Source of the DNA: Gilliamella bombi
GTDB taxonomy: Bacteria > Pseudomonadota > Gammaproteobacteria > Enterobacterales > Orbaceae
Length of the DNA: 64,000 nt
NCBI RefSeq assembly: GCF_900103255.1
Contig: NZ_FMWS01000039.1
Span: forward strand, 1-64,000
Reading direction: 5' to 3'
Below the pieces are notes generated by a model. That model worked only from the letters and a program-made list of their open reading frames with translations. It made no database searches and was not told where the DNA came from. Made by a program: the position numbers and the translations under genes. Each line of letters starts with the position of its first letter. Position 1 is the stretch's first letter. Positions 1 through 64,000 of this stretch are shown here, piece by piece.

Positions 1-64
1 AAAAAAGAAGATTTATTCTAACTGTATATCCTAAGTTAATTCTAAGTATTGATGATTTTAAAAT

Positions 65-83
65 AATAAGATTTTATCTTATT
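65..83 (-). terminator. Terminator-like hairpin, original end of the tRNA-Cys transcript
   Basis: AATAAGAT (65-72), loop TTT, ATCTTATT (76-83) form an 8-bp stem. Read leftward it is followed by a T-rich stretch. It lies just beyond the 3' tRNA remnant at the left attachment site, so it probably ended the tRNA-Cys transcript before the prophage inserted. The AT-rich stem makes this moderate. Confidence 0.45.
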
Positions 84-100
84 GATTTTATTGATTAAAA

Positions 101-148
101 ATGGAGGCGCGTCCCGGAGTCGAACCGAGGTAGACGGATTTGCAATCC
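101..148. repeat. Left attachment core (tRNA-Cys 3' fragment)
   Basis: Forty-eight bases identical to 33013-33060, covering the CCA end, acceptor, T arm, variable loop and anticodon region of tRNA-Cys on the minus strand. The copy diverges after 148, so it lacks the 5' half and is not a tRNA gene. It is the product of integrase-mediated crossover. Confidence 0.95.
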
Positions 149-204
149 TTGCATTAGATAATAAAAAACAACAACTTACTTAATAATCAATTAGTTAAAA
201 ATGT

Positions 205-223
205 AATAAACACTAATAAACAG
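205..223. promoter_or_regulatory. Phased AATAAACA repeats near the left attachment site (candidate Cox sites)
   Basis: AATAAACAC (205-213) and AATAAACAG (215-223) sit exactly 10 bp apart. The same 9-mer in the same 10-bp phasing occurs three times in the early promoter region (4354-4382). A shared helical-phase array at the attachment site and the early promoter is what a Cox/excisionase protein would bind in P2-type phages. Binding is inferred. Confidence 0.5.
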
Positions 224-240
224 CAATATAAGTTAACTCA

Positions 241-258
241 ACCGCCATTTTACCGCCA
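241..258. promoter_or_regulatory. Integrase arm-type site, left
   Basis: ACCGCCATTTTACCGCCA, a direct repeat of ACCGCCA with 11-bp spacing, occurs identically at 32948-32965 on the far side of the prophage. The two copies flank the two attachment cores at 92 and 47 bp. They are therefore good candidates for the integrase N-terminal arm-binding sites. This copy lies just past the stop codon of the integrase gene. Confidence 0.65.
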
Positions 259-262
259 TTTT

Positions 263-1270
263 TTAGCGTTTAATTAGTGGGTTTAATATAGCTGCTTCTT
301 CCAAGTGGTCAGGTGCAAAGTGAGCGTAACGCATTGTTACTTTAATATCGGTATGCCCTAATATTTTTTGTAGCACCAAGATATTACCGCCGTTCATCAT
401 AAAATGGCTGGCAAAAGTGTGGCGCAGTACATGCGTTAATTGACCGTCGGGCAATTCAATGCCGCACTTCTCAATCATTTTACGAAAGTATTTATCACTA
501 ATAGTGCATTTAAATAGCTTGCCCTTTGTTTTGGGTAATTCGTTTAATAGCTCTTGTGTGATCGGTACTGAACGATTACGCCGTCCTTTTGTTTTAATAA
601 ATGTAATCCGACCGTCTTTTATTTGTGATGCAGTCAGATCGCATATTTCAGACCACCGCGCCCCGGTTGATAACCCAATTTTAACTTTTAACAGCAATTC
701 TTTATCGGTGCTTAATGCAGATTCGGCAAGCACGGCATCGATTTGATCGGCTGTGAAGTATGCCATTTCTTGCTCGGTTGTTTTGAACTGCTTAATATTG
801 TCTAAAGGATTGGGCTTATTCCACTCACCAAGTCTTTTTAATTCATTGAATACAGATCGAAAATAGACCAATTCAAGGTTTAACGTTCTTTTTGATACCA
901 CCTGCTTAGACTTAACCCTATAAATTTCACCGCTTAACCGTTTTTGTCGGTAATTAGTAAAGTCCTTGGCAGTAAAGTTATCGGCAAGCGGATCGCCCAG
1001 GCTTTCACAAATAAAATCAAGTATCCGCTTTTCTCGCTCACCGTCTTCTAACGTTTTGCCGTGCGATAAATACCAAGTATTAACCAAATCAGACAACCGC
1101 CGCCGATCTTGCTTTTCAGCAATCCAAGGCTTGGTAGCTGCTTGTTCTTCGATATAGCTTTCATACGCTAACGCCTCGCCTTTGGTTGCGAACGTTTTGC
1201 GGATGCGTCTGCCGCCCTCTAAGTATTTTTCAAACAGCCATTTGCCGTTAGATTGCTTGCGTACCGTCAT
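263..1270 (-). CDS. int: Tyrosine recombinase, P2-type integrase
   Basis: A 335-residue phage integrase that recombines attP with the tRNA-Cys attB. The catalytic set is visible: R205 (STGARWSEI), basic residues near 227-230, H280 and R283 (HVLRH), H306 (ILGHTDI) and the nucleophile Y315 (MRYAHF). The N-terminal 60 residues form an arm-binding domain (RKQSNGKWLFEKY) and residues 60-155 are a SAM-like core-binding domain. It is the last gene of the leftward repressor operon, as in P2, so it is probably co-expressed with the repressors in the lysogen. Its 3' end lies about 115 bp from the left core. The ATG at 1270 fits family length. Confidence 0.95.
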   Translation of the reverse strand: MTVRKQSNGKWLFEKYLEGGRRIRKTFATKGEALAYESYIEEQAATKPWIAEKQDRRRLSDLVNTWYLSHGKTLEDGEREKRILDFICESLGDPLADNFTAKDFTNYRQKRLSGEIYRVKSKQVVSKRTLNLELVYFRSVFNELKRLGEWNKPNPLDNIKQFKTTEQEMAYFTADQIDAVLAESALSTDKELLLKVKIGLSTGARWSEICDLTASQIKDGRITFIKTKGRRNRSVPITQELLNELPKTKGKLFKCTISDKYFRKMIEKCGIELPDGQLTHVLRHTFASHFMMNGGNILVLQKILGHTDIKVTMRYAHFAPDHLEEAAILNPLIKR

Positions 1271-1291
1271 ATTTGTTTCATAATGTGAAAT

Positions 1292-2416
1292 TTATAACTT
1301 TCTATTTAAAAGAGATTTAAGAATCTCTTGCGTGATTTTTTCACTCTTTTGGGATTTGTATACTTTCGGTTTTAACATTTGACTAAATAACTCTCCATAA
1401 TATTTTTTATTAGGAGAGTATAAGTTTAACATTAAAGAATTAAATTTTGACCTGTTGTAAACTGAATTTGCAGTACATTTTTGATTGATTAAATTTTCAT
1501 CTTCAAACAGTTCTGGATCATCCTGCAAGCTGTTATCAGCAATATTTTTGACATCCATTACAGTATTATCTTTAAATTTCAAATCAAATAATGGGCTATT
1601 ATTAATAAAACTAACTGAATCGTTAATGATAAAATGTTCTACATGATCTGCCTCAGTTAACAACTCTTCAATTAATTCATAACGAGCATGAATTATTTTT
1701 TTTCCTGTACCATTATCATATTTTTTAACCCAATCTTCTTTATTATCATCTGTTATAAAAATAACATTATTAATTGAGGTATATTTTTTAACATGTTTCT
1801 TTATTTGCTCCCAAATAATTAAATCTCCATATTTATTTGGTATGCAAACATCTATATGATAATAGTATTCATCTTTTGTATCATCAGAATAACCAGGAGG
1901 ACGTTTATCTTTGAATCTATATTCACCATCTTTTATTATTTTCTCTATCTCTTCCTTACTATCAGGTTTGCCAATAGTTATCAATCCCATAATTTTTTCA
2001 TAAATAGTATCTGTTTTATTCAAAGAAACTCCATTATCGAGAAGTTGTTCTATTTCGGAAAGAAAACTCTCAATTTTAATTTGAATTTCATCTAGCAACT
2101 TTTTTTCAAATTTGATTTTTGGAGGTTCAGATAATTTCTTTTCATAAGATTTAATAATAACATTGTTAAACTGTTCTATATTTGCAATGGTTCTCAATCT
2201 ATTCTTATGATACTCAAGCATGACATGATATGGGATCCAAATTTTGCCTTTTAATTTTTCGAGTAATTTATAAAAGTCATTTTGAGTTTCTTTTCTGTAA
2301 GAATACAAATTTAACAATATATTTGTATCAAGAATGAAAATAGTATTATCACTTTTCCATATTTCGTTAATTTTATCTTTACTTAATGGAGCGTATGCTT
2401 TAAATAAATTAGACAT
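1292..2416 (-). CDS. PIN-like domain protein (PIN_8/DUF4935 type), probable cargo nuclease
   Basis: 374 residues. Residues 24-230 look like the PIN_8 fold: LDTNILLN (D30), a conserved glutamate in MLEYHKNR (E68), the RPPGYSDDTK segment near 172-181, D198 in GDLIIW, and ITDDNKEDW (D223, D224, D228). These acidic residues would bind metal for RNA or DNA cleavage. The C-terminal 140 residues are not recognised. PIN_8 proteins are frequent in defence islands and prophage cargo. The gene sits between the SHOCT protein and int inside the lysogeny operon, so it should be expressed from the resident prophage, which suits a superinfection or abortive-infection role. That role is inferred. The gene is visibly more AT-rich than the structural genes. 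Confidence 0.75.
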   Translation of the reverse strand: MSNLFKAYAPLSKDKINEIWKSDNTIFILDTNILLNLYSYRKETQNDFYKLLEKLKGKIWIPYHVMLEYHKNRLRTIANIEQFNNVIIKSYEKKLSEPPKIKFEKKLLDEIQIKIESFLSEIEQLLDNGVSLNKTDTIYEKIMGLITIGKPDSKEEIEKIIKDGEYRFKDKRPPGYSDDTKDEYYYHIDVCIPNKYGDLIIWEQIKKHVKKYTSINNVIFITDDNKEDWVKKYDNGTGKKIIHARYELIEELLTEADHVEHFIINDSVSFINNSPLFDLKFKDNTVMDVKNIADNSLQDDPELFEDENLINQKCTANSVYNRSKFNSLMLNLYSPNKKYYGELFSQMLKPKVYKSQKSEKITQEILKSLLNRKL

Positions 2417-2468
2417 TCTTTTTTACCTTCTAAAAATATTAAAAATACTCCCTTTCAATAGCTGATAC

Positions 2469-3035
2469 TCATCCCAGAATTTTAGCCTTTTGCGCTTGGA
2501 ATTCTTCTTCTGTGATAATGCCCTTTTCTTTTAATGATGCTAGGCGTTCTAATTGTTCGAGTAGGTCATTATTGGTTGCTGGTTGTTGGGCGTGGTTGTT
2601 TGCGCTTTGCTCTTTGCTTTGTTTTAGTGCTTCTATTGCTTGCTTAACCATATTGGTAAACGGTACCACACCTTTTTTTGAGACGTTTTCGACCTTGTAC
2701 GTATGTCCGTCGGCGGCGATCGTGATTTCACCAAATAGTAATTTAGTTTCTCCGCCAACTGATGAAATGTGACTTAAATCTAATGCAACTTGTTTCAATC
2801 CAAAAAACATGCCTTTATCTAAAAATATTACTCGTTGATTAGTTAAAATAATCAACCATGTTTTACCGTCCATGCTTCCCGATGATATACCGATCGGCGT
2901 CTCGTTTGGCATTGCGATTTGCGGAAAGTGTAAAAATTCTTTTTTAGTAAAAAAACCGTCATCATGAGATATTTTTTTTAATCGTTCAAATTCGGCTAAT
3001 AATTCGGCTTTTGTTGCTGTTTTATAATCAATCAT
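2469..3035 (-). CDS. PH (YokE-like) and SHOCT domain protein
   Basis: 188 residues. Residues about 45-135 resemble the bacterial pleckstrin-like YokE domain (IILTNQRVIFLDKGMFFGLK, then ISSV and an ITI strand). The last 30 residues are a SHOCT domain (LEQLERLASLKEKGIITEEEF). A Q/N-rich linker (about 140-155) separates them. A strong GGAAGG ribosome site precedes the ATG at 3035. It lies 22 bp after the third CI-like gene, in the same operon, and shares its SHOCT type of C-terminus. The function is unknown; SHOCT segments are thought to mediate oligomerisation, so contact with the CI-SHOCT proteins is possible. Confidence 0.8.
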   Translation of the reverse strand: MIDYKTATKAELLAEFERLKKISHDDGFFTKKEFLHFPQIAMPNETPIGISSGSMDGKTWLIILTNQRVIFLDKGMFFGLKQVALDLSHISSVGGETKLLFGEITIAADGHTYKVENVSKKGVVPFTNMVKQAIEALKQSKEQSANNHAQQPATNNDLLEQLERLASLKEKGIITEEEFQAQKAKILG

Positions 3036-3057
3036 TTTATTTCCTTCCTCTTTTTTA

Positions 3058-3423
3058 TTATTTATTAAAAATACTCGCCTTTAATAACTGATACTCATCA
3101 TCAGTAATAGCACCGCTGCTTTTTAGTGCTGCAATTCGTTCTAGTTTTTCTAATGCTTCGCTTGATAGTTCAATTGATTTTTTTTCTGTTTTGATACCGT
3201 CGATGTTTGGCTCTCCCTCGCCTGTTAAAATCCACTGCAGGTTAGCGCCTGTATCTATGGAACATTTAACTATTAGATCATAAGGGATAGTATTTCTTGC
3301 AACCCTATTGCCTATAACGCTCACTGTAGTATCTAACCTTTCACTTAAAGACTTTACTGTTTTTACGCCATAAGCAAAAACTAATCTATTAATTATTTTT
3401 TTACATACATTTTCGGTATTAAT
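3058..3423 (-). CDS. CI-type repressor-like HTH protein with SHOCT-like tail, copy 1 (ATT start)
   Basis: Open for 121 residues from 3423, exactly the length of copy 3. It aligns from the first residue: KKIINRLVFAYGVKTVKSL matches the HTH start of the other copies, followed by VSVIGNRVARNT and LTGEGEPNIDG, then the shared tail SIELSSEALEKLERIAALK. The codon at the position of the paralogues' ATG is ATT, preceded by GGGTG at normal spacing. Either this is a rare ATT start, or the start has decayed and translation begins at the internal GTG at 3324, which would remove much of the HTH. The conserved frame argues against long-standing decay. Like the other copies it has no S24 peptidase domain. 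Confidence 0.6.
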   Translation of the reverse strand: MNTENVCKKIINRLVFAYGVKTVKSLSERLDTTVSVIGNRVARNTIPYDLIVKCSIDTGANLQWILTGEGEPNIDGIKTEKKSIELSSEALEKLERIAALKSSGAITDDEYQLLKASIFNK

Positions 3424-3489
3424 AAAGCACCCATAAAAAATCCGGTTCGGGGAAAAGATACTTAATTATCATGTAAACACAAATAAAGT

Positions 3490-3861
3490 TTAATGAGACC
3501 TCTTAAAAATACTACTCTTCAATAACTGATACTCATCATCAGTAATAGCACCGCTGCTTTTTAGTGCCGCAATTCGTTCTAATTTTTCTAAAGCTTCGCT
3601 TGATAATTCAATCGATTTTTTTTCCGTTTTGATACCATCGATGTTTGGCTCACCCTCGCCCGTACAAAGCCATTTCAGATCTGCGCCAGTATCTAATATG
3701 CATTTAATTACAAAATCAGAGGGAAACGTATTTCTTTGAACTCTGCTACCTATAACGCTGGCCGTCATGTTCCATTTGTCAGCTAATGATTTAACTGTTT
3801 TTAATTTATAAGCTGAGAGGATTCTTTTTATTACGTTTTTACTATTATCAAACTTAATCAT
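3490..3861 (-). CDS. CI-type repressor-like HTH protein with SHOCT-like tail, copy 2
   Basis: 123 residues. Residues 1-70 match the phage CI repressor N-terminal HTH family: FDNSKNVIKRILSAYKLKTV, SVIGSRVQRNTFPSDFVIKC, then CTGEGEPN at the domain end. Residues 72-118 are a SHOCT-like helical pair (LEKLERIAALKSSGAITDDE). Copies share nearly identical tails but differ in the HTH half, so their DNA specificities may differ. It is the middle of three tandem genes. Normal CI repressors carry a RecA-stimulated self-cleaving peptidase here, so SOS induction must work another way. Confidence 0.85.
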   Translation of the reverse strand: MIKFDNSKNVIKRILSAYKLKTVKSLADKWNMTASVIGSRVQRNTFPSDFVIKCILDTGADLKWLCTGEGEPNIDGIKTEKKSIELSSEALEKLERIAALKSSGAITDDEYQLLKSSIFKRSH

Positions 3862-3890
3862 TTATTTTCTTCACTATTCCCCCTTTTTTA

Positions 3891-4256
3891 TTATTTATTA
3901 AAAATACTACTCTTTAATAACTGATACTCATCATCAGTAATAGCACCGCTGCTTTTTAGTGCTGCAATTCGTTCTAGTTTTTCTAATGCTTCGCTCGATA
4001 GTTCAATTGATTTTTTTTCTGTTTTCATACCGTCGATGTTTGGCTCTCCCTCGCCAGTGCAAAGCCATAATAGATTAGCTCCCGTATCTAGTGCGCACTG
4101 TATTATATATTCTGCCGGAGTTGTATTCCGTACTACTCTATTTGAGAGAACGCTAATGCCAACCCCAAAATACTCACACAATGCTTTCATTGTCTTTAAT
4201 CTATAAGCGCTAACCATTCTATCTATTATGTTTTTAGCACTGTCAAACTGAATCAT
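3891..4256 (-). CDS. CI-type repressor-like HTH protein with SHOCT-like tail, copy 3 (operator-proximal)
   Basis: 121 residues, first gene of the lysogeny operon and nearest the operator region 4289-4349, hence the likeliest main repressor. HTH half: FDSAKNIIDRMVSAYRLKTM, VLSNRVVRNTTPAEYIIQCA, LCTGEGEPNIDG. Tail as in copies 1 and 2. The ATG at 4256 has GGGAG six bases upstream; an upstream TTG at 4268 is less likely. Position and divergent orientation to the Cox-like gene match P2 gene C, although the protein family is CI-like and the oligomerisation domain is SHOCT-like. The repressor role is inferred from fold and position. Confidence 0.88.
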   Translation of the reverse strand: MIQFDSAKNIIDRMVSAYRLKTMKALCEYFGVGISVLSNRVVRNTTPAEYIIQCALDTGANLLWLCTGEGEPNIDGMKTEKKSIELSSEALEKLERIAALKSSGAITDDEYQLLKSSIFNK

Positions 4257-4288
4257 GTTAACTCCCAAAATACCAAAAAGAAAAATAA

Positions 4289-4330
4289 AACCGTTTAGGT
4301 ATTGACATAAACCTAAAAGGTTATCATAAT
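4289..4330 (+). promoter_or_regulatory. Early lytic promoter with overlapping operator
   Basis: TTGACA (4302-4307), a 17-bp spacer and CATAAT (4325-4330) form a strong sigma-70 promoter reading toward the Cox-like gene. The -35 box sits in the centre of a large inverted repeat, AACCgTTTAGGT (4289-4300) against ACCTAAAaGGTT (4311-4322), 12-bp arms with one mismatch. A repressor bound there would block RNA polymerase. The site lies between the divergent repressor and Cox-like genes, where an immunity operator is expected. Confidence 0.75.
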
Positions 4331-4338
4331 AAAAAAAT

Positions 4339-4382
4339 ACCGATTCGGTTATTAATAAACACTAATAAACACCAATAAACAT
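4339..4382. promoter_or_regulatory. Second palindrome and three phased AATAAACA repeats in the early leader
   Basis: ACCGATTCGGT (4339-4349) is a perfect 11-bp palindrome just downstream of the -10 box, a possible second operator. It is followed by AATAAACAC (4354), AATAAACAC (4364) and AATAAACAT (4374), spaced exactly 10 bp. The same repeats occur near the left attachment site (205-223). This resembles P2, where Cox binds both the promoter region and attP. Confidence 0.55.
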
Positions 4383-4402
4383 TAATTAAGGAATAATGCC
4401 TT

Positions 4403-4654
4403 ATGACGATTCAAATTGCAATAGCTATACCTGCCCCATTTGTCACGGCTCAGCAATTCGCCGATTTGGCAAAAATGCCGTTGGCAACTGTTAAGGGCAA
4501 AATCCAACGTGGTGAGCTTCCTATCCGCAAGAAAATAAGCAACGCAGGAACGGCTAGCCGTGAAACCCCATTAATTAACATGGTCGCCTTAACGTTAGAG
4601 GGTGCAGCCAGCTACAAAGGTAATCTAGTAGTCAACATTGAGGGGGCTGAATAA
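4403..4654 (+). CDS. Cox-like early regulator / excisionase
   Basis: 83 residues and first gene of the rightward early operon. FVTAQQFADLAKMPLATVKG followed by KIQRGELPIRKK resembles the winged-helix DNA-binding segment of P2-type Cox proteins. Cox proteins repress the lysogeny promoter and direct excision. Position, size, divergence from the repressor genes and the phased repeats at both the promoter and the attachment site support the call. The stop overlaps the next start (TAATG). An Apl-type regulator is the main alternative. Confidence 0.7.
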   Translation: MTIQIAIAIPAPFVTAQQFADLAKMPLATVKGKIQRGELPIRKKISNAGTASRETPLINMVALTLEGAASYKGNLVVNIEGAE

Positions 4655-4830
4655 TGGCTCACTCATCCTATTTAAAACAGACCGCTCAGCAACCAACCCC
4701 GATCGATATTCAGATCAATGCCCACAACCCAAAGGGCTGGGTTGAAAAATCAAACGGGCAGGTAATTAAGTTGCATCAACCGTTAATAGGTGATGAAGAT
4801 GAATGTAGCACAAAGCACTCAAACCATTGA
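4654..4830 (+). CDS. Small early protein, unknown
   Basis: A 58-residue ORF whose ATG overlaps the stop of the Cox-like gene (TAATG), which implies translational coupling. It continues 32 bp into the next gene. Sequence features: MAHSSYLKQTAQQ at the start, INAHNPKGWVEKSNGQVIKL in the middle. I do not recognise a family. P2-like phages carry several small genes here. The coupling and lack of any other gene in the interval support it being real. Confidence 0.6.
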   Translation: MAHSSYLKQTAQQPTPIDIQINAHNPKGWVEKSNGQVIKLHQPLIGDEDECSTKHSNH

Positions 4831-5143
4831 GCCACGCAGTTTAATCCGTGAGTTCAATCACATTTTAAGCGGCAAACGCAGCCTTGCCCGTTCGGCTTTT
4901 AACAATTTAAAACCAGGTCAAAAACGGTTGTTACTTAGTGCGTCGGGCATCGAATTGCGTACAACGGAAATTTATAACTCAGATAGTCAATTTACTCATG
5001 CTTGGCAAATGCAATATGACAATCTGACAGATAAAGAAGTCGACGACTTAAAGAAAGGTTTACGTCGATTGCAAGCAATTATTGATGCATTCGCATTATG
5101 TGAAGAAGAAGATTTTAAAAAAGAAACTAAAAAGGTGGCATAA
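4799..5143 (+). CDS. Early P2-like hypothetical protein
   Basis: 114 residues from the ATG at 4799, which has GGTG at suitable spacing; GTG 4790 and ATG 4793 are alternatives. Mostly helical and charged, with a central LARSAFNNLKPGQKRLLLSA segment and a C-terminal LTDKEVDDLKKGLRRLQAII helix. Its place between cox and the small DksA-like gene is where P2 has replication-associated small genes such as B, but there is not enough similarity for a name. Confidence 0.7.
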   Translation: MNVAQSTQTIEPRSLIREFNHILSGKRSLARSAFNNLKPGQKRLLLSASGIELRTTEIYNSDSQFTHAWQMQYDNLTDKEVDDLKKGLRRLQAIIDAFALCEEEDFKKETKKVA

Positions 5144-5359
5144 ATGAAAATGACAGCATTATCGGGCGATGCATTATTGCAAGCCTTAAATCAGGCAAAA
5201 GAAGAAACAAAAAGCGGACTTTGTGACGTATTTACGGCAAAGCTGGAACGACTAGCTACACATATCCGCACAAACTACTTAACACCGACCGAATCGGCAG
5301 AGCTGTTAGAGCAAGAAGCCGAAGCAATACGCAATCAACATTATGAGAACCAGAACTGA
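5144..5359 (+). CDS. DUF2732-like small phage protein
   Basis: 71 residues. The pattern LLQALNQAKEETKSGLCDVF, then LERLATHI and ESAELLEQEAEAIRNQ, matches the P2-family DUF2732 small proteins as I recall them. It follows the previous gene directly and its stop overlaps the next start (TGATG), so it belongs to the tight early operon. Function unknown. Confidence 0.7.
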   Translation: MKMTALSGDALLQALNQAKEETKSGLCDVFTAKLERLATHIRTNYLTPTESAELLEQEAEAIRNQHYENQN

Positions 5360-5571
5360 TGCGTGATGTTATCGACCGAGCCAATGACATTGCTCAATTA
5401 GAGCTTGATAACTTGATTGCAAAAAGAAAAGTTTACACCGGCAAATCATCACTTTATTGCTGTGAATGTGGCGAGCCAATACCAGAGGCACGGCGTGAAG
5501 CTGTGCCAGGTTGTAGTTTGTGTGTTTATTGTCAGCAAATTTCAGAAGCAAAAGGTAAGCACGGGCAATAA
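5359..5571 (+). CDS. TraR/DksA-type zinc-finger protein
   Basis: 70 residues with a C4 zinc finger, YCCECGEPIPEARREAVPGC then CVYCQQISE, preceded by a short helix (DVIDRANDIAQLELDNLIAK). It matches the small TraR-like proteins of P2-like phages. TraR proteins bind the RNA polymerase secondary channel and mimic DksA with ppGpp. The start overlaps the preceding stop. Confidence 0.88.
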   Translation: MRDVIDRANDIAQLELDNLIAKRKVYTGKSSLYCCECGEPIPEARREAVPGCSLCVYCQQISEAKGKHGQ

Positions 5572-5594
5572 ATTATCAATAAAGGAGAAAACAG

Positions 5595-5840
5595 ATGTTT
5601 GATAAATTTAAAAATAATGCTCACAAAAGCATCATTGTAGACGAGCATACATTCGAGCTAGTTGCGGCTTACGGAGTGCGAGCAATTAGCGTTTCTAAAG
5701 AACAATCACGGGAATTAACTGCCGGAGCAACTTTTGCTATCACATGTCACGATGCAGTAATTATTTGCGAGGTTGATGGTTCATACGATTCAAACGTTGA
5801 AAATAGTACAAATGTTATTGAATTTGAATTAAATCAATAA
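5595..5840 (+). CDS. Hypothetical early phage protein
   Basis: 81 residues with a strong AAAGGAGAAAA ribosome site just before ATG 5595. It contains VDEHTFELVAAYGVRAISVS and an acidic end. Predicted mainly beta, no motif recognised. It lies between the zinc-finger gene and the methyltransferases in the same orientation. Confidence 0.7.
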   Translation: MFDKFKNNAHKSIIVDEHTFELVAAYGVRAISVSKEQSRELTAGATFAITCHDAVIICEVDGSYDSNVENSTNVIEFELNQ

Positions 5841-5881
5841 TCAATCGGGGCAATCAGCCCCAAATCTTTAAGGCTCAAAAA

Positions 5882-6697
5882 ATGTGTGTAGAAAAAGCAA
5901 TAAAAATAAAACATCCATTATTACGATATTTTGGTGGCAAGTTTCGACTAGCTCCTTGGATTTTATCGAATTTTCCAATACATGAAATTTATGTAGAGCC
6001 ATTCGGCGGTGCTGGTAGTGTTTTATTACAAAAAGAAAAGATATCACGAGAAGTTTATAACGATATTGATAGTTCTGTTTTCAACTTATTTAAAGTGCTC
6101 CGCAATCAACAATCTGCAGACAAATTAATTAAACTGATTTCGTTAACACCGTTTCACCGCAATGAATATTTAAATGCATGTTATTGCCACTGCTCAGATG
6201 AAATAATTCAAGCTTCGCAGTTAGTAATTCGCTCGTTTATGTCGTTTTCATCAAATGGAATTCATCAAAAAAACTCTGGTTTTAGCGGTAGCACTAAAAA
6301 AGGAAAAACTACAGACGCCACGGTGTGGGCAAATATACCCAATAATTTATCATCAATTGTTCAACGGTTACAGGGTGTAATTATTGAAAACATTCCAGCA
6401 ATTGAACTATTAGATAAACACGATACTCCATCAACTCTATTTTATTGTGATCCGCCATATTTGCACGAAACTAGGACAACAACCAAGGGCTATCAATATG
6501 AAATGTCTTTTTCAGATCATGAAATTTTATTAAACAAAATTATTGGATTATCTGGAAAAGTTGTCATTTCTGGCTATGACAATGAGTTATATAACGACAT
6601 ATTAAATGGCTGGACAAAAAAAGAAGCACAATCAAGAGCGGCGTCACAGCGTGGAGCAATCATAAGAACCGAATGCATTTGGATTAAGGACAAATAA
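5882..6697 (+). CDS. D12-class DNA N6-adenine methyltransferase (first of two)
   Basis: 271 residues. SAM-binding motif I is YFGGKFRLAPWI plus VEPFGGAGSVLL near residues 16-48; the catalytic DPPY is at residues 190-193 in FYCDPPYLHET. This is the Dam-like alpha arrangement. No partner restriction gene is nearby, so it is an orphan phage methyltransferase, probably protecting phage DNA from host restriction. It is distinct from its neighbour, which suggests a different recognition sequence. The stop is directly followed by the next ATG. Confidence 0.9.
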   Translation: MCVEKAIKIKHPLLRYFGGKFRLAPWILSNFPIHEIYVEPFGGAGSVLLQKEKISREVYNDIDSSVFNLFKVLRNQQSADKLIKLISLTPFHRNEYLNACYCHCSDEIIQASQLVIRSFMSFSSNGIHQKNSGFSGSTKKGKTTDATVWANIPNNLSSIVQRLQGVIIENIPAIELLDKHDTPSTLFYCDPPYLHETRTTTKGYQYEMSFSDHEILLNKIIGLSGKVVISGYDNELYNDILNGWTKKEAQSRAASQRGAIIRTECIWIKDK

Positions 6698-7513
6698 ATG
6701 AATATTGAAAAATCTTTCCTGAAATGGCCGGGAGGTAAAGGCCGAATTATAGATAAGTTATTACCCCATTTCCCCAAAGATTGTCAATTCATTGAACCGT
6801 TTGTTGGTGCTGGCAATGTTTTTATTAATGTATCAGCTAAAAGCTATATCTTGGCTGATATTAATCACGATTTAATCAATACATATTCGTGGCTAAAAGA
6901 TGATTTAGCAATGCTATATAACACAACTAAAGAATTATTTGATACAGAAAATGATTTTTACGATATTCGAAGTCAATTCAATCACCCAAAATTCAGGGAA
7001 ACGGTAAAGTTAGCGGCTCAGTTTATCTATCTAAATCGACACGGATTTAATGGGATGTGCCGTTATAACAAAAAGGGGGAATTTAATGTCCCGAAAGGAA
7101 AACATAAAAATATTTATTTTCCGGGTGCGGAAATGATTAATTTTAGTAATAAATTACTTTATTCCGATGTCTCTTTACTCTGCTGTGATTTCACGCAAAC
7201 GATTGGGCTAGCAGGTGCCGGATCGGTTATCTATTGCGATCCGCCATATTTAACTAAACATAAAGATAGCTTTGTTGGGTATACACCGTCAGGTTTTTGC
7301 TACTCAGACACCGAGCTTTTGGCTGACTGTTTGTATGATGCAGTTTTACGGGGAGCAACCGCAATTATTTCAAACTGCGACAATAGCGCCACGCGTGACA
7401 TATTCCACCGTTTTAAACTTCACTCAATAGACGCACCGCGGTCAGTGGCGGCAAACGGCAACCGAAAGCCTGCAAAAGAGATCATTGGCGTGTTAACGCC
7501 GGACATGCTTTAA
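6698..7513 (+). CDS. Dam-type DNA N6-adenine methyltransferase (second of two)
   Basis: 271 residues. FLKWPGGKGRIIDKLLPHF near residues 7-25, FIEPFVGAGNVFIN at about 30-45 and catalytic DPPY at 181-184 (IYCDPPYLTKH). This is closer to canonical Dam than its neighbour: KWPGGK, and a FSNCDNSAT-like C-terminal segment (ISNCDNSATRDIF). GATC is a reasonable guess for the site, not demonstrable here. It starts one base after the upstream stop. Confidence 0.9.
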   Translation: MNIEKSFLKWPGGKGRIIDKLLPHFPKDCQFIEPFVGAGNVFINVSAKSYILADINHDLINTYSWLKDDLAMLYNTTKELFDTENDFYDIRSQFNHPKFRETVKLAAQFIYLNRHGFNGMCRYNKKGEFNVPKGKHKNIYFPGAEMINFSNKLLYSDVSLLCCDFTQTIGLAGAGSVIYCDPPYLTKHKDSFVGYTPSGFCYSDTELLADCLYDAVLRGATAIISNCDNSATRDIFHRFKLHSIDAPRSVAANGNRKPAKEIIGVLTPDML

Positions 7514-7543
7514 CAATCATCATCAAAATTGGGGGGTGTAACT

Positions 7544-7729
7544 GTGTTCAATTATATATGTAAATATTTATTACGTGCTGCTAACTCTTTGAAACGTTCA
7601 GTGATCGTTATGCAGCCGTCGAAATTAAAAAAAGGCAAAGGCAAAAATAAAACCGCACACAAGCCAACTGGTATAGCAAAGGCTCGCCGAACAGCTAAAA
7701 AGATGCGTAATAAACAACGTAGCAAGTAA
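7544..7729 (+). CDS. Small basic phage protein
   Basis: 61 residues if the GTG at 7544 is used (GGGGGTG at 7531-7537 fits as ribosome site); TTG 7529 and ATG 7610 are alternatives. The C-terminal half is extremely basic (KKGKGKNKTAHKPTG, ARRTAKKMRNKQRSK) and could bind nucleic acid. Its stop lies one base before the gpA start. No family recognised. Confidence 0.5.
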   Translation: MFNYICKYLLRAANSLKRSVIVMQPSKLKKGKGKNKTAHKPTGIAKARRTAKKMRNKQRSK

Positions 7730-7730
7730 A

Positions 7731-9878
7731 ATGACCACAATCACGCAAAACCTACCAACATTAAATCACAGGGTTAAATATGCCCTGCTTTCTGGTATGC
7801 GTGATTTTTACGATACAGTCGGCAAGTTTTTACCAAACAAAGAAGTTATCAGAACGCCAGTTAATCCACATGCATTATCACCTAAAATGCCACAAGGGCT
7901 TTCTTATAGTGAAATAAAATTATGGCAAGTAGATACCGAAGATCATAACTTTAGAGCTAATTATTTTTCTGGTTTGCCAGACTTTTTAAGTAGCTATTTT
8001 GCAAATGAATACATCAAACTATTTCAAACAAAAAGCCGAAAATCCGCCAATACATTTTTGCGTAAAACACTTGGCGGTAATATTAAATCAAGGCTTGATT
8101 TGGTTAATAAACAATATGAATTTATTAAACCAAGCGCACTATCTATTAACTTTTCTGCTGAGTTTGAGAACTTACCTACATTTGGCAGAGAGCGAATTGC
8201 TGAACTTAGTGTCGAAATAGCCCGTTATATAGATAAACTTATACAACACTTATTAGCGGATCATGAATTTTGTTTATCTGCCAATGAGGTTAATCAGCTT
8301 GGGCTTGAGCATCAACTTTATAAATCTGTTTTAAATGAACTTGACGGCATCAATATCGTACCGCCCTACTTTGCCGATTATAAAAATGGAAAGTTAACCA
8401 ATGAAAATATTGTCAGAGCGTTGGCAAAATTAACTAATGAGGATTGGTGGTATAACAAGCTAAAAACTCGTCGAGATTTCCAACATGAACATTTGGCTAT
8501 TGCCGTTGGGCAAGTACAAAAGAAATCTACCCCATATGCAAGTCAATCTTGCCAATCAGAATGGAAAGAACAAAAGCGACGCAATAAAAAATATTTAGAA
8601 CAAATGGCAATTGAAAATCAAGAAACTGGCGAACAAATAGCACTTGATTTGCAGGTATATAAATCGATTTCCAATCCAGCTATTCGTCGTGCTGAGCTAA
8701 TGACCCGCATGAGGGGCTTTGAAGATTTGGCTGATGAAATGGGGTATACCGGTGCATTTATTACATTAACAGCTCCTTCAAAATACCATAGCGCCTACTC
8801 AAAAGGTGGATTTGTCGAAAACTGGCAAGGTAATAATCCACGTGAAACCCAAGCCTATTTGTGTAAAGTATGGTCAAGGATTCGAGCAAAGCTCAATCGT
8901 GAAGATATTAAGTTTTTTGGCTTCCGCGTCGCAGAACCTCATCACGACGGCACACCTCATTGGCATATTTTAGTTTTTATGCGTCCCGAAGATTTGCAAA
9001 CAGCTTTTAAAGTAATGTGGATCTATGCCATGGATGAAGACGGACAAGAAAAAGGGGCCGCAAAAAACCGCTTTGAATTTACCATGATCGATAAAGAAAA
9101 AGGCTCAGCAACTGGCTACATTGCTAAATATATTTCTAAAAATATTGATGGTTATGCGTTGGATAATGAAGTAGATGATGAAACTGGCGAAAACTTAAAA
9201 GAAACATCTAAAGCTGTTACTGCATGGGCAAGCCGTTGGAAAATACGCCAATTCCAACAATTAGGCGGCGCACCTGTCACCGTTTGGCGGGAACTACGAA
9301 GATTAAAAAGCCAAAAAGTGGAAGATAAAATTATCGATCCTGTTTTAGCGTCCGCTGATATTGGTGATTGGGCCGCATATACTAATCACCAAGGTGGTCC
9401 AATGGTTTTGCGCAAAGATTTAAAAGTTAGGCTATCTTACGAAGAAGAATTGAATCAATATGAGGAAGTAATTAAAAAAATAAAAGGCGTATTTTCACCA
9501 TTATCGGGACTAACGTCCTTTATTTGCACAAGGCTTATTAAATGGAAAATAGTTAAGAAAGAAAAAACAAGCAAGGACCTTGACCTTAAAAAACGTGCGG
9601 CACGCACGCCTTGGAGTTCTGTCAATAACTGTACGCAGGTTAAAAAATCATCGCTAGACGATCAGCGTGAAGAAATTAGAAAACAGTTAAAAATAATCGG
9701 TCTGCCTGACGATAATTTCACTGTGAACCGGCTTTATTTACGTGAAAGTATAAAAATCAGCCACAATCAATATTTAAAATTAGATAACACTTTAAACGGT
9801 GTACATCTCATCGTTAGCAATTCGCCAAGTCGACCTAGAAAGCCCGTTAAAAATGATTTTGTTGAGTTTTATTTTTAG
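7731..9878 (+). CDS. A: Replication initiator GpA (rolling-circle, HUH endonuclease)
   Basis: 715 residues, close to P2 A (761). The HUH metal motif is H410-W-H412 in TPHWHILVFM. The paired catalytic tyrosines are Y463 and Y467 in GYIAKYISKN. It would nick the phage origin, join to the 5' end and drive rolling-circle replication with host Rep helicase, which is encoded at 43175-45190. It is the last gene of the early operon. The origin in P2 lies within A; no specific nick site was identified. Confidence 0.93.
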   Translation: MTTITQNLPTLNHRVKYALLSGMRDFYDTVGKFLPNKEVIRTPVNPHALSPKMPQGLSYSEIKLWQVDTEDHNFRANYFSGLPDFLSSYFANEYIKLFQTKSRKSANTFLRKTLGGNIKSRLDLVNKQYEFIKPSALSINFSAEFENLPTFGRERIAELSVEIARYIDKLIQHLLADHEFCLSANEVNQLGLEHQLYKSVLNELDGINIVPPYFADYKNGKLTNENIVRALAKLTNEDWWYNKLKTRRDFQHEHLAIAVGQVQKKSTPYASQSCQSEWKEQKRRNKKYLEQMAIENQETGEQIALDLQVYKSISNPAIRRAELMTRMRGFEDLADEMGYTGAFITLTAPSKYHSAYSKGGFVENWQGNNPRETQAYLCKVWSRIRAKLNREDIKFFGFRVAEPHHDGTPHWHILVFMRPEDLQTAFKVMWIYAMDEDGQEKGAAKNRFEFTMIDKEKGSATGYIAKYISKNIDGYALDNEVDDETGENLKETSKAVTAWASRWKIRQFQQLGGAPVTVWRELRRLKSQKVEDKIIDPVLASADIGDWAAYTNHQGGPMVLRKDLKVRLSYEEELNQYEEVIKKIKGVFSPLSGLTSFICTRLIKWKIVKKEKTSKDLDLKKRAARTPWSSVNNCTQVKKSSLDDQREEIRKQLKIIGLPDDNFTVNRLYLRESIKISHNQYLKLDNTLNGVHLIVSNSPSRPRKPVKNDFVEFYF

Positions 9879-9943
9879 CTTTATATTGTTTTATGTAATA
9901 AAATCATGCAACTAGACATTGATCACATTTTTTTACTTTTTTC

Positions 9944-9988
9944 TTGCTAAAAAATTACTGTATAAATATACTGTATATAAAAACAGTG
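9944..9988 (+). promoter_or_regulatory. SOS promoter: sigma-70 elements overlapped by a LexA box
   Basis: TTGCTA (9944-9949), a 17-bp spacer and TATACT (9967-9972). TACTGTATATAAAAACAGTG (9969-9988) overlaps the -10 box and fits CTG-N10-CAG, the LexA operator of gammaproteobacteria. LexA would occlude the promoter, and DNA damage would release it to express the small gene at 10001. The gene at 31391 has the same arrangement. Confidence 0.85.
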
Positions 9989-10000
9989 AGGTATTAGAAA

Positions 10001-10173
10001 TGGACGAATTAGAAAAAGCAAAAAAAGTAGAGAGAGCTGAATTACTTATCCGTGTTGTAACAGAATCCGAACATCTAACAGAAAAAGATAAGGATATTGC
10101 CTTATTTTGGCTCCGTGATTTATTGGAGCCATTAAAAAAACAGTTAATTGATAATAATTTCAACAAGAACTAA
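10001..10173 (+). CDS. LexA-controlled small protein, EQAE family
   Basis: 57 residues from ATG 10001, with GAGG about 9 bases upstream; a longer in-frame start at 9919 would run through the promoter and is rejected. The core KVERAELLIRVVTESEHLTE followed by DIALFWLRDLL aligns with three other small proteins in this prophage (31391-31561, 32091-32288, 32427-32624). Predicted all-helical with no membrane segment. The LexA-box promoter implies SOS induction. By analogy with phage 186 Tum it may be an antirepressor acting on the CI-SHOCT repressors, or a cell-division inhibitor. Function is inferred. Confidence 0.75.
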
Positions 10174-10174
10174 T

Positions 10175-11002
10175 TTACTTATATTTATCTTTAAGGTTTT
10201 CTGCTCTTTCGTTAGCAATTTTTTTTAGTTTATTTATATCCTCTTTATCTTTTACATGATGCATTTTACGGTGGCAATTAGGACATAATGCAGCTGTATT
10301 TTCAATGGAATCATCACCACCTTTAGATAACCAATCTATATGATGACATTCTAAAAAAGGAATATTATCCTTTACAATAAAAGGACCCAAATTATTACAG
10401 AGATCACATTTACCTTCTGCTTCTCGCTTGATTAGTTCTGAAATGTAAGGGTTTCTAACAAATCGAAAAAAGGAAACAGAATGTCGTTTTTCTACTTTCT
10501 TATTTTTTAATTTAGATTTTGCATATAAAGTTTCCTCATTTAGTATTTCAACCTGCTGTTCTTGCTCTTCTTCTGAAAAAGATGGTTTTGAATTTAGTAA
10601 ATTGCTAAGATCTTCAGGAACAAAAAAACCAGTAAATCTATCAGATAATTTTAATTCAAACTGATCAAGAAAATTTTCAAATTTCTTTTTTAAACAACTG
10701 CAATCTGTTTTTTTAGGATCAATTTGGTCATAAAAATTCAAAAGTCTTCTATTAGTATCACTTCCGCTTCTAAATCTACTATTTTCATTATTCATTTTAA
10801 GAGTATTATCTTCATAGCCAACAAATTTACTGGGACCAAAAAATAAATCATCTTCAATTTTTTCAACAACAAACCACATTCCATGATTTAAAATTTTTTT
10901 TGATTCTTCAACATCTTCCGAAACACTACTATTTAAATACTTATAAAGAGTTAATATATTGTCGATAACTTTATCTCTTCCCGTTACTAAATTATTTGTC
11001 AT
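10175..11002 (-). CDS. HNH endonuclease, candidate defence cargo
   Basis: 275 residues. The C-terminal HNH/zinc module lies at about 205-250: CDLCNN, LECHHIDWLSKGG, then ALCPNCHRKMHH. This is McrA-like. The N-terminal 130 residues (HGMWFVVEKIEDDLFFGPSK, FVGYEDNTLKM) look like a separate recognition domain with no family I can name. It is leftward against its neighbours and AT-rich, placed between the replication gene and the portal gene, the position of tin and old in P2. A modified-DNA restriction or abortive-infection nuclease is plausible but inferred. Its 3' end is two bases from the small SOS gene, so the two are convergent. Confidence 0.82.
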   Translation of the reverse strand: MTNNLVTGRDKVIDNILTLYKYLNSSVSEDVEESKKILNHGMWFVVEKIEDDLFFGPSKFVGYEDNTLKMNNENSRFRSGSDTNRRLLNFYDQIDPKKTDCSCLKKKFENFLDQFELKLSDRFTGFFVPEDLSNLLNSKPSFSEEEQEQQVEILNEETLYAKSKLKNKKVEKRHSVSFFRFVRNPYISELIKREAEGKCDLCNNLGPFIVKDNIPFLECHHIDWLSKGGDDSIENTAALCPNCHRKMHHVKDKEDINKLKKIANERAENLKDKYK

Positions 11003-11127
11003 ACAGCAGATCCTCCTTAAATTAATTAATTATTTATTTTATACTATATTTTTATAAAAGAATTAAATTTTACTGCACGCCCATACTGCACGAAATCGCA
11101 AGTTATAAAAAGGATCTCGGATAGCCA

Positions 11128-11151
11128 AAGCCCTTATACTAGGGCTTCTTT
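11128..11151 (+). terminator. Terminator-like hairpin
   Basis: AAGCCCT (11128-11134), loop, AGGGCTT (11141-11147), then CTTTT. The T-run is short. It could end rightward transcripts from the early region before the cos segment. Confidence 0.4.
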
Positions 11152-11189
11152 TGTGATGTTTGCAACTTTGCACAATTTCCCACACTTTT

Positions 11190-11217
11190 AACGTGGGGGT
11201 GGCGTGGGGTTTCAACG
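11190..11217. other. Candidate cos region
   Basis: In P2 the cohesive end site lies between the A/tin/old end and the 3' end of the portal gene Q. The equivalent interval here is 11003-11412. Within it the only G-rich block, GTGGGGGTGGCGTGGGGTTT (about 11193-11212), resembles the GGCGAGGCGGGG-type ends of P2. The exact cut cannot be set by eye. Confidence 0.35.
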
Positions 11218-11296
11218 GCGCAATTTTATCTATAACCTTTTCAATCATCATCAAAGTGACTAATTATATTAAACATCAAGCACACTGAGAGATAAA

Positions 11297-11377
11297 ATGA
11301 ATAAAGGACTAATCACCACACAACAAATAAAAAAGTGTCAGCATGAGCGTTATAGAGAGAATTTGAATGGAAGGTAA
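11297..11377 (+). CDS. Possible 26-residue peptide
   Basis: ATG 11297 with GAGA upstream, encoding MNKGLITTQQIKKCQHERY and a short basic end. It lies in the otherwise gene-free stretch before the portal terminator. It may be a remnant or chance ORF. The rest of 11003-11412 holds a hairpin, the candidate cos region and the portal terminator, with nothing else coding. Confidence 0.25.
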   Translation: MNKGLITTQQIKKCQHERYRENLNGR

Positions 11378-11381
11378 TAAA

Positions 11382-11405
11382 AAAGCCCATTCGGGCTTTG
11401 GTTTT
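11382..11405 (-). terminator. Terminator of the portal/terminase operon
   Basis: On the minus strand AAAGCCC, loop GAAT, GGGCTTT is followed by TTTATT, directly after the portal stop at 11413. This is a standard intrinsic terminator. A GGTTTT tract on the plus side makes it possibly bidirectional. Confidence 0.85.
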
Positions 11406-11412
11406 GTGATTG

Positions 11413-12399
11413 TTATTCAAGGATATAAGGGTTAAATTTTATAACCTCCTCCCCAATCCAATCATTAAGCTGTAAAAATCTATCTTGCAACGGTTTAATT
11501 TCATTGCGGGCAAATACTTTAGAGGCTTTTTCTGGATCACCAAATCCACCTGTGTTTTTTGGTGTTATGCCCATTAATGATGGCGGCACTCGGTGTGCAG
11601 TTAAGATATCATCTTGGCTTACTGACTTAATGTCTGCAAAATTATCTTTAGCGGCCACTTCTCCAACAGGTATCAGTTTTAATCCATCTGGCTTACCATT
11701 TGGTGAATACATTAGCAAATTACGGAAGTTTCCTGGTCCTCGACTGCTTTGTAATGCTTTCTTTAATTCTTCAATATCTTTTTCGTTATGTGATGGATTA
11801 GACAAATATAAAATAAACCCTGCATGCGAACCATTTTTATAATAACGTTGACGGAATACGGTAGCCGAGTTATCAAGCCAAACCGAATTAATGGCGGCTA
11901 AATATTCGGGTAATCCGTAAATTTCTTGATTTATATCAGGTGCTAACATATGCCACACCGAACCTTTTTTAAATTTATGCTCTTCCCAATACTTATCAAT
12001 ATACCAATATTCGTTTTCTTCAACACCTCGCCGTGTGTATTTCGCCAGTGTTGGTTTTAGCACCTCGGTTTGCTTTAGCATGTTTGTTCGTTTTTCGAGA
12101 TAGCAGTTACCCAATATTAAAAAATCATTAGCAATGCGTTCGAATGCCTGACGTGATAAGTATTTATGTGGAATAAAAGTACTGGTTAAGATATTTCGTT
12201 TAACGTATATCGGGCTGCTATGATATGACGATGAACTAAAGGTATTGGCCAGCGTATCGAAATTAACTGGCGGTTCATACCAATTGCCGCACGATGTGCA
12301 TTGTAAATAATTTAATAAGTCTTTGGCATCAGCTAAAGGCTCACGATCGCCGAACGTAAAAAATTCTATTTTTTCATCTTGTTGTATTAATTCTGTCAT
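11413..12399 (-). CDS. Q: Portal protein GpQ
   Basis: 328 residues, PBSX/P2 portal family (P2 Q is 344). Characteristic segments are VSQDDILTAHRVPPSLMGI near 265-283, RNILTSTFIPHKYLSRQAF near 67-85 and FGDPEKASKVFARNEI before the C-terminus. It forms the dodecameric DNA channel of the head and docks the terminase. It lies downstream of and co-transcribed with the terminase gene, followed by a clear terminator. Confidence 0.95.
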   Translation of the reverse strand: MTELIQQDEKIEFFTFGDREPLADAKDLLNYLQCTSCGNWYEPPVNFDTLANTFSSSSYHSSPIYVKRNILTSTFIPHKYLSRQAFERIANDFLILGNCYLEKRTNMLKQTEVLKPTLAKYTRRGVEENEYWYIDKYWEEHKFKKGSVWHMLAPDINQEIYGLPEYLAAINSVWLDNSATVFRQRYYKNGSHAGFILYLSNPSHNEKDIEELKKALQSSRGPGNFRNLLMYSPNGKPDGLKLIPVGEVAAKDNFADIKSVSQDDILTAHRVPPSLMGITPKNTGGFGDPEKASKVFARNEIKPLQDRFLQLNDWIGEEVIKFNPYILE

Positions 12400-12401
12400 G
12401 A

Positions 12402-14183
12402 CTAAAAAACTCCCATAAATCCGCTGTTGCTGTTTGCTCCGCCAATGCTTTCTAGCGGCTCGTTATAAATTGCGTGCATGGTTGCCCATGCAATATCGGC
12501 ATGTGATACATCTTCATTACGATCAGCCACATACGTTACATAACGCTGGCTGGCCGTTAATGTTTTTCGAATTGCCATAAATGATTGGGCTAAGTCTGTC
12601 CAACCTGCATCAAACTCTAAACGCTGACGTCTGATCACATCTTGCATTTTTAAAATTAGCCTTTGTTTAATTTCAATTGAATATTTGAACGCCACTACAG
12701 CAGGATAAAATTGCTTAACTAGTTGATAAACCCCCTCGCCTAACCCAGTAGCATCAATACCAATGTAGGTAACGTTATAGCGTTCGGTCATTTTTCGAAT
12801 GGCTTCGGCTTGTGTGGCAAAGTCCATACCTGTCCATTGATGCTTTTCAATGACTCGGAATTTTCCACCCTCAACCAATGGCGGTGAAACAACAACGCAC
12901 CCAGCACTATCACCCGTATGTGACGGGTCATAGCCGATCCATACTGGCCGTTCACCAAGTGGGCGCATTGCAAATGGCTTATAATCATCCCAAATATCCC
13001 AAGAATCGACCATACACGGCTGTAAACTGGATAGCGGAAACACTGATGATGAATCATCAATAAAATTACATAAAAATAAATTAGCGAACTCATCGGGGCT
13101 ATATTCTAGTTTTAGTTGATTAATATCAAATAAATCAAATCCCAATTGCTCGGCATCTTCTATAGTAACAATCTGCCGCCATTGTCCATCAGCACATAAT
13201 TTGCCATTTTTTAAAGCTTGATGAGAAATATCAACATTAATACGTTGCTCTTTTCTACGTCCCTTATTGAATAGCTCGCCAGTCCAGAATTTATACGCTT
13301 CGTGATTAATACTAGAAGGCGTTGAAAAGTAGGTTTGTCGCCAACGTTTTTGGCTCGACATACCCGAAGCAACTTTACGCAGTTCTAAAAATTTATTAAT
13401 CCAAAAATATTCATCCAGATATAAATTACCGTGATAACTTTGTGCTGTTTTCGAGTTGGTACCTAAAAAGTAAAGGCGAGCGTCATTATGAGGAAAATGT
13501 ATAACTTCCCCTTTCAGATCCATATCGATACCGTGGAAAAAATCAATAATATATTGCCGAAATTGAAATGCTTGTGATTTTGATGCGGATAAAAATATCT
13601 GATTACGCCCAGTATTCACAGCATCAACCGCCCCTTCCTGCGCAAAAAACATAGTTGCCCCAATTTGGCGTGATTTATTTATGTTTCTAATGCGATTTTG
13701 TAACCCAGCTCGGTACCAAACTTTTTGATGCTCATATAAGCCATCATTAAATAGTTCGTTAATTTTTTCGATCTGCTCATCAGTTAAAAGATTAGTTTTA
13801 GGCTTTTGCTTCGGCTTGGCATTACGGTTGGCAATATTAGGGTTTAAATCAACTTCATTACCGCCATTTTGATATTTTTCAATTCTAGCCGTACGTTCTA
13901 GCTGACGGCTAAGTAAATCAATCTCTTTAAAATCTTTGCCTTCTTTATTTGGCTTGATAACAAGATGGATTAATTGCGCTTCAAGCACGCCGTTAACCCT
14001 ATCCAATACGGTTGATTCATCCCACCTATCACGCCGTTTCCAGCTATGGATAGTATTAATATTTTCATTCAGCAATTCAGAAATACGGCTAATACGATAC
14101 CCTGCCCAATACAGCGATCTGGCCGCTTTTCTTGGATCGGTATTATCGCTAATTAAATGATCTAATAAATTGACGTTTACCAT
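12402..14183 (-). CDS. P: Terminase large subunit (ATPase) GpP
   Basis: 593 residues, near P2 P (590). An N-terminal HTH (ISELLNENINTIHSWKRRD, about 33-51) is followed by the ATPase with Walker A-like NKSRQIGATMFFAQE and Walker B LYLDEYFWI. The nuclease-fold C-terminus includes YIGIDATGLGEGVY. It pumps DNA into the procapsid. It is the first gene of the leftward late operon, divergent from GpO. Confidence 0.95.
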   Translation of the reverse strand: MVNVNLLDHLISDNTDPRKAARSLYWAGYRISRISELLNENINTIHSWKRRDRWDESTVLDRVNGVLEAQLIHLVIKPNKEGKDFKEIDLLSRQLERTARIEKYQNGGNEVDLNPNIANRNAKPKQKPKTNLLTDEQIEKINELFNDGLYEHQKVWYRAGLQNRIRNINKSRQIGATMFFAQEGAVDAVNTGRNQIFLSASKSQAFQFRQYIIDFFHGIDMDLKGEVIHFPHNDARLYFLGTNSKTAQSYHGNLYLDEYFWINKFLELRKVASGMSSQKRWRQTYFSTPSSINHEAYKFWTGELFNKGRRKEQRINVDISHQALKNGKLCADGQWRQIVTIEDAEQLGFDLFDINQLKLEYSPDEFANLFLCNFIDDSSSVFPLSSLQPCMVDSWDIWDDYKPFAMRPLGERPVWIGYDPSHTGDSAGCVVVSPPLVEGGKFRVIEKHQWTGMDFATQAEAIRKMTERYNVTYIGIDATGLGEGVYQLVKQFYPAVVAFKYSIEIKQRLILKMQDVIRRQRLEFDAGWTDLAQSFMAIRKTLTASQRYVTYVADRNEDVSHADIAWATMHAIYNEPLESIGGANSNSGFMGVF

Positions 14184-14243
14184 GTGTTCTCCTTTAGTAA
14201 TGCCAATTTACCTATGATTTTTGTTTTTTTATGTTTGTTCAGG

Positions 14244-14264
14244 TTGTAAAACTCTAATTTACAA
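14244..14264. promoter_or_regulatory. Ogr-type late activator site 1
   Basis: TTGTAAA (14244-14250), 7-bp spacer, TTTACAA (14258-14264), a perfect inverted repeat. P2 late promoters carry a TTGT...ACAA element centred near -55, bound by Ogr/Delta. This copy lies in the divergent terminase-scaffold interval. It is repeated at 20348 and 24360, both before late operons. Confidence 0.8.
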
Positions 14265-14334
14265 GTTGCCCCAATTGCTCTCTTTTGTTTGTCAATTCAA
14301 CATAAGGCAAAACAATCAGCTAAGGATTACAACA

Positions 14335-15174
14335 ATGGGCACAGAAGTTAAAAAGTCAAAAAAAATTAAATCAAAATGGTTTCGTGTTGCGGTCGAAGGT
14401 GCCACCACCGACGGACGTAAGATCCAAAAAGAATGGATCGAGCAAATGGCAGAAAATTATAATCGTGATGTTTATGGTGCACGTATCAATTTGGAACATA
14501 TCAAAGGTTATTCACCTGATAGCCAATTTAAACGCTATGGCGATGTATTAGCATTACGAGCCGAAGAAATCAAAACCGGTCCATTAGCTGGAAAGCTAGC
14601 ATTACTTGCACAAATTGAACCAACCGATGAACTCATTGAGCTTAATAAAGCTAAGCAAAAAGTTTATACCTCTATCGAAGTTAATGCCGAATTTGCTGAC
14701 ACAGGCAAAGCTTACCTTGTTGGTCTTGCTGTCACTGACGACCCTGCAAGCCTTGGTACCGAATTTTTAGAGTTCAGTGCAAAAGCAAGCGTTAACCCGT
14801 TAGCTAGCCGTAAACAATCACCAAATAACCTTTTCACCGTTGCCGAAGAAACAGTGATCGACTTTGAAGAGGTGGATCCCCAAAGTGATACCGCTTTTAG
14901 TGCCATGTTGGATCGTCTAACAGGTTTATTTAAAAGTAAATCAGAAAAAGACTCTACTAAGTTTGTACAACTTGGTGAGATTATTGAGCAGTTCGCAACG
15001 GCGACAACTGAACGCTTTACTAATCTTGACGCCAAAATTGTTGAGTTAACCAACGAACTTACCAAAGTAAAAAAACAAAATACTGAGCTTGTCGAGCTAT
15101 TGAGTGAACTTCCTGAATCGCCAGAGCGTCCAATTTCGGCGGGCGGATCCATGGACACTGAAACCGACTGCTAA
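14335..15174 (+). CDS. O: Capsid scaffold/protease GpO
   Basis: 279 residues from ATG 14335 (AAGGA upstream; an earlier in-frame start at 14221 would run through the promoter). P2 O is 284. The N-terminal protease part contains INLEHIKGYSPDSQFKRYGD and VYTSIEVNAEF then VGLAVTDDPASLG, holding the His and Ser of the serine protease. The C-terminal helical scaffold part (about 215-275) is ERFTNLDAKIVELTNELTKV. It scaffolds GpN and trims the head proteins. Confidence 0.93.
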   Translation: MGTEVKKSKKIKSKWFRVAVEGATTDGRKIQKEWIEQMAENYNRDVYGARINLEHIKGYSPDSQFKRYGDVLALRAEEIKTGPLAGKLALLAQIEPTDELIELNKAKQKVYTSIEVNAEFADTGKAYLVGLAVTDDPASLGTEFLEFSAKASVNPLASRKQSPNNLFTVAEETVIDFEEVDPQSDTAFSAMLDRLTGLFKSKSEKDSTKFVQLGEIIEQFATATTERFTNLDAKIVELTNELTKVKKQNTELVELLSELPESPERPISAGGSMDTETDC

Positions 15175-15236
15175 AAGCAGACGATTAAAACCAACAATAA
15201 CAAACAAATTAGATTAACCGAATTAGGAAACCCATA

Positions 15237-16247
15237 ATGAGAAATGAAACCCGAAAGTTATTTAATGGATTTAAACACCGCATTGCACAGCTTAATGGCA
15301 TTGATGATGCCAGTGAAAGTTTTGCTGTCAATCCAGAGGTAAACCAAACATTAGAAAAACGCACCCAACAATCATCTGAATTTTTAAGTAAAATTAACTT
15401 TGAATTTGTTGATGCCCAAGAAGGTGAAAAAGTTGGCGTTGGTGTAACAGGCACAACAGCCAGTACAACCGATACCACAGCACAAGAACGTGAAGCTGTA
15501 GATATCTCAGATCTAAACCAATTCCGTTACCGTTGTGAACAAACCAATTACGATACATCAATTCGTTATGCAAAATTGGATGCATGGCGCCACAAAAAGA
15601 ACTTTCAAACCCTTTTGCGTGATGCCCTAATTAAACAAAAAGCATTAGATCGGATTATGATTGGTTTTAATGGCACCCATCGTGCGTCAACTTCCAATAA
15701 AACTACGTACCCTTTACTACAAGATGTAAATAAAGGCTGGTTACAACATTACCGAGAAGATGCACCTGAAAGAGTAATGAACGAAGGTACAGTAACACCA
15801 GGTAAAATTATTATTGCCAGCAACGGTGGTGACTATAAAAACCTTGACGCATTAGTCTATGATGCCGTTGAAAACTTAATCGATCCAGTTTATTCAGAAG
15901 ACACCGATCTAGTTGTTATTTGTGGTCGTGGATTACTTCATGATAAATACTTCCCTATTGCTAACGAAGCAGATAAGAACACCGAAAAAGTAGCAGGTCA
16001 AATCTTACTTGCTAAAAAATCAATTGGTGAATTACCAGCATACCGAGTGCCCTACTTCCCTAAAGGAGCAATGCTAATTACACCTTTTAGCAATTTAGCT
16101 ATCTATATTCAAAATGAAACAGCCCGCCGTCAAATTATTGACAATCCTAAACGTGATCGCATTGAAGACTTCCAATCTGCCAATGAAGCCTTTGTTGTAG
16201 AACGTTATGATGCCGGCTGTTTAATTGAAAATATTGAAGTCAGATAA
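15237..16247 (+). CDS. N: Major capsid protein GpN
   Basis: 336 residues, P2 N family (357). Family segments are FEFVDAQEGEKVGVGVTG, DALIKQKALDRIMIGFNGT and NEAFVVERYDAGCLIENIE. The N-terminus up to about residue 30 is the part expected to be cleaved during maturation by GpO. It has the HK97 fold by family. Confidence 0.96.
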   Translation: MRNETRKLFNGFKHRIAQLNGIDDASESFAVNPEVNQTLEKRTQQSSEFLSKINFEFVDAQEGEKVGVGVTGTTASTTDTTAQEREAVDISDLNQFRYRCEQTNYDTSIRYAKLDAWRHKKNFQTLLRDALIKQKALDRIMIGFNGTHRASTSNKTTYPLLQDVNKGWLQHYREDAPERVMNEGTVTPGKIIIASNGGDYKNLDALVYDAVENLIDPVYSEDTDLVVICGRGLLHDKYFPIANEADKNTEKVAGQILLAKKSIGELPAYRVPYFPKGAMLITPFSNLAIYIQNETARRQIIDNPKRDRIEDFQSANEAFVVERYDAGCLIENIEVR

Positions 16248-16258
16248 GGGAAAGATAG

Positions 16259-16906
16259 ATGATATCACCAGCACAAAAGTTTTTACAAAAACATTACGCT
16301 CAAAAGGAGCGTAATACAGACAACCTGCGAGCAATCAACGCTTACGAAATGATGCTAGCCAAGCTAAATAACGATCGTATTCGTTTAAAAAAATTTCAAT
16401 CAACGGAAGCAAAAATTGAGCTTAAAAAGCAACTTATTCCCGAATACATGGATTGGATTAACGGCGTGCTTGAGTCTGATAATGCTCAGCAAGATGATGT
16501 TTTTATGCGTTTAATGGTATGGATGATTGACACCAAACAATTTGAGCTTGCCTACCCGCTTGCTGAGCATGCATTAAAACACAATTGGGTTACACCCGAT
16601 GAGTACCAACGCCAAACCGCCACACTAATTACCGAAGAATTAGCTAATACAACGCTAGCACAAATTAGCAATAAGCAAACAGTTAACGCTGATGTTTTGC
16701 TTAAATTTGCCGAATTAGTGGCTGATAAAGATATGTTTGATCAGGTCAGAGCAAAATTAAATAAAGCTATTGGCTATGTGTTAAAAGAAACACAGCCAGA
16801 GCAAGCTTTAGGCTATTTAAAACGAGCACTTGAACTTGACGAAAGTTCAGGCGTAAAAACAGCTATTAAAGAATTAGAAAAGGCCTTAAATAAGGCGGAT
16901 TCTTAA
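16259..16906 (+). CDS. M: Terminase small/endonuclease subunit GpM
   Basis: 215 residues, P2 M family (247). SPAQKFLQKHYAQKE at the start and DVFMRLMVWMIDTKQFELAY near 80-99 are typical. It recognises and cuts cos together with GpP. The start lies 12 bp after the capsid gene, in the same late operon. Confidence 0.93.
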   Translation: MISPAQKFLQKHYAQKERNTDNLRAINAYEMMLAKLNNDRIRLKKFQSTEAKIELKKQLIPEYMDWINGVLESDNAQQDDVFMRLMVWMIDTKQFELAYPLAEHALKHNWVTPDEYQRQTATLITEELANTTLAQISNKQTVNADVLLKFAELVADKDMFDQVRAKLNKAIGYVLKETQPEQALGYLKRALELDESSGVKTAIKELEKALNKADS

Positions 16907-16925
16907 CTGGGTGAACCCTCACACC

Positions 16926-16983
16926 TCGGCGGCACAAAAGCAATAAATGTATTTTACACATTAGCGCTTTTGTCCACCGCCGA
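16926..16983. repeat. Long inverted repeat between M and L
   Basis: TCGGCGG (16926-16932) and ACAAAAGC (16934-16941) pair with GCTTTTGT (16966-16973) and CCGCCGA (16977-16983). The loop contains a further AATGT...ACATT pair. It fills the 93-bp gap between M and L. No T-run follows, so it is not a simple terminator; it may be an RNA processing or stability element. Confidence 0.6.
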
Positions 16984-16999
16984 TCAACAAAGGTAAATT

Positions 17000-17470
17000 A
17001 TGAACGACTTTACGGCTATCGCAAGCGCTAACGAAGCTGACAATCTCGAAATCAGTAATATTTCGTTTTTTCCAGCAATTAATATCAGTGATGTTCGAAA
17101 AACTCAACGGCTAGACGGTACCGTCACAACAGAGCGATTAAAAACAGCAATTGCCAGTGCAATTATTGCAGTGAATGACGACTTATATGACTGGCGGCTA
17201 ACAAAGCAAGCGGCAGGTATTACATCGATTAACGATCTAAATGATGAGCAAATTAATGGTGAATCAAAATATTTGATTTTATACAAGCATGCGGTTTATT
17301 CATGGGCAAACGCCTTATTGAATGAACAGTACATTAATTTTGATGCAACAGCAAAAGCCAAAGGCGACATTGAACCTAACATCGAAAGTGTGGGCAACTT
17401 ATACCGCAATGCACGTTATGCCATTCGTGACATTTTAGGTAAATCACGATCGACCATGGAATTAATTTAA
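17000..17470 (+). CDS. L: Head completion protein GpL
   Basis: 156 residues, P2 L (169). It contains the family pattern RLDGTVTTERLKTAIASAI, then YDWRLTKQAAGITSI and RNARYAIRDILGKSRSTMEL. It stabilises the filled head and forms the connector to the tail. Its stop overlaps the start of GpX (TAATG). Confidence 0.93.
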   Translation: MNDFTAIASANEADNLEISNISFFPAINISDVRKTQRLDGTVTTERLKTAIASAIIAVNDDLYDWRLTKQAAGITSINDLNDEQINGESKYLILYKHAVYSWANALLNEQYINFDATAKAKGDIEPNIESVGNLYRNARYAIRDILGKSRSTMELI

Positions 17471-17673
17471 TGATTGTTTATGCAATGCAAAATGAAACCG
17501 TTGACGCATTGGCGTATCGAGTTTTTGGCAAAACTAAAGGGATTGTTGAAATTATTTACCAACAAAACCCAACACTTTGTGAACTGCCAGCAACACTCCC
17601 CATGGGTACCGCCGTAAATGTGCCTGAAGTGGTGCCAGAGCCAGAAAAAAAACGCTTAAATTTATGGGATTAA
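17470..17673 (+). CDS. X: Tail protein X (LysM-like)
   Basis: 67 residues, P2 X (67). YAMQNETVDALAYRVFGKT and the end NVPEVVPEPEK fit the tail X/LysM-like family. It is needed for tail assembly near the tail terminus. Translationally coupled to L. Confidence 0.92.
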   Translation: MIVYAMQNETVDALAYRVFGKTKGIVEIIYQQNPTLCELPATLPMGTAVNVPEVVPEPEKKRLNLWD

Positions 17674-17677
17674 CCGA

Positions 17678-18055
17678 ATGACAGAACCAACTACAACAAC
17701 CTTCACCGCAGTGATTAGTGCATTTTCAATATCAATGATTTATCCCAATATTGAAAATGGCATTATTTTAGGCGCACTGTGTGGATCAATCTTACTGGTA
17801 ATTAGTGAAGAGCATATCTCGGTTCTTCGTCGCACCATTCTATTTTTTATATCGTTTGTGCTTGGAATATTGTTGGCCGAAATAACATTATATTTACTAA
17901 TACCACTTTTTCCATCCAACATTCAAACCAAGGTACCGCTTGGTCTTGGTGCGTTAGTGGCATCAGCGGTAAGTGTCAAACTACTTCTTTGGTTAATTAA
18001 AAAGTTTGATGATCCATCTGATTTATTGGATAAATTTAAAGGGGGAAAACCATGA
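17678..18055 (+). CDS. Holin-like membrane protein
   Basis: 125 residues with about three membrane segments: FTAVISAFSISMIY, IILGALCGSILLVIS and TILFFISFVLGILLAEITLY, then GLGALVASAVSVKLLLWLI. It occupies the position of the P2 holin Y, before the endolysin. It presumably forms the lethal inner-membrane lesion. The stop overlaps the next gene (ATGA). Confidence 0.75.
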   Translation: MTEPTTTTFTAVISAFSISMIYPNIENGIILGALCGSILLVISEEHISVLRRTILFFISFVLGILLAEITLYLLIPLFPSNIQTKVPLGLGALVASAVSVKLLLWLIKKFDDPSDLLDKFKGGKP

Positions 18056-18342
18056 TAACCCTTAACGCTTTTCTTTGTTTATTAATTGCTATTCGATTAT
18101 TTACCTTTGATCGTGAAAATTGCCAATACAAAGCCAAATATAGCTGGCTAGCATGGCTAATGATTACATCAAGTGCATCAGTATTTTTATTCTCATCTTT
18201 CGGTTTATTAAGCCGTGCTTACTGCGCTCAGGTAGTTATGAATATAGCACTGCTGATCTGCTTTTTAAAAAGCAAAGGCAACATTGGCACGCTTTGCCGT
18301 TCTCCAAATCAACATCAGCATCATAAGAGGTTAAATAAATAA
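18052..18342 (+). CDS. Second small membrane protein, holin or antiholin
   Basis: 96 residues with an N-terminal hydrophobic segment (LNAFLCLLIAIRLFTF) and two central ones (WLAWLMITSSASVFLFSS and VVMNIALLICFL), then a basic histidine-rich tail. It resembles small phage holin-superfamily proteins paired with another holin. It overlaps both neighbours by a few bases (ATGA and TAATG). Whether it is the holin or the antiholin is unclear. Confidence 0.65.
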   Translation: MITLNAFLCLLIAIRLFTFDRENCQYKAKYSWLAWLMITSSASVFLFSSFGLLSRAYCAQVVMNIALLICFLKSKGNIGTLCRSPNQHQHHKRLNK

Positions 18343-18929
18343 TGATAACAACTGAACAATTGCAAAACGTGGCTAATAAGCTAGAAGTTGAGCTGGCTAT
18401 GGTACAAGCAGTAACCAAAGTTGAAGCTCGCTCATCAGGTATTAAAAACGGCTTGCCCGTAATTCTATTTGAAAGGCATATCTTTTACCGTCAGCTTAAA
18501 AAGCATGGCTTTGATGCAGAAAAATTAACAAATACTTATCCAGATTTAGTCAACTCAATTGCTGGTGGTTATTTAGGTGGTGCTCGTGAAAACTATCGGC
18601 TAACGCTGGCCAAACAAATTGATATTGATTCGGCAATTGAAAGTGCAAGTTGGGGCTTATTTCAGATTATGGGGTTCCACTGGCAACTACTTGGCTATGA
18701 ATCAGCTCAGCAATTTGAACAACAGATGACAGAAAGCGAAGAAATGCAATTAGATGCGTTTTACCGTTTTGTTGCTCATAAATCGAATTGCAAGCTATTA
18801 CAAGCAATGAAAGACAAAAATTTTTCAACGTTTGCAAAACTCTACAACGGTCCGGCTTATAAAAAAAATAGCTATGACTCAAAACTTAAAGAGGCATACG
18901 AAAACTATGCAAAATCTATTAAAAAGTAA
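18342..18929 (+). CDS. Endolysin, N-acetylmuramidase family
   Basis: 195 residues. VELAMVQAVTKVEARSSG with E29-like catalytic glutamate, PVILFERHIFYR, and ASWGLFQIMGFHW near 105-117 match the N-acetylmuramidase (DUF3380) endolysins. It replaces the P2 K lysozyme at the same locus. No signal peptide is seen, so it depends on the holin for release. It overlaps LysB by 23 bp. Confidence 0.9.
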   Translation: MITTEQLQNVANKLEVELAMVQAVTKVEARSSGIKNGLPVILFERHIFYRQLKKHGFDAEKLTNTYPDLVNSIAGGYLGGARENYRLTLAKQIDIDSAIESASWGLFQIMGFHWQLLGYESAQQFEQQMTESEEMQLDAFYRFVAHKSNCKLLQAMKDKNFSTFAKLYNGPAYKKNSYDSKLKEAYENYAKSIKK

Positions 18930-19353
18930 ATTGTTACCGTGGTTACTATTGCTACTTTGTTTGTCGTTTGGCTATTTACGAGATCAACTATTAAGCACTA
19001 AAAACAAACAATTACAAGCTAGTAATCTACAACTAAAGAATGATAAGCAAGCGTTAATCGAAATCATTGATTATAAAAACAATGAATTACTTGAACTTAG
19101 CGATCAGTATCAAGCAAATGAACAAAAACTGATAGAACAAAAAAATCAACTGCAAGCAGTTGATACGTTAAATCGTCAATATCAACAACAGTTGGAGCAA
19201 CTTATCAATGAAAATAAACAATTACGCATGTGGTCTGATACTGATTTGCCTGATGTTATTAAACGGTTGTACACACGGCCAGAAATCAAAAGAAGTGAAG
19301 ATTATCAAAACTGGCTGTCCAGCCGTAACGCCTTGTTATCTTCCCATGAATAA
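18907..19353 (+). CDS. lysB: Inner-membrane spanin (LysB / Rz-like)
   Basis: 148 residues from ATG 18907. It has one N-terminal membrane anchor (LLPWLLLLLCLSFGYL) followed by a long coiled coil of about 100 residues rich in Q, N, K and L. That is the i-spanin architecture. The start lies within the endolysin gene and the o-spanin gene starts inside this one in another frame, as in P2 lysB/lysC. Confidence 0.88.
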   Translation: MQNLLKSKLLPWLLLLLCLSFGYLRDQLLSTKNKQLQASNLQLKNDKQALIEIIDYKNNELLELSDQYQANEQKLIEQKNQLQAVDTLNRQYQQQLEQLINENKQLRMWSDTDLPDVIKRLYTRPEIKRSEDYQNWLSSRNALLSSHE

Positions 19354-19474
19354 TTTAAGGCAAAATCGTTCATTAATTGACGATAATCAAACCATCTTAA
19401 CAGCATGGCATCAATGTGCGGTTCAAGTTGAAATGATTTATCAATGCCAACAGGATCAGAATGAAAAAAATTAA
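19208..19474 (+). CDS. lysC: Outer-membrane spanin lipoprotein (LysC / Rz1-like)
   Basis: 88 residues, beginning inside lysB in a different frame. The signal peptide ends with the lipobox LLNGC (Cys at about 21), so the mature protein is a lipoprotein facing the i-spanin. Cysteines and prolines follow (GCPAVTPCYLP). It overlaps the start of gpR by 14 bp. Confidence 0.85.
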   Translation: MKINNYACGLILICLMLLNGCTHGQKSKEVKIIKTGCPAVTPCYLPMNNLRQNRSLIDDNQTILTAWHQCAVQVEMIYQCQQDQNEKN

Positions 19475-19907
19475 CCAGCTTCGAAAAGTACTTGAAGACA
19501 ACAATTTGTTTATCAAAACCAATCCCGATAAATTACATATATTTGTTGATGATGGTGACATAACAGCTACGGCCGCCAAAAGTCTTAGTTTTGAATATGA
19601 GTATAAAGTAAACCTGATCATTACTGATTATGAACAGCCAATTGACTATCTGATTGTGCCGATAATTAGCTGGATGTATATCAATCAGCAAGAATTTATG
19701 GCAAACCCTGAATTAAGAAAAGGCGCCATTAAATTTGAGATTGAGCAATTAAACAATAATACAGCCGATATCAGTATTGAACTTAAATTAACTGAGCGAG
19801 TCATTGTTAAAAAAGGTTCGAATGGGCTTGAATACAAACACGTTACCGACGAACCTCCCATTGATATGCGTCCTGATTGGGTCAATGAAATATGGCCGAC
19901 GAGTTAA
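19461..19907 (+). CDS. R: Tail completion protein GpR
   Basis: 148 residues, P2 R (155). MKKINQLRKVLEDNN at the start, YEYKVNLIITDYEQPIDYL near 41-59 and MRPDWVNEIWP at the end are typical. It acts with GpS at the head-proximal end of the tail. Overlaps GpS by 16 bp. Confidence 0.92.
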   Translation: MKKINQLRKVLEDNNLFIKTNPDKLHIFVDDGDITATAAKSLSFEYEYKVNLIITDYEQPIDYLIVPIISWMYINQQEFMANPELRKGAIKFEIEQLNNNTADISIELKLTERVIVKKGSNGLEYKHVTDEPPIDMRPDWVNEIWPTS

Positions 19908-20353
19908 ATAAATTACATGAGTATGCAAACGGCATACTCACTCAGCTAAATAACAGTAATCGCACCAAGTTGGCTCGTGAAATTGCCCAAAAATTACGAG
20001 AAAGCAACCGCAAACGCATTACAGCACAAAGGCAACCAGATGGCACATCTTTCGAACCTAAAAGACCTCAAGCATTCCGAAAAAAAACGGGAAAGATTCG
20101 CCGTAAAATGTTTACCAAGCTACGAACAACTAAATATCTACGCATATCAGCAAACAGCAACTGCGCTACCGTAAAATTTATTAATTCGGTATCTCGTATA
20201 ACCCACATTCATCATTACGGATTACGTGCACGAGTAAATAAAAAAGATGATTGGACAATTAAATATCCGTCCAGAAAGTTGCTCGGATTCAATCAACACG
20301 ACTATAACACAATTGAGCAAATTACTATCGCCCACTTAGCCAGTAAGTTGTAA
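19892..20353 (+). CDS. S: Tail completion / virion morphogenesis protein GpS
   Basis: 153 residues, P2 S (150). Family segments RKTGKIRRKMFTKLRTTKYL and SRITHIHHYGLRARVNKK are visible, then PSRKLLGF. It completes tails before head joining. Its stop codon is embedded in the second Ogr site. Confidence 0.92.
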   Translation: MADELNKLHEYANGILTQLNNSNRTKLAREIAQKLRESNRKRITAQRQPDGTSFEPKRPQAFRKKTGKIRRKMFTKLRTTKYLRISANSNCATVKFINSVSRITHIHHYGLRARVNKKDDWTIKYPSRKLLGFNQHDYNTIEQITIAHLASKL

Positions 20354-20368
20354 AAATCGATTTTACAA
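20348..20368. promoter_or_regulatory. Ogr-type late activator site 2 (V operon promoter)
   Basis: TTGTAAA (20348-20354), AATCGAT, TTTACAA (20362-20368), a perfect inverted repeat identical in arms to site 1. It overlaps the GpS stop codon and lies 46 bp before the baseplate operon, matching the place of the P2 PV promoter. Confidence 0.82.
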
Positions 20369-20413
20369 GTCGATAAGCTTTATTGTTTACCTATAAATAA
20401 TAATGATAGCGCT

Positions 20414-21055
20414 ATGCAAAATTATCACCCTGCCGACCTAGTCGATATATTACGAAAAATTGAAAACCTGATCCGCCAAGGCGTTGTTTGTCAAACCAAA
20501 GGCGATCGGGTAAAAGTGCGTTCTGGCAAATTGGTTACTGCCTGGTTACCATGGTTTACTCACCGTGCAGGTAAAAGCCGATCGTGGTGGCGCCCTTCTA
20601 TTGGTGAACAAGTATTTATTTTAAGCCCTAATGGTAATCTTGAACTTGGTTGCGTATTACCAAGCCTTTATTGTAATGATAACCCTGCGCCATCAACTTC
20701 AGAAGATGCTTATTTAGTAACATTTCCAGACGGTGCAACATTTGAATATGAACCGAAAAACAGCAGTTTAACCATAAAAGGCATAAAAACTGCAGTTATT
20801 GAAGCAAGTGAACAAATCACCGCTAAAGCGGGTACCAAAATCCACCTTGATACACCACTTGTTGAATGTAGTGATCATGTGACATTTAAATCATTTAGCG
20901 CAACAGGTGGCAGCGCTAGCGGTAATACGGGTGTATTAACCGGAAACGTAATTCATCAGCAAGGCAAATTGTCATCAAACGGGGTTGTACTTGATACGCA
21001 TAAACATAATGGAGTCAAAGCTGGTGGCGATCTAACTGGGGGACCTCAAAAATGA
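20414..21055 (+). CDS. V: Baseplate spike GpV
   Basis: 213 residues, P2 V (211). The N-terminal OB fold (VKVRSGKLVTAWLPWFTHRA) is followed by FPDGATFEYEP and a beta-helical spike, then VLDTHKHNGVKAGGDLTG at the C-terminus, a metal-binding histidine pattern of the membrane-piercing tip. First gene of the V-W-J-I-H operon. Confidence 0.95.
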   Translation: MQNYHPADLVDILRKIENLIRQGVVCQTKGDRVKVRSGKLVTAWLPWFTHRAGKSRSWWRPSIGEQVFILSPNGNLELGCVLPSLYCNDNPAPSTSEDAYLVTFPDGATFEYEPKNSSLTIKGIKTAVIEASEQITAKAGTKIHLDTPLVECSDHVTFKSFSATGGSASGNTGVLTGNVIHQQGKLSSNGVVLDTHKHNGVKAGGDLTGGPQK

Positions 21056-21405
21056 GTTATATCGGAATGAATTGCCAGAACGGTAGAACTATTACTGATA
21101 TGGATCACATTAATCAATCAGTTAAAGATATTTTAACAACACCGATAGGCTCACGAGTTGAACGCCGTGATTATGGTTCATTTTTATTTTTGCTTTTAGA
21201 CAACCCAAACACCGAAGCAACCAGATTGCGTGTCATTTCAGCGACAGTCATGGCATTAAATCAGTGGGAACCACGTATAAAACTAGATGCTGTAGACGTT
21301 TTTGCCGATAAAGAAAAACTGATAATGCAATTAACAGGCTCACGCACAGACAAACCCAACCAAACTTTTACCAGTGACATAGAGATCGCAACATGGCCAC
21401 GTTAA
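21052..21405 (+). CDS. W: Baseplate assembly protein GpW
   Basis: 117 residues, T4 gp25-like. DHINQSVKDILTTPIGSRVE and RRDYGSFLFLLLD are the classic gp25/W segments. Part of the baseplate wedge. Overlaps both V and J by a few bases. Confidence 0.95.
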   Translation: MSYIGMNCQNGRTITDMDHINQSVKDILTTPIGSRVERRDYGSFLFLLLDNPNTEATRLRVISATVMALNQWEPRIKLDAVDVFADKEKLIMQLTGSRTDKPNQTFTSDIEIATWPR

Positions 21406-22304
21406 CTGATTTATCAAAACTACCAGCACCAGATATTATCGAGTCACTAGACTTTGAAGCTTTATTTGCTCAACGTAAAGAAAAGTTTATATCGCTATAT
21501 CCAGCAGATCAACAAAATGAAGTAGCAAAAACATTGCAATATGAAAGTGAGCCAATCGTTAAACTACTACAAGAAAGCACGTACTATGAGTTAATTATAC
21601 GCCAGCGTATAAACGAAGCATCGCACGCATTAATGATTGCCCACGCTAAAGGCAATGACTTAGATAATCTAGGGGCTAACTTTCATGTTTATCGCTTAAT
21701 CATTCAGCACGAAGATAATACAGTCACGCCATCAATCCCCGAAATAAAAGAATCAGATAGCGATTTTAGAATGCGAATTCAAGCCGCATTTGAAGGTTTA
21801 TCTGTCGCAGGTCCTCGTGCCGCTTATGAGTTTTATGCTCGCAGTGCTGACGGTCGAGTATTAGATGCCGCCGCCGAAAGCCCCGCACCTGCTTGCGTAA
21901 CTCTCGCCATTCTATCTCGCGAAAATAATGGTATAGCCAGTAGCGATCTTATTCGTATTGTTGCCGATGCTGTCAATCAAGACAATCGTCGCCCTATTGC
22001 CGATCGTGTCACGGTTAAATCAGTCACCCTGATTGAGTATGAAATAAAAGCCAAGCTTTATTTATATCCAGGTCCCGAGTCGGAACCAATCAAAAAATCG
22101 GCTATCAAAAATTTGCAAGATTATATAACCGAAAAACACCGCATTGGACGCAGAATTAATCGCAGTGCAATTATTTCAGCATTACATGTTGCTGGTGTTC
22201 AACGTGTCGAATTACTACAACCTGCACAAGATATATTAATCAATCGAGAACAAGCCAGTTATTGCACAAATTATCAAATTGAGGTTGCCGGTTATGACGA
22301 ATAG
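21393..22304 (+). CDS. J: Baseplate wedge protein GpJ
   Basis: 303 residues, P2 J (302). Family segments include LPAPDIIESLDFEALFAQRK, ANGNDLDNLG-like KGNDLDNLGANFHVYRL, FRMRIQAAFEGLSVAGPRAA and a C-terminal RIGRRINRSAI-type stretch. A baseplate wedge component joining W and I. Confidence 0.95.
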   Translation: MATLTDLSKLPAPDIIESLDFEALFAQRKEKFISLYPADQQNEVAKTLQYESEPIVKLLQESTYYELIIRQRINEASHALMIAHAKGNDLDNLGANFHVYRLIIQHEDNTVTPSIPEIKESDSDFRMRIQAAFEGLSVAGPRAAYEFYARSADGRVLDAAAESPAPACVTLAILSRENNGIASSDLIRIVADAVNQDNRRPIADRVTVKSVTLIEYEIKAKLYLYPGPESEPIKKSAIKNLQDYITEKHRIGRRINRSAIISALHVAGVQRVELLQPAQDILINREQASYCTNYQIEVAGYDE

Positions 22305-22983
22305 GACGCTATTACCACCATCTGCCACTCAACTTGAAAAAAATCTATCACAAGCTATGATTTGTGATCCACCTATTCATTTACGTTCACTTTGGGATCC
22401 AAAAACTTGCCCATTTGAACTATTACCTTATTTAGCTTGGCAATATAGCGTTGATCGTTGGGACGAAAACTGGCCAGAACGAACAAAACGCAAAGTTATT
22501 GCTGAAGCATTCGAAATTCACAAACTAAAAGGTACCAAGGAAGCCATTCGCCGTGCAGTTGAACCATTTGGTTATTTGATAAATGTTATCGAATGGTGGC
22601 AAAACAACAAAACACCTGGCACATTTGCAATTGAAATTGGTATATCAGATAAGGGTATTACCGATGAATCTTACCAAGAGTTAAGCCGTATCATTGATGA
22701 TGTTAAACCTGTCTCACGGCATTTATCAGGTTTATCACTGCAACTGGTAACAAGCGGTAGCACAACAATAGGAGCCAGTTGTTATGATGGAAACACATTA
22801 AATATCTACCCGTATATTACCCAAACCATCCATACAACAACAAAACGCCATTTAGGTGCAACAATTCATTGTATTAATACACTTAATGTTTATCCCTATA
22901 TTACAGATACGATTTCTACTTCATCTAAGCGCCACTTAAGCGTGGCTATACATTTTATCGACACAATGAGAATAAAACCATGA
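22294..22983 (+). CDS. I: Tail protein GpI
   Basis: 229 residues from ATG 22294 (GAGG upstream). The first 150 residues fit P2 I (176): LLPPSATQLEKNLSQAM, LLPYLAWQYSVDRWDENW and KLKGTKEAIRRAVEPFGY. The C-terminal 65 residues hold two imperfect 30-residue repeats (LNIYPYITQTIHTTTKRHLG and LNVYPYITDTISTSSKRHLS), which makes this longer than the P2 protein. It lies before the tail fibre gene. Confidence 0.92.
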   Translation: MTNRTLLPPSATQLEKNLSQAMICDPPIHLRSLWDPKTCPFELLPYLAWQYSVDRWDENWPERTKRKVIAEAFEIHKLKGTKEAIRRAVEPFGYLINVIEWWQNNKTPGTFAIEIGISDKGITDESYQELSRIIDDVKPVSRHLSGLSLQLVTSGSTTIGASCYDGNTLNIYPYITQTIHTTTKRHLGATIHCINTLNVYPYITDTISTSSKRHLSVAIHFIDTMRIKP

Positions 22984-23933
22984 GTCAAACATACTATACA
23001 ATATTAACAAAACTAGGGGCGGAACTTTTAGCCAATGCAACCGCTTTAGGAGTCCCACTAAAATTAACCAGTATTGCAGTTGGTGATGGTAATGGTTCAA
23101 TACCTAAACCCACCGCCACTCAAACCGCACTTGTTAACGAAGTACGTCGTGCGGCAATTAATGTACTTTCTGTTGATAAAAATAATCCCAATCAAATCAT
23201 TGCTGAACAAGTTATACCCGAAACAGAGGGAGGTTGGTTTATTCACGAAGTGGGGCTCTATGATGATAAAGGCAATTTAATAGCTGTGGGTAATTGTCCT
23301 TCAACCTATAAGCCAAAACTTGCCGAAGGTAGTGGCAGAACACAAATTATCAGAATGATTATTGTTGTTGATAATGTTGATTCTGTGGCAATAAAAATCG
23401 ATCCATCTGTTGTGTTGGCAACCCGTGAATATGTTGACAAAGGTATAAAAAAGCGAGTACCAATCACACGCAAAATTAATAACAAGGAATTAAAGCAAGA
23501 CATCGTTTTAAATGCTGTCGATATTAATGCATTACCAGCTTTAAAAAAGATGAATGGGCATGAATATATTTTTGGTGTGAGTAAACAAACTGAATTCGAA
23601 CAACGTCCTCTTTTAAAAGGTTCGGAATTGATCTGCTTAGCAGATTACAAATATGAGATTAATGATTCTGTAATTGTTCTACGGCGTGCAGACGGACTTA
23701 TTATTCAATGTTTTAAAGCCATGTTCTTGGGTGTGGACGGTATTAACGGTACAATTGCATCTTTGCCAATTGCATTCCCAAACAACTTTTATTTTGCAAT
23801 AGCTAGTGACGGAGCCGATGGATGTCATACCGTTAGTGCATCACCCAATACACAAGAATCAGTTAGATTATTTGGTAAGGTTGGGGATATTTATGTTGAT
23901 TCTTTATTACAAATAATAGCAGTCGGGAGATAA
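22980..23933 (+). CDS. H: Tail fibre protein GpH-like, short
   Basis: 317 residues. Residues 1-150 match the N-terminal tail-collar fibre domain (DUF3751): YYTILTKLGAELLANATALG, LTSIAVGDGNG and GGWFIHEVGLYDDKGNLIAV. The rest is a short unique region (INALPALKKMNGHEYIFGVS), where P2 H continues for a further 350 residues. The distal part should bind the receptor. It overlaps GpI by four bases. Confidence 0.88.
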   Translation: MSQTYYTILTKLGAELLANATALGVPLKLTSIAVGDGNGSIPKPTATQTALVNEVRRAAINVLSVDKNNPNQIIAEQVIPETEGGWFIHEVGLYDDKGNLIAVGNCPSTYKPKLAEGSGRTQIIRMIIVVDNVDSVAIKIDPSVVLATREYVDKGIKKRVPITRKINNKELKQDIVLNAVDINALPALKKMNGHEYIFGVSKQTEFEQRPLLKGSELICLADYKYEINDSVIVLRRADGLIIQCFKAMFLGVDGINGTIASLPIAFPNNFYFAIASDGADGCHTVSASPNTQESVRLFGKVGDIYVDSLLQIIAVGR

Positions 23934-23937
23934 AACA

Positions 23938-24336
23938 ATGATATTTTATAATGCAAAAACAAACGGTTTTTATGATTCTAATATTAGTGAACCCCTAAAA
24001 AATTCTATAATAATTGATGATAAATATCATTCTGAATTACTACAAAAACAATATGCTGGTTTAGTTATACAACCCGATGAGTCTGGTTATCCAATTGCGG
24101 TCAAACGAGTATTAACAACAAAAGAAGTAATTGCAATAAATGAATCAAAAAAACAAAAATTAATCAATGAAGCAAACGGAAAAATAGCAGTGCTTCAAGA
24201 TACCATTGATCTTGATATGCAAGAAGCAAACGAAGAAGAACAACTTAAGCAATGGAAAAAATACCGGATCTTGTTAATGCGTGTTGATATTAACCAGTCT
24301 GATATAAATTGGCCTGAAAAACCAAACGTTACTTAA
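23938..24336 (+). CDS. Tail fibre assembly protein (Tfa/GpG-like)
   Basis: 132 residues. MIFYNAKTNGFYDSNI at the start and WKKYRILLMRVDINQSDINW then P at the end are the Tfa signature. It is a chaperone for folding or trimerising the adjacent fibre. Four bp after the fibre gene and followed by a strong terminator. Confidence 0.9.
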   Translation: MIFYNAKTNGFYDSNISEPLKNSIIIDDKYHSELLQKQYAGLVIQPDESGYPIAVKRVLTTKEVIAINESKKQKLINEANGKIAVLQDTIDLDMQEANEEEQLKQWKKYRILLMRVDINQSDINWPEKPNVT

Positions 24337-24342
24337 AATATC

Positions 24343-24406
24343 GATGTTAGTTGTTCAACTTGTAAAAACAAAATCTACAACCTGAACAACTAACATCATT
24401 TTTTTT
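24343..24406 (+). terminator. Long-stem terminator enclosing a late promoter element
   Basis: GATGTTAGTTGTTCA (24343-24357) and TGAACAACTAACATC (24383-24397) form a perfect 15-bp stem followed by ATTTTTTTT. It ends the V-to-Tfa operon. The 25-nt loop contains the third Ogr site, so termination and the next promoter share one element. Confidence 0.88.
24360..24380. promoter_or_regulatory. Ogr-type late activator site 3 (FI operon promoter)
   Basis: TTGTAAA (24360-24366), 7-bp spacer, TCTACAA (24374-24380), one mismatch from the symmetric form. It lies about 100 bp before the sheath gene, where P2 has its PF promoter, and inside the loop of the terminator. Confidence 0.78.
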
Positions 24407-24471
24407 AATGTGCAACTATCTCCGTACATTTATTTTATAACCTTACATATGTAAACTGCTACGGAGATCTT

Positions 24472-25647
24472 ATGGCCAACGATTACCATCACGGCGTCCG
24501 AGTTATCGAAATTAATGAAGGTGCACGAGCAATCAGAACAGTATCAACGGCTGTCATTGGCATTGTGTGTACCAGCGATGATGCGGACGCTAACCACTTT
24601 CCACTTAATACACCGATTTTAATTACCAACGTTAATTCTGTAATTGGCAAAGCGGGTTCACAAGGCACACTAAAACCAACGCTTGAAGCCATTGCGGATC
24701 AGTGTTCCCCCGTTATGGTTGCTGTGCGTGTTGAAACAGGTGCAACAGATGCCGACACAACAGCAAATATCATTGGTACAACAACAAACGACGGCAAATA
24801 TACTGGCATGAAAGCCCTGCTTTCAGCACAAACCCAACTTAAAGTTAAGCCACGTATTTTGGCTGTACCGGGTTACGACTCATTACCAGTTGCAACCGCA
24901 CTAATATCGCTAGCACAAAAATTACGTGCATTTTGTTATTTATCAGCTTACGGAGCAAAAACCAAAGAAGATGCAGTACTTTATCGTGATCAACTTGGCG
25001 CCCGTGAAGCCATGGTGATTTGGCCTGATTTTGTTGGTTTTGATACAACACAAAAACAAAATGTCACATTGGCCGCAACTGCTAGGGCCATTGGTTTGCG
25101 TGCCAAAATCGACCAACAGGTCGGCTGGCATAAAACATTATCAAATGTCACCGTTAATGGTGTAACGGGTATTTCTCATGATGTCTTTTGGGATTTACAA
25201 GAAGAAAGCTCTGATTCAAATTACCTAAACGAACATGAAGTAACCACATTAATTTGTAACCAAGGTTACCGCTTTTGGGGATCTCGCACATGTTCCGCTG
25301 ATAACCTATTTGCATTTGAAAACTATACACGAACAGCACAAGTATTGGCCGACACAATCGCCGAAGCACAATTTGCCTTAGTCGATGCGCCAATGCATGC
25401 ATCATTAATTAAAGACTTAGTCGAATCCATCAACAATAAATTCCGTGAATTAAAATCGAACGGTTACATTGTTGATGGCAAAGCATGGTTTGATCCAGAA
25501 GCGAACACACCAGACATTCTAAAAGTGGGTAAACTCTATATTGATTACGACTACACCCCAGTACCACCATTAGAAAACCTTATGTTACGCCAGCGCATTA
25601 CTGACAAGTATTTGGTCGATCTGGCTGATTCGGTAGCATCTAATTAA
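24472..25647 (+). CDS. FI: Contractile tail sheath GpFI
   Basis: 391 residues, P2 FI (396). YHHGVRVIEINEGARAIRTV at the start, GYRFWGSRTCSADNLFAFEN near 263-282 and VDLADSVASN at the end are typical of myophage sheath. It contracts to drive the tube. A strong GGAG precedes the ATG. Confidence 0.97.
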   Translation: MANDYHHGVRVIEINEGARAIRTVSTAVIGIVCTSDDADANHFPLNTPILITNVNSVIGKAGSQGTLKPTLEAIADQCSPVMVAVRVETGATDADTTANIIGTTTNDGKYTGMKALLSAQTQLKVKPRILAVPGYDSLPVATALISLAQKLRAFCYLSAYGAKTKEDAVLYRDQLGAREAMVIWPDFVGFDTTQKQNVTLAATARAIGLRAKIDQQVGWHKTLSNVTVNGVTGISHDVFWDLQEESSDSNYLNEHEVTTLICNQGYRFWGSRTCSADNLFAFENYTRTAQVLADTIAEAQFALVDAPMHASLIKDLVESINNKFRELKSNGYIVDGKAWFDPEANTPDILKVGKLYIDYDYTPVPPLENLMLRQRITDKYLVDLADSVASN

Positions 25648-25662
25648 GCGGAGATCAACTAA

Positions 25663-26175
25663 ATGGCTTTACCTAAAAAACTCAAATACTTTAACGTTTA
25701 TGTTAACGGTACATCTTATATCGGTCAGGTCGAATCATTTACGCCACCGAAATTAACTCGCAAGCTTGAAAATTTCCGCGGCGGTGGTATGCCAGGTTCT
25801 GCTCCTATCGATCTTGGTTATGACGATGACGCCTTAGTTGTGGAGTGGTCAATCGGCGGCTTAGCATACGAAGTCCTAAAACAACATGGAGGGTTATTAA
25901 ATGGTGTTAAATTACGCTTTGCGGGTGCTTACCAAAAAGATGATAGTGAGGATTTCACTAAAGTCGAAATTATTATGACTGGGCGGCACAAAGAACAAGA
26001 TCGCGGCGAACTCAAACAAGGCGAAAGTAACTCGACTAAGATTACAACACACTGCACCTACTATAAGGAAGTTATTGACAACGAAGAAACCGCAGAAATC
26101 GATTATATCAATATGATAGATAAAATTGGCGGAAAAGATCGTTTAAAACAAGCACGCCACGCCATCGGAATTTAA
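25663..26175 (+). CDS. FII: Tail tube GpFII
   Basis: 170 residues, P2 FII (172). MALPKKLKYFNVYVNGTSYI, then PKLTRKLENFRGGGMPGSAP are the family signature. It polymerises into the inner tube inside the sheath. 15 bp after FI. Confidence 0.97.
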   Translation: MALPKKLKYFNVYVNGTSYIGQVESFTPPKLTRKLENFRGGGMPGSAPIDLGYDDDALVVEWSIGGLAYEVLKQHGGLLNGVKLRFAGAYQKDDSEDFTKVEIIMTGRHKEQDRGELKQGESNSTKITTHCTYYKEVIDNEETAEIDYINMIDKIGGKDRLKQARHAIGI

Positions 26176-26188
26176 TAAATCAACAAAC

Positions 26189-26206
26189 ATAGCCCGCAAG
26201 GGCTAT
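26189..26206. other. Small hairpin between FII and E
   Basis: ATAGCCC, GCAA tetraloop, GGGCTAT (26189-26206). No T-run follows, so it is more likely an mRNA stability or attenuation element than a full terminator, letting tube and sheath be made in excess over E and T. Confidence 0.5.
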
Positions 26207-26243
26207 CACAATTATCAATAAAATTATTATGAGGGTAAAAGTT

Positions 26244-26543
26244 ATGCAAAACACACAACAAGTTAAATTAAAATCAGGCTTACAATCAGGTAAAACAACT
26301 ATTACTGAATTAACAATACGCAAACCGTTAACGGGTGATCTTCGTGGAGTAAAATTGGTCGATTTTATCGAGCTAGATATTGATTCACTAGCAAAGGTAC
26401 TACCACGCATTGCAACTCCAGCAATTGCTGAACATGAAGTTTTCAATTTAGATTTAATTGACCTTTCCGAAATAACAAAAGTAATTGCTGGTTTTTTGTC
26501 AGAGAAATCGAACAATGCAACAACGGGATCCCAAACCGAGTAG
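26244..26543 (+). CDS. E: Tail assembly protein GpE
   Basis: 99 residues from ATG 26244 with GAGGG upstream (ATG 26229 is an in-frame alternative). TTITELTIRKPLTGDLRGVK, ATPAIAEHEVFNLDLIDLSE and VIAGFL fit P2 E. It carries a -1 slippery heptamer near its 3' end that gives the E-E' fusion. Tape-measure chaperone by family. Confidence 0.9.
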   Translation: MQNTQQVKLKSGLQSGKTTITELTIRKPLTGDLRGVKLVDFIELDIDSLAKVLPRIATPAIAEHEVFNLDLIDLSEITKVIAGFLSEKSNNATTGSQTE

Positions 26544-26671
26544 AAGATGCTATAGCGGATATTGCTTCAATATTTCATTGGCAACCATCAGCTATGTATG
26601 AGTTTACATTATCCGAACTAATGGAATGGCGGGAACAAGCCCGCCTAAGAAGCGGTTCAACTGATGAATAA
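26244..26671 (+). CDS. GpE-E' frameshift fusion protein
   Basis: The heptamer T TTT TTG at 26492-26498 lies in the E frame as GGT TTT TTG. A -1 slip there continues through an open frame to TAA at 26669-26671. The extension reads ADIASIFHWQPSAMYEFTLS then ELMEWREQARLRS, typical of the E' extension in P2. This reproduces the known P2 E/E' programmed frameshift with the same slippery sequence. The extension overlaps the start of the tape measure gene by 8 bp. Confidence 0.88.
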
Positions 26672-29585
26672 TTTACAATTAAACGTTAATTTGAAAGGTG
26701 TCGACAACATAAGCCGACCGCTTCGCAACGTTATAAGTGGTGCTAAAGGATTAGCTCAGCAATTAAAAGACACACGAAATCAATTAAACCAACTTAGCAA
26801 CATTCAAAAAAATGTTGATGGTTTTATTCAGTTAAAAAAACAGTTTGAAGATGCAAAAAATAAAGCTAAGTCATTGGCATTCGAACTAAAAAACACATCT
26901 ACACCAACAAAGGAACTGCAACGCGAATTTAATAAAGCAACAGCAGAAACCAAAAAATTAAAAGATAAATTAACGCCATTACGTGCAGAATTACAACAAT
27001 CAGGTATTAATACTAAAAATTTAGCACAACATCAAGTTACATTAAAAAACCAAATAACTAGCGCCAATCAAAGCATTAGCCAGCAGTCCGAACGACTAAA
27101 ACAACTAAACCAACATCAACAAAAAATAAACCAAGTTCGATCAAAATACGACACCGGCATGCAAAGAGTTGCTGTACTCGGCGGTGTTGGCTATGGTGCC
27201 CTATCAACTGGGAGAACAGTAGCAAGAGGCATGAAAAACCTGCTACATGTTGGCTACGAATTTGATGCTAGCATGAGTGCAACCCAAGCAGTAACAAGAA
27301 TTGATGACAAAAACGATCCTCGTATGATAGCACTACGAAAACAAGCACGAGAATTGCCATTAGTCTCTAAATTTACCGATAGCGAAGTTGCTCAAGGACA
27401 ATATTTCTTAGGAAGAACGGGATATAACCCAGATCAAATATTAAAAGCAATGCCTGGCATGCTGAATCTATCCGCCGCTGGTGATGTTGATCTCGGCACT
27501 ACAGCTGATATTGCATCAAACATTCAAATGGCTATGGGATTACCTGCAGAAAAAATGGATCACGTTGCTGATGTTCTAACAGCCATGTTTACTCGCAATA
27601 ATGTTGATATCCCTATGCTAGGTGAATCTCTAAAATATAGTGCGGGTGTTGGCGCTAGCTTTGGCCAAAGCTTAGAAACTATTTCAACACTAACAGCTGT
27701 AATGGGTAATGCAGGTATTCAAGGAAGTCAAGCAGGTACAACATTACGTCAAATTTTAGTACGGCTTGGTACATCAAATGCAGTAGCAAAACTGGGCGTT
27801 AAAGTTGCAGATAAAAACGGCAATATGCGTGATGTTATTGATATCATGTCAGAAATATCTGAAGCAACCAAACATATGGGCAATGTACAACGAGCCCAAA
27901 TAAATAAACAAATTGCAGGGCAAATTGGTTTAACTGGATTTGAAGTTTTGCTAACCCAAGCATCAACAGGCTTTTTGAAAAAAATGCGTGGTGAGCAAGG
28001 GGAATATGATGGAGAGGCCGCCAGAGTTGCAAAAACCAAACTCGACAATTTAGCCGGTGATATGACAATGCTACATGCTGCATTTGAAAACATCAGCGTT
28101 GAACTATTCGAAAAAAATAATGACTGGCTACGTAAAGCTGTTCAAGGCCTAACTAATTTATTACATGGATTTGGTGAGTTTCTCAAAAAACATCCAGCGG
28201 TAAGTAAAGCATTGGTTGTTATTGGTGCGGGGCTAGCAACAATTACTACTGCATTTGGCGCATTTGCAATAATGCTAATGAGTGTATTTGGTCCAATGTT
28301 GATGACCCGATTTATATTATCACGATTGGGATTGTCTCTGGGTGGTTTATTAACTAAAACAAATATAGCCGGTGGTGGGTTTAAAGCCTTTGGACGTACT
28401 TTACTTGCAATTGCTGGCTCACCGATAAAAACCTTGGGAGCCGCTTTTAAGGGTTTAGGATTCATATTCACTTCTGTTGGTCGCGCTTTTTTATTAACCC
28501 CAATCGGATTAGCAATTACGGCAATAATTGCTGTTATTGTTATTGCGGCCTTAGTGATTCGTAAGTACTGGGAACCAATTAAAGCTTTCTTTATTGGATT
28601 TTGGGAGGGATTGAAAGAATCATTATCACCCGTAGTTGAAGAATTTTCATATCTTGAACCGTTTGTTACAACAATCGGAGATGGATTTAAATGGCTTGGA
28701 GAAAAAATAAGCGGCTTAATAAATTGGTTTTGTGATCTATTTAAACCCGTAGAATTAACAAAAGAAGAGTTTCAAAAAACAAAAGAAGCGGGTAAATCTT
28801 TTGGCAACACCATAGGAACTGCAATTAAATTATTAATTTGGCCGTTTAAAAAGCTACATGAAATAATTGTAAATACAATTAGAGAATTACTGTCAATGCC
28901 GAAAAAAATTCGGGATTTAGCAAAAAAAGTTGAAGAAATATTCACAGGCGAAAATGGCCTATTTAATAAATTTTCAAGAATTGGATCTGATATTTCTAAC
29001 GGACTAATTCAAGGAATAAACAACAAATGGGATGAAACAAAAAAAACAGTGTCCAATCTCGGTAATAATATTGGCAACTGGTTTAAAAGCACTTTAGATA
29101 TTCACTCACCATCCAGAGTTTTTGCTAAGTTTGGCGGTTATACTATCGACGGCTATATACACGGTATCGAACATAACCAAAGCGATGCATTCCGCTCAAT
29201 GAGCCAACTTGGAAAAAGTATCAGCAACCGATTTAAAAATACATTAGACATTCACTCCCCTTCTCGTTTGTTTGCAAAATTTGGCGGACACACGGTTGAT
29301 GGGTATGTTAACGGTATTGAAAGAAATCAAAATGACGCAATACGAAGCGTTGGCCAACTTGCAAACAACATAATAACCACAGGATCACAACTTTCAAGTG
29401 GTGTTGCCATAGATAATCGCCGCCCTATTAGTGGTACCTCAGGTATATCGCAATATTACATAACAATAAATGCCGCACCTGGCATGAATGAACAACAATT
29501 GGCACGTTGTGTGGCTAAAGAGATAGAACGACGTGAACGCAATCAATCAGCTCGCTACCGATCAAGTTTAAGGGATATCGATTAA
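26664..29585 (+). CDS. T: Tail tape measure protein GpT
   Basis: 973 residues (P2 T 815). A long coiled coil (residues about 15-160, rich in K, Q, L) is followed by the tail-fibre-length core (EFDASMSATQAVTRI, GNAGIQGSQAGTTLRQIL), hydrophobic segments near 510-650 (VVIGAGLATITTAFGAFAIM and FLLTPIGLAITAIIAVIVI) and a C-terminal pair of repeats with LDIHSPSRVFAKFGGYT and LDIHSPSRLFAKFGGHT. Its length sets tail length. Confidence 0.95.
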   Translation: MNNLQLNVNLKGVDNISRPLRNVISGAKGLAQQLKDTRNQLNQLSNIQKNVDGFIQLKKQFEDAKNKAKSLAFELKNTSTPTKELQREFNKATAETKKLKDKLTPLRAELQQSGINTKNLAQHQVTLKNQITSANQSISQQSERLKQLNQHQQKINQVRSKYDTGMQRVAVLGGVGYGALSTGRTVARGMKNLLHVGYEFDASMSATQAVTRIDDKNDPRMIALRKQARELPLVSKFTDSEVAQGQYFLGRTGYNPDQILKAMPGMLNLSAAGDVDLGTTADIASNIQMAMGLPAEKMDHVADVLTAMFTRNNVDIPMLGESLKYSAGVGASFGQSLETISTLTAVMGNAGIQGSQAGTTLRQILVRLGTSNAVAKLGVKVADKNGNMRDVIDIMSEISEATKHMGNVQRAQINKQIAGQIGLTGFEVLLTQASTGFLKKMRGEQGEYDGEAARVAKTKLDNLAGDMTMLHAAFENISVELFEKNNDWLRKAVQGLTNLLHGFGEFLKKHPAVSKALVVIGAGLATITTAFGAFAIMLMSVFGPMLMTRFILSRLGLSLGGLLTKTNIAGGGFKAFGRTLLAIAGSPIKTLGAAFKGLGFIFTSVGRAFLLTPIGLAITAIIAVIVIAALVIRKYWEPIKAFFIGFWEGLKESLSPVVEEFSYLEPFVTTIGDGFKWLGEKISGLINWFCDLFKPVELTKEEFQKTKEAGKSFGNTIGTAIKLLIWPFKKLHEIIVNTIRELLSMPKKIRDLAKKVEEIFTGENGLFNKFSRIGSDISNGLIQGINNKWDETKKTVSNLGNNIGNWFKSTLDIHSPSRVFAKFGGYTIDGYIHGIEHNQSDAFRSMSQLGKSISNRFKNTLDIHSPSRLFAKFGGHTVDGYVNGIERNQNDAIRSVGQLANNIITTGSQLSSGVAIDNRRPISGTSGISQYYITINAAPGMNEQQLARCVAKEIERRERNQSARYRSSLRDID

Positions 29586-29586
29586 T

Positions 29587-30003
29587 ATGATGATGTGTTA
29601 TGGCTTATTTGTTTTCAGCTTAAAAACAATACCCTACCAAACAGCCGAAGAAAACAAAGATTGGCGTTTTCCAGCAAATTCTCGTGTAAATCAGCGCTCA
29701 GCATTACAATTTATTGGTCGTGATAACGAAACGATAACCTTATCTGGCGTATTGTATCCAGAATTAACAGGGGGTAGATTAAGTTTAGTAGTTTTAGAAA
29801 GAATGGCCGACCTTGGTTACTCATGGCCATTAATCGAAGGTACCGGCATACCACTTGGCTTCTTCGTTATGACCAACTTAAAAAAAACCAAAACGGAATT
29901 TTTTAAAGATGGTGCGCCACGCAAGATTGAATTCACTATATCACTAACAAAAGTTGATCCGCCAGACTGGTTACCTTTCGCGGATATTATAGGAATGATA
30001 TGA
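29587..30003 (+). CDS. U: Tail protein GpU
   Basis: 138 residues, P2 U (159). GLFVFSLKTIPYQTAEENKD, PELTGGRLSLVVLERMADLG and FTISLTKVDP are the family pattern. Part of the tail hub. Several ATGs are clustered at the start; the first is chosen. Overlaps D by four bases. Confidence 0.93.
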   Translation: MMMCYGLFVFSLKTIPYQTAEENKDWRFPANSRVNQRSALQFIGRDNETITLSGVLYPELTGGRLSLVVLERMADLGYSWPLIEGTGIPLGFFVMTNLKKTKTEFFKDGAPRKIEFTISLTKVDPPDWLPFADIIGMI

Positions 30004-31076
30004 AACAACCAACCTACACAATTACAATTGATGATAAAGATATTACATCTAACTTTGATAAACGTCTTATCTCGATGCAGATTACTGATAATCGAGGGTT
30101 AGATGCTGACACCATATCTATTGAATTAGACGATAGCGACGGCAAACTTGAACTACCAAAGCGAGGAGTTCAAATTAGCGTATCACTAGGCTGGGTTAAT
30201 GATAACGTCATTTTACAAAACATCTTCACTATTGACGAATGTGAGCACTCTGGAACGCCAGATGTACTATCAATTCGTGGCAAAAGCGCCAATTTGCGTG
30301 ACTCACTAAACGAAAAACGCGAAAAAAGCTACTCCGATACAACGCTTGGGGCAATAACCGAAGAAATTGCAAAACGGCACAATCTGCTATACAGGATAGA
30401 TAAAAGTATAGAGCATGAACACATTGCCCATATAGACCAAACCAACGAATCTGATGCTTCATTTTTAACACGCCTATACAACGATTTTAATGCCGCTGTA
30501 ACATTAAAAAATGGCATGCTGATTATTTTCAAAAAAGGATTGGCAAAAACGGTAAATGGTCAAGACATCCCGACAACAACAATCACCCGCAAACTTGGCG
30601 ACCAGCACCGCTTTGCTATTGCCGATAGAAATGCTTACACGGGTGTAAAAGCTTATTGGATTGACTACCGCCAACAGAAAAAACAGCAAACCAAAGCGAC
30701 TCGAAAAACAAAAAACAAAAACAACCAAACAAACAAAGATGAAAATGGCGTGCTAGTCGGCGCCGATGGAAATGTAAAAATATTACGGCACACATACGCA
30801 TCAAAACAAAATGCTTACCGAGCGGCTCGTAATGAATGGTACAAATTACAACGTGGTGCATCACAATTTAGCATCACCCTTGCCGAAGGACGCCCTGACA
30901 TTTACCCCGAAATGCCCGCCTCAGTCGAAGGATTTAAAAAGGAAATTGACTCAACACTATGGACAATAACCCGTTGCACGCACAGCTTAGACACAAACAG
31001 CGGTTATACCACATATGTTGAACTCGAAATTAAATTAGAAGATGACGAAAAACCTAAAGAAGAACAAGAAAAATAA
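30000..31076 (+). CDS. D: Baseplate hub / late control protein GpD
   Basis: 358 residues, P2 D (387). MQITDNRGLDADTISIELDD and GVQISVSLGWVN open the hub domain; ESDASFLTRLYNDFNAAVTL is the second family segment. The lysine-rich linker (KKQQTKATRKTKNKNNQT, about 225-242) is typical. T4 gp27-like hub. Last structural gene before ogr. Confidence 0.95.
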   Translation: MKQPTYTITIDDKDITSNFDKRLISMQITDNRGLDADTISIELDDSDGKLELPKRGVQISVSLGWVNDNVILQNIFTIDECEHSGTPDVLSIRGKSANLRDSLNEKREKSYSDTTLGAITEEIAKRHNLLYRIDKSIEHEHIAHIDQTNESDASFLTRLYNDFNAAVTLKNGMLIIFKKGLAKTVNGQDIPTTTITRKLGDQHRFAIADRNAYTGVKAYWIDYRQQKKQQTKATRKTKNKNNQTNKDENGVLVGADGNVKILRHTYASKQNAYRAARNEWYKLQRGASQFSITLAEGRPDIYPEMPASVEGFKKEIDSTLWTITRCTHSLDTNSGYTTYVELEIKLEDDEKPKEEQEK

Positions 31077-31152
31077 CTATAACATTTTGAATTAAAATAG
31101 AATTATGATAAAATTAATTATAATTTAGTCAATAGCTAAAGAGGTGAAAGTA

Positions 31153-31365
31153 ATGAAGTGTCCCCATTGCCGTTCAAAAACAATAATCCGCACTAGCGAA
31201 GAAATAAGCCCTATAACTCGCAAACAATACAGACAATGCACAAATATTTATTGTTGTCATTCATTTGTTGTTTTGCAGTCTATATCGGCAACAATAGTCC
31301 CAAGTGCAATGCCTGATCCCAATGTAAAAATACCGCTTACAACCAAAAATCATCAAGCAGCATAA
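31153..31365 (+). CDS. ogr: Late gene activator Ogr/Delta
   Basis: 70 residues from ATG 31153, with GAGGTG upstream. Zinc finger CPHC (3-6) and C-x4-C (QCTNIYCCHSF) match Ogr/Delta, with TSEEISPITRKQYRQC between them. It binds TTGT...ACAA sites and contacts RNA polymerase alpha to turn on late genes; the three sites here are its likely targets. It follows the D gene, as in P2. Confidence 0.95.
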   Translation: MKCPHCRSKTIIRTSEEISPITRKQYRQCTNIYCCHSFVVLQSISATIVPSAMPDPNVKIPLTTKNHQAA

Positions 31366-31392
31366 ATAAAAGCGGGGGCGCCCGCTTTTATT
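31365..31392. terminator. Bidirectional terminator between ogr and the SOS small gene
   Basis: AATAAAAGCGGG, loop GGCG, CCCGCTTTTATT: a perfect 12-bp stem with A and T tracts on both sides. It separates two convergent genes, overlapping both stop regions. Confidence 0.93.
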
Positions 31393-31561
31393 AGTTTTCT
31401 TTAATTTCCGAATCATTTCTATTCTTAACCTTCAATAATAATTCATGCAATAAACACAAACCAATTTTTATATCATATTCTGACAGCTCAGCATCAATCA
31501 TTAATCGATTAACAAATTCAGCTTGTTCCAGTTTAATATCATTTTTTGTTATTTCATCCAT
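31391..31561 (-). CDS. LexA-controlled small protein, EQAE family (second copy)
   Basis: 56 residues from ATG 31561 (GGGAG upstream); a longer in-frame start would run through the promoter. KLEQAEFVNRLMIDAELSEY followed by IGLCLLHELLLKVKN aligns with the gene at 10001 and the two C4-linked ORFs. Like the 10001 gene, its -10 box is covered by a LexA box. Proposed SOS-induced antirepressor or host-takeover protein; not demonstrated. Convergent with ogr. Confidence 0.75.
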   Translation of the reverse strand: MDEITKNDIKLEQAEFVNRLMIDAELSEYDIKIGLCLLHELLLKVKNRNDSEIKEN

Positions 31562-31578
31562 CGCCTGCTCCCTTTTTA

Positions 31579-31623
31579 TACTGTAATTACATACAGTATA
31601 TTTATTGCAGGAATTATTATCAA
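31579..31623 (-). promoter_or_regulatory. SOS promoter with near-consensus LexA box
   Basis: On the minus strand TTGATA (31623-31618), 17-bp spacer and TATACT (31600-31595), overlapped by TACTGTATGTAATTACAGTA (31598-31579), an excellent LexA box. The layout, with the box starting in the -10 TATACT, is the same as at 9944-9988. Confidence 0.88.
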
Positions 31624-31860
31624 GCAAAAATTTTATAATCAATTAATCAACATCCTGATTCTTTGAATGTTTTATGTAGAACTATATAAAGATTAGAAAC
31701 AAATAAAAACGTTAACATAAGGAAATGGCTAGCTAGATTTTATATTTGAAAATAAATATCCACCGCCATTTATTTGGAATCCAGATCCCAAAATTAATAA
31801 AATATAATATTCATTTAATATCAATTTGTTATAAATTATTACAACTGAAATTTTATTACA

Positions 31861-32058
31861 ATGGATAATATGAAAATATCAATATTAATAGATGAATCGT
31901 TTGATATAGAAAATTGTGAATCGGGTTATATCGTGGCACTTATGGTAAATGAGTGGTGGGTCTTTTTAAAAAAAGATTCTCTTGATCTAATCGGTGTATT
32001 TGAAACAATTCACGAAGTAAAGAATTTTATATCATCATTGATAATGCCAATTGACTGA
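31861..32058 (+). CDS. Hypothetical small protein
   Basis: 65 residues: ISILIDESFDIENCESGYIV, then VNEWWVFLKKDSLDLIGVFE. Predicted beta-rich and acidic, no family recognised. The ribosome site is weak. It is the only rightward gene in the right-end cargo region. Bases 31624-31860 upstream are AT-rich without another gene, apart from one isolated CACCGCCATT (31761) resembling half an integrase arm site. Confidence 0.5.
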   Translation: MDNMKISILIDESFDIENCESGYIVALMVNEWWVFLKKDSLDLIGVFETIHEVKNFISSLIMPID

Positions 32059-32090
32059 ACAATTATAAATTGCTCAGTCATAAATATCTT

Positions 32091-32288
32091 TTATTGAACG
32101 TGATTAATTGTTTCACGCAATAAATCATGAACACAAGTTATAGCGCATAGCGTGTCATTTTTATTTAAATTTGAATCAAGAGTTAGGCGGGTAATTAATT
32201 CGGCTTGCTCTAATTTGCAATAACCATCAATACTTATTTCTGATGTTTCAATAGAGTTAAACTTTTGTTGGGGAACATTCTTTTTCAT
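32091..32288 (-). CDS. C4-linked small protein A, EQAE family
   Basis: 65 residues from ATG 32288 (AAGGA upstream). The core KLEQAELITRLTLDSNLNKN then AITCVHDLLRE matches the other three paralogues. It lies directly downstream of C4-like RNA A, whose two complementary target segments (32331-32338 and 32320-32330) are in this gene's leader. It should be repressed by that antisense RNA. In P1/P22 the gene after c4 is icd/ant, so an Icd-like or antirepressor function is possible. Confidence 0.7.
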   Translation of the reverse strand: MKKNVPQQKFNSIETSEISIDGYCKLEQAELITRLTLDSNLNKNDTLCAITCVHDLLRETINHVQ

Positions 32289-32303
32289 GCTTATTTCCTT
32301 GTT

Positions 32304-32321
32304 GATTAATTATAATTAATC
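32304..32321. promoter_or_regulatory. 18-bp perfect palindrome before small gene A
   Basis: GATTAATTATAATTAATC is a perfect 18-bp palindrome containing TATAAT. It lies between the C4 target segments and the ribosome site of small gene A. It may be a DNA operator and a secondary -10 region, or an mRNA hairpin. Confidence 0.5.
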
Positions 32322-32345
32322 ACGTCCAAACCCGCTAAAATTTGG

Positions 32346-32422
32346 AGGTGAACTAAGCAAGGTTAGCAGACCGCTCTACAAGGAACACGGCGAGCCTTTC
32401 GGCTCCCTCACTTAGCCCACCT
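32346..32422 (-). ncRNA. C4-type antisense RNA, copy A
   Basis: 77 nt on the minus strand. AGGUGGGCUAAGUGAGG (32422-32406) pairs without a break with CCUUGCUUAGUUCACCU (32362-32346), 17 bp including G-U pairs. The GAAA-capped hairpin GAGCC/GGCUC (32405-32392) directly follows the 5' strand. UCUGCUAA (32370-32363) is complementary to UUAGCGGG (32338-32331) downstream, and UCACCUCCAAA (32351-32341) to UUUGGACGUGA (32330-32320) with one mismatch. This is the a'/b' against a''/b'' arrangement of phage P1/P7/P22 c4, and the length matches c4. Confidence 0.82.
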
Positions 32423-32426
32423 AATT

Positions 32427-32624
32427 TTATTCAGATTTTTCAATCACAGAATGCAGCAAATCCGCAATACAGCAAACCATAACCATAAAATCGGAGGGGG
32501 TTGAATGTGTGTTTATACAAGCGCGAGCGATTGTTTCGGCTTGTTCGATTTTTGCGAATTGGTTTAAATGAACGATAACGTTTTCTGATGTGTCGACTGG
32601 TGTAATTTGATTAAAGTTTTTCAT
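32427..32624 (-). CDS. C4-linked small protein B, EQAE family
   Basis: 65 residues from ATG 32624 (AAAGG upstream). The core KIEQAETIARACINTHSTPS then MVCCIADLLHSVIEK is the family pattern. The frame stays open upstream through the C4 RNA to 32756, which may be why such ORFs are sometimes annotated as long Icd-like proteins; I take the short start. It ends five bases before C4 copy A begins, so the two cassettes form one transcript. Confidence 0.7.
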   Translation of the reverse strand: MKNFNQITPVDTSENVIVHLNQFAKIEQAETIARACINTHSTPSDFMVMVCCIADLLHSVIEKSE

Positions 32625-32682
32625 AGTATTTACCTTTGTGTAATAAATTAAGTAAACACCTCCAACAAGGTCAATTATTGGT

Positions 32683-32757
32683 GGTGAACTGAACAAGGTT
32701 GACCTTACCGCCCACAAAGAAAACGGCGCTTCTTTCGAAGCCCTTGCTCGGCCCACC
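32683..32757 (-). ncRNA. C4-type antisense RNA, copy B
   Basis: 75 nt. GGUGGGCCGAGCAAGG (32757-32742) pairs with CCUUGUUCAGUUCACC (32698-32683), 16 positions with one C-A mismatch. The GAAA hairpin GCUUC/GAAGC (32741-32728) follows directly, as in copy A. AAGGUCAA (32706-32699) is perfectly complementary to UUGACCUU (32674-32667) and CACCACC (32686-32680) nearly so to GGAGGUG (32663-32657). Compensatory changes relative to copy A occur at three stem positions. The target sequences differ from copy A, so each RNA should be specific for its own gene. Confidence 0.82.
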
Positions 32758-32787
32758 GTAGAATAGGTATGACTAAGCGCACATAAA

Positions 32788-32806
32788 AATACCGCGCAGA
32801 GCGGTT
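32788..32806 (-). terminator. Terminator-like hairpin upstream of the C4 cassettes
   Basis: On the minus strand ACCGC, loop, GCGGT is followed by ATTTTTATG. It lies between the reconstituted tRNA-Cys and the C4 cassettes and could stop tRNA transcripts from entering them, replacing the host terminator moved to 65-83. The stem is only 5-6 bp. The rest of 32807-33012 holds the right arm site but no gene. Confidence 0.45.
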
Positions 32807-32947
32807 ATGCCCTTTGTGAGTCTCAAGAGGTCAATCTTGGCACTAGATTTTGCTAGCACAAAGCTAATCTATCGAAAGAGCATATCTATGTCAACAATTT
32901 ATTTTGAATATGTAGGAATGGATTATATACGATTATAAAAAAATTTC

Positions 32948-32965
32948 ACCGCCATTTTACCGCCA
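32948..32965. promoter_or_regulatory. Integrase arm-type site, right
   Basis: ACCGCCATTTTACCGCCA, identical to 241-258 and in the same orientation, 47 bp inside the right attachment core. The pair flanking both cores supports integrase arm binding. Confidence 0.65.
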
Positions 32966-33012
32966 CTTGTTATTATTCACTTCAGAAGTTGTTAGGTAAG
33001 TCGTTGATTTTT

Positions 33013-33060
33013 ATGGAGGCGCGTCCCGGAGTCGAACCGAGGTAGACGGATTTGCAATCC
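33013..33060. repeat. Right attachment core within tRNA-Cys
   Basis: Forty-eight bases identical to 101-148. Here the repeat continues into the 5' half of the tRNA, so this end keeps a working gene. Confidence 0.95.
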
Positions 33061-33087
33061 GCAGCATGGCCACTCTGCCAACGCGCC
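33014..33087 (-). tRNA. tRNA-Cys (anticodon GCA)
   Basis: 74 nt including an encoded CCA. The acceptor starts GGCGCGT and ends ACGCGCC; the anticodon loop reads GATTGCAAATC with GCA; GGTTCGACTCC forms the T loop. The 3' part is the prophage attachment core; the phage copy restored the gene on integration. Confidence 0.97.
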
Positions 33088-33278
33088 TTGATGGTCTATC
33101 TGAATAGGCTGCAAATATTATCACTGGCTTGACTAATCGTCAAGATTAAATAGATTATAATTACAGCAGTCACTTTATTTTTAACTAACCACAGTAAGAG
33201 TAAACAGCATATTCCCCAAAAAGATCGCACAAAATATGTGTTTAAATTTAATTTTATGCTAGAACAAATTGTACAATA

Positions 33279-33899
33279 TTATTCTGATGTTTCGGGATAT
33301 TTATAGATCCAGGTAATATCTGGATAATTAGCGAATGCATTTGGAAATAAATAAACACCACTTAGAAATGGAAAATTAATTGATTGCCAATTAACATTAA
33401 AATCAGGTTGAAATTTGATGATGGAATCAAAAAGTAACGTTGTACAATAAAGATGTGGCTCTTCACGGGGGGCTAATATGAAAGCTTCACCTTGCTTTGT
33501 TAAAAGATCATTAACAATTTGTTGTTGTTGCTCATTAGATATAAAATTAGGTCTTGCTATAGCATATGTTTCGGCTAGTTCTGGCGTTATAAACTCTGCT
33601 AAAGTTGATACAATAACTTGGTTAGGATGGTACTCATCATCGCTGGTCGTAGCATGAATAATTCTAATTTCTGGATTGATTGATATAATCATACCAATAT
33701 GTGAAAAATTACTACCACCTAATTGATTGACTATAAGACTATCGGTTTGTATACCTTTTCTAAAAATCCAATCGCCAACTTTTACTGAATGTGGTGTTTC
33801 GGTGGTTGGATTTGAAAAATGAACAGTATCATTAGCTAGAGCAAAATTTACTAGCATCATAATTAACATCATACAAAGATAATAGCAAGATCTCATCAA
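33279..33899 (-). CDS. YiiX/YebB-like permuted papain-fold hydrolase, secreted
   Basis: 206 residues with a signal peptide (MRSCYYLCMMLIMMLVNFAL). DWIFRKG, GGSNFSHIGMIISINP (His) and EEPHLYCTTLLFDSI (Cys) are the permuted NlpC/P60 arrangement of YiiX-type proteins. Possible envelope amidase or lipid hydrolase. First host gene beside the prophage. The 33088-33278 interval shows no gene. Confidence 0.75.
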   Translation of the reverse strand: MMRSCYYLCMMLIMMLVNFALANDTVHFSNPTTETPHSVKVGDWIFRKGIQTDSLIVNQLGGSNFSHIGMIISINPEIRIIHATTSDDEYHPNQVIVSTLAEFITPELAETYAIARPNFISNEQQQQIVNDLLTKQGEAFILAPREEPHLYCTTLLFDSIIKFQPDFNVNWQSINFPFLSGVYLFPNAFANYPDITWIYKYPETSE

Positions 33900-33914
33900 A
33901 AATCGTTTCTTAAT

Positions 33915-33944
33915 AAAAAAGGGTAATCACTATTTACCCTTTTT
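33915..33944 (-). terminator. Terminator after the DUF4878 gene
   Basis: AAAAAGGGTAA (33916-33926) with TTTACCCTTTTT (33933-33944). Read leftward the stem ends in a T-run. It follows the lipoprotein gene and precedes the hydrolase gene. Confidence 0.8.
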
Positions 33945-33985
33945 AGATTCTTCTAAAAACATAATCTATATTGACAATAATATAG

Positions 33986-34402
33986 CTATTTAAGATTAAT
34001 TAGCCATTTACCATCAGCTTTAATCACCGATATGTTTTTTTCCTCTTTTTTAGTAGCATCTTTAAAGATAACAGTAGTGCTAACTATTGCCATATTTTTT
34101 TCATCATTAGTATATTTTACGAGTTCAGATTCGACTTTATCAAGTCCTCCATGTTCATCAGCAAATTGTTTACCTCGCTGTAGTGCTTCTTGCATTTTGC
34201 TTTTAACGAACATTCGCATATCCATACCTTTGTTATCATCATCTTTAGGAAAATTGATGAGATTTATAACAGTATCTGAATCACCTTTGTAGATCGCTGA
34301 GATAAATTTTTCTGCTACTTGTTCAGGAGAATCATCATTCGAGCATGCTGTTACCATAAGTGCTAATAAGAAAATGCTTAAAAACTTTATTACTAATTTC
34401 AT
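33986..34402 (-). CDS. DUF4878-type lipoprotein
   Basis: 138 residues. Signal peptide with lipobox MVTAC (Cys about 20). SPEQVAEKFISAIYKGDSDT is the NTF2-like DUF4878 start, and the end (VIKADGKWLINLK) is the typical last strand. Periplasmic lipoprotein of unknown role. A GGAA ribosome site precedes the ATG. Confidence 0.8.
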   Translation of the reverse strand: MKLVIKFLSIFLLALMVTACSNDDSPEQVAEKFISAIYKGDSDTVINLINFPKDDDNKGMDMRMFVKSKMQEALQRGKQFADEHGGLDKVESELVKYTNDEKNMAIVSTTVIFKDATKKEEKNISVIKADGKWLINLK

Positions 34403-34548
34403 TTTTATTTCCGTTCCTAATATTATTTATGTTTAATATTAATATGTTAAAATTATGCTCCTAAATTGAATCCACAGAAAGAATCACAGAAAGCGACAAA
34501 ATAATACTATATAATCAAATAATTGCAAAGTAATATGGAATAATAACA

Positions 34549-35256
34549 CTATTTAAAATTTAAAAGGATATCTTGCCAACTTTGATCTAATTTAGCTTCA
34601 ATAATCATTGGTTTATGTTGGATTGGATGTTTGATTTCAAGTTTGCTTGCATGTAACATCAATCGTTTGATATTAAAATAAGTTGCAAATGCACGATTTT
34701 GATGTAAATCACCATGTTTGCTATCCCCCAATATCGGATGGAAAATATGTTTCATATGGCGACGTAGTTGATGTTTACGACCGGTTTGTGGTTTTAATTC
34801 AACAAAACTATACCTTGCTGTTTCAAATTTGCCAACCTTAATCGGAACTTCAATTTTGCTGATAGATTTGTAAAATGTGACGGCATCTTGTGCTGGTTTA
34901 TTCTTATTAGTAAATTTATCTGCAATTTTATCTAATTCTTCAACTAACGGGTAATCAATCACCGCTTCCCCCTCAAGATAACCTCGCACTATTGCATGAT
35001 ACGTTTTTTCAATTTGTTTTTTTGCAAATTCTTCTGACATAATTCTTGCTACATCACTAGAAAGGGCAAACAACAAAACACCAGAGGTTGGTCTATCTAG
35101 CCTATGTATAGGGAAGACATGTTGACCGATTTGATCACGCAATGTTTGCATCACAACAACTGTTTCAGTTTTATCTAACCAACTGCGATGCACAAGCCAA
35201 CCAGATGGTTTGTTAATGGCAATTAAGTCATCATCTTGATAAAGAATTTCAAACAT
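34549..35256 (-). CDS. truC: tRNA pseudouridine(65) synthase TruC
   Basis: 235 residues, RluA family. The catalytic aspartate lies in HRLDRPTSGVLLFAL (about 53-67). LKPQTGRKHQLRRHMKHIFH then PILGDSKHGD are typical of TruC. It modifies U65 in tRNA. In E. coli truC is next to yqcC; here the YqcC domain is instead fused to AmpD at 55461-56339. Confidence 0.9.
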   Translation of the reverse strand: MFEILYQDDDLIAINKPSGWLVHRSWLDKTETVVVMQTLRDQIGQHVFPIHRLDRPTSGVLLFALSSDVARIMSEEFAKKQIEKTYHAIVRGYLEGEAVIDYPLVEELDKIADKFTNKNKPAQDAVTFYKSISKIEVPIKVGKFETARYSFVELKPQTGRKHQLRRHMKHIFHPILGDSKHGDLHQNRAFATYFNIKRLMLHASKLEIKHPIQHKPMIIEAKLDQSWQDILLNFK

Positions 35257-35278
35257 AGAATATTTATTAAAATATCAA

Positions 35279-36097
35279 TTATAAAAAGAGTTCTTCAAGC
35301 TCTTTAGCTATACTAGGGCCGTTATTATCACCAATGGCATAATTCGCTTTGGCTTTCACTTCATCATCAGCATTACCCATCGCAATCCCTAATCCAGCAA
35401 TAGATAACATACTTATGTCATTATAACTGTCACCAAAAGCGACTATTTCGCTTAAATCAATATTTTCGTGCTCTGCCCAGTGAGTTAACCCATTCCCTTT
35501 AGTATTTCCTTTAACTGCTACATCTGCTCGATTTGTCCAAGACCATTCACACGAAAACACTCCTAAGGAATCAACTGCATTTGAAAATTGTTGTAAAGCA
35601 GGTATATTATGACTACTTGTTGCAAATTTAAAAATAGCGTCAGATTGCTCAATAACTTTTTCAAAATCATCTACTTTTTTAATTTCAGGTTGTAAAAACT
35701 CAGGCAATGATTTAACCCACTTAAAAAAGCTTTCTAGATGATCATCTAACAATTCATAAGTCATCATTTTATCAGTATAAATTAATGTATGAATACCATA
35801 TTGATTGACAAGATTTAGTAGCATTCGAGCCTGATCTTTCGTCATTGGTTTAGCGGCAAAAGCGTTTTGTTTCTCAAAATCATAGAGATAAGATCCATTA
35901 CAACAAATTGCCGGGGTTGATAATTTGAGCTGATAGTAATAAGGATAAATTACAGAATGATGCCGCCCTGAAACTAAAATAACTTTCACACCTTTAGCTG
36001 TAATTTTTTCAATGGCCGCTATTGTTTCTGGTAAAATTAAACGATTGCCGGCTAACAACGTACCATCCATATCAAAGGCTACGGCTTTATACTTCAT
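35279..36097 (-). CDS. Cof-type HAD-IIB phosphatase
   Basis: 272 residues. Motif I FDMDGTLL (8-15), motif II VSGRHH (about 42-47), motif III lysine in VKGNTKGNGL and motif IV FGDSYNDISML match HAD-IIB sugar or cofactor phosphatases such as YidA and YigL. The substrate cannot be set from the sequence. It lies 22 bp upstream of truC and is likely co-transcribed with it. Confidence 0.88.
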   Translation of the reverse strand: MKYKAVAFDMDGTLLAGNRLILPETIAAIEKITAKGVKVILVSGRHHSVIYPYYYQLKLSTPAICCNGSYLYDFEKQNAFAAKPMTKDQARMLLNLVNQYGIHTLIYTDKMMTYELLDDHLESFFKWVKSLPEFLQPEIKKVDDFEKVIEQSDAIFKFATSSHNIPALQQFSNAVDSLGVFSCEWSWTNRADVAVKGNTKGNGLTHWAEHENIDLSEIVAFGDSYNDISMLSIAGLGIAMGNADDEVKAKANYAIGDNNGPSIAKELEELFL

Positions 36098-36163
36098 ATA
36101 ATACCTCTTCTCATTTCTGATCTTAGCTATAAAGACTGACTAAGTACTAAAAGTTCAATAAAA

Positions 36164-36769
36164 TTATAATTCTATTTTTTGACGACCAACAAACGAATGC
36201 GATAAGGTGGTACCATCTACCATTTCGAGTTCACCACCAACTGGAACACCATGAGCTATTCTTGTTGCTGTTACATTAAACTCTGCACACATTTGCGCAA
36301 TATAATTAGCTGTTGCATCACCTTCGACGGTGGGATTAGTGGCTAAAATAACTTCGCTAATCGACTCTGAAGATAGTTTTTTTTTCAATAAATCAAGACC
36401 TATATCACTAGGCCCAATACCATCTAAAGGTGATAAATGCCCTAATAATACAAAATAGCGACCACTATACTGCCCAGTTTGTTCAATGGCTACTATATCT
36501 GCTGGAGTTTCAACCACACAAAGCTGTTCACTACTTTGACGACGAGCATTTGCACAAATAGTACAGGTTTCTTGTTCGGTAAAAGTTCGGCATTCCTTGC
36601 AATGGCCGATATTTATCATTGCTTCATGTAGCTCATGAGCTAATTTAATGCCACCTTGTCGATTTCGTTGTAATAAATGAAAGGCCATTCGTTGCGCCGA
36701 TTTTGGACCAACGCCAGGTAAACAACGCAATGCTTCCATAAGTGATTCTAATAATGGGCTTATTTGCAT
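36164..36769 (-). CDS. recR: Recombination mediator RecR
   Basis: 201 residues (E. coli 201). Helix-hairpin-helix [20 protein letters not shown], zinc finger [20 protein letters not shown] and Toprim [20 protein letters not shown]. It loads RecA with RecFO at gaps. Not next to dnaX-ybaB, where it usually lies in enterobacteria. Confidence 0.96.
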
Positions 36770-36980
36770 GAATTATTTGGTTTCCACATATTTGAGTTTT
36801 AAGATAATAATACCTTTTTTAAAAAATCTATCAAACAAGAATTATTCTATTGTTTAATTAACTAACGATAAAATCAAAAAGATTGCAGAAAATAAGTAGG
36901 TAGGATGTTACATAACGTACAATCTATGTTATAAAAGCACATATTCAAATATATAACATTATTATGTATAAATTTTTAGA

Positions 36981-37583
36981 CTATCTTTTGTTCTTGCTAC
37001 GATGATAACTTTTTGGTTCTTCACCTTTAAAAAGGCGCATAATGTTATTATTATGTCGAACAATAATCAAACAAGAAAGCATTGCAACTGGTAAAGTAAG
37101 CTCAGGTTTGAATAACCAAACATAAAATGGCGCCATAAGAAAACCAACAACTGCAGCCACCGAAGAATATCCTGTAATTAGTAAAGTAAGTAACCAAGTT
37201 AAAATAAAGCAACCTGTAAAATCAAACCCAATTGGAGCCATCATACCTAACGCAGTTGCAACTCCTTTTCCTCCACGAAAATGAAAAAAACAGGGGAAAA
37301 TATGTCCTAAACAAGCAAAAATACCAATAATACCTAAAAAGAAAGGTGTAATACCAAGCCGATATGAAATATAAACAGGAATTGTACCTTTTAACATATC
37401 AAAGATTAAAACAAAAATGGCTGGTAATTTGCCATTGAGTCGTAAAATATTGGTTGCTCCAGGATTGTGAGATCCATGTTCTGAAGGATTAGGTAAATGC
37501 ATGATGCGACTAATAATCATTGCACCAGAAAGCGAGCCCAAAATATAGGCGACTATGATCATCAATACAATTAGCAATGTCAA
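36981..37583 (-). CDS. plsY: Glycerol-3-phosphate acyltransferase PlsY
   Basis: About 200 residues. Membrane protein with [33 protein letters not shown] and [12 protein letters not shown], the three PlsY motifs. It acylates glycerol-3-phosphate with acyl-phosphate. TTG 37583 has GAAAGGGG at good spacing; GTG 37607 and ATG 37562 are alternatives. Bases 36770-36980 hold no gene. Confidence 0.93.
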
Positions 37584-37712
37584 AATACAACCCCTTTCAT
37601 CAACCACACCATGCTGATAATTGCACTTAAGAATCTTACCAAACTCGTCGCAAATCCAGTTTCTGTCTATTTTCAGTACTTATTTAACTATAATATTAAT
37701 TAAAGTATATAA

Positions 37713-37744
37713 AAAGACTGGGCGTTGCTCCTCGCCCGTTCTTT
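37713..37744 (-). terminator. uvrA terminator
   Basis: Read leftward AAAGAaCGGGCG, loop, CGCCCaGTCTTT then TTATAT, just after the uvrA stop. A compact intrinsic terminator. Confidence 0.82.
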
Positions 37745-37765
37745 ATATGCTAATTAATAATAATC

Positions 37766-40612
37766 CTAGACTACTTTTTGTTTTTCCAACAACGGTTTTA
37801 AATATTTTCCAGTGAAGGAATGTTTAGATTTCGCAACCTCTTCTGGCGTCCCTTCGGCAATAATTTCCCCGCCACCATTACCACCTTCTGGTCCTAAGTC
37901 CACAATCCAGTCTGCTGTTTTAACTACATCCAAATTATGCTCGATAACAACGATAGTATTGCCTTTATCTCGCAAAGAATGTAATTGCGTTAATAATTGT
38001 TTCACATCAGCAAAATGTAGCCCAGTTGTTGGTTCATCTAAGATATACAAAGTACGACCAGTATCTCGCTTAGATAATTCTTTTGCAAGTTTTACTCGTT
38101 GCGCTTCACCACCCGATAATGTTGTTGCTGACTGTCCAATGGTAATATAAGAAAGCCCAACATCAATCAATGTTTGCAGTTTGCGTGCTATCATTGGCAC
38201 GGCATCGAAAAACTCGCGACCTTCTTCAACTGTCATATTTAAAATTTCGTTAATAGACTTTCCTTTATATTTGATCTCTAGGGTCTCACGGTTATAGCGA
38301 GCACCATGACACTGATCACAAGGAACATAAATATCAGGCAAAAAGTGCATTTCAACTTTGATTAAACCATCACCTTGACAAGCTTCACAGCGTCCACCCT
38401 TAACATTAAAACTAAAGCGACCTGGATTATAGCCTCGAGCTCGAGATTCTGGTACACCAGCATAAAGTTCACGAATAGAAGTAAAAAATCCAGTATAAGT
38501 TGCTGGATTAGAACGTGGCGTACGTCCAATTGGGCTTTGGTCAATCGCAATTACTTTATCAAAATGGTTAAGTCCTTTGATTGATTTATAGGGTGCTATT
38601 TCAGTTTTTTCTGCACCATTGAGTTCGTTTTGGGCAAGGGGATATAAGGTATCATTAATTAAGGTTGATTTTCCCGAGCCCGATACACCAGTGATACATG
38701 TAAATAAGCCAACTGGAATATTTAATGTCACATCTTTAAGATTATTGCCGGTTGCACCAATAAGTGATAATATTTTTTTCTTATCGACTTTGGTGCGAAT
38801 AGTTGGTATTTCAATTTTTTCTTTACCGGATAAATATTTTCCTGTTAAAGATGTTTTACATGCCATTATTTGTTTGGGTGTTCCCTGAGCAACAACTTCA
38901 CCACCATGAACCCCTGCCCCAGGACCAATATCAATTACATAATCAGCAGCCATAATAGCTTCTTCATCATGTTCAACGACTATAACAGTATTACCTAAGT
39001 CACGTAAATGCGTTAAAGTGTCAATCAGACGAGTATTATCTCGCTGATGCAATCCAATAGAAGGTTCATCTAGCACATACATCACGCCAACAAGACCTGC
39101 ACCAATTTGGCTTGCTAATCGAATACGTTGTGCTTCACCACCTGATAATGTTTCAGCGGATCTTGAAAGCGTTAAATAGTTAAGTCCAACGTTAATCAAA
39201 AATTGTAAACGATCGTTGATCTCTTTCAAAATTTTTTCTGCAATTTGAGCTCGTTGCCCAGTCAATGTCAATTTATCAAAAAAATCCTTGGCTTGTTGCG
39301 TACTTAACTCACTAATTGTTGGTAAATTTGTATCATTAATAAACACATTTCTTGCTGCCGTACATAACCTAGAACCACCACAACAAGGACAAGGTCGATG
39401 GCTAATATATTTTGCTAGCTCTTCACGGATAGTTTGTGATTCAGTTTCTTTATACCGACGAGCTAAATTATTAATAATCCCTTCAAATGGATGTTTACGC
39501 TTAACCACATCACCACGATCGTTTGAATAAACAAACTGAATTTCGGTATTACCTGAACCATTTAATAAAATGTCTTTTATCTTTTCAGGTAATTTTTCAT
39601 ACGGTTTATCAATGTCAAACTTATAATGATCCGCTAATGATTTTAGCATCTGGAAATAGTAAAAATTGCGACGGTCCCAACCTTTAATCGCACCAGCAGC
39701 TAATGAAACTTCTGGCATCTGAACAATACGTTTTTGATCAAAATATTGTTGCACCCCCAAACCATCACACTCAGGGCACGCACCAGCGGGATTATTGAAC
39801 GAGAATAATCTCGGCTCTAATTCAGAAATACTGTAACCACAAATAGGACAAGCAAAATTAGCCGAAAACAAATATTCTTCAGCTTGTGGATCATCCAAAT
39901 TGGCCACTTTAGCAATACCATTAGTGATCGAAAGAACCGTTTCAATCGACTCTGCTAAACGAAGTTTTAAGTCGTCACGAATACGAAAACGATCAACAAC
40001 AACTTCAATGGTATGTTTTTTTTGCAATTCAAGAATTGGCGGATCAGAAAGATCATATACATCACCATCCACTCGTACCCGAATATAACCACTAGCAGCA
40101 AGTTGCTCGAACAGTTTAACAAACTCCCCTTTACGCTCAGTAACCACAGGGGCAAGTAGCATATAACGATTATCAGTTGGTAACGCCATGATGCTATCGA
40201 CCATCTGTGATATCGTTTGTGCAGCTAACGGTAAATGATGATTTGGACAACGAGGTTCTCCAATTCGAGCAAAAAGCAAACGTAAGTAATCATAAATTTC
40301 AGTGATAGTTCCTACTGTCGAACGAGGGTTATGCGAAGTTGATTTTTGCTCGATCGAAATTGCAGGTGATAATCCTTCAATATGATCTACATCAGGTTTT
40401 TCCATCAATGATAAAAACTGACGAGCATACGCCGACAACGATTCAACATAGCGTCGTTGCCCTTCGGCATATAAAGTATCAAATGCTAACGAAGATTTAC
40501 CTGATCCAGAAAGACCTGTAATAACAACTAATTTATCTCTTGGAATGGTTACATTAATGTTTTTTAGATTGTGCGTTCTCGCACCACGAATATCGATATC
40601 TTTGATTGACAT
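37766..40612 (-). CDS. uvrA: UvrABC excision nuclease subunit A
   Basis: 948 residues from ATG 40612 (AGAGA upstream; an in-frame ATG at 40642 would add ten residues). Two ABC ATPase modules: Walker [10 protein letters not shown] near 31-39 and GVSGSGKST near 640, each with LSGGEAQR signatures. Zinc modules are [14 protein letters not shown]...CPEC and CEACQGDG...CDQCHG. DNA damage recognition in nucleotide excision repair. A LexA box lies 48 bp upstream. Confidence 0.97.
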
Positions 40613-40657
40613 AGATCTCTTCTTTTTTGTGTTTTTAAACAAAATGGATAGAAAATT

Positions 40658-40677
40658 AACTGTATATTATACCAGTA
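40658..40677. promoter_or_regulatory. LexA box upstream of uvrA
   Basis: AACTGTATATTATACCAGTA fits CTG-N10-CAG with an AT-rich core. uvrA is SOS-regulated in E. coli. This host site shows that the LexA consensus assumed for the prophage sites holds in this genome. Confidence 0.8.
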
Positions 40678-40799
40678 ACATTTGATTAAATATACAACTA
40701 TATAGCTGAATATACTACTTGACTAATTTTATACTAAAACACAGTGTTACCTGAAACTTTTTGACAAAAAATAAACTAAAATTTTTATTTCTACAGCAG

Positions 40800-40823
40800 A
40801 AAAAAACGGTCATTAATGACCGT
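40800..40823 (-). terminator. kdgK operon terminator
   Basis: ACGGTCATTAATGACCGT (40806-40823), a perfect palindrome, is followed leftward by a run of T. It ends the yhcH-kdgK transcript. Confidence 0.85.
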
Positions 40824-40839
40824 CATTTGTTGATTTAAC

Positions 40840-41775
40840 TTAGTATATCAATTTTGGAGTCGCATCAACAGGAATAATTGCGCCGCGATATTGTATAACC
40901 GTGCCAGCCACCAAATGCCCCTGTAATGCTGACTGAGAAGGGTTCCTTCCACTTAAACGAGCCCCAAGATATCCAGCACTAAATGAATCACCAGCGGCCG
41001 TAGTATCAATCACTTTATCTTTAGTAATTTTATTAGCAGGAACTTCAAAACGACCATCAGCAGAATCAATAATACAGTTATCACTGCCACGTTTAATAAC
41101 AATTTCAGTTACACCAAATTGTTTTGTACGCTCAATAATTTGCTCATAAGGTAGCTTACCCCATAATAAATCTTCGTCATCTAATGTTAAAAATGCAATA
41201 TCTGTAAAGCTAAGAATATCAGCATAAACACTACGAGCCAAATCAAGGCTACTCCATAAACATGGACGAAAATTATTATCAAAAATAACTTTACCACCAT
41301 TAGCTTTAACACGTTTTAAAAGATCTAATAACTTAAGGATACTTTCAGCATCTAAAATAGCAATACTAATACCGCTCAAATATACATAATCATAATGTTC
41401 AATTTGCTGAATTATTCTATCTGTTTCAGTTGTTTTCAACCAAAATTTAGCAGCAGCATCATTACGCCAATAATAAAAAGACCGTTCACCATGTTCATCA
41501 GTAACAATAGAATAAAGCCCCGGCATTTTATCAGACATTCTTTGAACTAAATCTATTTGAATGTTTTCTGTTTGCCAACAATCTAACATTTCTTGACTGA
41601 AGGGATCGGTACCAAGCCCGGTTACATAATGTATTGAAAAATCATTATCTTTTAGTAAACGAGACAAATAAACCGATGTATTAAGCGTATCACCACCAAA
41701 ACCACGCGTAGTCGAATCCTGATTCATCGACAATTCAATCATACATTCGCCAATAACAGCTATTTTTGTAGTCAT
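40840..41775 (-). CDS. kdgK: 2-keto-3-deoxygluconate kinase
   Basis: 311 residues (E. coli 309). PfkB family: IAVIGECMIELSM, RGFGGDTLNTSVYLSR and the C-terminal DTTAAGDSFSAGYLGARLSG with the catalytic Asp. GERSFYYWRNDAAAKFWL is specific to KDG kinases. It phosphorylates KDG to KDPG in pectin and uronate catabolism, which fits a gut bacterium feeding on pollen. Operon with the YhcH-like gene 25 bp upstream. Confidence 0.92.
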   Translation of the reverse strand: MTTKIAVIGECMIELSMNQDSTTRGFGGDTLNTSVYLSRLLKDNDFSIHYVTGLGTDPFSQEMLDCWQTENIQIDLVQRMSDKMPGLYSIVTDEHGERSFYYWRNDAAAKFWLKTTETDRIIQQIEHYDYVYLSGISIAILDAESILKLLDLLKRVKANGGKVIFDNNFRPCLWSSLDLARSVYADILSFTDIAFLTLDDEDLLWGKLPYEQIIERTKQFGVTEIVIKRGSDNCIIDSADGRFEVPANKITKDKVIDTTAAGDSFSAGYLGARLSGRNPSQSALQGHLVAGTVIQYRGAIIPVDATPKLIY

Positions 41776-41800
41776 AATATACTTATCATCTTTAACCTTT

Positions 41801-42271
41801 TTATAAATAATCTAACGCGATTTTTACCACAACTTTGCGAACTGTTTCGATATTATTATCAATTGCACAAAGCGGTTTATGCACTTCATTAGGTAAAAAC
41901 ACGATAAAATCATTTGGGTGTAATATCAACAAGGTCTCTTCTTTTGGTGTTTCGATAAAGGCAATATCATTTTCTACTAATTTATTATCTAACACTTTTG
42001 TATATGGCGGTAACGTACTTACTGCCATACCCTCTTGCCCAACTAAAACAATCTGAACGTCAATATATTTTTCATGATATTCCGGATTAACGTCATGAAT
42101 ATGTCGCGATGTACTATCTGACACCATAAAAAACATATTATCACCATCAATATCGTAACGCCCCACAGGCGTGTTATTATTGACATTATCTTTAATATAT
42201 TCAATTGATTGTTTAATTTTTTCGGGTAAATAAGGAACTAACCCTAAATGATTAATATTACCTAAAATCAT
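41801..42271 (-). CDS. YhcH/YjgK/YiaL family protein
   Basis: 156 residues. MILGNINHLGLVPYLPEKIK, ENDMFFMV-like DGDNMFFMVSDS, HEKYIDVQIVLVGQE and FLPNEVHKPLCA with metal-binding His match the DUF386 cupin-like family tied to sugar-acid or sialic acid use. Its link with kdgK suggests a role in uronate-derived sugar handling. Confidence 0.88.
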   Translation of the reverse strand: MILGNINHLGLVPYLPEKIKQSIEYIKDNVNNNTPVGRYDIDGDNMFFMVSDSTSRHIHDVNPEYHEKYIDVQIVLVGQEGMAVSTLPPYTKVLDNKLVENDIAFIETPKEETLLILHPNDFIVFLPNEVHKPLCAIDNNIETVRKVVVKIALDYL

Positions 42272-42383
42272 ACCAAATTATCCTTAAAAATATTGATGAA
42301 AATTAATACAAATAACCAAATTAGTTATAACTAACTTCTACTATGATAAATTTAATTAGATTGATAAAGAGTATATACATAAG

Positions 42384-43139
42384 TCACTTATTTTCGTAGA
42401 TTATTTGACATATTTCTTCACATTCGTTTGTTTTCATCACGTTGATAATATGTGATAACTGTGATTTAAATATAGGCTGTTGAGTTATTAATTGTTCGGC
42501 CTTTTCAATGATTGCGGTCTTTTTCGATTCTGGGATAAATTTAGCGTAATTTTCAGCTGATTGTTCAAATGTGTCGATAATATCCAATTTAGATTGTTCA
42601 GTTAAACAATCTAGTAAAGCAATCCACTTAAATCCACCGTAGTAATATTTTAACATTTCTGATTGCATCATTTTCACACTATACTGTATGACTCCACCTC
42701 TTTCATTATCGGGAAGTTCTTTATAAAACTGATTAATATGGGGAGATATTGCCGCAAAATATTTTATATTAAAAGTGCTTAATAAAATAATTTCTTGTTG
42801 GAATCGTTTTAGGTTATTCGTTAGATCTTGGCTGGTTATTTCGTTTGATTTATTTGATGAAAAGATTAAATAAGTCTCAACTATATGGTTGATATAATTG
42901 GTTATATCTAATTTCTCATCTATTTTATCTTTTGAAAAATTCTCAAGAAGTTTGGGATCAGTAAATTGGCTAAGAATTTCTTTGCCTTCTTTTGTATATA
43001 ACCTAGGTAATGTTTTTTGCGCTTCAAATTTTTTGGTTAATTGATAGAGCCTCGTGCGTTCTGAGTGATAATTTAAACCTGTAGCATTCGCAAAGCAACT
43101 AGTTAAAATTAATATGACACTTATTATTAACTTCATCAT
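42384..43139 (-). CDS. Secreted hypothetical protein
   Basis: 251 residues with a clean signal peptide (MKLIISVILILTSCFANA). The mature part is helical and charged, with a pair of C-terminal cysteines (ECEEIC) likely in a disulphide. I do not recognise a family. Single gene between yhcH and rep. Confidence 0.75.
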   Translation of the reverse strand: MMKLIISVILILTSCFANATGLNYHSERTRLYQLTKKFEAQKTLPRLYTKEGKEILSQFTDPKLLENFSKDKIDEKLDITNYINHIVETYLIFSSNKSNEITSQDLTNNLKRFQQEIILLSTFNIKYFAAISPHINQFYKELPDNERGGVIQYSVKMMQSEMLKYYYGGFKWIALLDCLTEQSKLDIIDTFEQSAENYAKFIPESKKTAIIEKAEQLITQQPIFKSQLSHIINVMKTNECEEICQIIYENK

Positions 43140-43174
43140 TTGTTATTCCTTATTTTATAATTGTCAAAATTTGG

Positions 43175-45190
43175 TTACTTAGCCTTGGCAATTTGCGCTT
43201 TTAGCATGGCTAGCCTACTTTGCCCTTGTTGCATTTTTTTTTCAGGTGATAATTCGTTACACTGATCTTGCCACTCTAAGTCGTCTTGTGGCAGTTCTAA
43301 TAAAAATCGACTCGGTTCAACTTGAAGTGTCTCGCCAAATTGTTTACGTTGCCGGCTAAAAGAGAAAGTCAGTTCTCGTTGCGCCCGAGTAATACCAACA
43401 TAAGCTAAACGGCGCTCTTCTTCAATGTTATCTTCATCAATGCTAGTTTGATGAGGTAATAAACCTTCGGACATGCCAATCAAGTAGACATAAGGAAACT
43501 CTAATCCTTTAGATGCATGTAGTGTCATAAGTTGTACTTGGTCGAGTTCTTCTTCGGACTCGTTACGTTCTAACATATCACGCAAAGTAAATCTCGCGAC
43601 AGCTTGTTCAAGTGTCATTGCTTCATCAATATCATCACCTTGCAACATATCATTTAACCAACTGACCAATTGTTCTACATTCCGCATACGCATTTGCCCA
43701 GATGTTGGGGATGATGAGGTTTCATAAATCCAGCTCTCATAATGAATCCCGTGTAGAAGTTCATAAATTGCTTCCATGGGTTCAGTATGAGATTTTTGAA
43801 TAAGGGCATCAAACCAATGTATGAATTCTTGTAATGACTCCATACGTTTACCTGAAAGCAATTGGGTCAACCCCATATCATGGCTTGCTTGATATAAACT
43901 AACACCTCGATGATTAGCCCATTCGCCAAGTTTTTGAATAGTTGCTGGACCAATTTCTCGTTTTGGTGTGTTGATAATACGAATAAACGCATTATCATCA
44001 TCTGGATTAGTTAATAATCGCAAATATGCCATTAAATCTTTAATTTCAATTCGAGCAAAAAATGATGTACCGCCAGAGATTCGATACGGTATCCGATATT
44101 GCATGAGTATCTTTTCAATTAGTCGTGCCTGATGATTGCCACGATATAAGATAGCGTATTGACCATATTGACTGTTATGCGCAAAACGATGGCCAATAAG
44201 GTGATTAATAACTTTTTCGGCTTCATGCTCTTCGCTATCGGCTGAAATAACTTTTAATGTTTCACCATAACCCAGTTCTGAGAAAAGTTTTTTTTCAAAG
44301 ATATGTGGATTATTTTCGATTAAGATATTCGCCACTTTTAAAATTCGACCCGATGATCGGTAATTTTGTTCTAATTTGATCACTTCTAAATTAGGAAAAT
44401 CTTGTTTAAGTAATACTAAATTTTGTGGTCGTGCACCACGCCAAGAGTAAATAGACTGATCATCATCACCAACAACAGTAAATTTAGCTCGGTTACCAAC
44501 TAGTAATTTGATAAATTCGTACTGACTTGTGTTTGTGTCTTGATATTCATCAACCAACAAATAACGAACTTTGTTTTGCCATTTTTCGCGAACTTCTTCG
44601 TTGGTTTTTAATAAGAGTGTGGGCAATAATATAAGATCATCAAAATCTAATATACTGCAAGCTTTTAATTGTTTTTCATACAATTGATAACAGTGAGCAA
44701 ATAGTTTCTCTTTATTCGTCTGCGCTCTTGCCATCGCAATAGTTGAATCAACAAGATCATTTTTCCAATTTGAGATTGTTGAGCGTAATTGATTAATCAG
44801 ATCCTTATCATCTTCTAACCATTGATGAGTTAGTTCCTTGAGTAGCGCTGTTTGATCATGATCATCAAATAATGAGAAATTAGATTTAATTCCCAGATGA
44901 GTATACTCTCGGCGAATAATATCCAATCCTAGCGTATGAAATGTTGATATTTTAAGCCCTCTTGCTTCTTGTTTACTAAGTGCTTGGGCTATACGTTCTT
45001 TCATTTCGCGTGCGGCTTTATTCGTAAAGGTAACTGCAACAATATGGCGTGGTAAATATTCTTTAACACGAATTAAATAGGAAATTTTGTTAATGATAAC
45101 CCGAGTTTTGCCAGAACCTGCCCCAGCTAAAACAAGACACGGTCCTGAAACATATTCAACGGCTTTTTGTTGACTTGAATTTAAACGCAC
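43175..45190 (-). CDS. rep: ATP-dependent DNA helicase Rep
   Basis: 671 residues (E. coli 673). Superfamily 1: Walker [11 protein letters not shown] near 21-30, [56 protein letters not shown] and [10 protein letters not shown]. Removes protein roadblocks at forks. P2 GpA replication needs Rep, so the prophage could use this gene product. Confidence 0.95.
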
Positions 45191-45294
45191 AGAATAAAAC
45201 CATTAGGAAAAATGTGAGCTAGTATATAACGATATACTAGCAGCGCGCAATTAGCGTCATTATTGAGCAAATAAAATTGCTATTTTGTTAAATA

Positions 45295-46263
45295 TTATTT
45301 GATGAATGTTAAAGCCTGTTCAACAACCTCGACCCCTGCCCCTTTTTTATGCGCATTTTCGCTAAGATAGCGCCGCCATTGCCTTGCTCCTTTACGTCCA
45401 TTAAATATACCTAAAGTATGCCGCATAATATGGTTAAGTTGCGCACCTTGCATTAGCTGTTGTTCGATATAAGGGTAAAGTGCTTGAATAGCAGATAGGG
45501 GATCAATGATGGGGGTATTTGTGCCAAAAATTTGCGTATCAATTTCAGTAAGTAACAGTGGATTTTGATATGCCTCTCGCCCAACCATCACACCATCAAC
45601 ATGCTGTAAATGGCATTTTATTTCATCAATTGTTTTTATGCCACCATTGATGGCTATAGTTAAATTAGGATAATCTTGTTTCAATTTATAAACACGTTCA
45701 TAGTCAAGTGGCGGAACTTCACGATTTTCCTTTGGGCTTAACCCTGATAACCATGCTTTGCGCGCATGTACAATAAATGTTTTGGTGTAAGGCATTACCT
45801 TTTCAATAAATTGACACAAAAAAGTATAGCTATCGCAATCATCAATACCAATTCTTGTTTTTACCGTGACGGGAATATCAACTTGATCTTGCATCTGAGC
45901 GATACAATCGGCAACCAAATTTGGATTTCCCATTAAACAAGCACCAAACATACCATTTTGTACGCGATCCGATGGACATCCCACATTTAAGTTGATTTCG
46001 TCATAACCACGTTCTTGCGCTAATTTTGCACATTGCGCTAATGCGTTAGGATCGCTACCGCCTAGTTGCAAGCTAAGTGGATGCTCTTCATTGTTGAAAG
46101 CTAAATAATCACCTTTCCCAAATAAAATTGCGCCTGTAGTCACCATTTCGGTATATAGCAATGCTTTTTTTGTTAAAATTCGATGAAAATAACGGCAATG
46201 TTTATCTGTCCAATCTAACATTGGGGAAATAGAAAAACGATTTAAACTTAAAATGTTATGCAA
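45295..46263 (-). CDS. dusA: tRNA-dihydrouridine(20/20a) synthase DusA
   Basis: 322 residues. [60 protein letters not shown] (catalytic Cys) and IAINGGI match DusA closely. Start at TTG 46263 with GAGGTG close upstream. The tRNA D-loop is its target. Confidence 0.93.
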
Positions 46264-46340
46264 AAATCACCTCGACATTAATTTATAAAATGTTATTCTA
46301 TTTGTCGTTTTTAAATAGAGCAACAATATAAGGAATAAAA

Positions 46341-46718
46341 ATGGATACAAATCAAGCAAATGTAATTTCTTTTCAAACTACTGAATTATTAAAAAAACAT
46401 ATGCGTTTTATTGCAACAATGCAACAAATTTTTGGCGTTATTTTTATAATTGTAGGCGCTCTTACCTGTCTAGGTATAATCACTGCTATTATTGGTATTC
46501 CACAAATCATTGCTGGGGTAAAACTTTTTAAGTCAGGAAGCGCATTTAGCTTAGCTGCAAGTGTTCAAAAAGAAAATGATATTATTGATGCTATTGAAAA
46601 CCTATATGGCTATTGGAAATATGCTTTAATAACATTTATCGCTTCAATACTATTTTTCATTATATATATGATAATTATTGTTTCTATTATTGCTTCATAC
46701 AGTAATGGTTATTACTAA
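46341..46718 (+). CDS. DUF5362-like membrane protein
   Basis: 125 residues with three hydrophobic segments (IFGVIFIIVGALTCLGIITA, IIGIPQIIAGVKLF and ALITFIASILFFIIYMIIIV). Family assignment by general pattern. AAGGA lies before the ATG. Function unknown. Confidence 0.7.
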   Translation: MDTNQANVISFQTTELLKKHMRFIATMQQIFGVIFIIVGALTCLGIITAIIGIPQIIAGVKLFKSGSAFSLAASVQKENDIIDAIENLYGYWKYALITFIASILFFIIYMIIIVSIIASYSNGYY

Positions 46719-46900
46719 CAATTATTACTTTAATCTAAAGACTACTGATCTTCTAATTTTGGCACCTTTTCAAGTAAGTATCTAGTAGCATTGTTCTAGG
46801 CATAACTAGTTGCTATTGTTAATTTTTGGCGAGATTAAAATATGACAACATCTTTATGCCTTTTGATTGAGAAATCAACAGTCTTAGTATTGTTAACAAA

Positions 46901-46925
46901 ATTAAGGCACACAATGTGCCTTAAT
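46901..46925 (-). terminator. ilvIH terminator
   Basis: ATTAAGGCACA, loop CAA, TGTGCCTTAAT. Read leftward it is followed by TTTG. It ends the acetolactate synthase operon. Confidence 0.72.
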
Positions 46926-46948
46926 AAATATGTTAACTATAAATATGG

Positions 46949-47443
46949 CTATTTAACTGTTTTTTCACTACGTGATAAGCCAATAATTCCTGAACGGACG
47001 GTTTCGATAATATTGCATGTTTCACGAATTGAGGATAAAAATGAATCTAGTTTTTCACTAGTACCCGATAGTTGTACAATATAATGTGTTGCAGTAACAT
47101 CTACGATCGATCCTCTAAAAATATCGGCACAACGTTTAACTTCATCACGTGCTTGTGAACCTTTTGCTTCTACTTTTACTAGCATGATTTCACGCTCTAC
47201 ATGCGGGCCTTCGGTTAAATCATGAACACGGTAAACATTAACAAGTTTATGCAATTGCTTTTGGATCTGTTCAATCACATACTCATCACCCGAGGTCTGA
47301 ATTGTCATGCGGTGCATGGTTGGATCTTCAGTCTGCGCAGTGGTGATAGTTTCGATATTAAAACCACGTTGCGAAAACAAGCCGATAATTCGTGATAATG
47401 CGCCAGGTTCGTTTTCGGTTAAGATTGATAATATATAACGCAT
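46949..47443 (-). CDS. ilvH: Acetolactate synthase III small subunit
   Basis: 164 residues (E. coli 163). ACT domain start [20 protein letters not shown], then [20 protein letters not shown]. Regulatory subunit conferring valine feedback inhibition on IlvI. Coupled to ilvI by TAATG. Confidence 0.95.
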
Positions 47444-49161
47444 TAGGTTCTCTCCGTTTTACTAAGCCACATTTCGTTCATTGCACCACCTCGAACTTGC
47501 ATTGGATATACATGTTCAGTCGCATCAGTCATAACATCAACAAAAACTAAACGGTTTTTGATTGCCAGTGCTTGTTTCAGTTTAGATTCTAGTTCCTCAC
47601 GCTTTGTTATTACCATACCAACATGACCATAGGCTTCTGCAATTTTAGCAAAATCAGGTAGAGATTCCATATAAGAACTTGAATGGCGTCCAGAATAAAT
47701 CATATCTTGCCACTGTTTAACCATGCCTAAGAAGCGGTTGTTCAAATTTAAAACCAGTACTGGTAAGCCATATTGCAATGCGGTTGATAATTCTTGAATA
47801 TTCATTTGGATACTACCATCGCCTGTTACACATACAACGGTTTTTTTAGGATATGCCAATTTGACTCCCAGCGCTGCTGGCAAACCAAATCCCATCGTGC
47901 CTAGCCCACCAGATGTGATAAAGTGACGAGGTTTATCAAATGGGTAATAAAGCGCAGTAAACATTTGATGTTGACCGACATCGGTCGTCACAAATGCATC
48001 ACCTTTGGTTAATTTATATAACACTTGTATCGCTTCTTGTGGTTTAATGCTTTGCCCTTCATGGTTATAAGCTAAGCAGTGACGTGATCGCCAGTGTTCT
48101 ATCTGTTTCCACCAATCAATTAATGCGTCAAGATCACGTTCTGTATTTAACTCATCTAACATAGACAGCAACGTTTCAAGAACAACTTTTGCATCACCAA
48201 CTACAGGAATTGAAGCAGATATAGTTTTTGAAATAGAAGTCGGATCGATATCAACATGAATAATTTTGGCTTTTGGACAATATTTTTCAACATTATTGGT
48301 TGTTCGATCATCAAAACGTGCACCGATTGCAAAAATTACATCGGCATTATGCATGGCCATATTAGCTTCATAAATACCGTGCATGCCTATCATACCAAGA
48401 TAATGTTTATCGGTTCCCGGAAAAGCACTAATACCCATTAACGTTGAAGCGACAGGTAAGTTTAATTTTTCTGCAAGTGTTTTAATTTCGCCACTAGCAT
48501 CGGCGGCAATAACCCCACCACCAATAAATAACACCGGTTTTTTAGCCGATAACAACGTGGTTAATGCTTTTTTGATCTGTTTTTTATGACCTTGAATCGT
48601 TGGATTGTAAGATCGCATTAAAACTGATTTTGGATAATGATAATTATATTTGTTAGCTGGATTAACAATATCTTTTGGTAGATCGATAACGACTGGACCA
48701 GGCCTACCTGTCGAAGCAATATAAAATGCTTTTTTGATGGTTTCTGGAATATCTTTACTATCTTTGACTAAAAAACTGTGTTTAACAATCGGACGCGAAA
48801 TTCCGATCATGTCACATTCTTGAAATGCATCATTACCAATTAGGTTACTGGCAACTTGTCCAGACAATATAACCAGTGGAACCGAATCCATGTAAGCTGT
48901 TGCAATACCAGTAATAGTGTTTGTTGCCCCAGGGCCTGATGTAACTAAAACAACGCCAACATTCCCTGTTGCTCTAGCATAACCATCGGCCATATGTACC
49001 GCAGCTTGTTCATGGCGAACTAATATATGTTCAATACCACCTAACGTGTGAATGGCATCATAAATATCAAGAACACTACCACCGGGATAGCCAAATATCT
49101 GTTTTACTCCTTGGTCAATCAAAGATTGAATAACCATCTCTGCGCCTGACAGTTTTGCCAT
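47443..49161 (-). CDS. ilvI: Acetolactate synthase III large subunit
   Basis: 572 residues from ATG 49161 (GGAG upstream). ThDP enzyme: [35 protein letters not shown] (catalytic Glu), [20 protein letters not shown] for ThDP and [12 protein letters not shown]. First step of branched-chain amino acid synthesis. No attenuator peptide is evident in the 284-bp upstream gap, which is AT-rich. Confidence 0.95.
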
Positions 49162-49445
49162 GGTTGTTGTCTCCAATGTAACTGATTAGTCATTTAGTGG
49201 TTTATTTTGCATCAACTTATAAACAAAATCAATTAAAGTCAATTAACTAAGTGTTTTACTGAAAAAATTATCCACAAATAAAATTATTTTTTAAAATATT
49301 ATGAATAATATCCGTAATCTATCTATTTTATTTAAATATTGCTAATTGATTTTATTGTTATTTTTTTATTTTTTATATAAACTCAGGAGATGAGTATTTC
49401 TAGCCATAACGGTACTAGGATTCTTCTTCACCCAAAGGTACAAAT

Positions 49446-50321
49446 ATGAGCAATATTTCTTCTAAACCAACCTCTCTTGCTGACTGGCAATTAGTTAAAG
49501 TTACAGGTGAGGATAACCGAGCTTTCTTGCAAGGTCAAATAACTAACGATATTAACCGACTTTCAGAAAAATCTACGCTTTATGCTGCTCATTGCGACAG
49601 TAAAGGCAGAATGTGGAGTACTTTATTGTTATTTCAACGAGGTAATGATATTTACTATATTGAGCGTAAAAGTGTTGTTAAAAAACAGATTGCCGAACTA
49701 ACAAAATACGCTGTTTTTTCTAAAGTAACTATCGAACCAGTCGAAGATCTAAATATGGTCGGCTTGGTTGGAGATGCGATCCCCCCTGGAATCACAGAAA
49801 AATTAAGCGATAAAAACTGTTTTACTGAAAATAATATCACCTATATCAAACTACCTTTACCGCAAATGCGTGTTATTATGGTAACGCCGGAGCCTATTTC
49901 TGAAGATTTACATCCATGTAGCGACTGGCTAAAACTTGATCTGCAAGCTGGTTACCCTATCATTGATAATGACAATATGGCAATATTATTACCACAAGCC
50001 TGTAATTTGCAATCTTATGACGCAATCAGCTTTGAAAAAGGTTGTTACTGTGGTCAGGAAATGGTAGCTAGAGCGCAGTTCCGTGGAGCAAATACTCGTG
50101 GTATGTATGTAATAAAGGGTACGAGTGATGTTCTACCTAAAATAGGCAGTACGCTTGAGTATAAACTTGCCGGTGGTTGGCGAGAAGGGGGACTTGTGTT
50201 AGCTGCGGCAAAACTAGACGAAAAAGACGGTGTTTGTGTCCAAGTGGTACTTAATAATGGAATTGATTTAAATACGCCATTTAGAGTATATGGAAATGAC
50301 AATAGCCGAATGACATTTTAA
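49446..50321 (+). CDS. ygfZ: Folate-binding tRNA-modifying protein YgfZ
   Basis: 291 residues. The signature FEKGCYCGQEMVARAQFRGA with conserved Cys is diagnostic; TGEDNRAFLQGQITNDIN matches the start. It supports Fe-S enzyme function including MiaB. Divergent from ilvIH. Confidence 0.93.
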   Translation: MSNISSKPTSLADWQLVKVTGEDNRAFLQGQITNDINRLSEKSTLYAAHCDSKGRMWSTLLLFQRGNDIYYIERKSVVKKQIAELTKYAVFSKVTIEPVEDLNMVGLVGDAIPPGITEKLSDKNCFTENNITYIKLPLPQMRVIMVTPEPISEDLHPCSDWLKLDLQAGYPIIDNDNMAILLPQACNLQSYDAISFEKGCYCGQEMVARAQFRGANTRGMYVIKGTSDVLPKIGSTLEYKLAGGWREGGLVLAAAKLDEKDGVCVQVVLNNGIDLNTPFRVYGNDNSRMTF

Positions 50322-50337
50322 TTGTTTTCGACTAATA

Positions 50338-50367
50338 AGCTGGAATAACGCAACGTTTATTCCAGCT
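50338..50367. terminator. Shared terminator, ygfZ and M20 gene
   Basis: AGCTGGAATAA (50338-50348) and TTATTCCAGCT (50357-50367), 11-bp stem, 8-nt loop, between convergent genes. Confidence 0.72.
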
Positions 50368-50389
50368 GTCGTTGGAATATCGTTTTAAC

Positions 50390-51547
50390 TTAGTTAGTAA
50401 GTTCTTGATTAACTATTTCAACAAAATAGCTTACACCAGTTGTTAACACTTCATCATTAAAGTTAAAAGCTGGATTATGCAAATTAGCCCCTTTACCAGC
50501 GCCCAACCATACATAAACACCAGGGATTTTTTGTAGCATAAAAGCAAAATCTTCTGAACCCATTGAAGGGAGAGGATCAATAATTAAGTTATCTTGTCCC
50601 ACAACTTGTTTAGCAGCTGCAATAGCAATATCAGCTTGTTTAGCGTAATTGATGGTAGCTGGGTAACGGCGTTGATAATCTACTTCCGCCTTGGCTCCAA
50701 ATGTTGTGGCAATACCTGTTGCTATTTGTTTAATACGATTTTCAGCCATATCTTGTACTTGTGCACTAAATGTTCTAACAGTACCGCGAATAACCGCTTC
50801 CTGTGGTAACACATTCCAAGTATCGCCACTATGAATTTGCGTTACGCTAACTACCAATGAACTTAAAGGATCAGCATTACGACTCACAATACTTTGTAAT
50901 CCATTTACGATTTGCGTAGCTGTCAAAATTGTATCTTTTCCTAGATGAGGCGCAGCGGCATGAGCACCAACACCTGTTATTTTGATCTCAAATACATCAT
51001 ACGATGCCATCATTGGGCCATGATTAATATAAAAGTGATTTAACTCCATATTAGGTTGATTATGCATGCCATATACTGCTTCAATCGGAAATTGTTCAAA
51101 TAAACCATTTTCAACCATGACTCTGGCTCCGCCTTCGTTTTCTTCAGCTGGTTGAAAAATAAGAACAACAGTACCAGCAAAATCACGGTGTTCACTAAGA
51201 TATTTAGCCGTTCCTAGTAACATTGCAGTATGCCCATCATGACCACACCCATGCATTTTGCCAGAAATGGTTGAGCAATAATTAATATTATTTTCTTCAA
51301 TAATATCTAATGCATCTATATCAGCTCGCAGAGCAATCCATCGTCCATCACGATTACCTTTAATAATACCAACAACTCCTGTTGGAGCAAAATCAGTATA
51401 TAACTCGGTAATACCAAAGGATTGTAACTTTTCGATAATAAATTGCGTGGTTTTAACCTCTTCAAAGGCTGTTTCTGGATGGGCGTGAATATGATGGCGC
51501 CATGTTATCATTTCGGTTTTTAATTGATTAATACTATTAGATATCAT
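50390..51547 (-). CDS. M20 family amidohydrolase
   Basis: 385 residues. RHHIHAHPETAFEEVKT, MHGCGHDGHTAMLLGTAKYL (metal ligands), QPAEENEGGARVMVENGLF (catalytic Glu) and GSEDFAFML are typical of hippurate/N-acyl amino acid hydrolases. The natural substrate is unknown. Bases 51548-51758 are AT-rich with no gene. Confidence 0.92.
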   Translation of the reverse strand: MISNSINQLKTEMITWRHHIHAHPETAFEEVKTTQFIIEKLQSFGITELYTDFAPTGVVGIIKGNRDGRWIALRADIDALDIIEENNINYCSTISGKMHGCGHDGHTAMLLGTAKYLSEHRDFAGTVVLIFQPAEENEGGARVMVENGLFEQFPIEAVYGMHNQPNMELNHFYINHGPMMASYDVFEIKITGVGAHAAAPHLGKDTILTATQIVNGLQSIVSRNADPLSSLVVSVTQIHSGDTWNVLPQEAVIRGTVRTFSAQVQDMAENRIKQIATGIATTFGAKAEVDYQRRYPATINYAKQADIAIAAAKQVVGQDNLIIDPLPSMGSEDFAFMLQKIPGVYVWLGAGKGANLHNPAFNFNDEVLTTGVSYFVEIVNQELTN

Positions 51548-51758
51548 AAGTAATTCCTTAGTAGGTGAATAACCTGCGGTTCAACAAACCTAGCTAACAC
51601 TATAACGCGATTTTCACTTTTATAAAAATAACTATTTTTACTATGGATATCAATTTTAGTTATATATTGCATTTAATGAAAAAATAATACATTTATGCAC
51701 TTTTAACACTTATTGATTAACAATAAATTGATTAAAACACCTATTTTCCTGAAACTTT

Positions 51759-52508
51759 TTAACAGAAATAATAAATCACATAACCAGAAATTAATAAGAA
51801 AGGACCAAATGGAATAACTTTTGATTTTGGTTCATTGATCACATATCGCAAAAAAAGAGAATATATAATCCCCAATAGGGAAGCAAAAAATAATAACATT
51901 GGTAATGATGTATAAGGCAACCAAGCACCAAGAGCGGCAAGCAATTTGATATCACCTCCCCCTAATCCCTGTTTTTTAAATACCAAATAAAATAAAGTAG
52001 CAGGTATTTTTAATAATAGATATCCCCAAAAGATACCTAGCAAAGCATCGGTTAAAACGATGTTTGCCAAATCAAAATAGGCAAGCATTACACCTGTCCA
52101 CATTAATGGTTGGGTAAACAAATCTGGCAATAAATAGTATTTAAAATCGATTAAAGCTAAAAGTAAAAAATAACAACCAAGAATCATTAAAATACCGCTT
52201 TGATAATTGATGCTTTTATCAATATAGATAAAAGTAAATAAAACAGCGACAAATAATTCAACAATAAGATATTGGCATGAAATATTGGTATTGCAGTAAT
52301 AACAACGTCGTTTTAATATTAACCAAGAAATAATCGGTATCAATTGCCAAGCTTTAAGCTTACTATGACAATGTGGGCAAGCAGATCGATGAAAACTAAT
52401 TCGACATAAATATTGGTATGGTGTCAGTGTTGGCAAATAACGATAATAAGCAACATAAACAAAGCTACCGATACAAAAACCTAAATAGATAATAATAAAT
52501 ACTAACAT
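51759..52508 (-). CDS. Prepilin peptidase (PilD/GspO/HofD type)
   Basis: 249 residues, eight or so membrane segments. Zinc motif CPHC...CYYC near residues 45-70 and aspartate protease GGGDIKLLAALGAW near 188. The first Asp is in LIDFKYYLLPD. It cleaves and N-methylates type IV prepilins. Coupled to HofC by TAATG. Confidence 0.93.
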   Translation of the reverse strand: MLVFIIIYLGFCIGSFVYVAYYRYLPTLTPYQYLCRISFHRSACPHCHSKLKAWQLIPIISWLILKRRCYYCNTNISCQYLIVELFVAVLFTFIYIDKSINYQSGILMILGCYFLLLALIDFKYYLLPDLFTQPLMWTGVMLAYFDLANIVLTDALLGIFWGYLLLKIPATLFYLVFKKQGLGGGDIKLLAALGAWLPYTSLPMLLFFASLLGIIYSLFLRYVINEPKSKVIPFGPFLLISGYVIYYFC

Positions 52509-53683
52509 TAGTGAATTACATCGCCCATTTGGAATATCGGTAAATACATAGCCATAATTAAACTGCCAATAATTAAAGACAAAACTAGCATTAATAATGG
52601 CTCAAATGCTTGTGATAAATTATCGGTTAAGGTTTGATTTTGTTCTTGATAATAAATTGCTAATTTATCGAGCATTAAATCTAGTGTGCCTGATTCCTCC
52701 CCCACATGAATTAACTGTGAACATAAATTAGGAAAGTATCGTTGCCCATGCAATACATGGCTAAATGGAAGCCCTTGCTCAATGCCTACAATAATTTGAG
52801 AAATACTATCACGATAAAGACAATAGCAAGTAGTATTAGCCGCCGCAGTTAAACCAGCTAATAATGGTATGCCAGCTTTTTGAGTGATTCCAATTGTTTG
52901 AAAAATCTGAGTTAAGCAAGTGGTTTGAATAATTTTTCCAATAAAGGGAAATTTTATTACTATCATTTCGATTTTACGTCGATAACGCACTTTTAAATAG
53001 CGTTGATAACAGAAATAACTAATAAAAAAGACGATACACCAAATTAACCAGCTTTGTTGCAAATAACTCGAAAAATCAATAACTCCTTGTGTAAAAGCTG
53101 GTAGTTCAGCATCGAAATTTTGATAAATATCGGAAAATTTTGGTAAAACGAATAATAACATTACCAAACTTGCCATCATTGCAATCAATAATAAAAACAA
53201 CGGATAACGAATTGCCTTTTTTAGGCTTTTTTGCAGTTTAATTGATTTTTCAAGCAATAACGATAATTGTTCAAAACTTTCATCGAGCTGCCCAGTTAGT
53301 TCACCTGTTGCTATAATCTCACAATACAAAGAGGAAAACACCGATTGATGTTGCTGCAATACTTGAGATAAAAATTCGCCTTTAGCGACTTGTTGTTTGA
53401 TATCAAGTAACAAATATTGCCAATGCGGTTTGGTTTGCTCTTGAGCTAGCAATTGTAATGTATCAATAATAGACAAACCTGCTTTTAACATAGTCGCTAA
53501 TTGTTTGGTAATCATCAGTAGATCTGTACGATTAAAACTATGTACAGTAATAATTTTACCAGCTTTAATCTTAATGGCAATTTTACCTTGCAATAATAAC
53601 AGTCTTTTAGCTGCCTGTGATGATTCGGCAATAATTTTGTGTTGATTAAAATCAACATCATACCAATAATAGAGCCGTTTCAC
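52508..53683 (-). CDS. hofC: Type IV pilus inner membrane protein HofC/PilC
   Basis: 391 residues, two GspF repeats. LLMITKQLATMLKAGLSIID, YPLFLLLIAMMASLVMLLFV and IHVGEESGTLDLMLDKLAIY are typical. Starts at GTG 53683, overlapping the upstream stop. Platform protein of the pilus. Confidence 0.9.
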   Translation of the reverse strand: MKRLYYWYDVDFNQHKIIAESSQAAKRLLLLQGKIAIKIKAGKIITVHSFNRTDLLMITKQLATMLKAGLSIIDTLQLLAQEQTKPHWQYLLLDIKQQVAKGEFLSQVLQQHQSVFSSLYCEIIATGELTGQLDESFEQLSLLLEKSIKLQKSLKKAIRYPLFLLLIAMMASLVMLLFVLPKFSDIYQNFDAELPAFTQGVIDFSSYLQQSWLIWCIVFFISYFCYQRYLKVRYRRKIEMIVIKFPFIGKIIQTTCLTQIFQTIGITQKAGIPLLAGLTAAANTTCYCLYRDSISQIIVGIEQGLPFSHVLHGQRYFPNLCSQLIHVGEESGTLDLMLDKLAIYYQEQNQTLTDNLSQAFEPLLMLVLSLIIGSLIMAMYLPIFQMGDVIH

Positions 53684-54789
53684 GCTGTATCACCCAAGAC
53701 TCGATTTAATTCAGCTAATGTTGTCACGCCCTGCCTCACTAATTTTTGTCCTGCTATTTTTAGCGAAGTCATATTTGAAGGTAAAATAGTTTGATTGGCT
53801 AATATTTGTTGTTGAATATCGGGCGTGATAACTAAAAACTCGTATAACCCAATTCGTCCTTTATAACCGCCAATACAATTTGGGCATCCTGAAGCTAAAT
53901 AATGCGGTTCGTATTCATTGCCTAGCTTAACTAAATCACTCGCCACAACTTTGCAGTGTGAGCACAATTTTCGAACTAACCGCTGAGCAATAATTAATTT
54001 TAAACTTGATGACAATAGATAATTTTCTATCCCCATTTGCTTTAATCGTGTTATTGCCTCGACACTTGAATTAGTGTGCAATGTAGATAATACTAGATGC
54101 CCTGTTTGCGCAGCTTGAATTGCAATTTCGGCGGTTTCATGATCGCGAATTTCGCCAATCATCATTACATCAGGATCTTGCCGTAGTAAAGCACGCAATA
54201 CAATAGCAAATGTTAAGCCAGCCTTGAGATTAATCGCAGTTTGATTAATACCCTCTAGAGGAATTTCAATGGGATCTTCGACACTACAGATGTTACGTTC
54301 GGTTTTATTTAACCGCTTTAATCCACTATATAACGTCACCGTTTTACCGCTTCCTGTTGGACCTGTAACTAAAATCAATCCTTGTGGGTAGTCTAAAATT
54401 TGTTTAAATGTTAACAGATCTGCATCCGTTAACCCTAAATCATTAATGGTTAATTCAGATTCATGATTATCCATTACTCTTAAAACAATTTTTTCGCCAT
54501 TCATTACAGGCAAAGTGGAAATACGCATGGTATAACGATCAATAATGAGTTGGCCATCTTGCGGTAATCGATGTTCAGCTATATTTAGTTGAGACATGAT
54601 TTTTAATCTTGCTGTTATCTGTTTCGCTAATGCAAGTGGGGGTGATAACATATCGTGCAAAACACCATCAATGCGCATACGAATACGATAGCTATGTTGG
54701 TAAGGCTCAAAATGAATATCCGAAGCACGCTTATCTAATGCTTCAAGTAACAATTTATCGATACTTTCAATTAACTGTTCTTCTTGCAT
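53680..54789 (-). CDS. hofB: Type IV pilus assembly ATPase HofB/PilB, short
   Basis: 369 residues, about 90 shorter than E. coli HofB; it starts close to DKRASDIHFEPYQHSYRIRM and lacks the N-terminal N1 domain. Walker A is GPTGSGKTVTLYS, Walker B LLRQDPDVMMIGEIRDHETA, and a CSHC...CPNC zinc site is near the end. Drives pilin assembly. Confidence 0.9.
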   Translation of the reverse strand: MQEEQLIESIDKLLLEALDKRASDIHFEPYQHSYRIRMRIDGVLHDMLSPPLALAKQITARLKIMSQLNIAEHRLPQDGQLIIDRYTMRISTLPVMNGEKIVLRVMDNHESELTINDLGLTDADLLTFKQILDYPQGLILVTGPTGSGKTVTLYSGLKRLNKTERNICSVEDPIEIPLEGINQTAINLKAGLTFAIVLRALLRQDPDVMMIGEIRDHETAEIAIQAAQTGHLVLSTLHTNSSVEAITRLKQMGIENYLLSSSLKLIIAQRLVRKLCSHCKVVASDLVKLGNEYEPHYLASGCPNCIGGYKGRIGLYEFLVITPDIQQQILANQTILPSNMTSLKIAGQKLVRQGVTTLAELNRVLGDTA

Positions 54790-54828
54790 AAAGGTGGTTC
54801 CTTATTCGTCAATTATTAAATACAAACA

Positions 54829-55260
54829 TTAGAATTTAAAAATATCTTCACAAGCACTGGTTAAACTGGTATCACTTGGCGATGTAGTACAAACTCGGCT
54901 CCAATCTAAATTGCCATTTGTAGCATTGATTGTTGGTGTTAGTGTAGTAGTTAACCCTGTTAAGGCGCTAGTTCCAACCAAAGTAATAACTCCGTTATTA
55001 ACCGTAATAGAAGTAACATAATTTGATGTCCGACTAGCTGGTACGCCATTATTACCATTACTACAATTGGTTAAGCTACCTTGCTCTACAGCACAAATTT
55101 CTACAGCGGTTTTATACGATGTCATTGTTTGCAACATATCAGTCATTGCGGCTTTTTTTACATATCCCTGATAAGCAGGAACACCGATAGCGGCTAAGAT
55201 AGCGATAACAATAATGGCAATCATAAGTTCAAATAACGTAAAGCCCGATTGATTAGACAT
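54829..55260 (-). CDS. Type IV major prepilin (PpdD/PilA-like)
   Basis: 143 residues from ATG 55260, with GAGG upstream. Class III prepilin: MSNQSG cleaved before FTLFELMIAIIVIAILAAIG, with E5. Two disulphide pairs are likely (C in VEICAVEQGSLTNC and near the end). Serine, threonine and asparagine dominate the exposed part. First gene of the pilin-hofB-hofC-peptidase operon. Confidence 0.93.
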   Translation of the reverse strand: MSNQSGFTLFELMIAIIVIAILAAIGVPAYQGYVKKAAMTDMLQTMTSYKTAVEICAVEQGSLTNCSNGNNGVPASRTSNYVTSITVNNGVITLVGTSALTGLTTTLTPTINATNGNLDWSRVCTTSPSDTSLTSACEDIFKF

Positions 55261-55460
55261 AAACACCTCTATTTTTTAGTCAATTATTTAATCTAAGAGC
55301 CTTTATAGCAAAACAAAAAAATGGAATAATAATGAAAAAGTAAGATTAGAAAGTAAAATCCTTAATGTAGTTAATTATTACGTTGTATGTTCAATTTTTG
55401 CGAAGCAAATCGCAAAATAGACAAATCCATACATCGGTTTATCAAATAAGTGGAGTCACT

Positions 55461-56339
55461 ATGTCCCTAAAAATTGTTAATGGCTGGTTACAAGGTATAA
55501 AGCAAGTTGTTTCGCCTTTTTATAATGAACGCCCTATTAATAAACCGATATCACTACTTGTTATTCATAATATAAGCTTACCGCCCAATGAATATGGAGG
55601 TCCTTATGTTGAGCAATTATTTACTGGTCGGCTCGATCCCAACCAGCACCCGTACTTTGCTTCGATTCATCAACTTGAAGTATCAAGCCATCTATTTATT
55701 CGACGTGATGGTGAAATTATTCAATTTGTTCCATTTGATAAACGTGCCTGGCATGCAGGAAAATCAGCATTTGAAGGGCAAGAAAATTGTAATGATTTTT
55801 CGATCGGCATCGAAATGGAAGGATGTGATAGCGATAATTTTACCGAACAACAATATCAGCAATTAGTAAACGTTACGTTATTATTACAACAAACTTATGC
55901 CATCAAAGATATTGCTGGGCATAGCGATATTGCTCCAAATCGAAAAACAGATCCTGGCCCCTATTTTGATTGGCTACATTATCAGAATTTATTAACACAA
56001 AAATCGCAAGGGCAAAAGCTACTAAATCAACTTGACCAAATTATTGAGGAATTACAAAAAATCGATTTATGGCAAACTATACCGCCAAATCCCAATGCAT
56101 TTTTAAGCCAAGAACCTTTTGCTATCGATACCATGCAAGCACACGAATGGTTACAATGGATTTTTATTCCACGTATACAAGCAATGATTGACGCCAAAAC
56201 AAATTTGCCCAAATTTGCCTTACACCCTTATTTTGAAGAAGCACTAAAAGAGCAAGAACAAGATGTTAATCATCTACTTTACCTAATTAAGCAACTTGAT
56301 GATTTGTCGCAACTTAATTATGAAAAATTACCGCATTAA
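55461..56339 (+). CDS. ampD: AmpD amidase fused to a YqcC (DUF446) domain
   Basis: 292 residues from ATG 55461 (GGAG upstream). Residues 1-185 are AmpD: LLVIHNISLPPNEYGGPYVE with zinc His, FIRRDGEIIQFVPFDKRAWH, and AGHSDIAPNRKTDPGPYFDW. It cleaves anhydro-muropeptides in the cytoplasm. Residues 200-290 match YqcC: FAIDTMQAHEWLQWIFIPRI and the start IIEELQKIDLWQ. Normal AmpD ends near 185. The fusion is clear and in one frame. Confidence 0.9.
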   Translation: MSLKIVNGWLQGIKQVVSPFYNERPINKPISLLVIHNISLPPNEYGGPYVEQLFTGRLDPNQHPYFASIHQLEVSSHLFIRRDGEIIQFVPFDKRAWHAGKSAFEGQENCNDFSIGIEMEGCDSDNFTEQQYQQLVNVTLLLQQTYAIKDIAGHSDIAPNRKTDPGPYFDWLHYQNLLTQKSQGQKLLNQLDQIIEELQKIDLWQTIPPNPNAFLSQEPFAIDTMQAHEWLQWIFIPRIQAMIDAKTNLPKFALHPYFEEALKEQEQDVNHLLYLIKQLDDLSQLNYEKLPH

Positions 56340-56370
56340 TATGCGGTAATAATTAAAGTTAACAAACATG

Positions 56371-56393
56371 AAAAAATGCTCAGACAGAGCATT
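56371..56393 (-). terminator. mltG terminator
   Basis: Read leftward AATGCTC, loop TGTCT, GAGCATT then TTTT. It follows mltG. A second palindrome (56329-56350, TTACCGCAT/ATGCGGTAA) overlaps the AmpD stop and may serve the rightward gene. Confidence 0.82.
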
Positions 56394-56412
56394 GATTTTA
56401 TTGAATTTTTAT

Positions 56413-57435
56413 TTAATTCCCACTACTATTCATTCGACGATACTCATTAACTGCTTGCTGATGGTTACTGTAAGTACTTGAGAATGTATGTCCACCTGTT
56501 CCATTCGCCACAAAAAACAGATAATTGGTTTTAGCTGGGTGTGCTGCAGCTTCGAGCGAGGCAATGCTTGGCATTGCAATTGGAGTTGGTGGTAATCCTT
56601 CAATAACATAAGTATTATAAGGATTTTCAGTATCGGTCAAATCAACGCGCCTAATAGTACCTTTATAGTTATCGCCTAAACCATAAATAATAGTTGGATC
56701 TGTTTGTAACTTCATTTTAGCTCTTAAACGATTAACAAATACCGATGCCACATTAGCACGCTCTGAACTAATACCTGTTTCCTTCTCAATAATTGATGCA
56801 ATAATCAGTAATTCATAAGGGGATTGATAAGGAAGATTACTATCCCGATTATCCCAAATTTTTTGCAAATTACTTTTCATCGTCATATGCGCACGTTTTA
56901 GGATATTAATATCTAAAGTGTCTGCGGTATAAAGGTAAGTATCAGGCGATAACCAACCTTCAATTGATCCTTCAATGCCTAATAACTTAGCAATTTCTTC
57001 ATCTGTTTTTCCAACTAATGTTTGTTCAATGTATGGCGTACTTTGAATAATATTTAACCAATCTTTAGCTCGTTTACCTTCCACAAATTGAATTGAAAAA
57101 TTGCTTTCTTTACCCGACACTAATAATTGCAAAAACTCTTCAACGGTCATATGTGGGTGTAATTGATAAGTTCCTGCTTTAATTGATCTCAATGAAGGAT
57201 TCAATTTACACAAATAAGGCAATAAATAAGCACTATGCATTAATTTACTTTCTTTAACTTGTGCAACCAATTGGTGCATGGATGTGCCTTTTTTCAAAAC
57301 AAACATCTGGTTTTCGTTGGTTACTTGCATTTGTTGTTTAGAAAACTGCTGTAAAAAGTAATAACCAATACTGATCGAGCCGCCAATAATTAATATAAAA
57401 GAAAGTAAAGTGTATAAAAATATTTTTTTAATCAT
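56413..57435 (-). CDS. mltG: Endolytic murein transglycosylase MltG
   Basis: 340 residues, one N-terminal membrane anchor. EGWLSPDTYLYTADT, LIIASIIEKETGISSERANV (catalytic Glu) and QTDPTIIYGLG then TYVIEGLPPTPIAMPS are diagnostic. It ends nascent glycan strands. Overlaps alr by 8 bp; in E. coli it lies with pabC and tmk instead. Confidence 0.94.
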   Translation of the reverse strand: MIKKIFLYTLLSFILIIGGSISIGYYFLQQFSKQQMQVTNENQMFVLKKGTSMHQLVAQVKESKLMHSAYLLPYLCKLNPSLRSIKAGTYQLHPHMTVEEFLQLLVSGKESNFSIQFVEGKRAKDWLNIIQSTPYIEQTLVGKTDEEIAKLLGIEGSIEGWLSPDTYLYTADTLDINILKRAHMTMKSNLQKIWDNRDSNLPYQSPYELLIIASIIEKETGISSERANVASVFVNRLRAKMKLQTDPTIIYGLGDNYKGTIRRVDLTDTENPYNTYVIEGLPPTPIAMPSIASLEAAAHPAKTNYLFFVANGTGGHTFSSTYSNHQQAVNEYRRMNSSGN

Positions 57436-58528
57436 AATTTAATTTATCTATATAATGAATTTTTGCGCGTGAAGTTAAGCGCGTTATTAATTCGTAAGCA
57501 CTAATTCCAGTATGCTTTGCGATTTCCTCAACAGGAAGTCCTGCTCCCCAAAATATGACTTCATCACCTGGTTTTTCAAGACAATTTATACCTAAATCAA
57601 CTACAATCATATCCATTGATACTCGACCAACGATTGGTACTTTTCGACCATTAATCAAAACAGGAGTATTTTCTGGAATATTTCGTGGATAACCATCACC
57701 ATACCCCATTGCAACCACACCTAGTTTAGTATCTTGCTGGCTACACCAAATTTGACCATAACCAACTGATTCACCTTTTTTGTGTTTTCGTACCGCAATT
57801 AATTCAGATTTAAACGTCATTGCAGGTTGTAGCTCAGCAATAGATTCATCAAAAGGTGAAACGCCATATAAAGCAATACCTTGACGCACAACATCTCGCT
57901 GAGCTTTTGGCCAGGCTAATATACCGCCCGATGCAGCAATTGAGCACTTGCCAATAAGTGATTTATCATCAATGGAATCAATAAACTGATCAAATAGTTC
58001 TATTTGCTTTAACGTTTGTTTTGAAGTGAGATCATCAGCCGAACTGAAATGGCTCATAATGTTAATTGGTGTACGAACTACTGAACAACTAGCCAAACGA
58101 TAAAATTCGTCCTTTGCTTCATCAGGACAAAAACCTAACCGATGCATCCCTGTGTCAAGCTTAAACCATGTGGTAATTTGATCTTTACGGAGGGATGTTT
58201 GCAATATGTCAATTTGCCATTTGCTATGAATAGCTGGTTGAATGTTAAAATCAATAAAATAATCCAAATCATCATGCGGGAAGAAACCTTCCAAAGCCAG
58301 AATCGGTGTGTTAATACCATTGTTTCGCAATTGCATAGCTTCGGTAAGGCGCGATACACCAAAATAATTCACTTTATCATGTAATAATTGAGCAATCTCC
58401 TCACTACCGTGTGAATAAGCATTGGCTTTTATAATCGCAACTAGTTGACTATTTGGAGCCATTTTTTTGAGATACTCAACATTATGAATAACTGCTTGAC
58501 GATTAACTTCAACAACTGCAATAGACAT
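57428..58528 (-). CDS. alr: Alanine racemase
   Basis: 366 residues. PLP lysine in VAIIKANAYSHGSEEIA (about 34), catalytic Tyr in ESVGYGQIWCS, and RVSMDMIVVDLG. It makes D-alanine for peptidoglycan. Coupled with mltG, so both act in wall synthesis. Confidence 0.95.
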   Translation of the reverse strand: MSIAVVEVNRQAVIHNVEYLKKMAPNSQLVAIIKANAYSHGSEEIAQLLHDKVNYFGVSRLTEAMQLRNNGINTPILALEGFFPHDDLDYFIDFNIQPAIHSKWQIDILQTSLRKDQITTWFKLDTGMHRLGFCPDEAKDEFYRLASCSVVRTPINIMSHFSSADDLTSKQTLKQIELFDQFIDSIDDKSLIGKCSIAASGGILAWPKAQRDVVRQGIALYGVSPFDESIAELQPAMTFKSELIAVRKHKKGESVGYGQIWCSQQDTKLGVVAMGYGDGYPRNIPENTPVLINGRKVPIVGRVSMDMIVVDLGINCLEKPGDEVIFWGAGLPVEEIAKHTGISAYELITRLTSRAKIHYIDKLNYD

Positions 58529-58734
58529 TTCTTTGATCCAGACTCTTATCGAACCATTATTTTAAATTCTGTTTCTAATAATAACAAATTTTTTACAGTA
58601 TACAAATCGGTGGAAATTTTAGGCTATTACGGAAATTAGTATTTTTAATCAATAGAATATACTAAACCATAATTTTAACTTTATGACGAGTTAATATTTG
58701 TTTTGTCATAGTAAACGTTAATAATGGTAATAAC

Positions 58735-59064
58735 TTACCTACTCACCAAGTTTTTATAAAGATGCCTTAATGCCATTGTAGGATAATAAATTAACATTCT
58801 TGGACCAGAAAACCGCATTACCTGTTTAATTTTTAATTTATAATCTTTACGATAACAATGTTTAGGGCAACGTTCACATGTCGTTTTTTCTTCACCAAAA
58901 CGGCACATTGTTAAGCGTTGCATAGCATATTGCAACAGGTCGTTGCATTCCTCACATAACTGATGATGTTGGCTATGATGTTGTTTAAAGCAATATAAAT
59001 AGATCATTGCTCTTACTGTTGCTTTTTCTTGCTGTATTTTAGGACCGTTATTGTTTGCAACCAT
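58735..59064 (-). CDS. YgbA-like (nitrous oxide-stimulated promoter family) protein
   Basis: 109 residues from ATG 59064. KATVRAMIYLYCFKQHH, LCEECNDLLQYAMQRLTMCR and CERCPKHCYRKDYKLKIKQ then VMRFSGPRML match the YgbA family. Seven cysteines suggest metal binding. E. coli ygbA is NsrR-regulated under nitrosative stress; no such site was identified here. Confidence 0.88.
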   Translation of the reverse strand: MVANNNGPKIQQEKATVRAMIYLYCFKQHHSQHHQLCEECNDLLQYAMQRLTMCRFGEEKTTCERCPKHCYRKDYKLKIKQVMRFSGPRMLIYYPTMALRHLYKNLVSR

Positions 59065-59134
59065 AATTACATACACGTTAATTAAGAAAGTGGTAAAATA
59101 AAATCATCTAATATGATCACAAGGATTTGTTGTA

Positions 59135-59965
59135 ATGGCAAGAATTATCAATAAAGACACAACTGTTTGCATGTCCCTTTCAGCAAGACCAAGCAATTTT
59201 GGTACTCGCTTTCATAACTATTTGTACGAAAAACTCCATCTTAATTACTTATATAAAGCCTTTACTACCAATAATTTGAAAGATGCGATTTATGGCATTA
59301 AGGCCTTAGGTATTAGAGGTTGCGCCATTTCAATGCCTTATAAAGAAGCTTGCATTGAGTTTATTGATGAATTAGATGACTCGGTAAAATCTATTCAATC
59401 GATAAATACCATTGTTAACACCAACCATCATTTAAAAGCTTATAACACTGATTATATTGCCGTTGCTAAACTCATTGTAGAAAATAAGATTGATAATACA
59501 ACACCATTTGTATTAAAAGGCAGCGGAGGCATGGCTAATGCGGTGATCGGAGCTTTTTATGATGCGGGATTTAAAAATGGTATTATTGCCGCACGTAACC
59601 AACAAAAAGGCGAAGCATTAGCCAAACGATATGGCTATAAATGGGTAAAGGATGAGCAAGAAATATTGCCACATCAAGCCAAATTGATTATCAATGTTAC
59701 CCCAATTGGTATGCTTGGTGGTATTGAGTCTGAGGCGCTTGCATTTCCCACAACTATGATAAAAAATGCCGATATTGTGTTTGATGTAGTTGCCCTTCCC
59801 GTTGATACTCCCATGATAAAATATGCCCAAAAGATAAATAAAATCATTATTTCAGGTGCTGATGTTGCTGTTTTACAAGCGCTTGAACAGTTTGTGTTAT
59901 ATACCGGTGTAACCCCGAGCGATGAGTTAGTAAGGCAAGCAGGAGAATTTGCAAGGCAAGGTTAA
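59135..59965 (+). CDS. Shikimate dehydrogenase-like protein
   Basis: 276 residues. MSLSARPSNFGTRFHNYLYE, ISMPYKEACIEFIDELD (catalytic Lys), INTIVN, YNTDY (Asp) and GSGGMANAVIGAF for NADP. Like the SdhL (HI0607) type, not the main AroE. The substrate remains uncertain. Confidence 0.85.
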   Translation: MARIINKDTTVCMSLSARPSNFGTRFHNYLYEKLHLNYLYKAFTTNNLKDAIYGIKALGIRGCAISMPYKEACIEFIDELDDSVKSIQSINTIVNTNHHLKAYNTDYIAVAKLIVENKIDNTTPFVLKGSGGMANAVIGAFYDAGFKNGIIAARNQQKGEALAKRYGYKWVKDEQEILPHQAKLIINVTPIGMLGGIESEALAFPTTMIKNADIVFDVVALPVDTPMIKYAQKINKIIISGADVAVLQALEQFVLYTGVTPSDELVRQAGEFARQG

Positions 59966-59977
59966 ATAAAGTTATTC

Positions 59978-60002
59978 ATTCCACCGTGTTCACCGGTGGA
60001 AT
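59978..60002. terminator. Hairpin between the AroE-like gene and ycaO
   Basis: ATTCCACCG, 7-nt loop, CGGTGGAAT between convergent genes. T tracts on both sides are weak. Confidence 0.55.
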
Positions 60003-60026
60003 TTAAATAAAATTTAAGTTAATAAT

Positions 60027-61793
60027 TTATAACATTGTCTGATGCAATTTATTATATACAGCTAATAATTTTTGGTGCATATCAAACTGTTCTAGATTGT
60101 TATTGGTCTGTTTCTCGATTTTCGTATAATTAGCTAAACAAAAAAATGTTTTGTCACCATTAGCGTATTGCCACATATCATCAACACAGGTTTTACTATA
60201 CATTTTATTAAATGCGGCTTGATAGTTATTAAACTGTTTTTTGTCTCGTTCTAAAATAAAATTAACTAATGTCTGTAAACAACGATAAGCATGATTGCGC
60301 GATGGCGTGAATATAGACTCGTTCATTTCAATCGTCCAATCAATCCACTGTTGTGCTTGTATTAAGTCTTTGCCTGCCAATGCCAGCATTGCTTTTAACT
60401 CGCCAACGCGAAGAGTTAACCAAGCATTATCGTTACCTGTTGCTATGCCTAGCAGTTCGCGAATTCGAGCATAATCATCAAGCCCTTCATCATCAAGCTG
60501 TTCAATAATTGCTAGGTACTGTTTAGCTGTACGTTTTTGGTAAGGTAATGACAAAATAAGCTCTCGTAATCCTATAGCCATATTGCTATTGGCAATTATA
60601 AGATCTTCAGGAGGATAAATTTCAGACATACCAACGGCCAGAATTCGGCAAGCATATACACCAAGGTGTTCGTAGTCCATAATTAACACTTCAGTATTAT
60701 GGCGGGTAAAAATAGCCATCAAATTAGCAAATTCTTGCTCAGTTGAACCGGAAAAGTCCCAATCGACAAATTCGTAATCTGCTTGCTCATTAAATAGATC
60801 CCATGAAATCAAACCGCTCGAATCAATAAAATGCGTTTCTAAATTGCTAAGGTCGGCAATATCATCATTATCAAAACTTGGAGGTGAAAACACATCAAGA
60901 TCTTTTAAACTGCGTCCTTGTAGTAATTCTGTTACTGTTCTTTCAAGCGCAACGCCAAAATTTGGATGCGCACCAAATGAGGCGTAACACGTTCCATTTT
61001 GTGGATTAAATAACACTACACAAATAACCGGAAACTCTCCACCCAATGAGGCATCAAAACAGTAAAGCGGAAAGCCTTCGCTTTCAAGCGCATCAATTGC
61101 AGCTAAAACGGTGGGGTAACGGTTAATCACTTCAGTTGGGATAATTGGTAAGCTAATGCCTTCGGCTATAATCTTATTTTTAGTATAACGCTCAAAAATT
61201 TCAGATAACCCTTGTACTCGAGCCTCATTACGAGTATTACCGGCTGACATTCCATTAGAGGCATATAAATTAGCAATTAAATTAACTGGCACATAAATAG
61301 TTTTTTTGTCAGACTGCTGTTCAAATGGTAAAGCGCAGATACCTCGATCACCATTACTTGATTGTAAATCAATTAAATCTGTTGCACTCAATTCTTGATT
61401 AGGATCATAAAACTTAAGTAGTTCTTTGGATAATACTCCTTTAGGTAGGGAATTATCTTCAGGAATAGTGAACCATTTTTCACTTGGATAATGCACAAAA
61501 TCGGCATTCGCTATTTGCTCTCCTAAGTAAAAATCTGAAAAAAAGTAATTGGTTGATAACCGTTCAAAATACTCTCCTAAAGCCGATGCTAATGCCGCCT
61601 TTTTGCTTGCGCCTTTACCATTAGCAAAGCACAGTGGACATTTAGTATTTTGAATATGCACTGACCACACATTAGGTACCGGATTTAGCCAAGAAGTTTC
61701 TTTTACTTCTAAATCATATTTTGCTAATTGCTGCTGAAAATAGTTGATCGAATCTTCAAGAGCAGCATCTTTACCGGGGATATAAGTTTTCAT
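60027..61793 (-). CDS. ycaO: YcaO-type RimO accessory protein
   Basis: 588 residues (E. coli 586). KGASKKAALASALGEYFERL then STNYFFSDFY, ARVQGLSEIFERY (ATP site) and FGAHPNFGVALERTVTELLQ are typical. The C-terminal third is a TPR-like region. In E. coli it aids RimO methylthiolation of ribosomal protein S12. Confidence 0.93.
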   Translation of the reverse strand: MKTYIPGKDAALEDSINYFQQQLAKYDLEVKETSWLNPVPNVWSVHIQNTKCPLCFANGKGASKKAALASALGEYFERLSTNYFFSDFYLGEQIANADFVHYPSEKWFTIPEDNSLPKGVLSKELLKFYDPNQELSATDLIDLQSSNGDRGICALPFEQQSDKKTIYVPVNLIANLYASNGMSAGNTRNEARVQGLSEIFERYTKNKIIAEGISLPIIPTEVINRYPTVLAAIDALESEGFPLYCFDASLGGEFPVICVVLFNPQNGTCYASFGAHPNFGVALERTVTELLQGRSLKDLDVFSPPSFDNDDIADLSNLETHFIDSSGLISWDLFNEQADYEFVDWDFSGSTEQEFANLMAIFTRHNTEVLIMDYEHLGVYACRILAVGMSEIYPPEDLIIANSNMAIGLRELILSLPYQKRTAKQYLAIIEQLDDEGLDDYARIRELLGIATGNDNAWLTLRVGELKAMLALAGKDLIQAQQWIDWTIEMNESIFTPSRNHAYRCLQTLVNFILERDKKQFNNYQAAFNKMYSKTCVDDMWQYANGDKTFFCLANYTKIEKQTNNNLEQFDMHQKLLAVYNKLHQTML

Positions 61794-61911
61794 AAGTTAA
61801 TCTCAAAATAATTTTATGTTATAATTGTTGCGCTTTTCAAAAATTATCACTTTATACGCAAATATAAAAAAATAGAAGTAATAAAATCAATCCAACTAAA
61901 AAGGAAATAAA

Positions 61912-62268
61912 ATGAACAAAAAAATAGACTTTAAAGGCTTTACCATTAAAGACTTATTCTTCTTTGATAAAATGTTAACACCTTCTTTTATCACAATCGT
62001 GTATTGGATCGCATTATTACTTATTGGAATTAGTGCGTTCTCTATGATATTAGGTAGTTTTGCTGCATTTACTTATAGCTTTACTATGGGTTTAGTTGCT
62101 TTTTTCACTGGCATTGTTACCTTAGTTGTGGGCTTTATTTCAACTCGCATTGGTTTTGAATTAATTTGTGTACTATTTAATATTAATCAAAATATTCAAA
62201 AATTAGCTAATGAAAAGACCAATTCAGAAAAACAAGAAGAATGTTCTGATACAGATCCTATTAATTAA
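61912..62268 (+). CDS. DUF4282 membrane protein
   Basis: 118 residues. FFFDKMLTPSFITIVYWIAL opens the family; a second membrane segment follows (MGLVAFFTGIVTLVVGFIST), then RIGFELICVLFNINQN. Function unknown. AAGGAAA precedes the ATG. Confidence 0.85.
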   Translation: MNKKIDFKGFTIKDLFFFDKMLTPSFITIVYWIALLLIGISAFSMILGSFAAFTYSFTMGLVAFFTGIVTLVVGFISTRIGFELICVLFNINQNIQKLANEKTNSEKQEECSDTDPIN

Positions 62269-62293
62269 TATCGTTTATTTAACTATATAGCTT

Positions 62294-62326
62294 AAAAATG
62301 CGAGAACAAATTCCCGCATTTTTATT
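62294..62326 (+). terminator. Terminator of the DUF4282 gene
   Basis: AAAAATGCG (62294-62302), loop, CGCATTTTT (62315-62323), then ATTTTTC. The leading A tract makes it bidirectional with tsaD. Confidence 0.85.
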
Positions 62327-62371
62327 TTTCATGTAATTTTAATTTACATGTTGTCAAATCAAAATAATCAG

Positions 62372-63397
62372 TTAACCAACATTAAGATCGCTAAGAGGCC
62401 ATCTTGGTTTAACACTAATAACTAAATCTGAATACTGCCTCTCTTTTAAATGAATCATACCAGCATAAGCAATCATGGCACCATTATCGGTACAAAATTC
62501 GAGCCTTGGATAAAAAACTTTTCCTTTTCGTTGATGCATCAACTCAGTCAATTTAGTACGCAGTGTTTTGTTAGCACTTACCCCACCAGCAACTACTAAA
62601 TTTTTAAATCCTGTTTGTTCAAGTGCTCGTCTTACTTTAATCACCAATGTATCAACCAAAGCATCCTCAAATGCTCTAGCAATATCTGCTTTAGTTTGTG
62701 GATCAATAATATGATTATCACTATGCTGATGAATCATATTAGCTGCGGCTGTTTTAAGGCCTGAAAAACTAAAATCAAGCCCAGGACGATCAGTCATTGG
62801 CCTAGGAAAATGGAATCGCGCTCCACTACTCTGTTCAGCCAATTTTGATAATTTTGCGCCACCGGGATAATCTAAACCAAGCAATTTGGCTGTTTTATCA
62901 AAAGCTTCTCCTGCAGCATCATCAATTGACTCTCCAATAAGTTCATATTTACCAATACCAGTCACACTAATAAGCTGTGTATGTCCCCCCGAAACTAATA
63001 ATGCAACAAAGGGAAATTCAGGTGGATTATCTTCAAGCATCGGCGCAAGTAAATGGCCTTCCATGTGATGAACTGCAACAGCTGGTACGTTCCAAGCATA
63101 AGCAAGCGATCGTCCAATCGATGCGCCTACCATCAACGCTCCAATCAATCCCGGACCAGCAGTATAGGCAACCCCATCAATATCGTGTGCGGTTAAATTA
63201 GCTTGTTTTAAAGCTGCTTGAATTAATGGCACGGTTTTACGAATATGATCGCGCGATGCCAGCTCTGGCACCACACCTCCATAATCAGCATGTAATTTAA
63301 TTTGTGAATAAAGCTGATTTGCAATTAAACCATTGACATCATCATAAATGGCTATACCAGTTTCATCACATGAAGTTTCAATACCAAGGATCTTCAT
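62372..63397 (-). CDS. tsaD: tRNA threonylcarbamoyladenosine synthase TsaD
   Basis: 341 residues. [32 protein letters not shown] (metal His), VSGGHTQL and [20 protein letters not shown] are diagnostic. Transfers threonylcarbamoyl to A37 of tRNA. Coupled to yacG by TAATG. Confidence 0.97.
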
Positions 63398-63612
63398 TAA
63401 TGCCTACCTACAAAATCGTTAAGATCTTCTTCACTCCAAAGATCTTGTTCGGTAATATCTTTATCAGCAATACGATGCTCTTCAGTTGCCCAATCACCTA
63501 AATCGATAAGCTGGCAACGCTTACTGCAAAATGGACGATAAAGACTAGTTTGACTCCATTCAACTTCTTTTTGACAAGTTGGGCACTTAACAAATGTAGT
63601 ATTTTTATTCAT
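63397..63612 (-). CDS. yacG: DNA gyrase inhibitor YacG
   Basis: 71 residues. Zinc finger [12 protein letters not shown] and [20 protein letters not shown]. Inhibits gyrase B in E. coli. Sits between tsaD and zapD; zapD-yacG adjacency is conserved. Confidence 0.93.
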
Positions 63613-63641
63613 TTCAACTCTTTTTTAATAACAGTATTCAA

Positions 63642-64000
63642 TCAACAACAGGCTAATTCAAATTCAATTTCATCAGTATTGACGTTATCGTAATTCTCAA
63701 GTGCTAAAAAGCGAATACTATAACGCGACAAATGACCAGATACTTGAGGATATACATTTTTATCTAAAGAAATTCGAATACGAATCAAATTAACATCACC
63801 ATTTGTTTCTTGAAAAAAATTATTGGTATAAACAAACGGTCTAAATTCCCCTAACCGTCGAATTAATTGCATATAACATGTTAGAGATTTATCAAGTATT
63901 GATAAGTGTTGTAACCAATTTTTTATTTGATTATAACGCCTTTCTTGTGAAATTCTGAGCCATAAATGAAACGAAGGCAAGTCAAAACTACAACATCCCC
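63642..64000 (-). CDS. zapD: Cell division protein ZapD, C-terminal part
   Basis: The frame runs open off the window edge, so only about 119 C-terminal residues are present. CSFDLPSFHLWLRISQERRY, NFFQETNGDVNLIRIRISLD and YPQVSGHLSRYSIRFLALEN then FELACC match ZapD. It bundles FtsZ. The 5' end lies beyond 64000. Confidence 0.88.
   Translation of the reverse strand, partial: GCCSFDLPSFHLWLRISQERRYNQIKNWLQHLSILDKSLTCYMQLIRRLGEFRPFVYTNNFFQETNGDVNLIRIRISLDKNVYPQVSGHLSRYSIRFLALENYDNVNTDEIEFELACC

Follow-up and report, generated by a model that had tools for sequence, protein, structure and literature searches.

In the textbook example, phages P1 and P7, immunity is set by a single small antisense RNA, and c4 of P1 acts also through the loss of downstream transcription. 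Weinberg 2010 lists both the c4 antisense RNA and c4-a1b1 (PMC2864571). In Gifsy-1, IsrK acts on the orf45-anrP transcript, with its antirepressor-like gene, and a stable processed RNA was reported there (PMC4825925). The role described for IsrK is an activating one that works via alternative structures, unlike the simple P1 scheme, and P4 SeqA is named as a structural homologue (PMC4825925); the main text of that paper mentions neither C4 RNA nor phage P1. The C4 and isrK models are stated to find relatives of P4 CI and seqA (PMC10111431), so for satellites the link of C4 and isrK to P4 CI and seqA is not new. Furthermore, many C4-like sRNAs are described in Acinetobacter (PMC5320573). Among the open-access matches listed, no title or abstract dealt with tandem C4 cassettes or with C4 in P2-like or Gilliamella prophages.

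Here we analysed a C4 locus of the bee-gut bacterium Gilliamella bombi. The window is the whole stretch of DNA that was analysed (64,000 nucleotides). The original prediction, made from the sequence, placed in it two tandem cassettes of the type attributed to P1, P7, and P22. P22 does not belong in this list, since its ant gene is described as being controlled by sar RNA (PMC13397905).

Prophage setting of the locus

A 20-base sequence of the tRNA-Cys 3' end is repeated at 102-121 and 33014-33033 and flanks the prophage. The following features were placed in and next to it:

33087-33014, minus strand: tRNA-Cys
263-1270: integrase (Pfam match)
3490-3861, minus strand: CI-type HTH gene (Pfam match)
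3891-4268, minus strand: second CI-type gene, recognised by similarity
31144-31365: Ogr (Pfam match)

The flanking repeat and the integrase and Ogr matches bore out the predicted P2-like prophage. Its head and tail genes presumably correspond to those of P2, whose names we assigned to them from gene order, and the prophage of genome G021 matched the window gene by gene across most of the head and tail region.

Several other genes in the window were observed. The CI-type repressors stand in tandem, two in the window (3490-4268, minus strand) and four in G021 (G021:C44:127974-129455), stacked like C4 cassettes. A short C-terminal stretch of the CI-type genes (SHOCT, a weak Pfam match under the cut-off) resembles the end of a neighbouring 188-aa protein (2469-3035, minus strand), with a likeness of 45-47% over about 33 aa. 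An HNH endonuclease gene (10175-11002, minus strand) lies where sister prophages have a second C4 locus, and two adjacent 271-aa genes (5882-7513, plus strand), which cross-match, look like paralogous Dam-type DNA methylases.

Copies A and B belong to the C4 RNA family

Two minus-strand C4-type elements had been predicted at 32340-32760, with an Rfam covariance search as the proposed check. In this search, both copies matched RF01695 (C4) on the minus strand over model positions 1-87 of 87 (32427-32341 and 32763-32677) and scored above the cut-off of 45 bits, which confirmed the prediction. The E values in the whole-window search were 1.1e-11 and 7e-10 for the two copies, which were the sole RF01695 matches genome-wide at E <= 0.001.

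32341-32427, minus strand: C4 RNA copy A (RF01695, 70.5 bits), with b' at 32385-32378 and a' at 32370-32363
32677-32763, minus strand: C4 RNA copy B (RF01695, 63.1 bits), with b' at 32720-32713 and a' at 32706-32699

The long-range stem, predicted at 16-17 bp, was found with 17 of 17 standard pairs in copy A and 15 of 17 in copy B; over 32 distinct full-length C4 copies, 502 of the 544 stem pairs were standard. The predicted hairpin capped by GAAA was likewise seen in both copies. The claim of compensatory stem differences at three positions was only roughly right: one double change does lie in the long stem, together with three one-sided changes and two pairs that are broken in B, and the other three double changes lie in the GAAA hairpin. 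Copies A and B are members of the C4 antisense RNA family, and this identity is about as good as sequence allows.

Each C4 copy fits its own target

Downstream of each copy, two target segments were located:

32667-32674, minus strand: a2 of copy B, UUGACCUU, pairing with a' of copy B
32633-32640, minus strand: b2 of copy B, CACAAAGG, located on the ORF B Shine-Dalgarno site
32331-32338, minus strand: a2 of copy A, UUAGCGGG, pairing with a' of copy A
32295-32302, minus strand: b2 of copy A, ACAAGGAA, located on the ORF A Shine-Dalgarno site

Both contacts of the P1 type (a'/a2 and b'/b2) were present for each copy. The a' segment of copy B, AAGGUCAA, forms eight perfect pairs with its a2, and that of copy A, UCUGCUAA, forms eight pairs, two of them G-U; these are the segments that had been predicted to be complementary to a site before the small ORF and to co-vary between the copies. 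The b' segments, UCUUUGUG in copy B and UUCCUUGU in copy A, are complementary to the b2 at the Shine-Dalgarno site of the respective ORF. The prediction had overlooked these b'/b2 pairs, as well as the promoter-like site and the isrK-like leader with a1 and b1 described below.

For the a contacts in the window, the energies were -9.4 and -11.0 kcal/mol with the own partner versus -5.7 and -7.8 kcal/mol with the foreign one, and for the b contacts they were -11.6 and -10.2 versus -6.6 and -8.9 kcal/mol; the own partner thus beat the foreign partner in four of four comparisons. Single contacts were unimpressive on their own: across the four own pairs, between 36 and 273 of 2000 shuffled targets gave an energy at least as low. 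The a' contact of copy A is weak: its a' pairs better with six other targets than with the one belonging to it, and 16 other C4s fit that target better than the a' of copy A. The case beyond chance is therefore made by the covariance score and the own-versus-foreign test over many loci, not by shuffles of single segments.

This test started from 38 C4 places, namely, 25 from 14 of the 35 genus genomes (both window copies among them), 12 on viral contigs, and one in Gifsy-1. Of the 13 viral-contig matches, 12 were used; the excluded one, L032, scored the same as copy A. Because some of the viral contigs and genus genomes share a strain of origin, duplicates were removed, giving 32 distinct places, with incomplete places kept in the count. 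The own-locus means were -10.0 (a' downstream), -10.7 (b' downstream), -11.8 (a' upstream), and -11.1 kcal/mol (b' upstream), and the minima over 20,000 permutations per contact were, in the same order, -9.2, -9.2, -9.7, and -9.9. The own partner was the best of 32 in just 7, 11, 13, and 13 rows, respectively, because the same type occurs at many places. When each of the 13 distinct a'/b' combinations of the P2-type cassettes was represented by a single row, picked by hand, the own-locus mean of the four contacts was attained in 0, 1, 2, and 5 of 100,000 permutations. The own-locus pairing of the C4 contacts is about as good as sequence can make it, and the distinct specificities that had been claimed for the tandem copies agree with both the window energies and this cross-locus test.

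Leader RNA, promoter-like site, and operon-like layout

Upstream of copy B, the following features were found:

32866-32894, minus strand: promoter-like site (TTGACA, spacer of 17 nt, TAGATT), located 7 nt upstream of the leader
32785-32859, minus strand: isrK-like leader RNA (RF01394), with a terminator-like end at 32805-32791
32829-32839, minus strand: a1, CAAGAUUGACC, in the leader; 10 of 11 pairs with a' of copy B
32811-32818, minus strand: b1, CACAAAGG, in the leader; letters identical to b2 of ORF B

The leader scored 49.7 bits (E 4.1e-9) with the isrK model, just below the cut-off of 50, and the next isrK match genome-wide reached 21.7 bits; leaders at the same place in several genus loci scored 50.1 bits and more. 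What supports the promoter-like site is its placement, as the number of such sites in the region (nine) was not above that in shuffles (mean 9.7) and was not used as evidence. Between ORF B and copy A, the minus strand had no listed promoter-like site, no second copy of the array promoter was found within the window, and the 13-base promoter core had three matches in the window, not above shuffles. From 32894 to 32091 on the minus strand, the promoter-like site, leader, C4 B, ORF B, C4 A, and ORF A follow one another in an operon-like manner. The order a1, b1, c4, a2, b2, and small ORF is that annotated in P1, in line with the predicted c4-type architecture of P1 and P7.

The upstream a1 and b1 fit copy B only, and copy A is without a leader of its own. 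The b' of copy A shows an unexplained fit to the leader at -14.1 kcal/mol (an energy reached by 104 of 2000 shuffles), and the leader is therefore perhaps not B-specific. A universal matching of leader and C4 is contradicted by the viral-contig locus L033, whose leader fits neither of its two C4 copies, and by places without a leader.

The terminator-like end of the leader also bears on an alternative account, in which the RNAs mainly end transcription, like P4 CI with seqA and seqC, and ORF translation is secondary. The detection of P4 CI and seqA relatives by the same two models (PMC10111431) points the same way, whereas the position of b2 on the Shine-Dalgarno site of both ORFs and the conservation of the ORFs argue for an action on translation. 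We consider the transcription-ending account rather unlikely.

The small ORFs and their possible role

Three related ORFs were found on the minus strand:

32427-32624, minus strand: ORF B, 65 aa from ATG; an alternative longer GTG start at 32756 would cross C4
32091-32288, minus strand: ORF A, 65 aa, a paralogue of ORF B
31391-31567, minus strand: ORF C, the third paralogue; it encodes 56 aa when read from the ATG near 31561, and it is not preceded by a C4 match

ORFs A and B aligned as paralogues, as had been claimed. ORF C lies beyond a plus-strand ORF, and the family of ORFs A, B, and C has six invariant residues over 18 aligned sequences. Relatives of ORF A were present in 11 of 60 genomes and in 1 of 26 genera. 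The pN/pS values were 0.02-0.28 for ORF B (21 pairs of relatives) and 0.16-0.57 for ORF A (three pairs); by this measure, both ORFs are under purifying selection. Between ORF A and ORF C, another 65-aa ORF (31861-32058, plus strand) is 98% identical in G003 and is without a family.

The Pfam, PHROGs, NCBIfam, and structure searches returned no relative of ORFs A, B, and C with a name and no link to known antirepressors. No Pfam family, Bro-N included, matched at E <= 10; PHROGs gave only weak matches to families of unknown function (best E 0.014 with the 18 aligned relatives) and one DinI family (0.17), and NCBIfam gave just weak cold-shock matches (0.077). AlphaFold2 predicted ORF B as a helical hairpin (mean pLDDT 76.4, pTM 0.56), and none of its 188 viral and 60 PDB fold matches at E <= 10 reached E <= 0.001. 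A tblastn search with ORF B against 50,697 phage records gave no match at E <= 10. A distant kinship of ORFs A, B, and C to the small ORFs behind satellite-like C4 was considered and rejected as too weak (hhalign E 0.008, probability 4.9). A one-to-one count of CI-type repressors and ORFs was also considered and was not seen in four prophages, the CI-type repressors within the stretches fetched numbering two in the window, one each in G003 and G008, and four in G021.

The original prediction had likened the architecture to that of the c4 RNAs, which silence icd and ant. A likeness of the genes themselves was not found: ORFs A and B gave no BLASTP alignment to P1 Icd at E <= 100, and no ant gene follows them, the minus strand up to Ogr holding ORF C alone. 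A different hint came from two genus loci, L017 and L024, which have a near-identical leader, C4, and target, with a Bro-N gene behind the cassette in L017 and ORF B in L024. This exchange suggests that ORF B occupies an antirepressor slot, and our best guess from the slot is that the 65-aa proteins likely have an antirepressor-type role or are induction factors.

Small ORFs silenced by an RNA would also fit type I toxin-antitoxin or exclusion pairs, in which the 65-aa proteins are harmful and each C4 is an RNA antitoxin, serving prophage retention or cell killing and not repressor control. P1 icd is annotated as an inhibitor of cell division, and P4 Kil is reported to kill (PMC10111431). However, the same slot of a near-identical cassette holds Bro-N genes, ORFs A and B are without similarity to Icd, and the predicted ORF B reads as a soluble helical hairpin and not as a membrane peptide. 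These points make toxin-antitoxin pairs an improbable, though not far-fetched, explanation.

Related cassettes in Gilliamella and beyond

Three of the 35 genus genomes, that of the window among them, have C4 copies no more than 500 bases apart. Order-wide, C4 was present in 60 of 295 genomes (genus included), and copies within 1 kb of each other occurred outside the genus in G140 (arrays of three and two), G312, and G223, from two other families. Tandem C4 is thus not unique to the window's prophage. L052, L053, and L051 (G140, G312) carry arrays in which two or three leader-C4 units follow one another at intervals of about 500 bases, and a' and b' differ per unit.

The genus loci were classed by the gene behind C4, sorted by eye. 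Six have strings of small ORFs (satellite-like), four have a gene encoding 257-268 aa, three of which were shown to have Bro-N, and others have an ORF of the A, B, and C kind. Among the 24 P2-type copies, there were 9 a' cores and 9 b' loops in 13 combinations, with loops as cut by the script (8 if V34 and V37, which were cut at different places, are the same). Two loops accompany the a' core CUGCUAA, and four a' cores share the loop UUUCGUUGAG.

G003, G008, and G021 have C4 at two sites, one at the tRNA end and the other at a distance of 22-23 kb, where it lies between the replication and portal genes. G003 has the window's ORF B-to-C4 junction, followed by a C4 without an ORF and then by a complete leader-C4-ORF A cassette. 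This arrangement suggests that the window's second unit probably arose through stacking and the loss of a leader. It also lends itself to the view that cassette stacking left copy A behind as a relic, kept by linkage, and that copy B alone works; the missing leader of copy A and the incomplete C4 copies in L025 and L028 fit this view. On the other hand, copy A outscores copy B, has all of its stem pairs, and keeps both contacts, and ORF A is intact. We regard the relic view as quite improbable.

The second C4 of L033 (1247-1329) has no fitting target behind it, and its a' and b' equal those of the complete cassette of L039, a contig with the same source genome number as L033. This is one instance that fits a broader and tentative idea, which we think possible but on the whole unlikely: the C4 cassettes of Gilliamella P2-like prophages may form an exchangeable RNA immunity repertoire of multiple specificities, in which a' and b' are shuffled independently, cassettes are stacked in tandem and at the second site 22-23 kb off, and target-less C4 copies silence the ORFs of co-resident or incoming relatives in trans. 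If this were true, the window would add a hierarchy, in which the second lock is made only upon readthrough of the first.

A candidate two-lock C4 immunity operon

The best explanation of the locus, and in our judgment a probable one, is a two-lock C4 immunity operon. From a single promoter, a short terminated leader RNA of the isrK or a1b1 type would be made, and readthrough transcripts would carry C4 B, ORF B, C4 A, and ORF A on one RNA. Each C4 would be excised, and its a' strand and b' loop would bind a2 and b2 of its own ORF around the Shine-Dalgarno site, blocking translation of that ORF in the lysogen. Since a1 and b1 fit copy B, the leader might be bound by C4 B or titrate it, and copy A, with another specificity and no leader of its own, might be a second lock that is reached via readthrough. 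The 65-aa products would act as antirepressors or induction factors when C4 is absent, as upon entry into a naive cell, or titrated. For this operon, we infer transcription, processing, silencing, the order of the locks, and the role of the proteins; silencing and lock order draw on the P1 precedent. Gifsy-1, in which an antirepressor-like gene is under the control of the isrK transcript (PMC4825925), offers an experimental parallel.

C4, its leader, and its specificity rules are already known. What appears to be new here is that a single apparent transcript has two C4 locks whose keys differ and which would act on proteins without a known family, and close relatives carry other C4 pairs. With these natural variants, the rules of RNA immunity become testable, such as which a'/b' differences suffice, whether stacked locks are additive, and whether orphan copies protect in trans.

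Comparison with known systems

The small-protein modules of polylysogens share with our reading of the window a small phage protein that inactivates a repressor, which is inferred for the window; control there is by a transcription factor (PMC10432266), whereas in the window it would be by antisense RNA. The A. baumannii group of C4-like sRNAs resembles the Gilliamella cassettes in that a single genome carries many C4 copies whose a' varies, and matched ORF targets, as in the window, are not part of its description as far as the source covers it (PMC5320573). P4 CI with seqA and seqC, together with related satellites, likewise has an RNA with an upstream and a downstream target, but the P4 system is described as transcription termination inside eta, unlike our reading of the window.

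Gifsy-1 is closer. It has isrK (79.3 bits; 48.1 with c4-a1b1), directly followed by a C4 match (69.0 bits; L031 34131-34214, minus strand) and then by the regulated gene. It differs from the window in having one C4 and an antirepressor-like gene, and in that IsrK is reported as an activator (PMC4825925). The position of the C4 match directly behind isrK suggests that the stable processed RNA reported for Gifsy-1 is probably a C4 RNA. The P1 leader scored 51.0 bits with c4-a1b1 and 35.1 with isrK; this isrK-like score and the C4 after the Gifsy-1 isrK unite loci that go under different names.

The closest likeness is to the c4-icd-ant locus of P1 and P7 (RF01695 C4, RF03163 c4-a1b1), which has a leader with a1 and b1, C4, a2 and b2, and a small ORF in the same order and with similar spacing. 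Unlike P1, which is a plasmid, the window's prophage is P2-like, its ORFs are not Icd-like, and no ant gene follows; where P1 and P7 have a single antisense RNA, it has two keys, with two C4-ORF units behind one leader.
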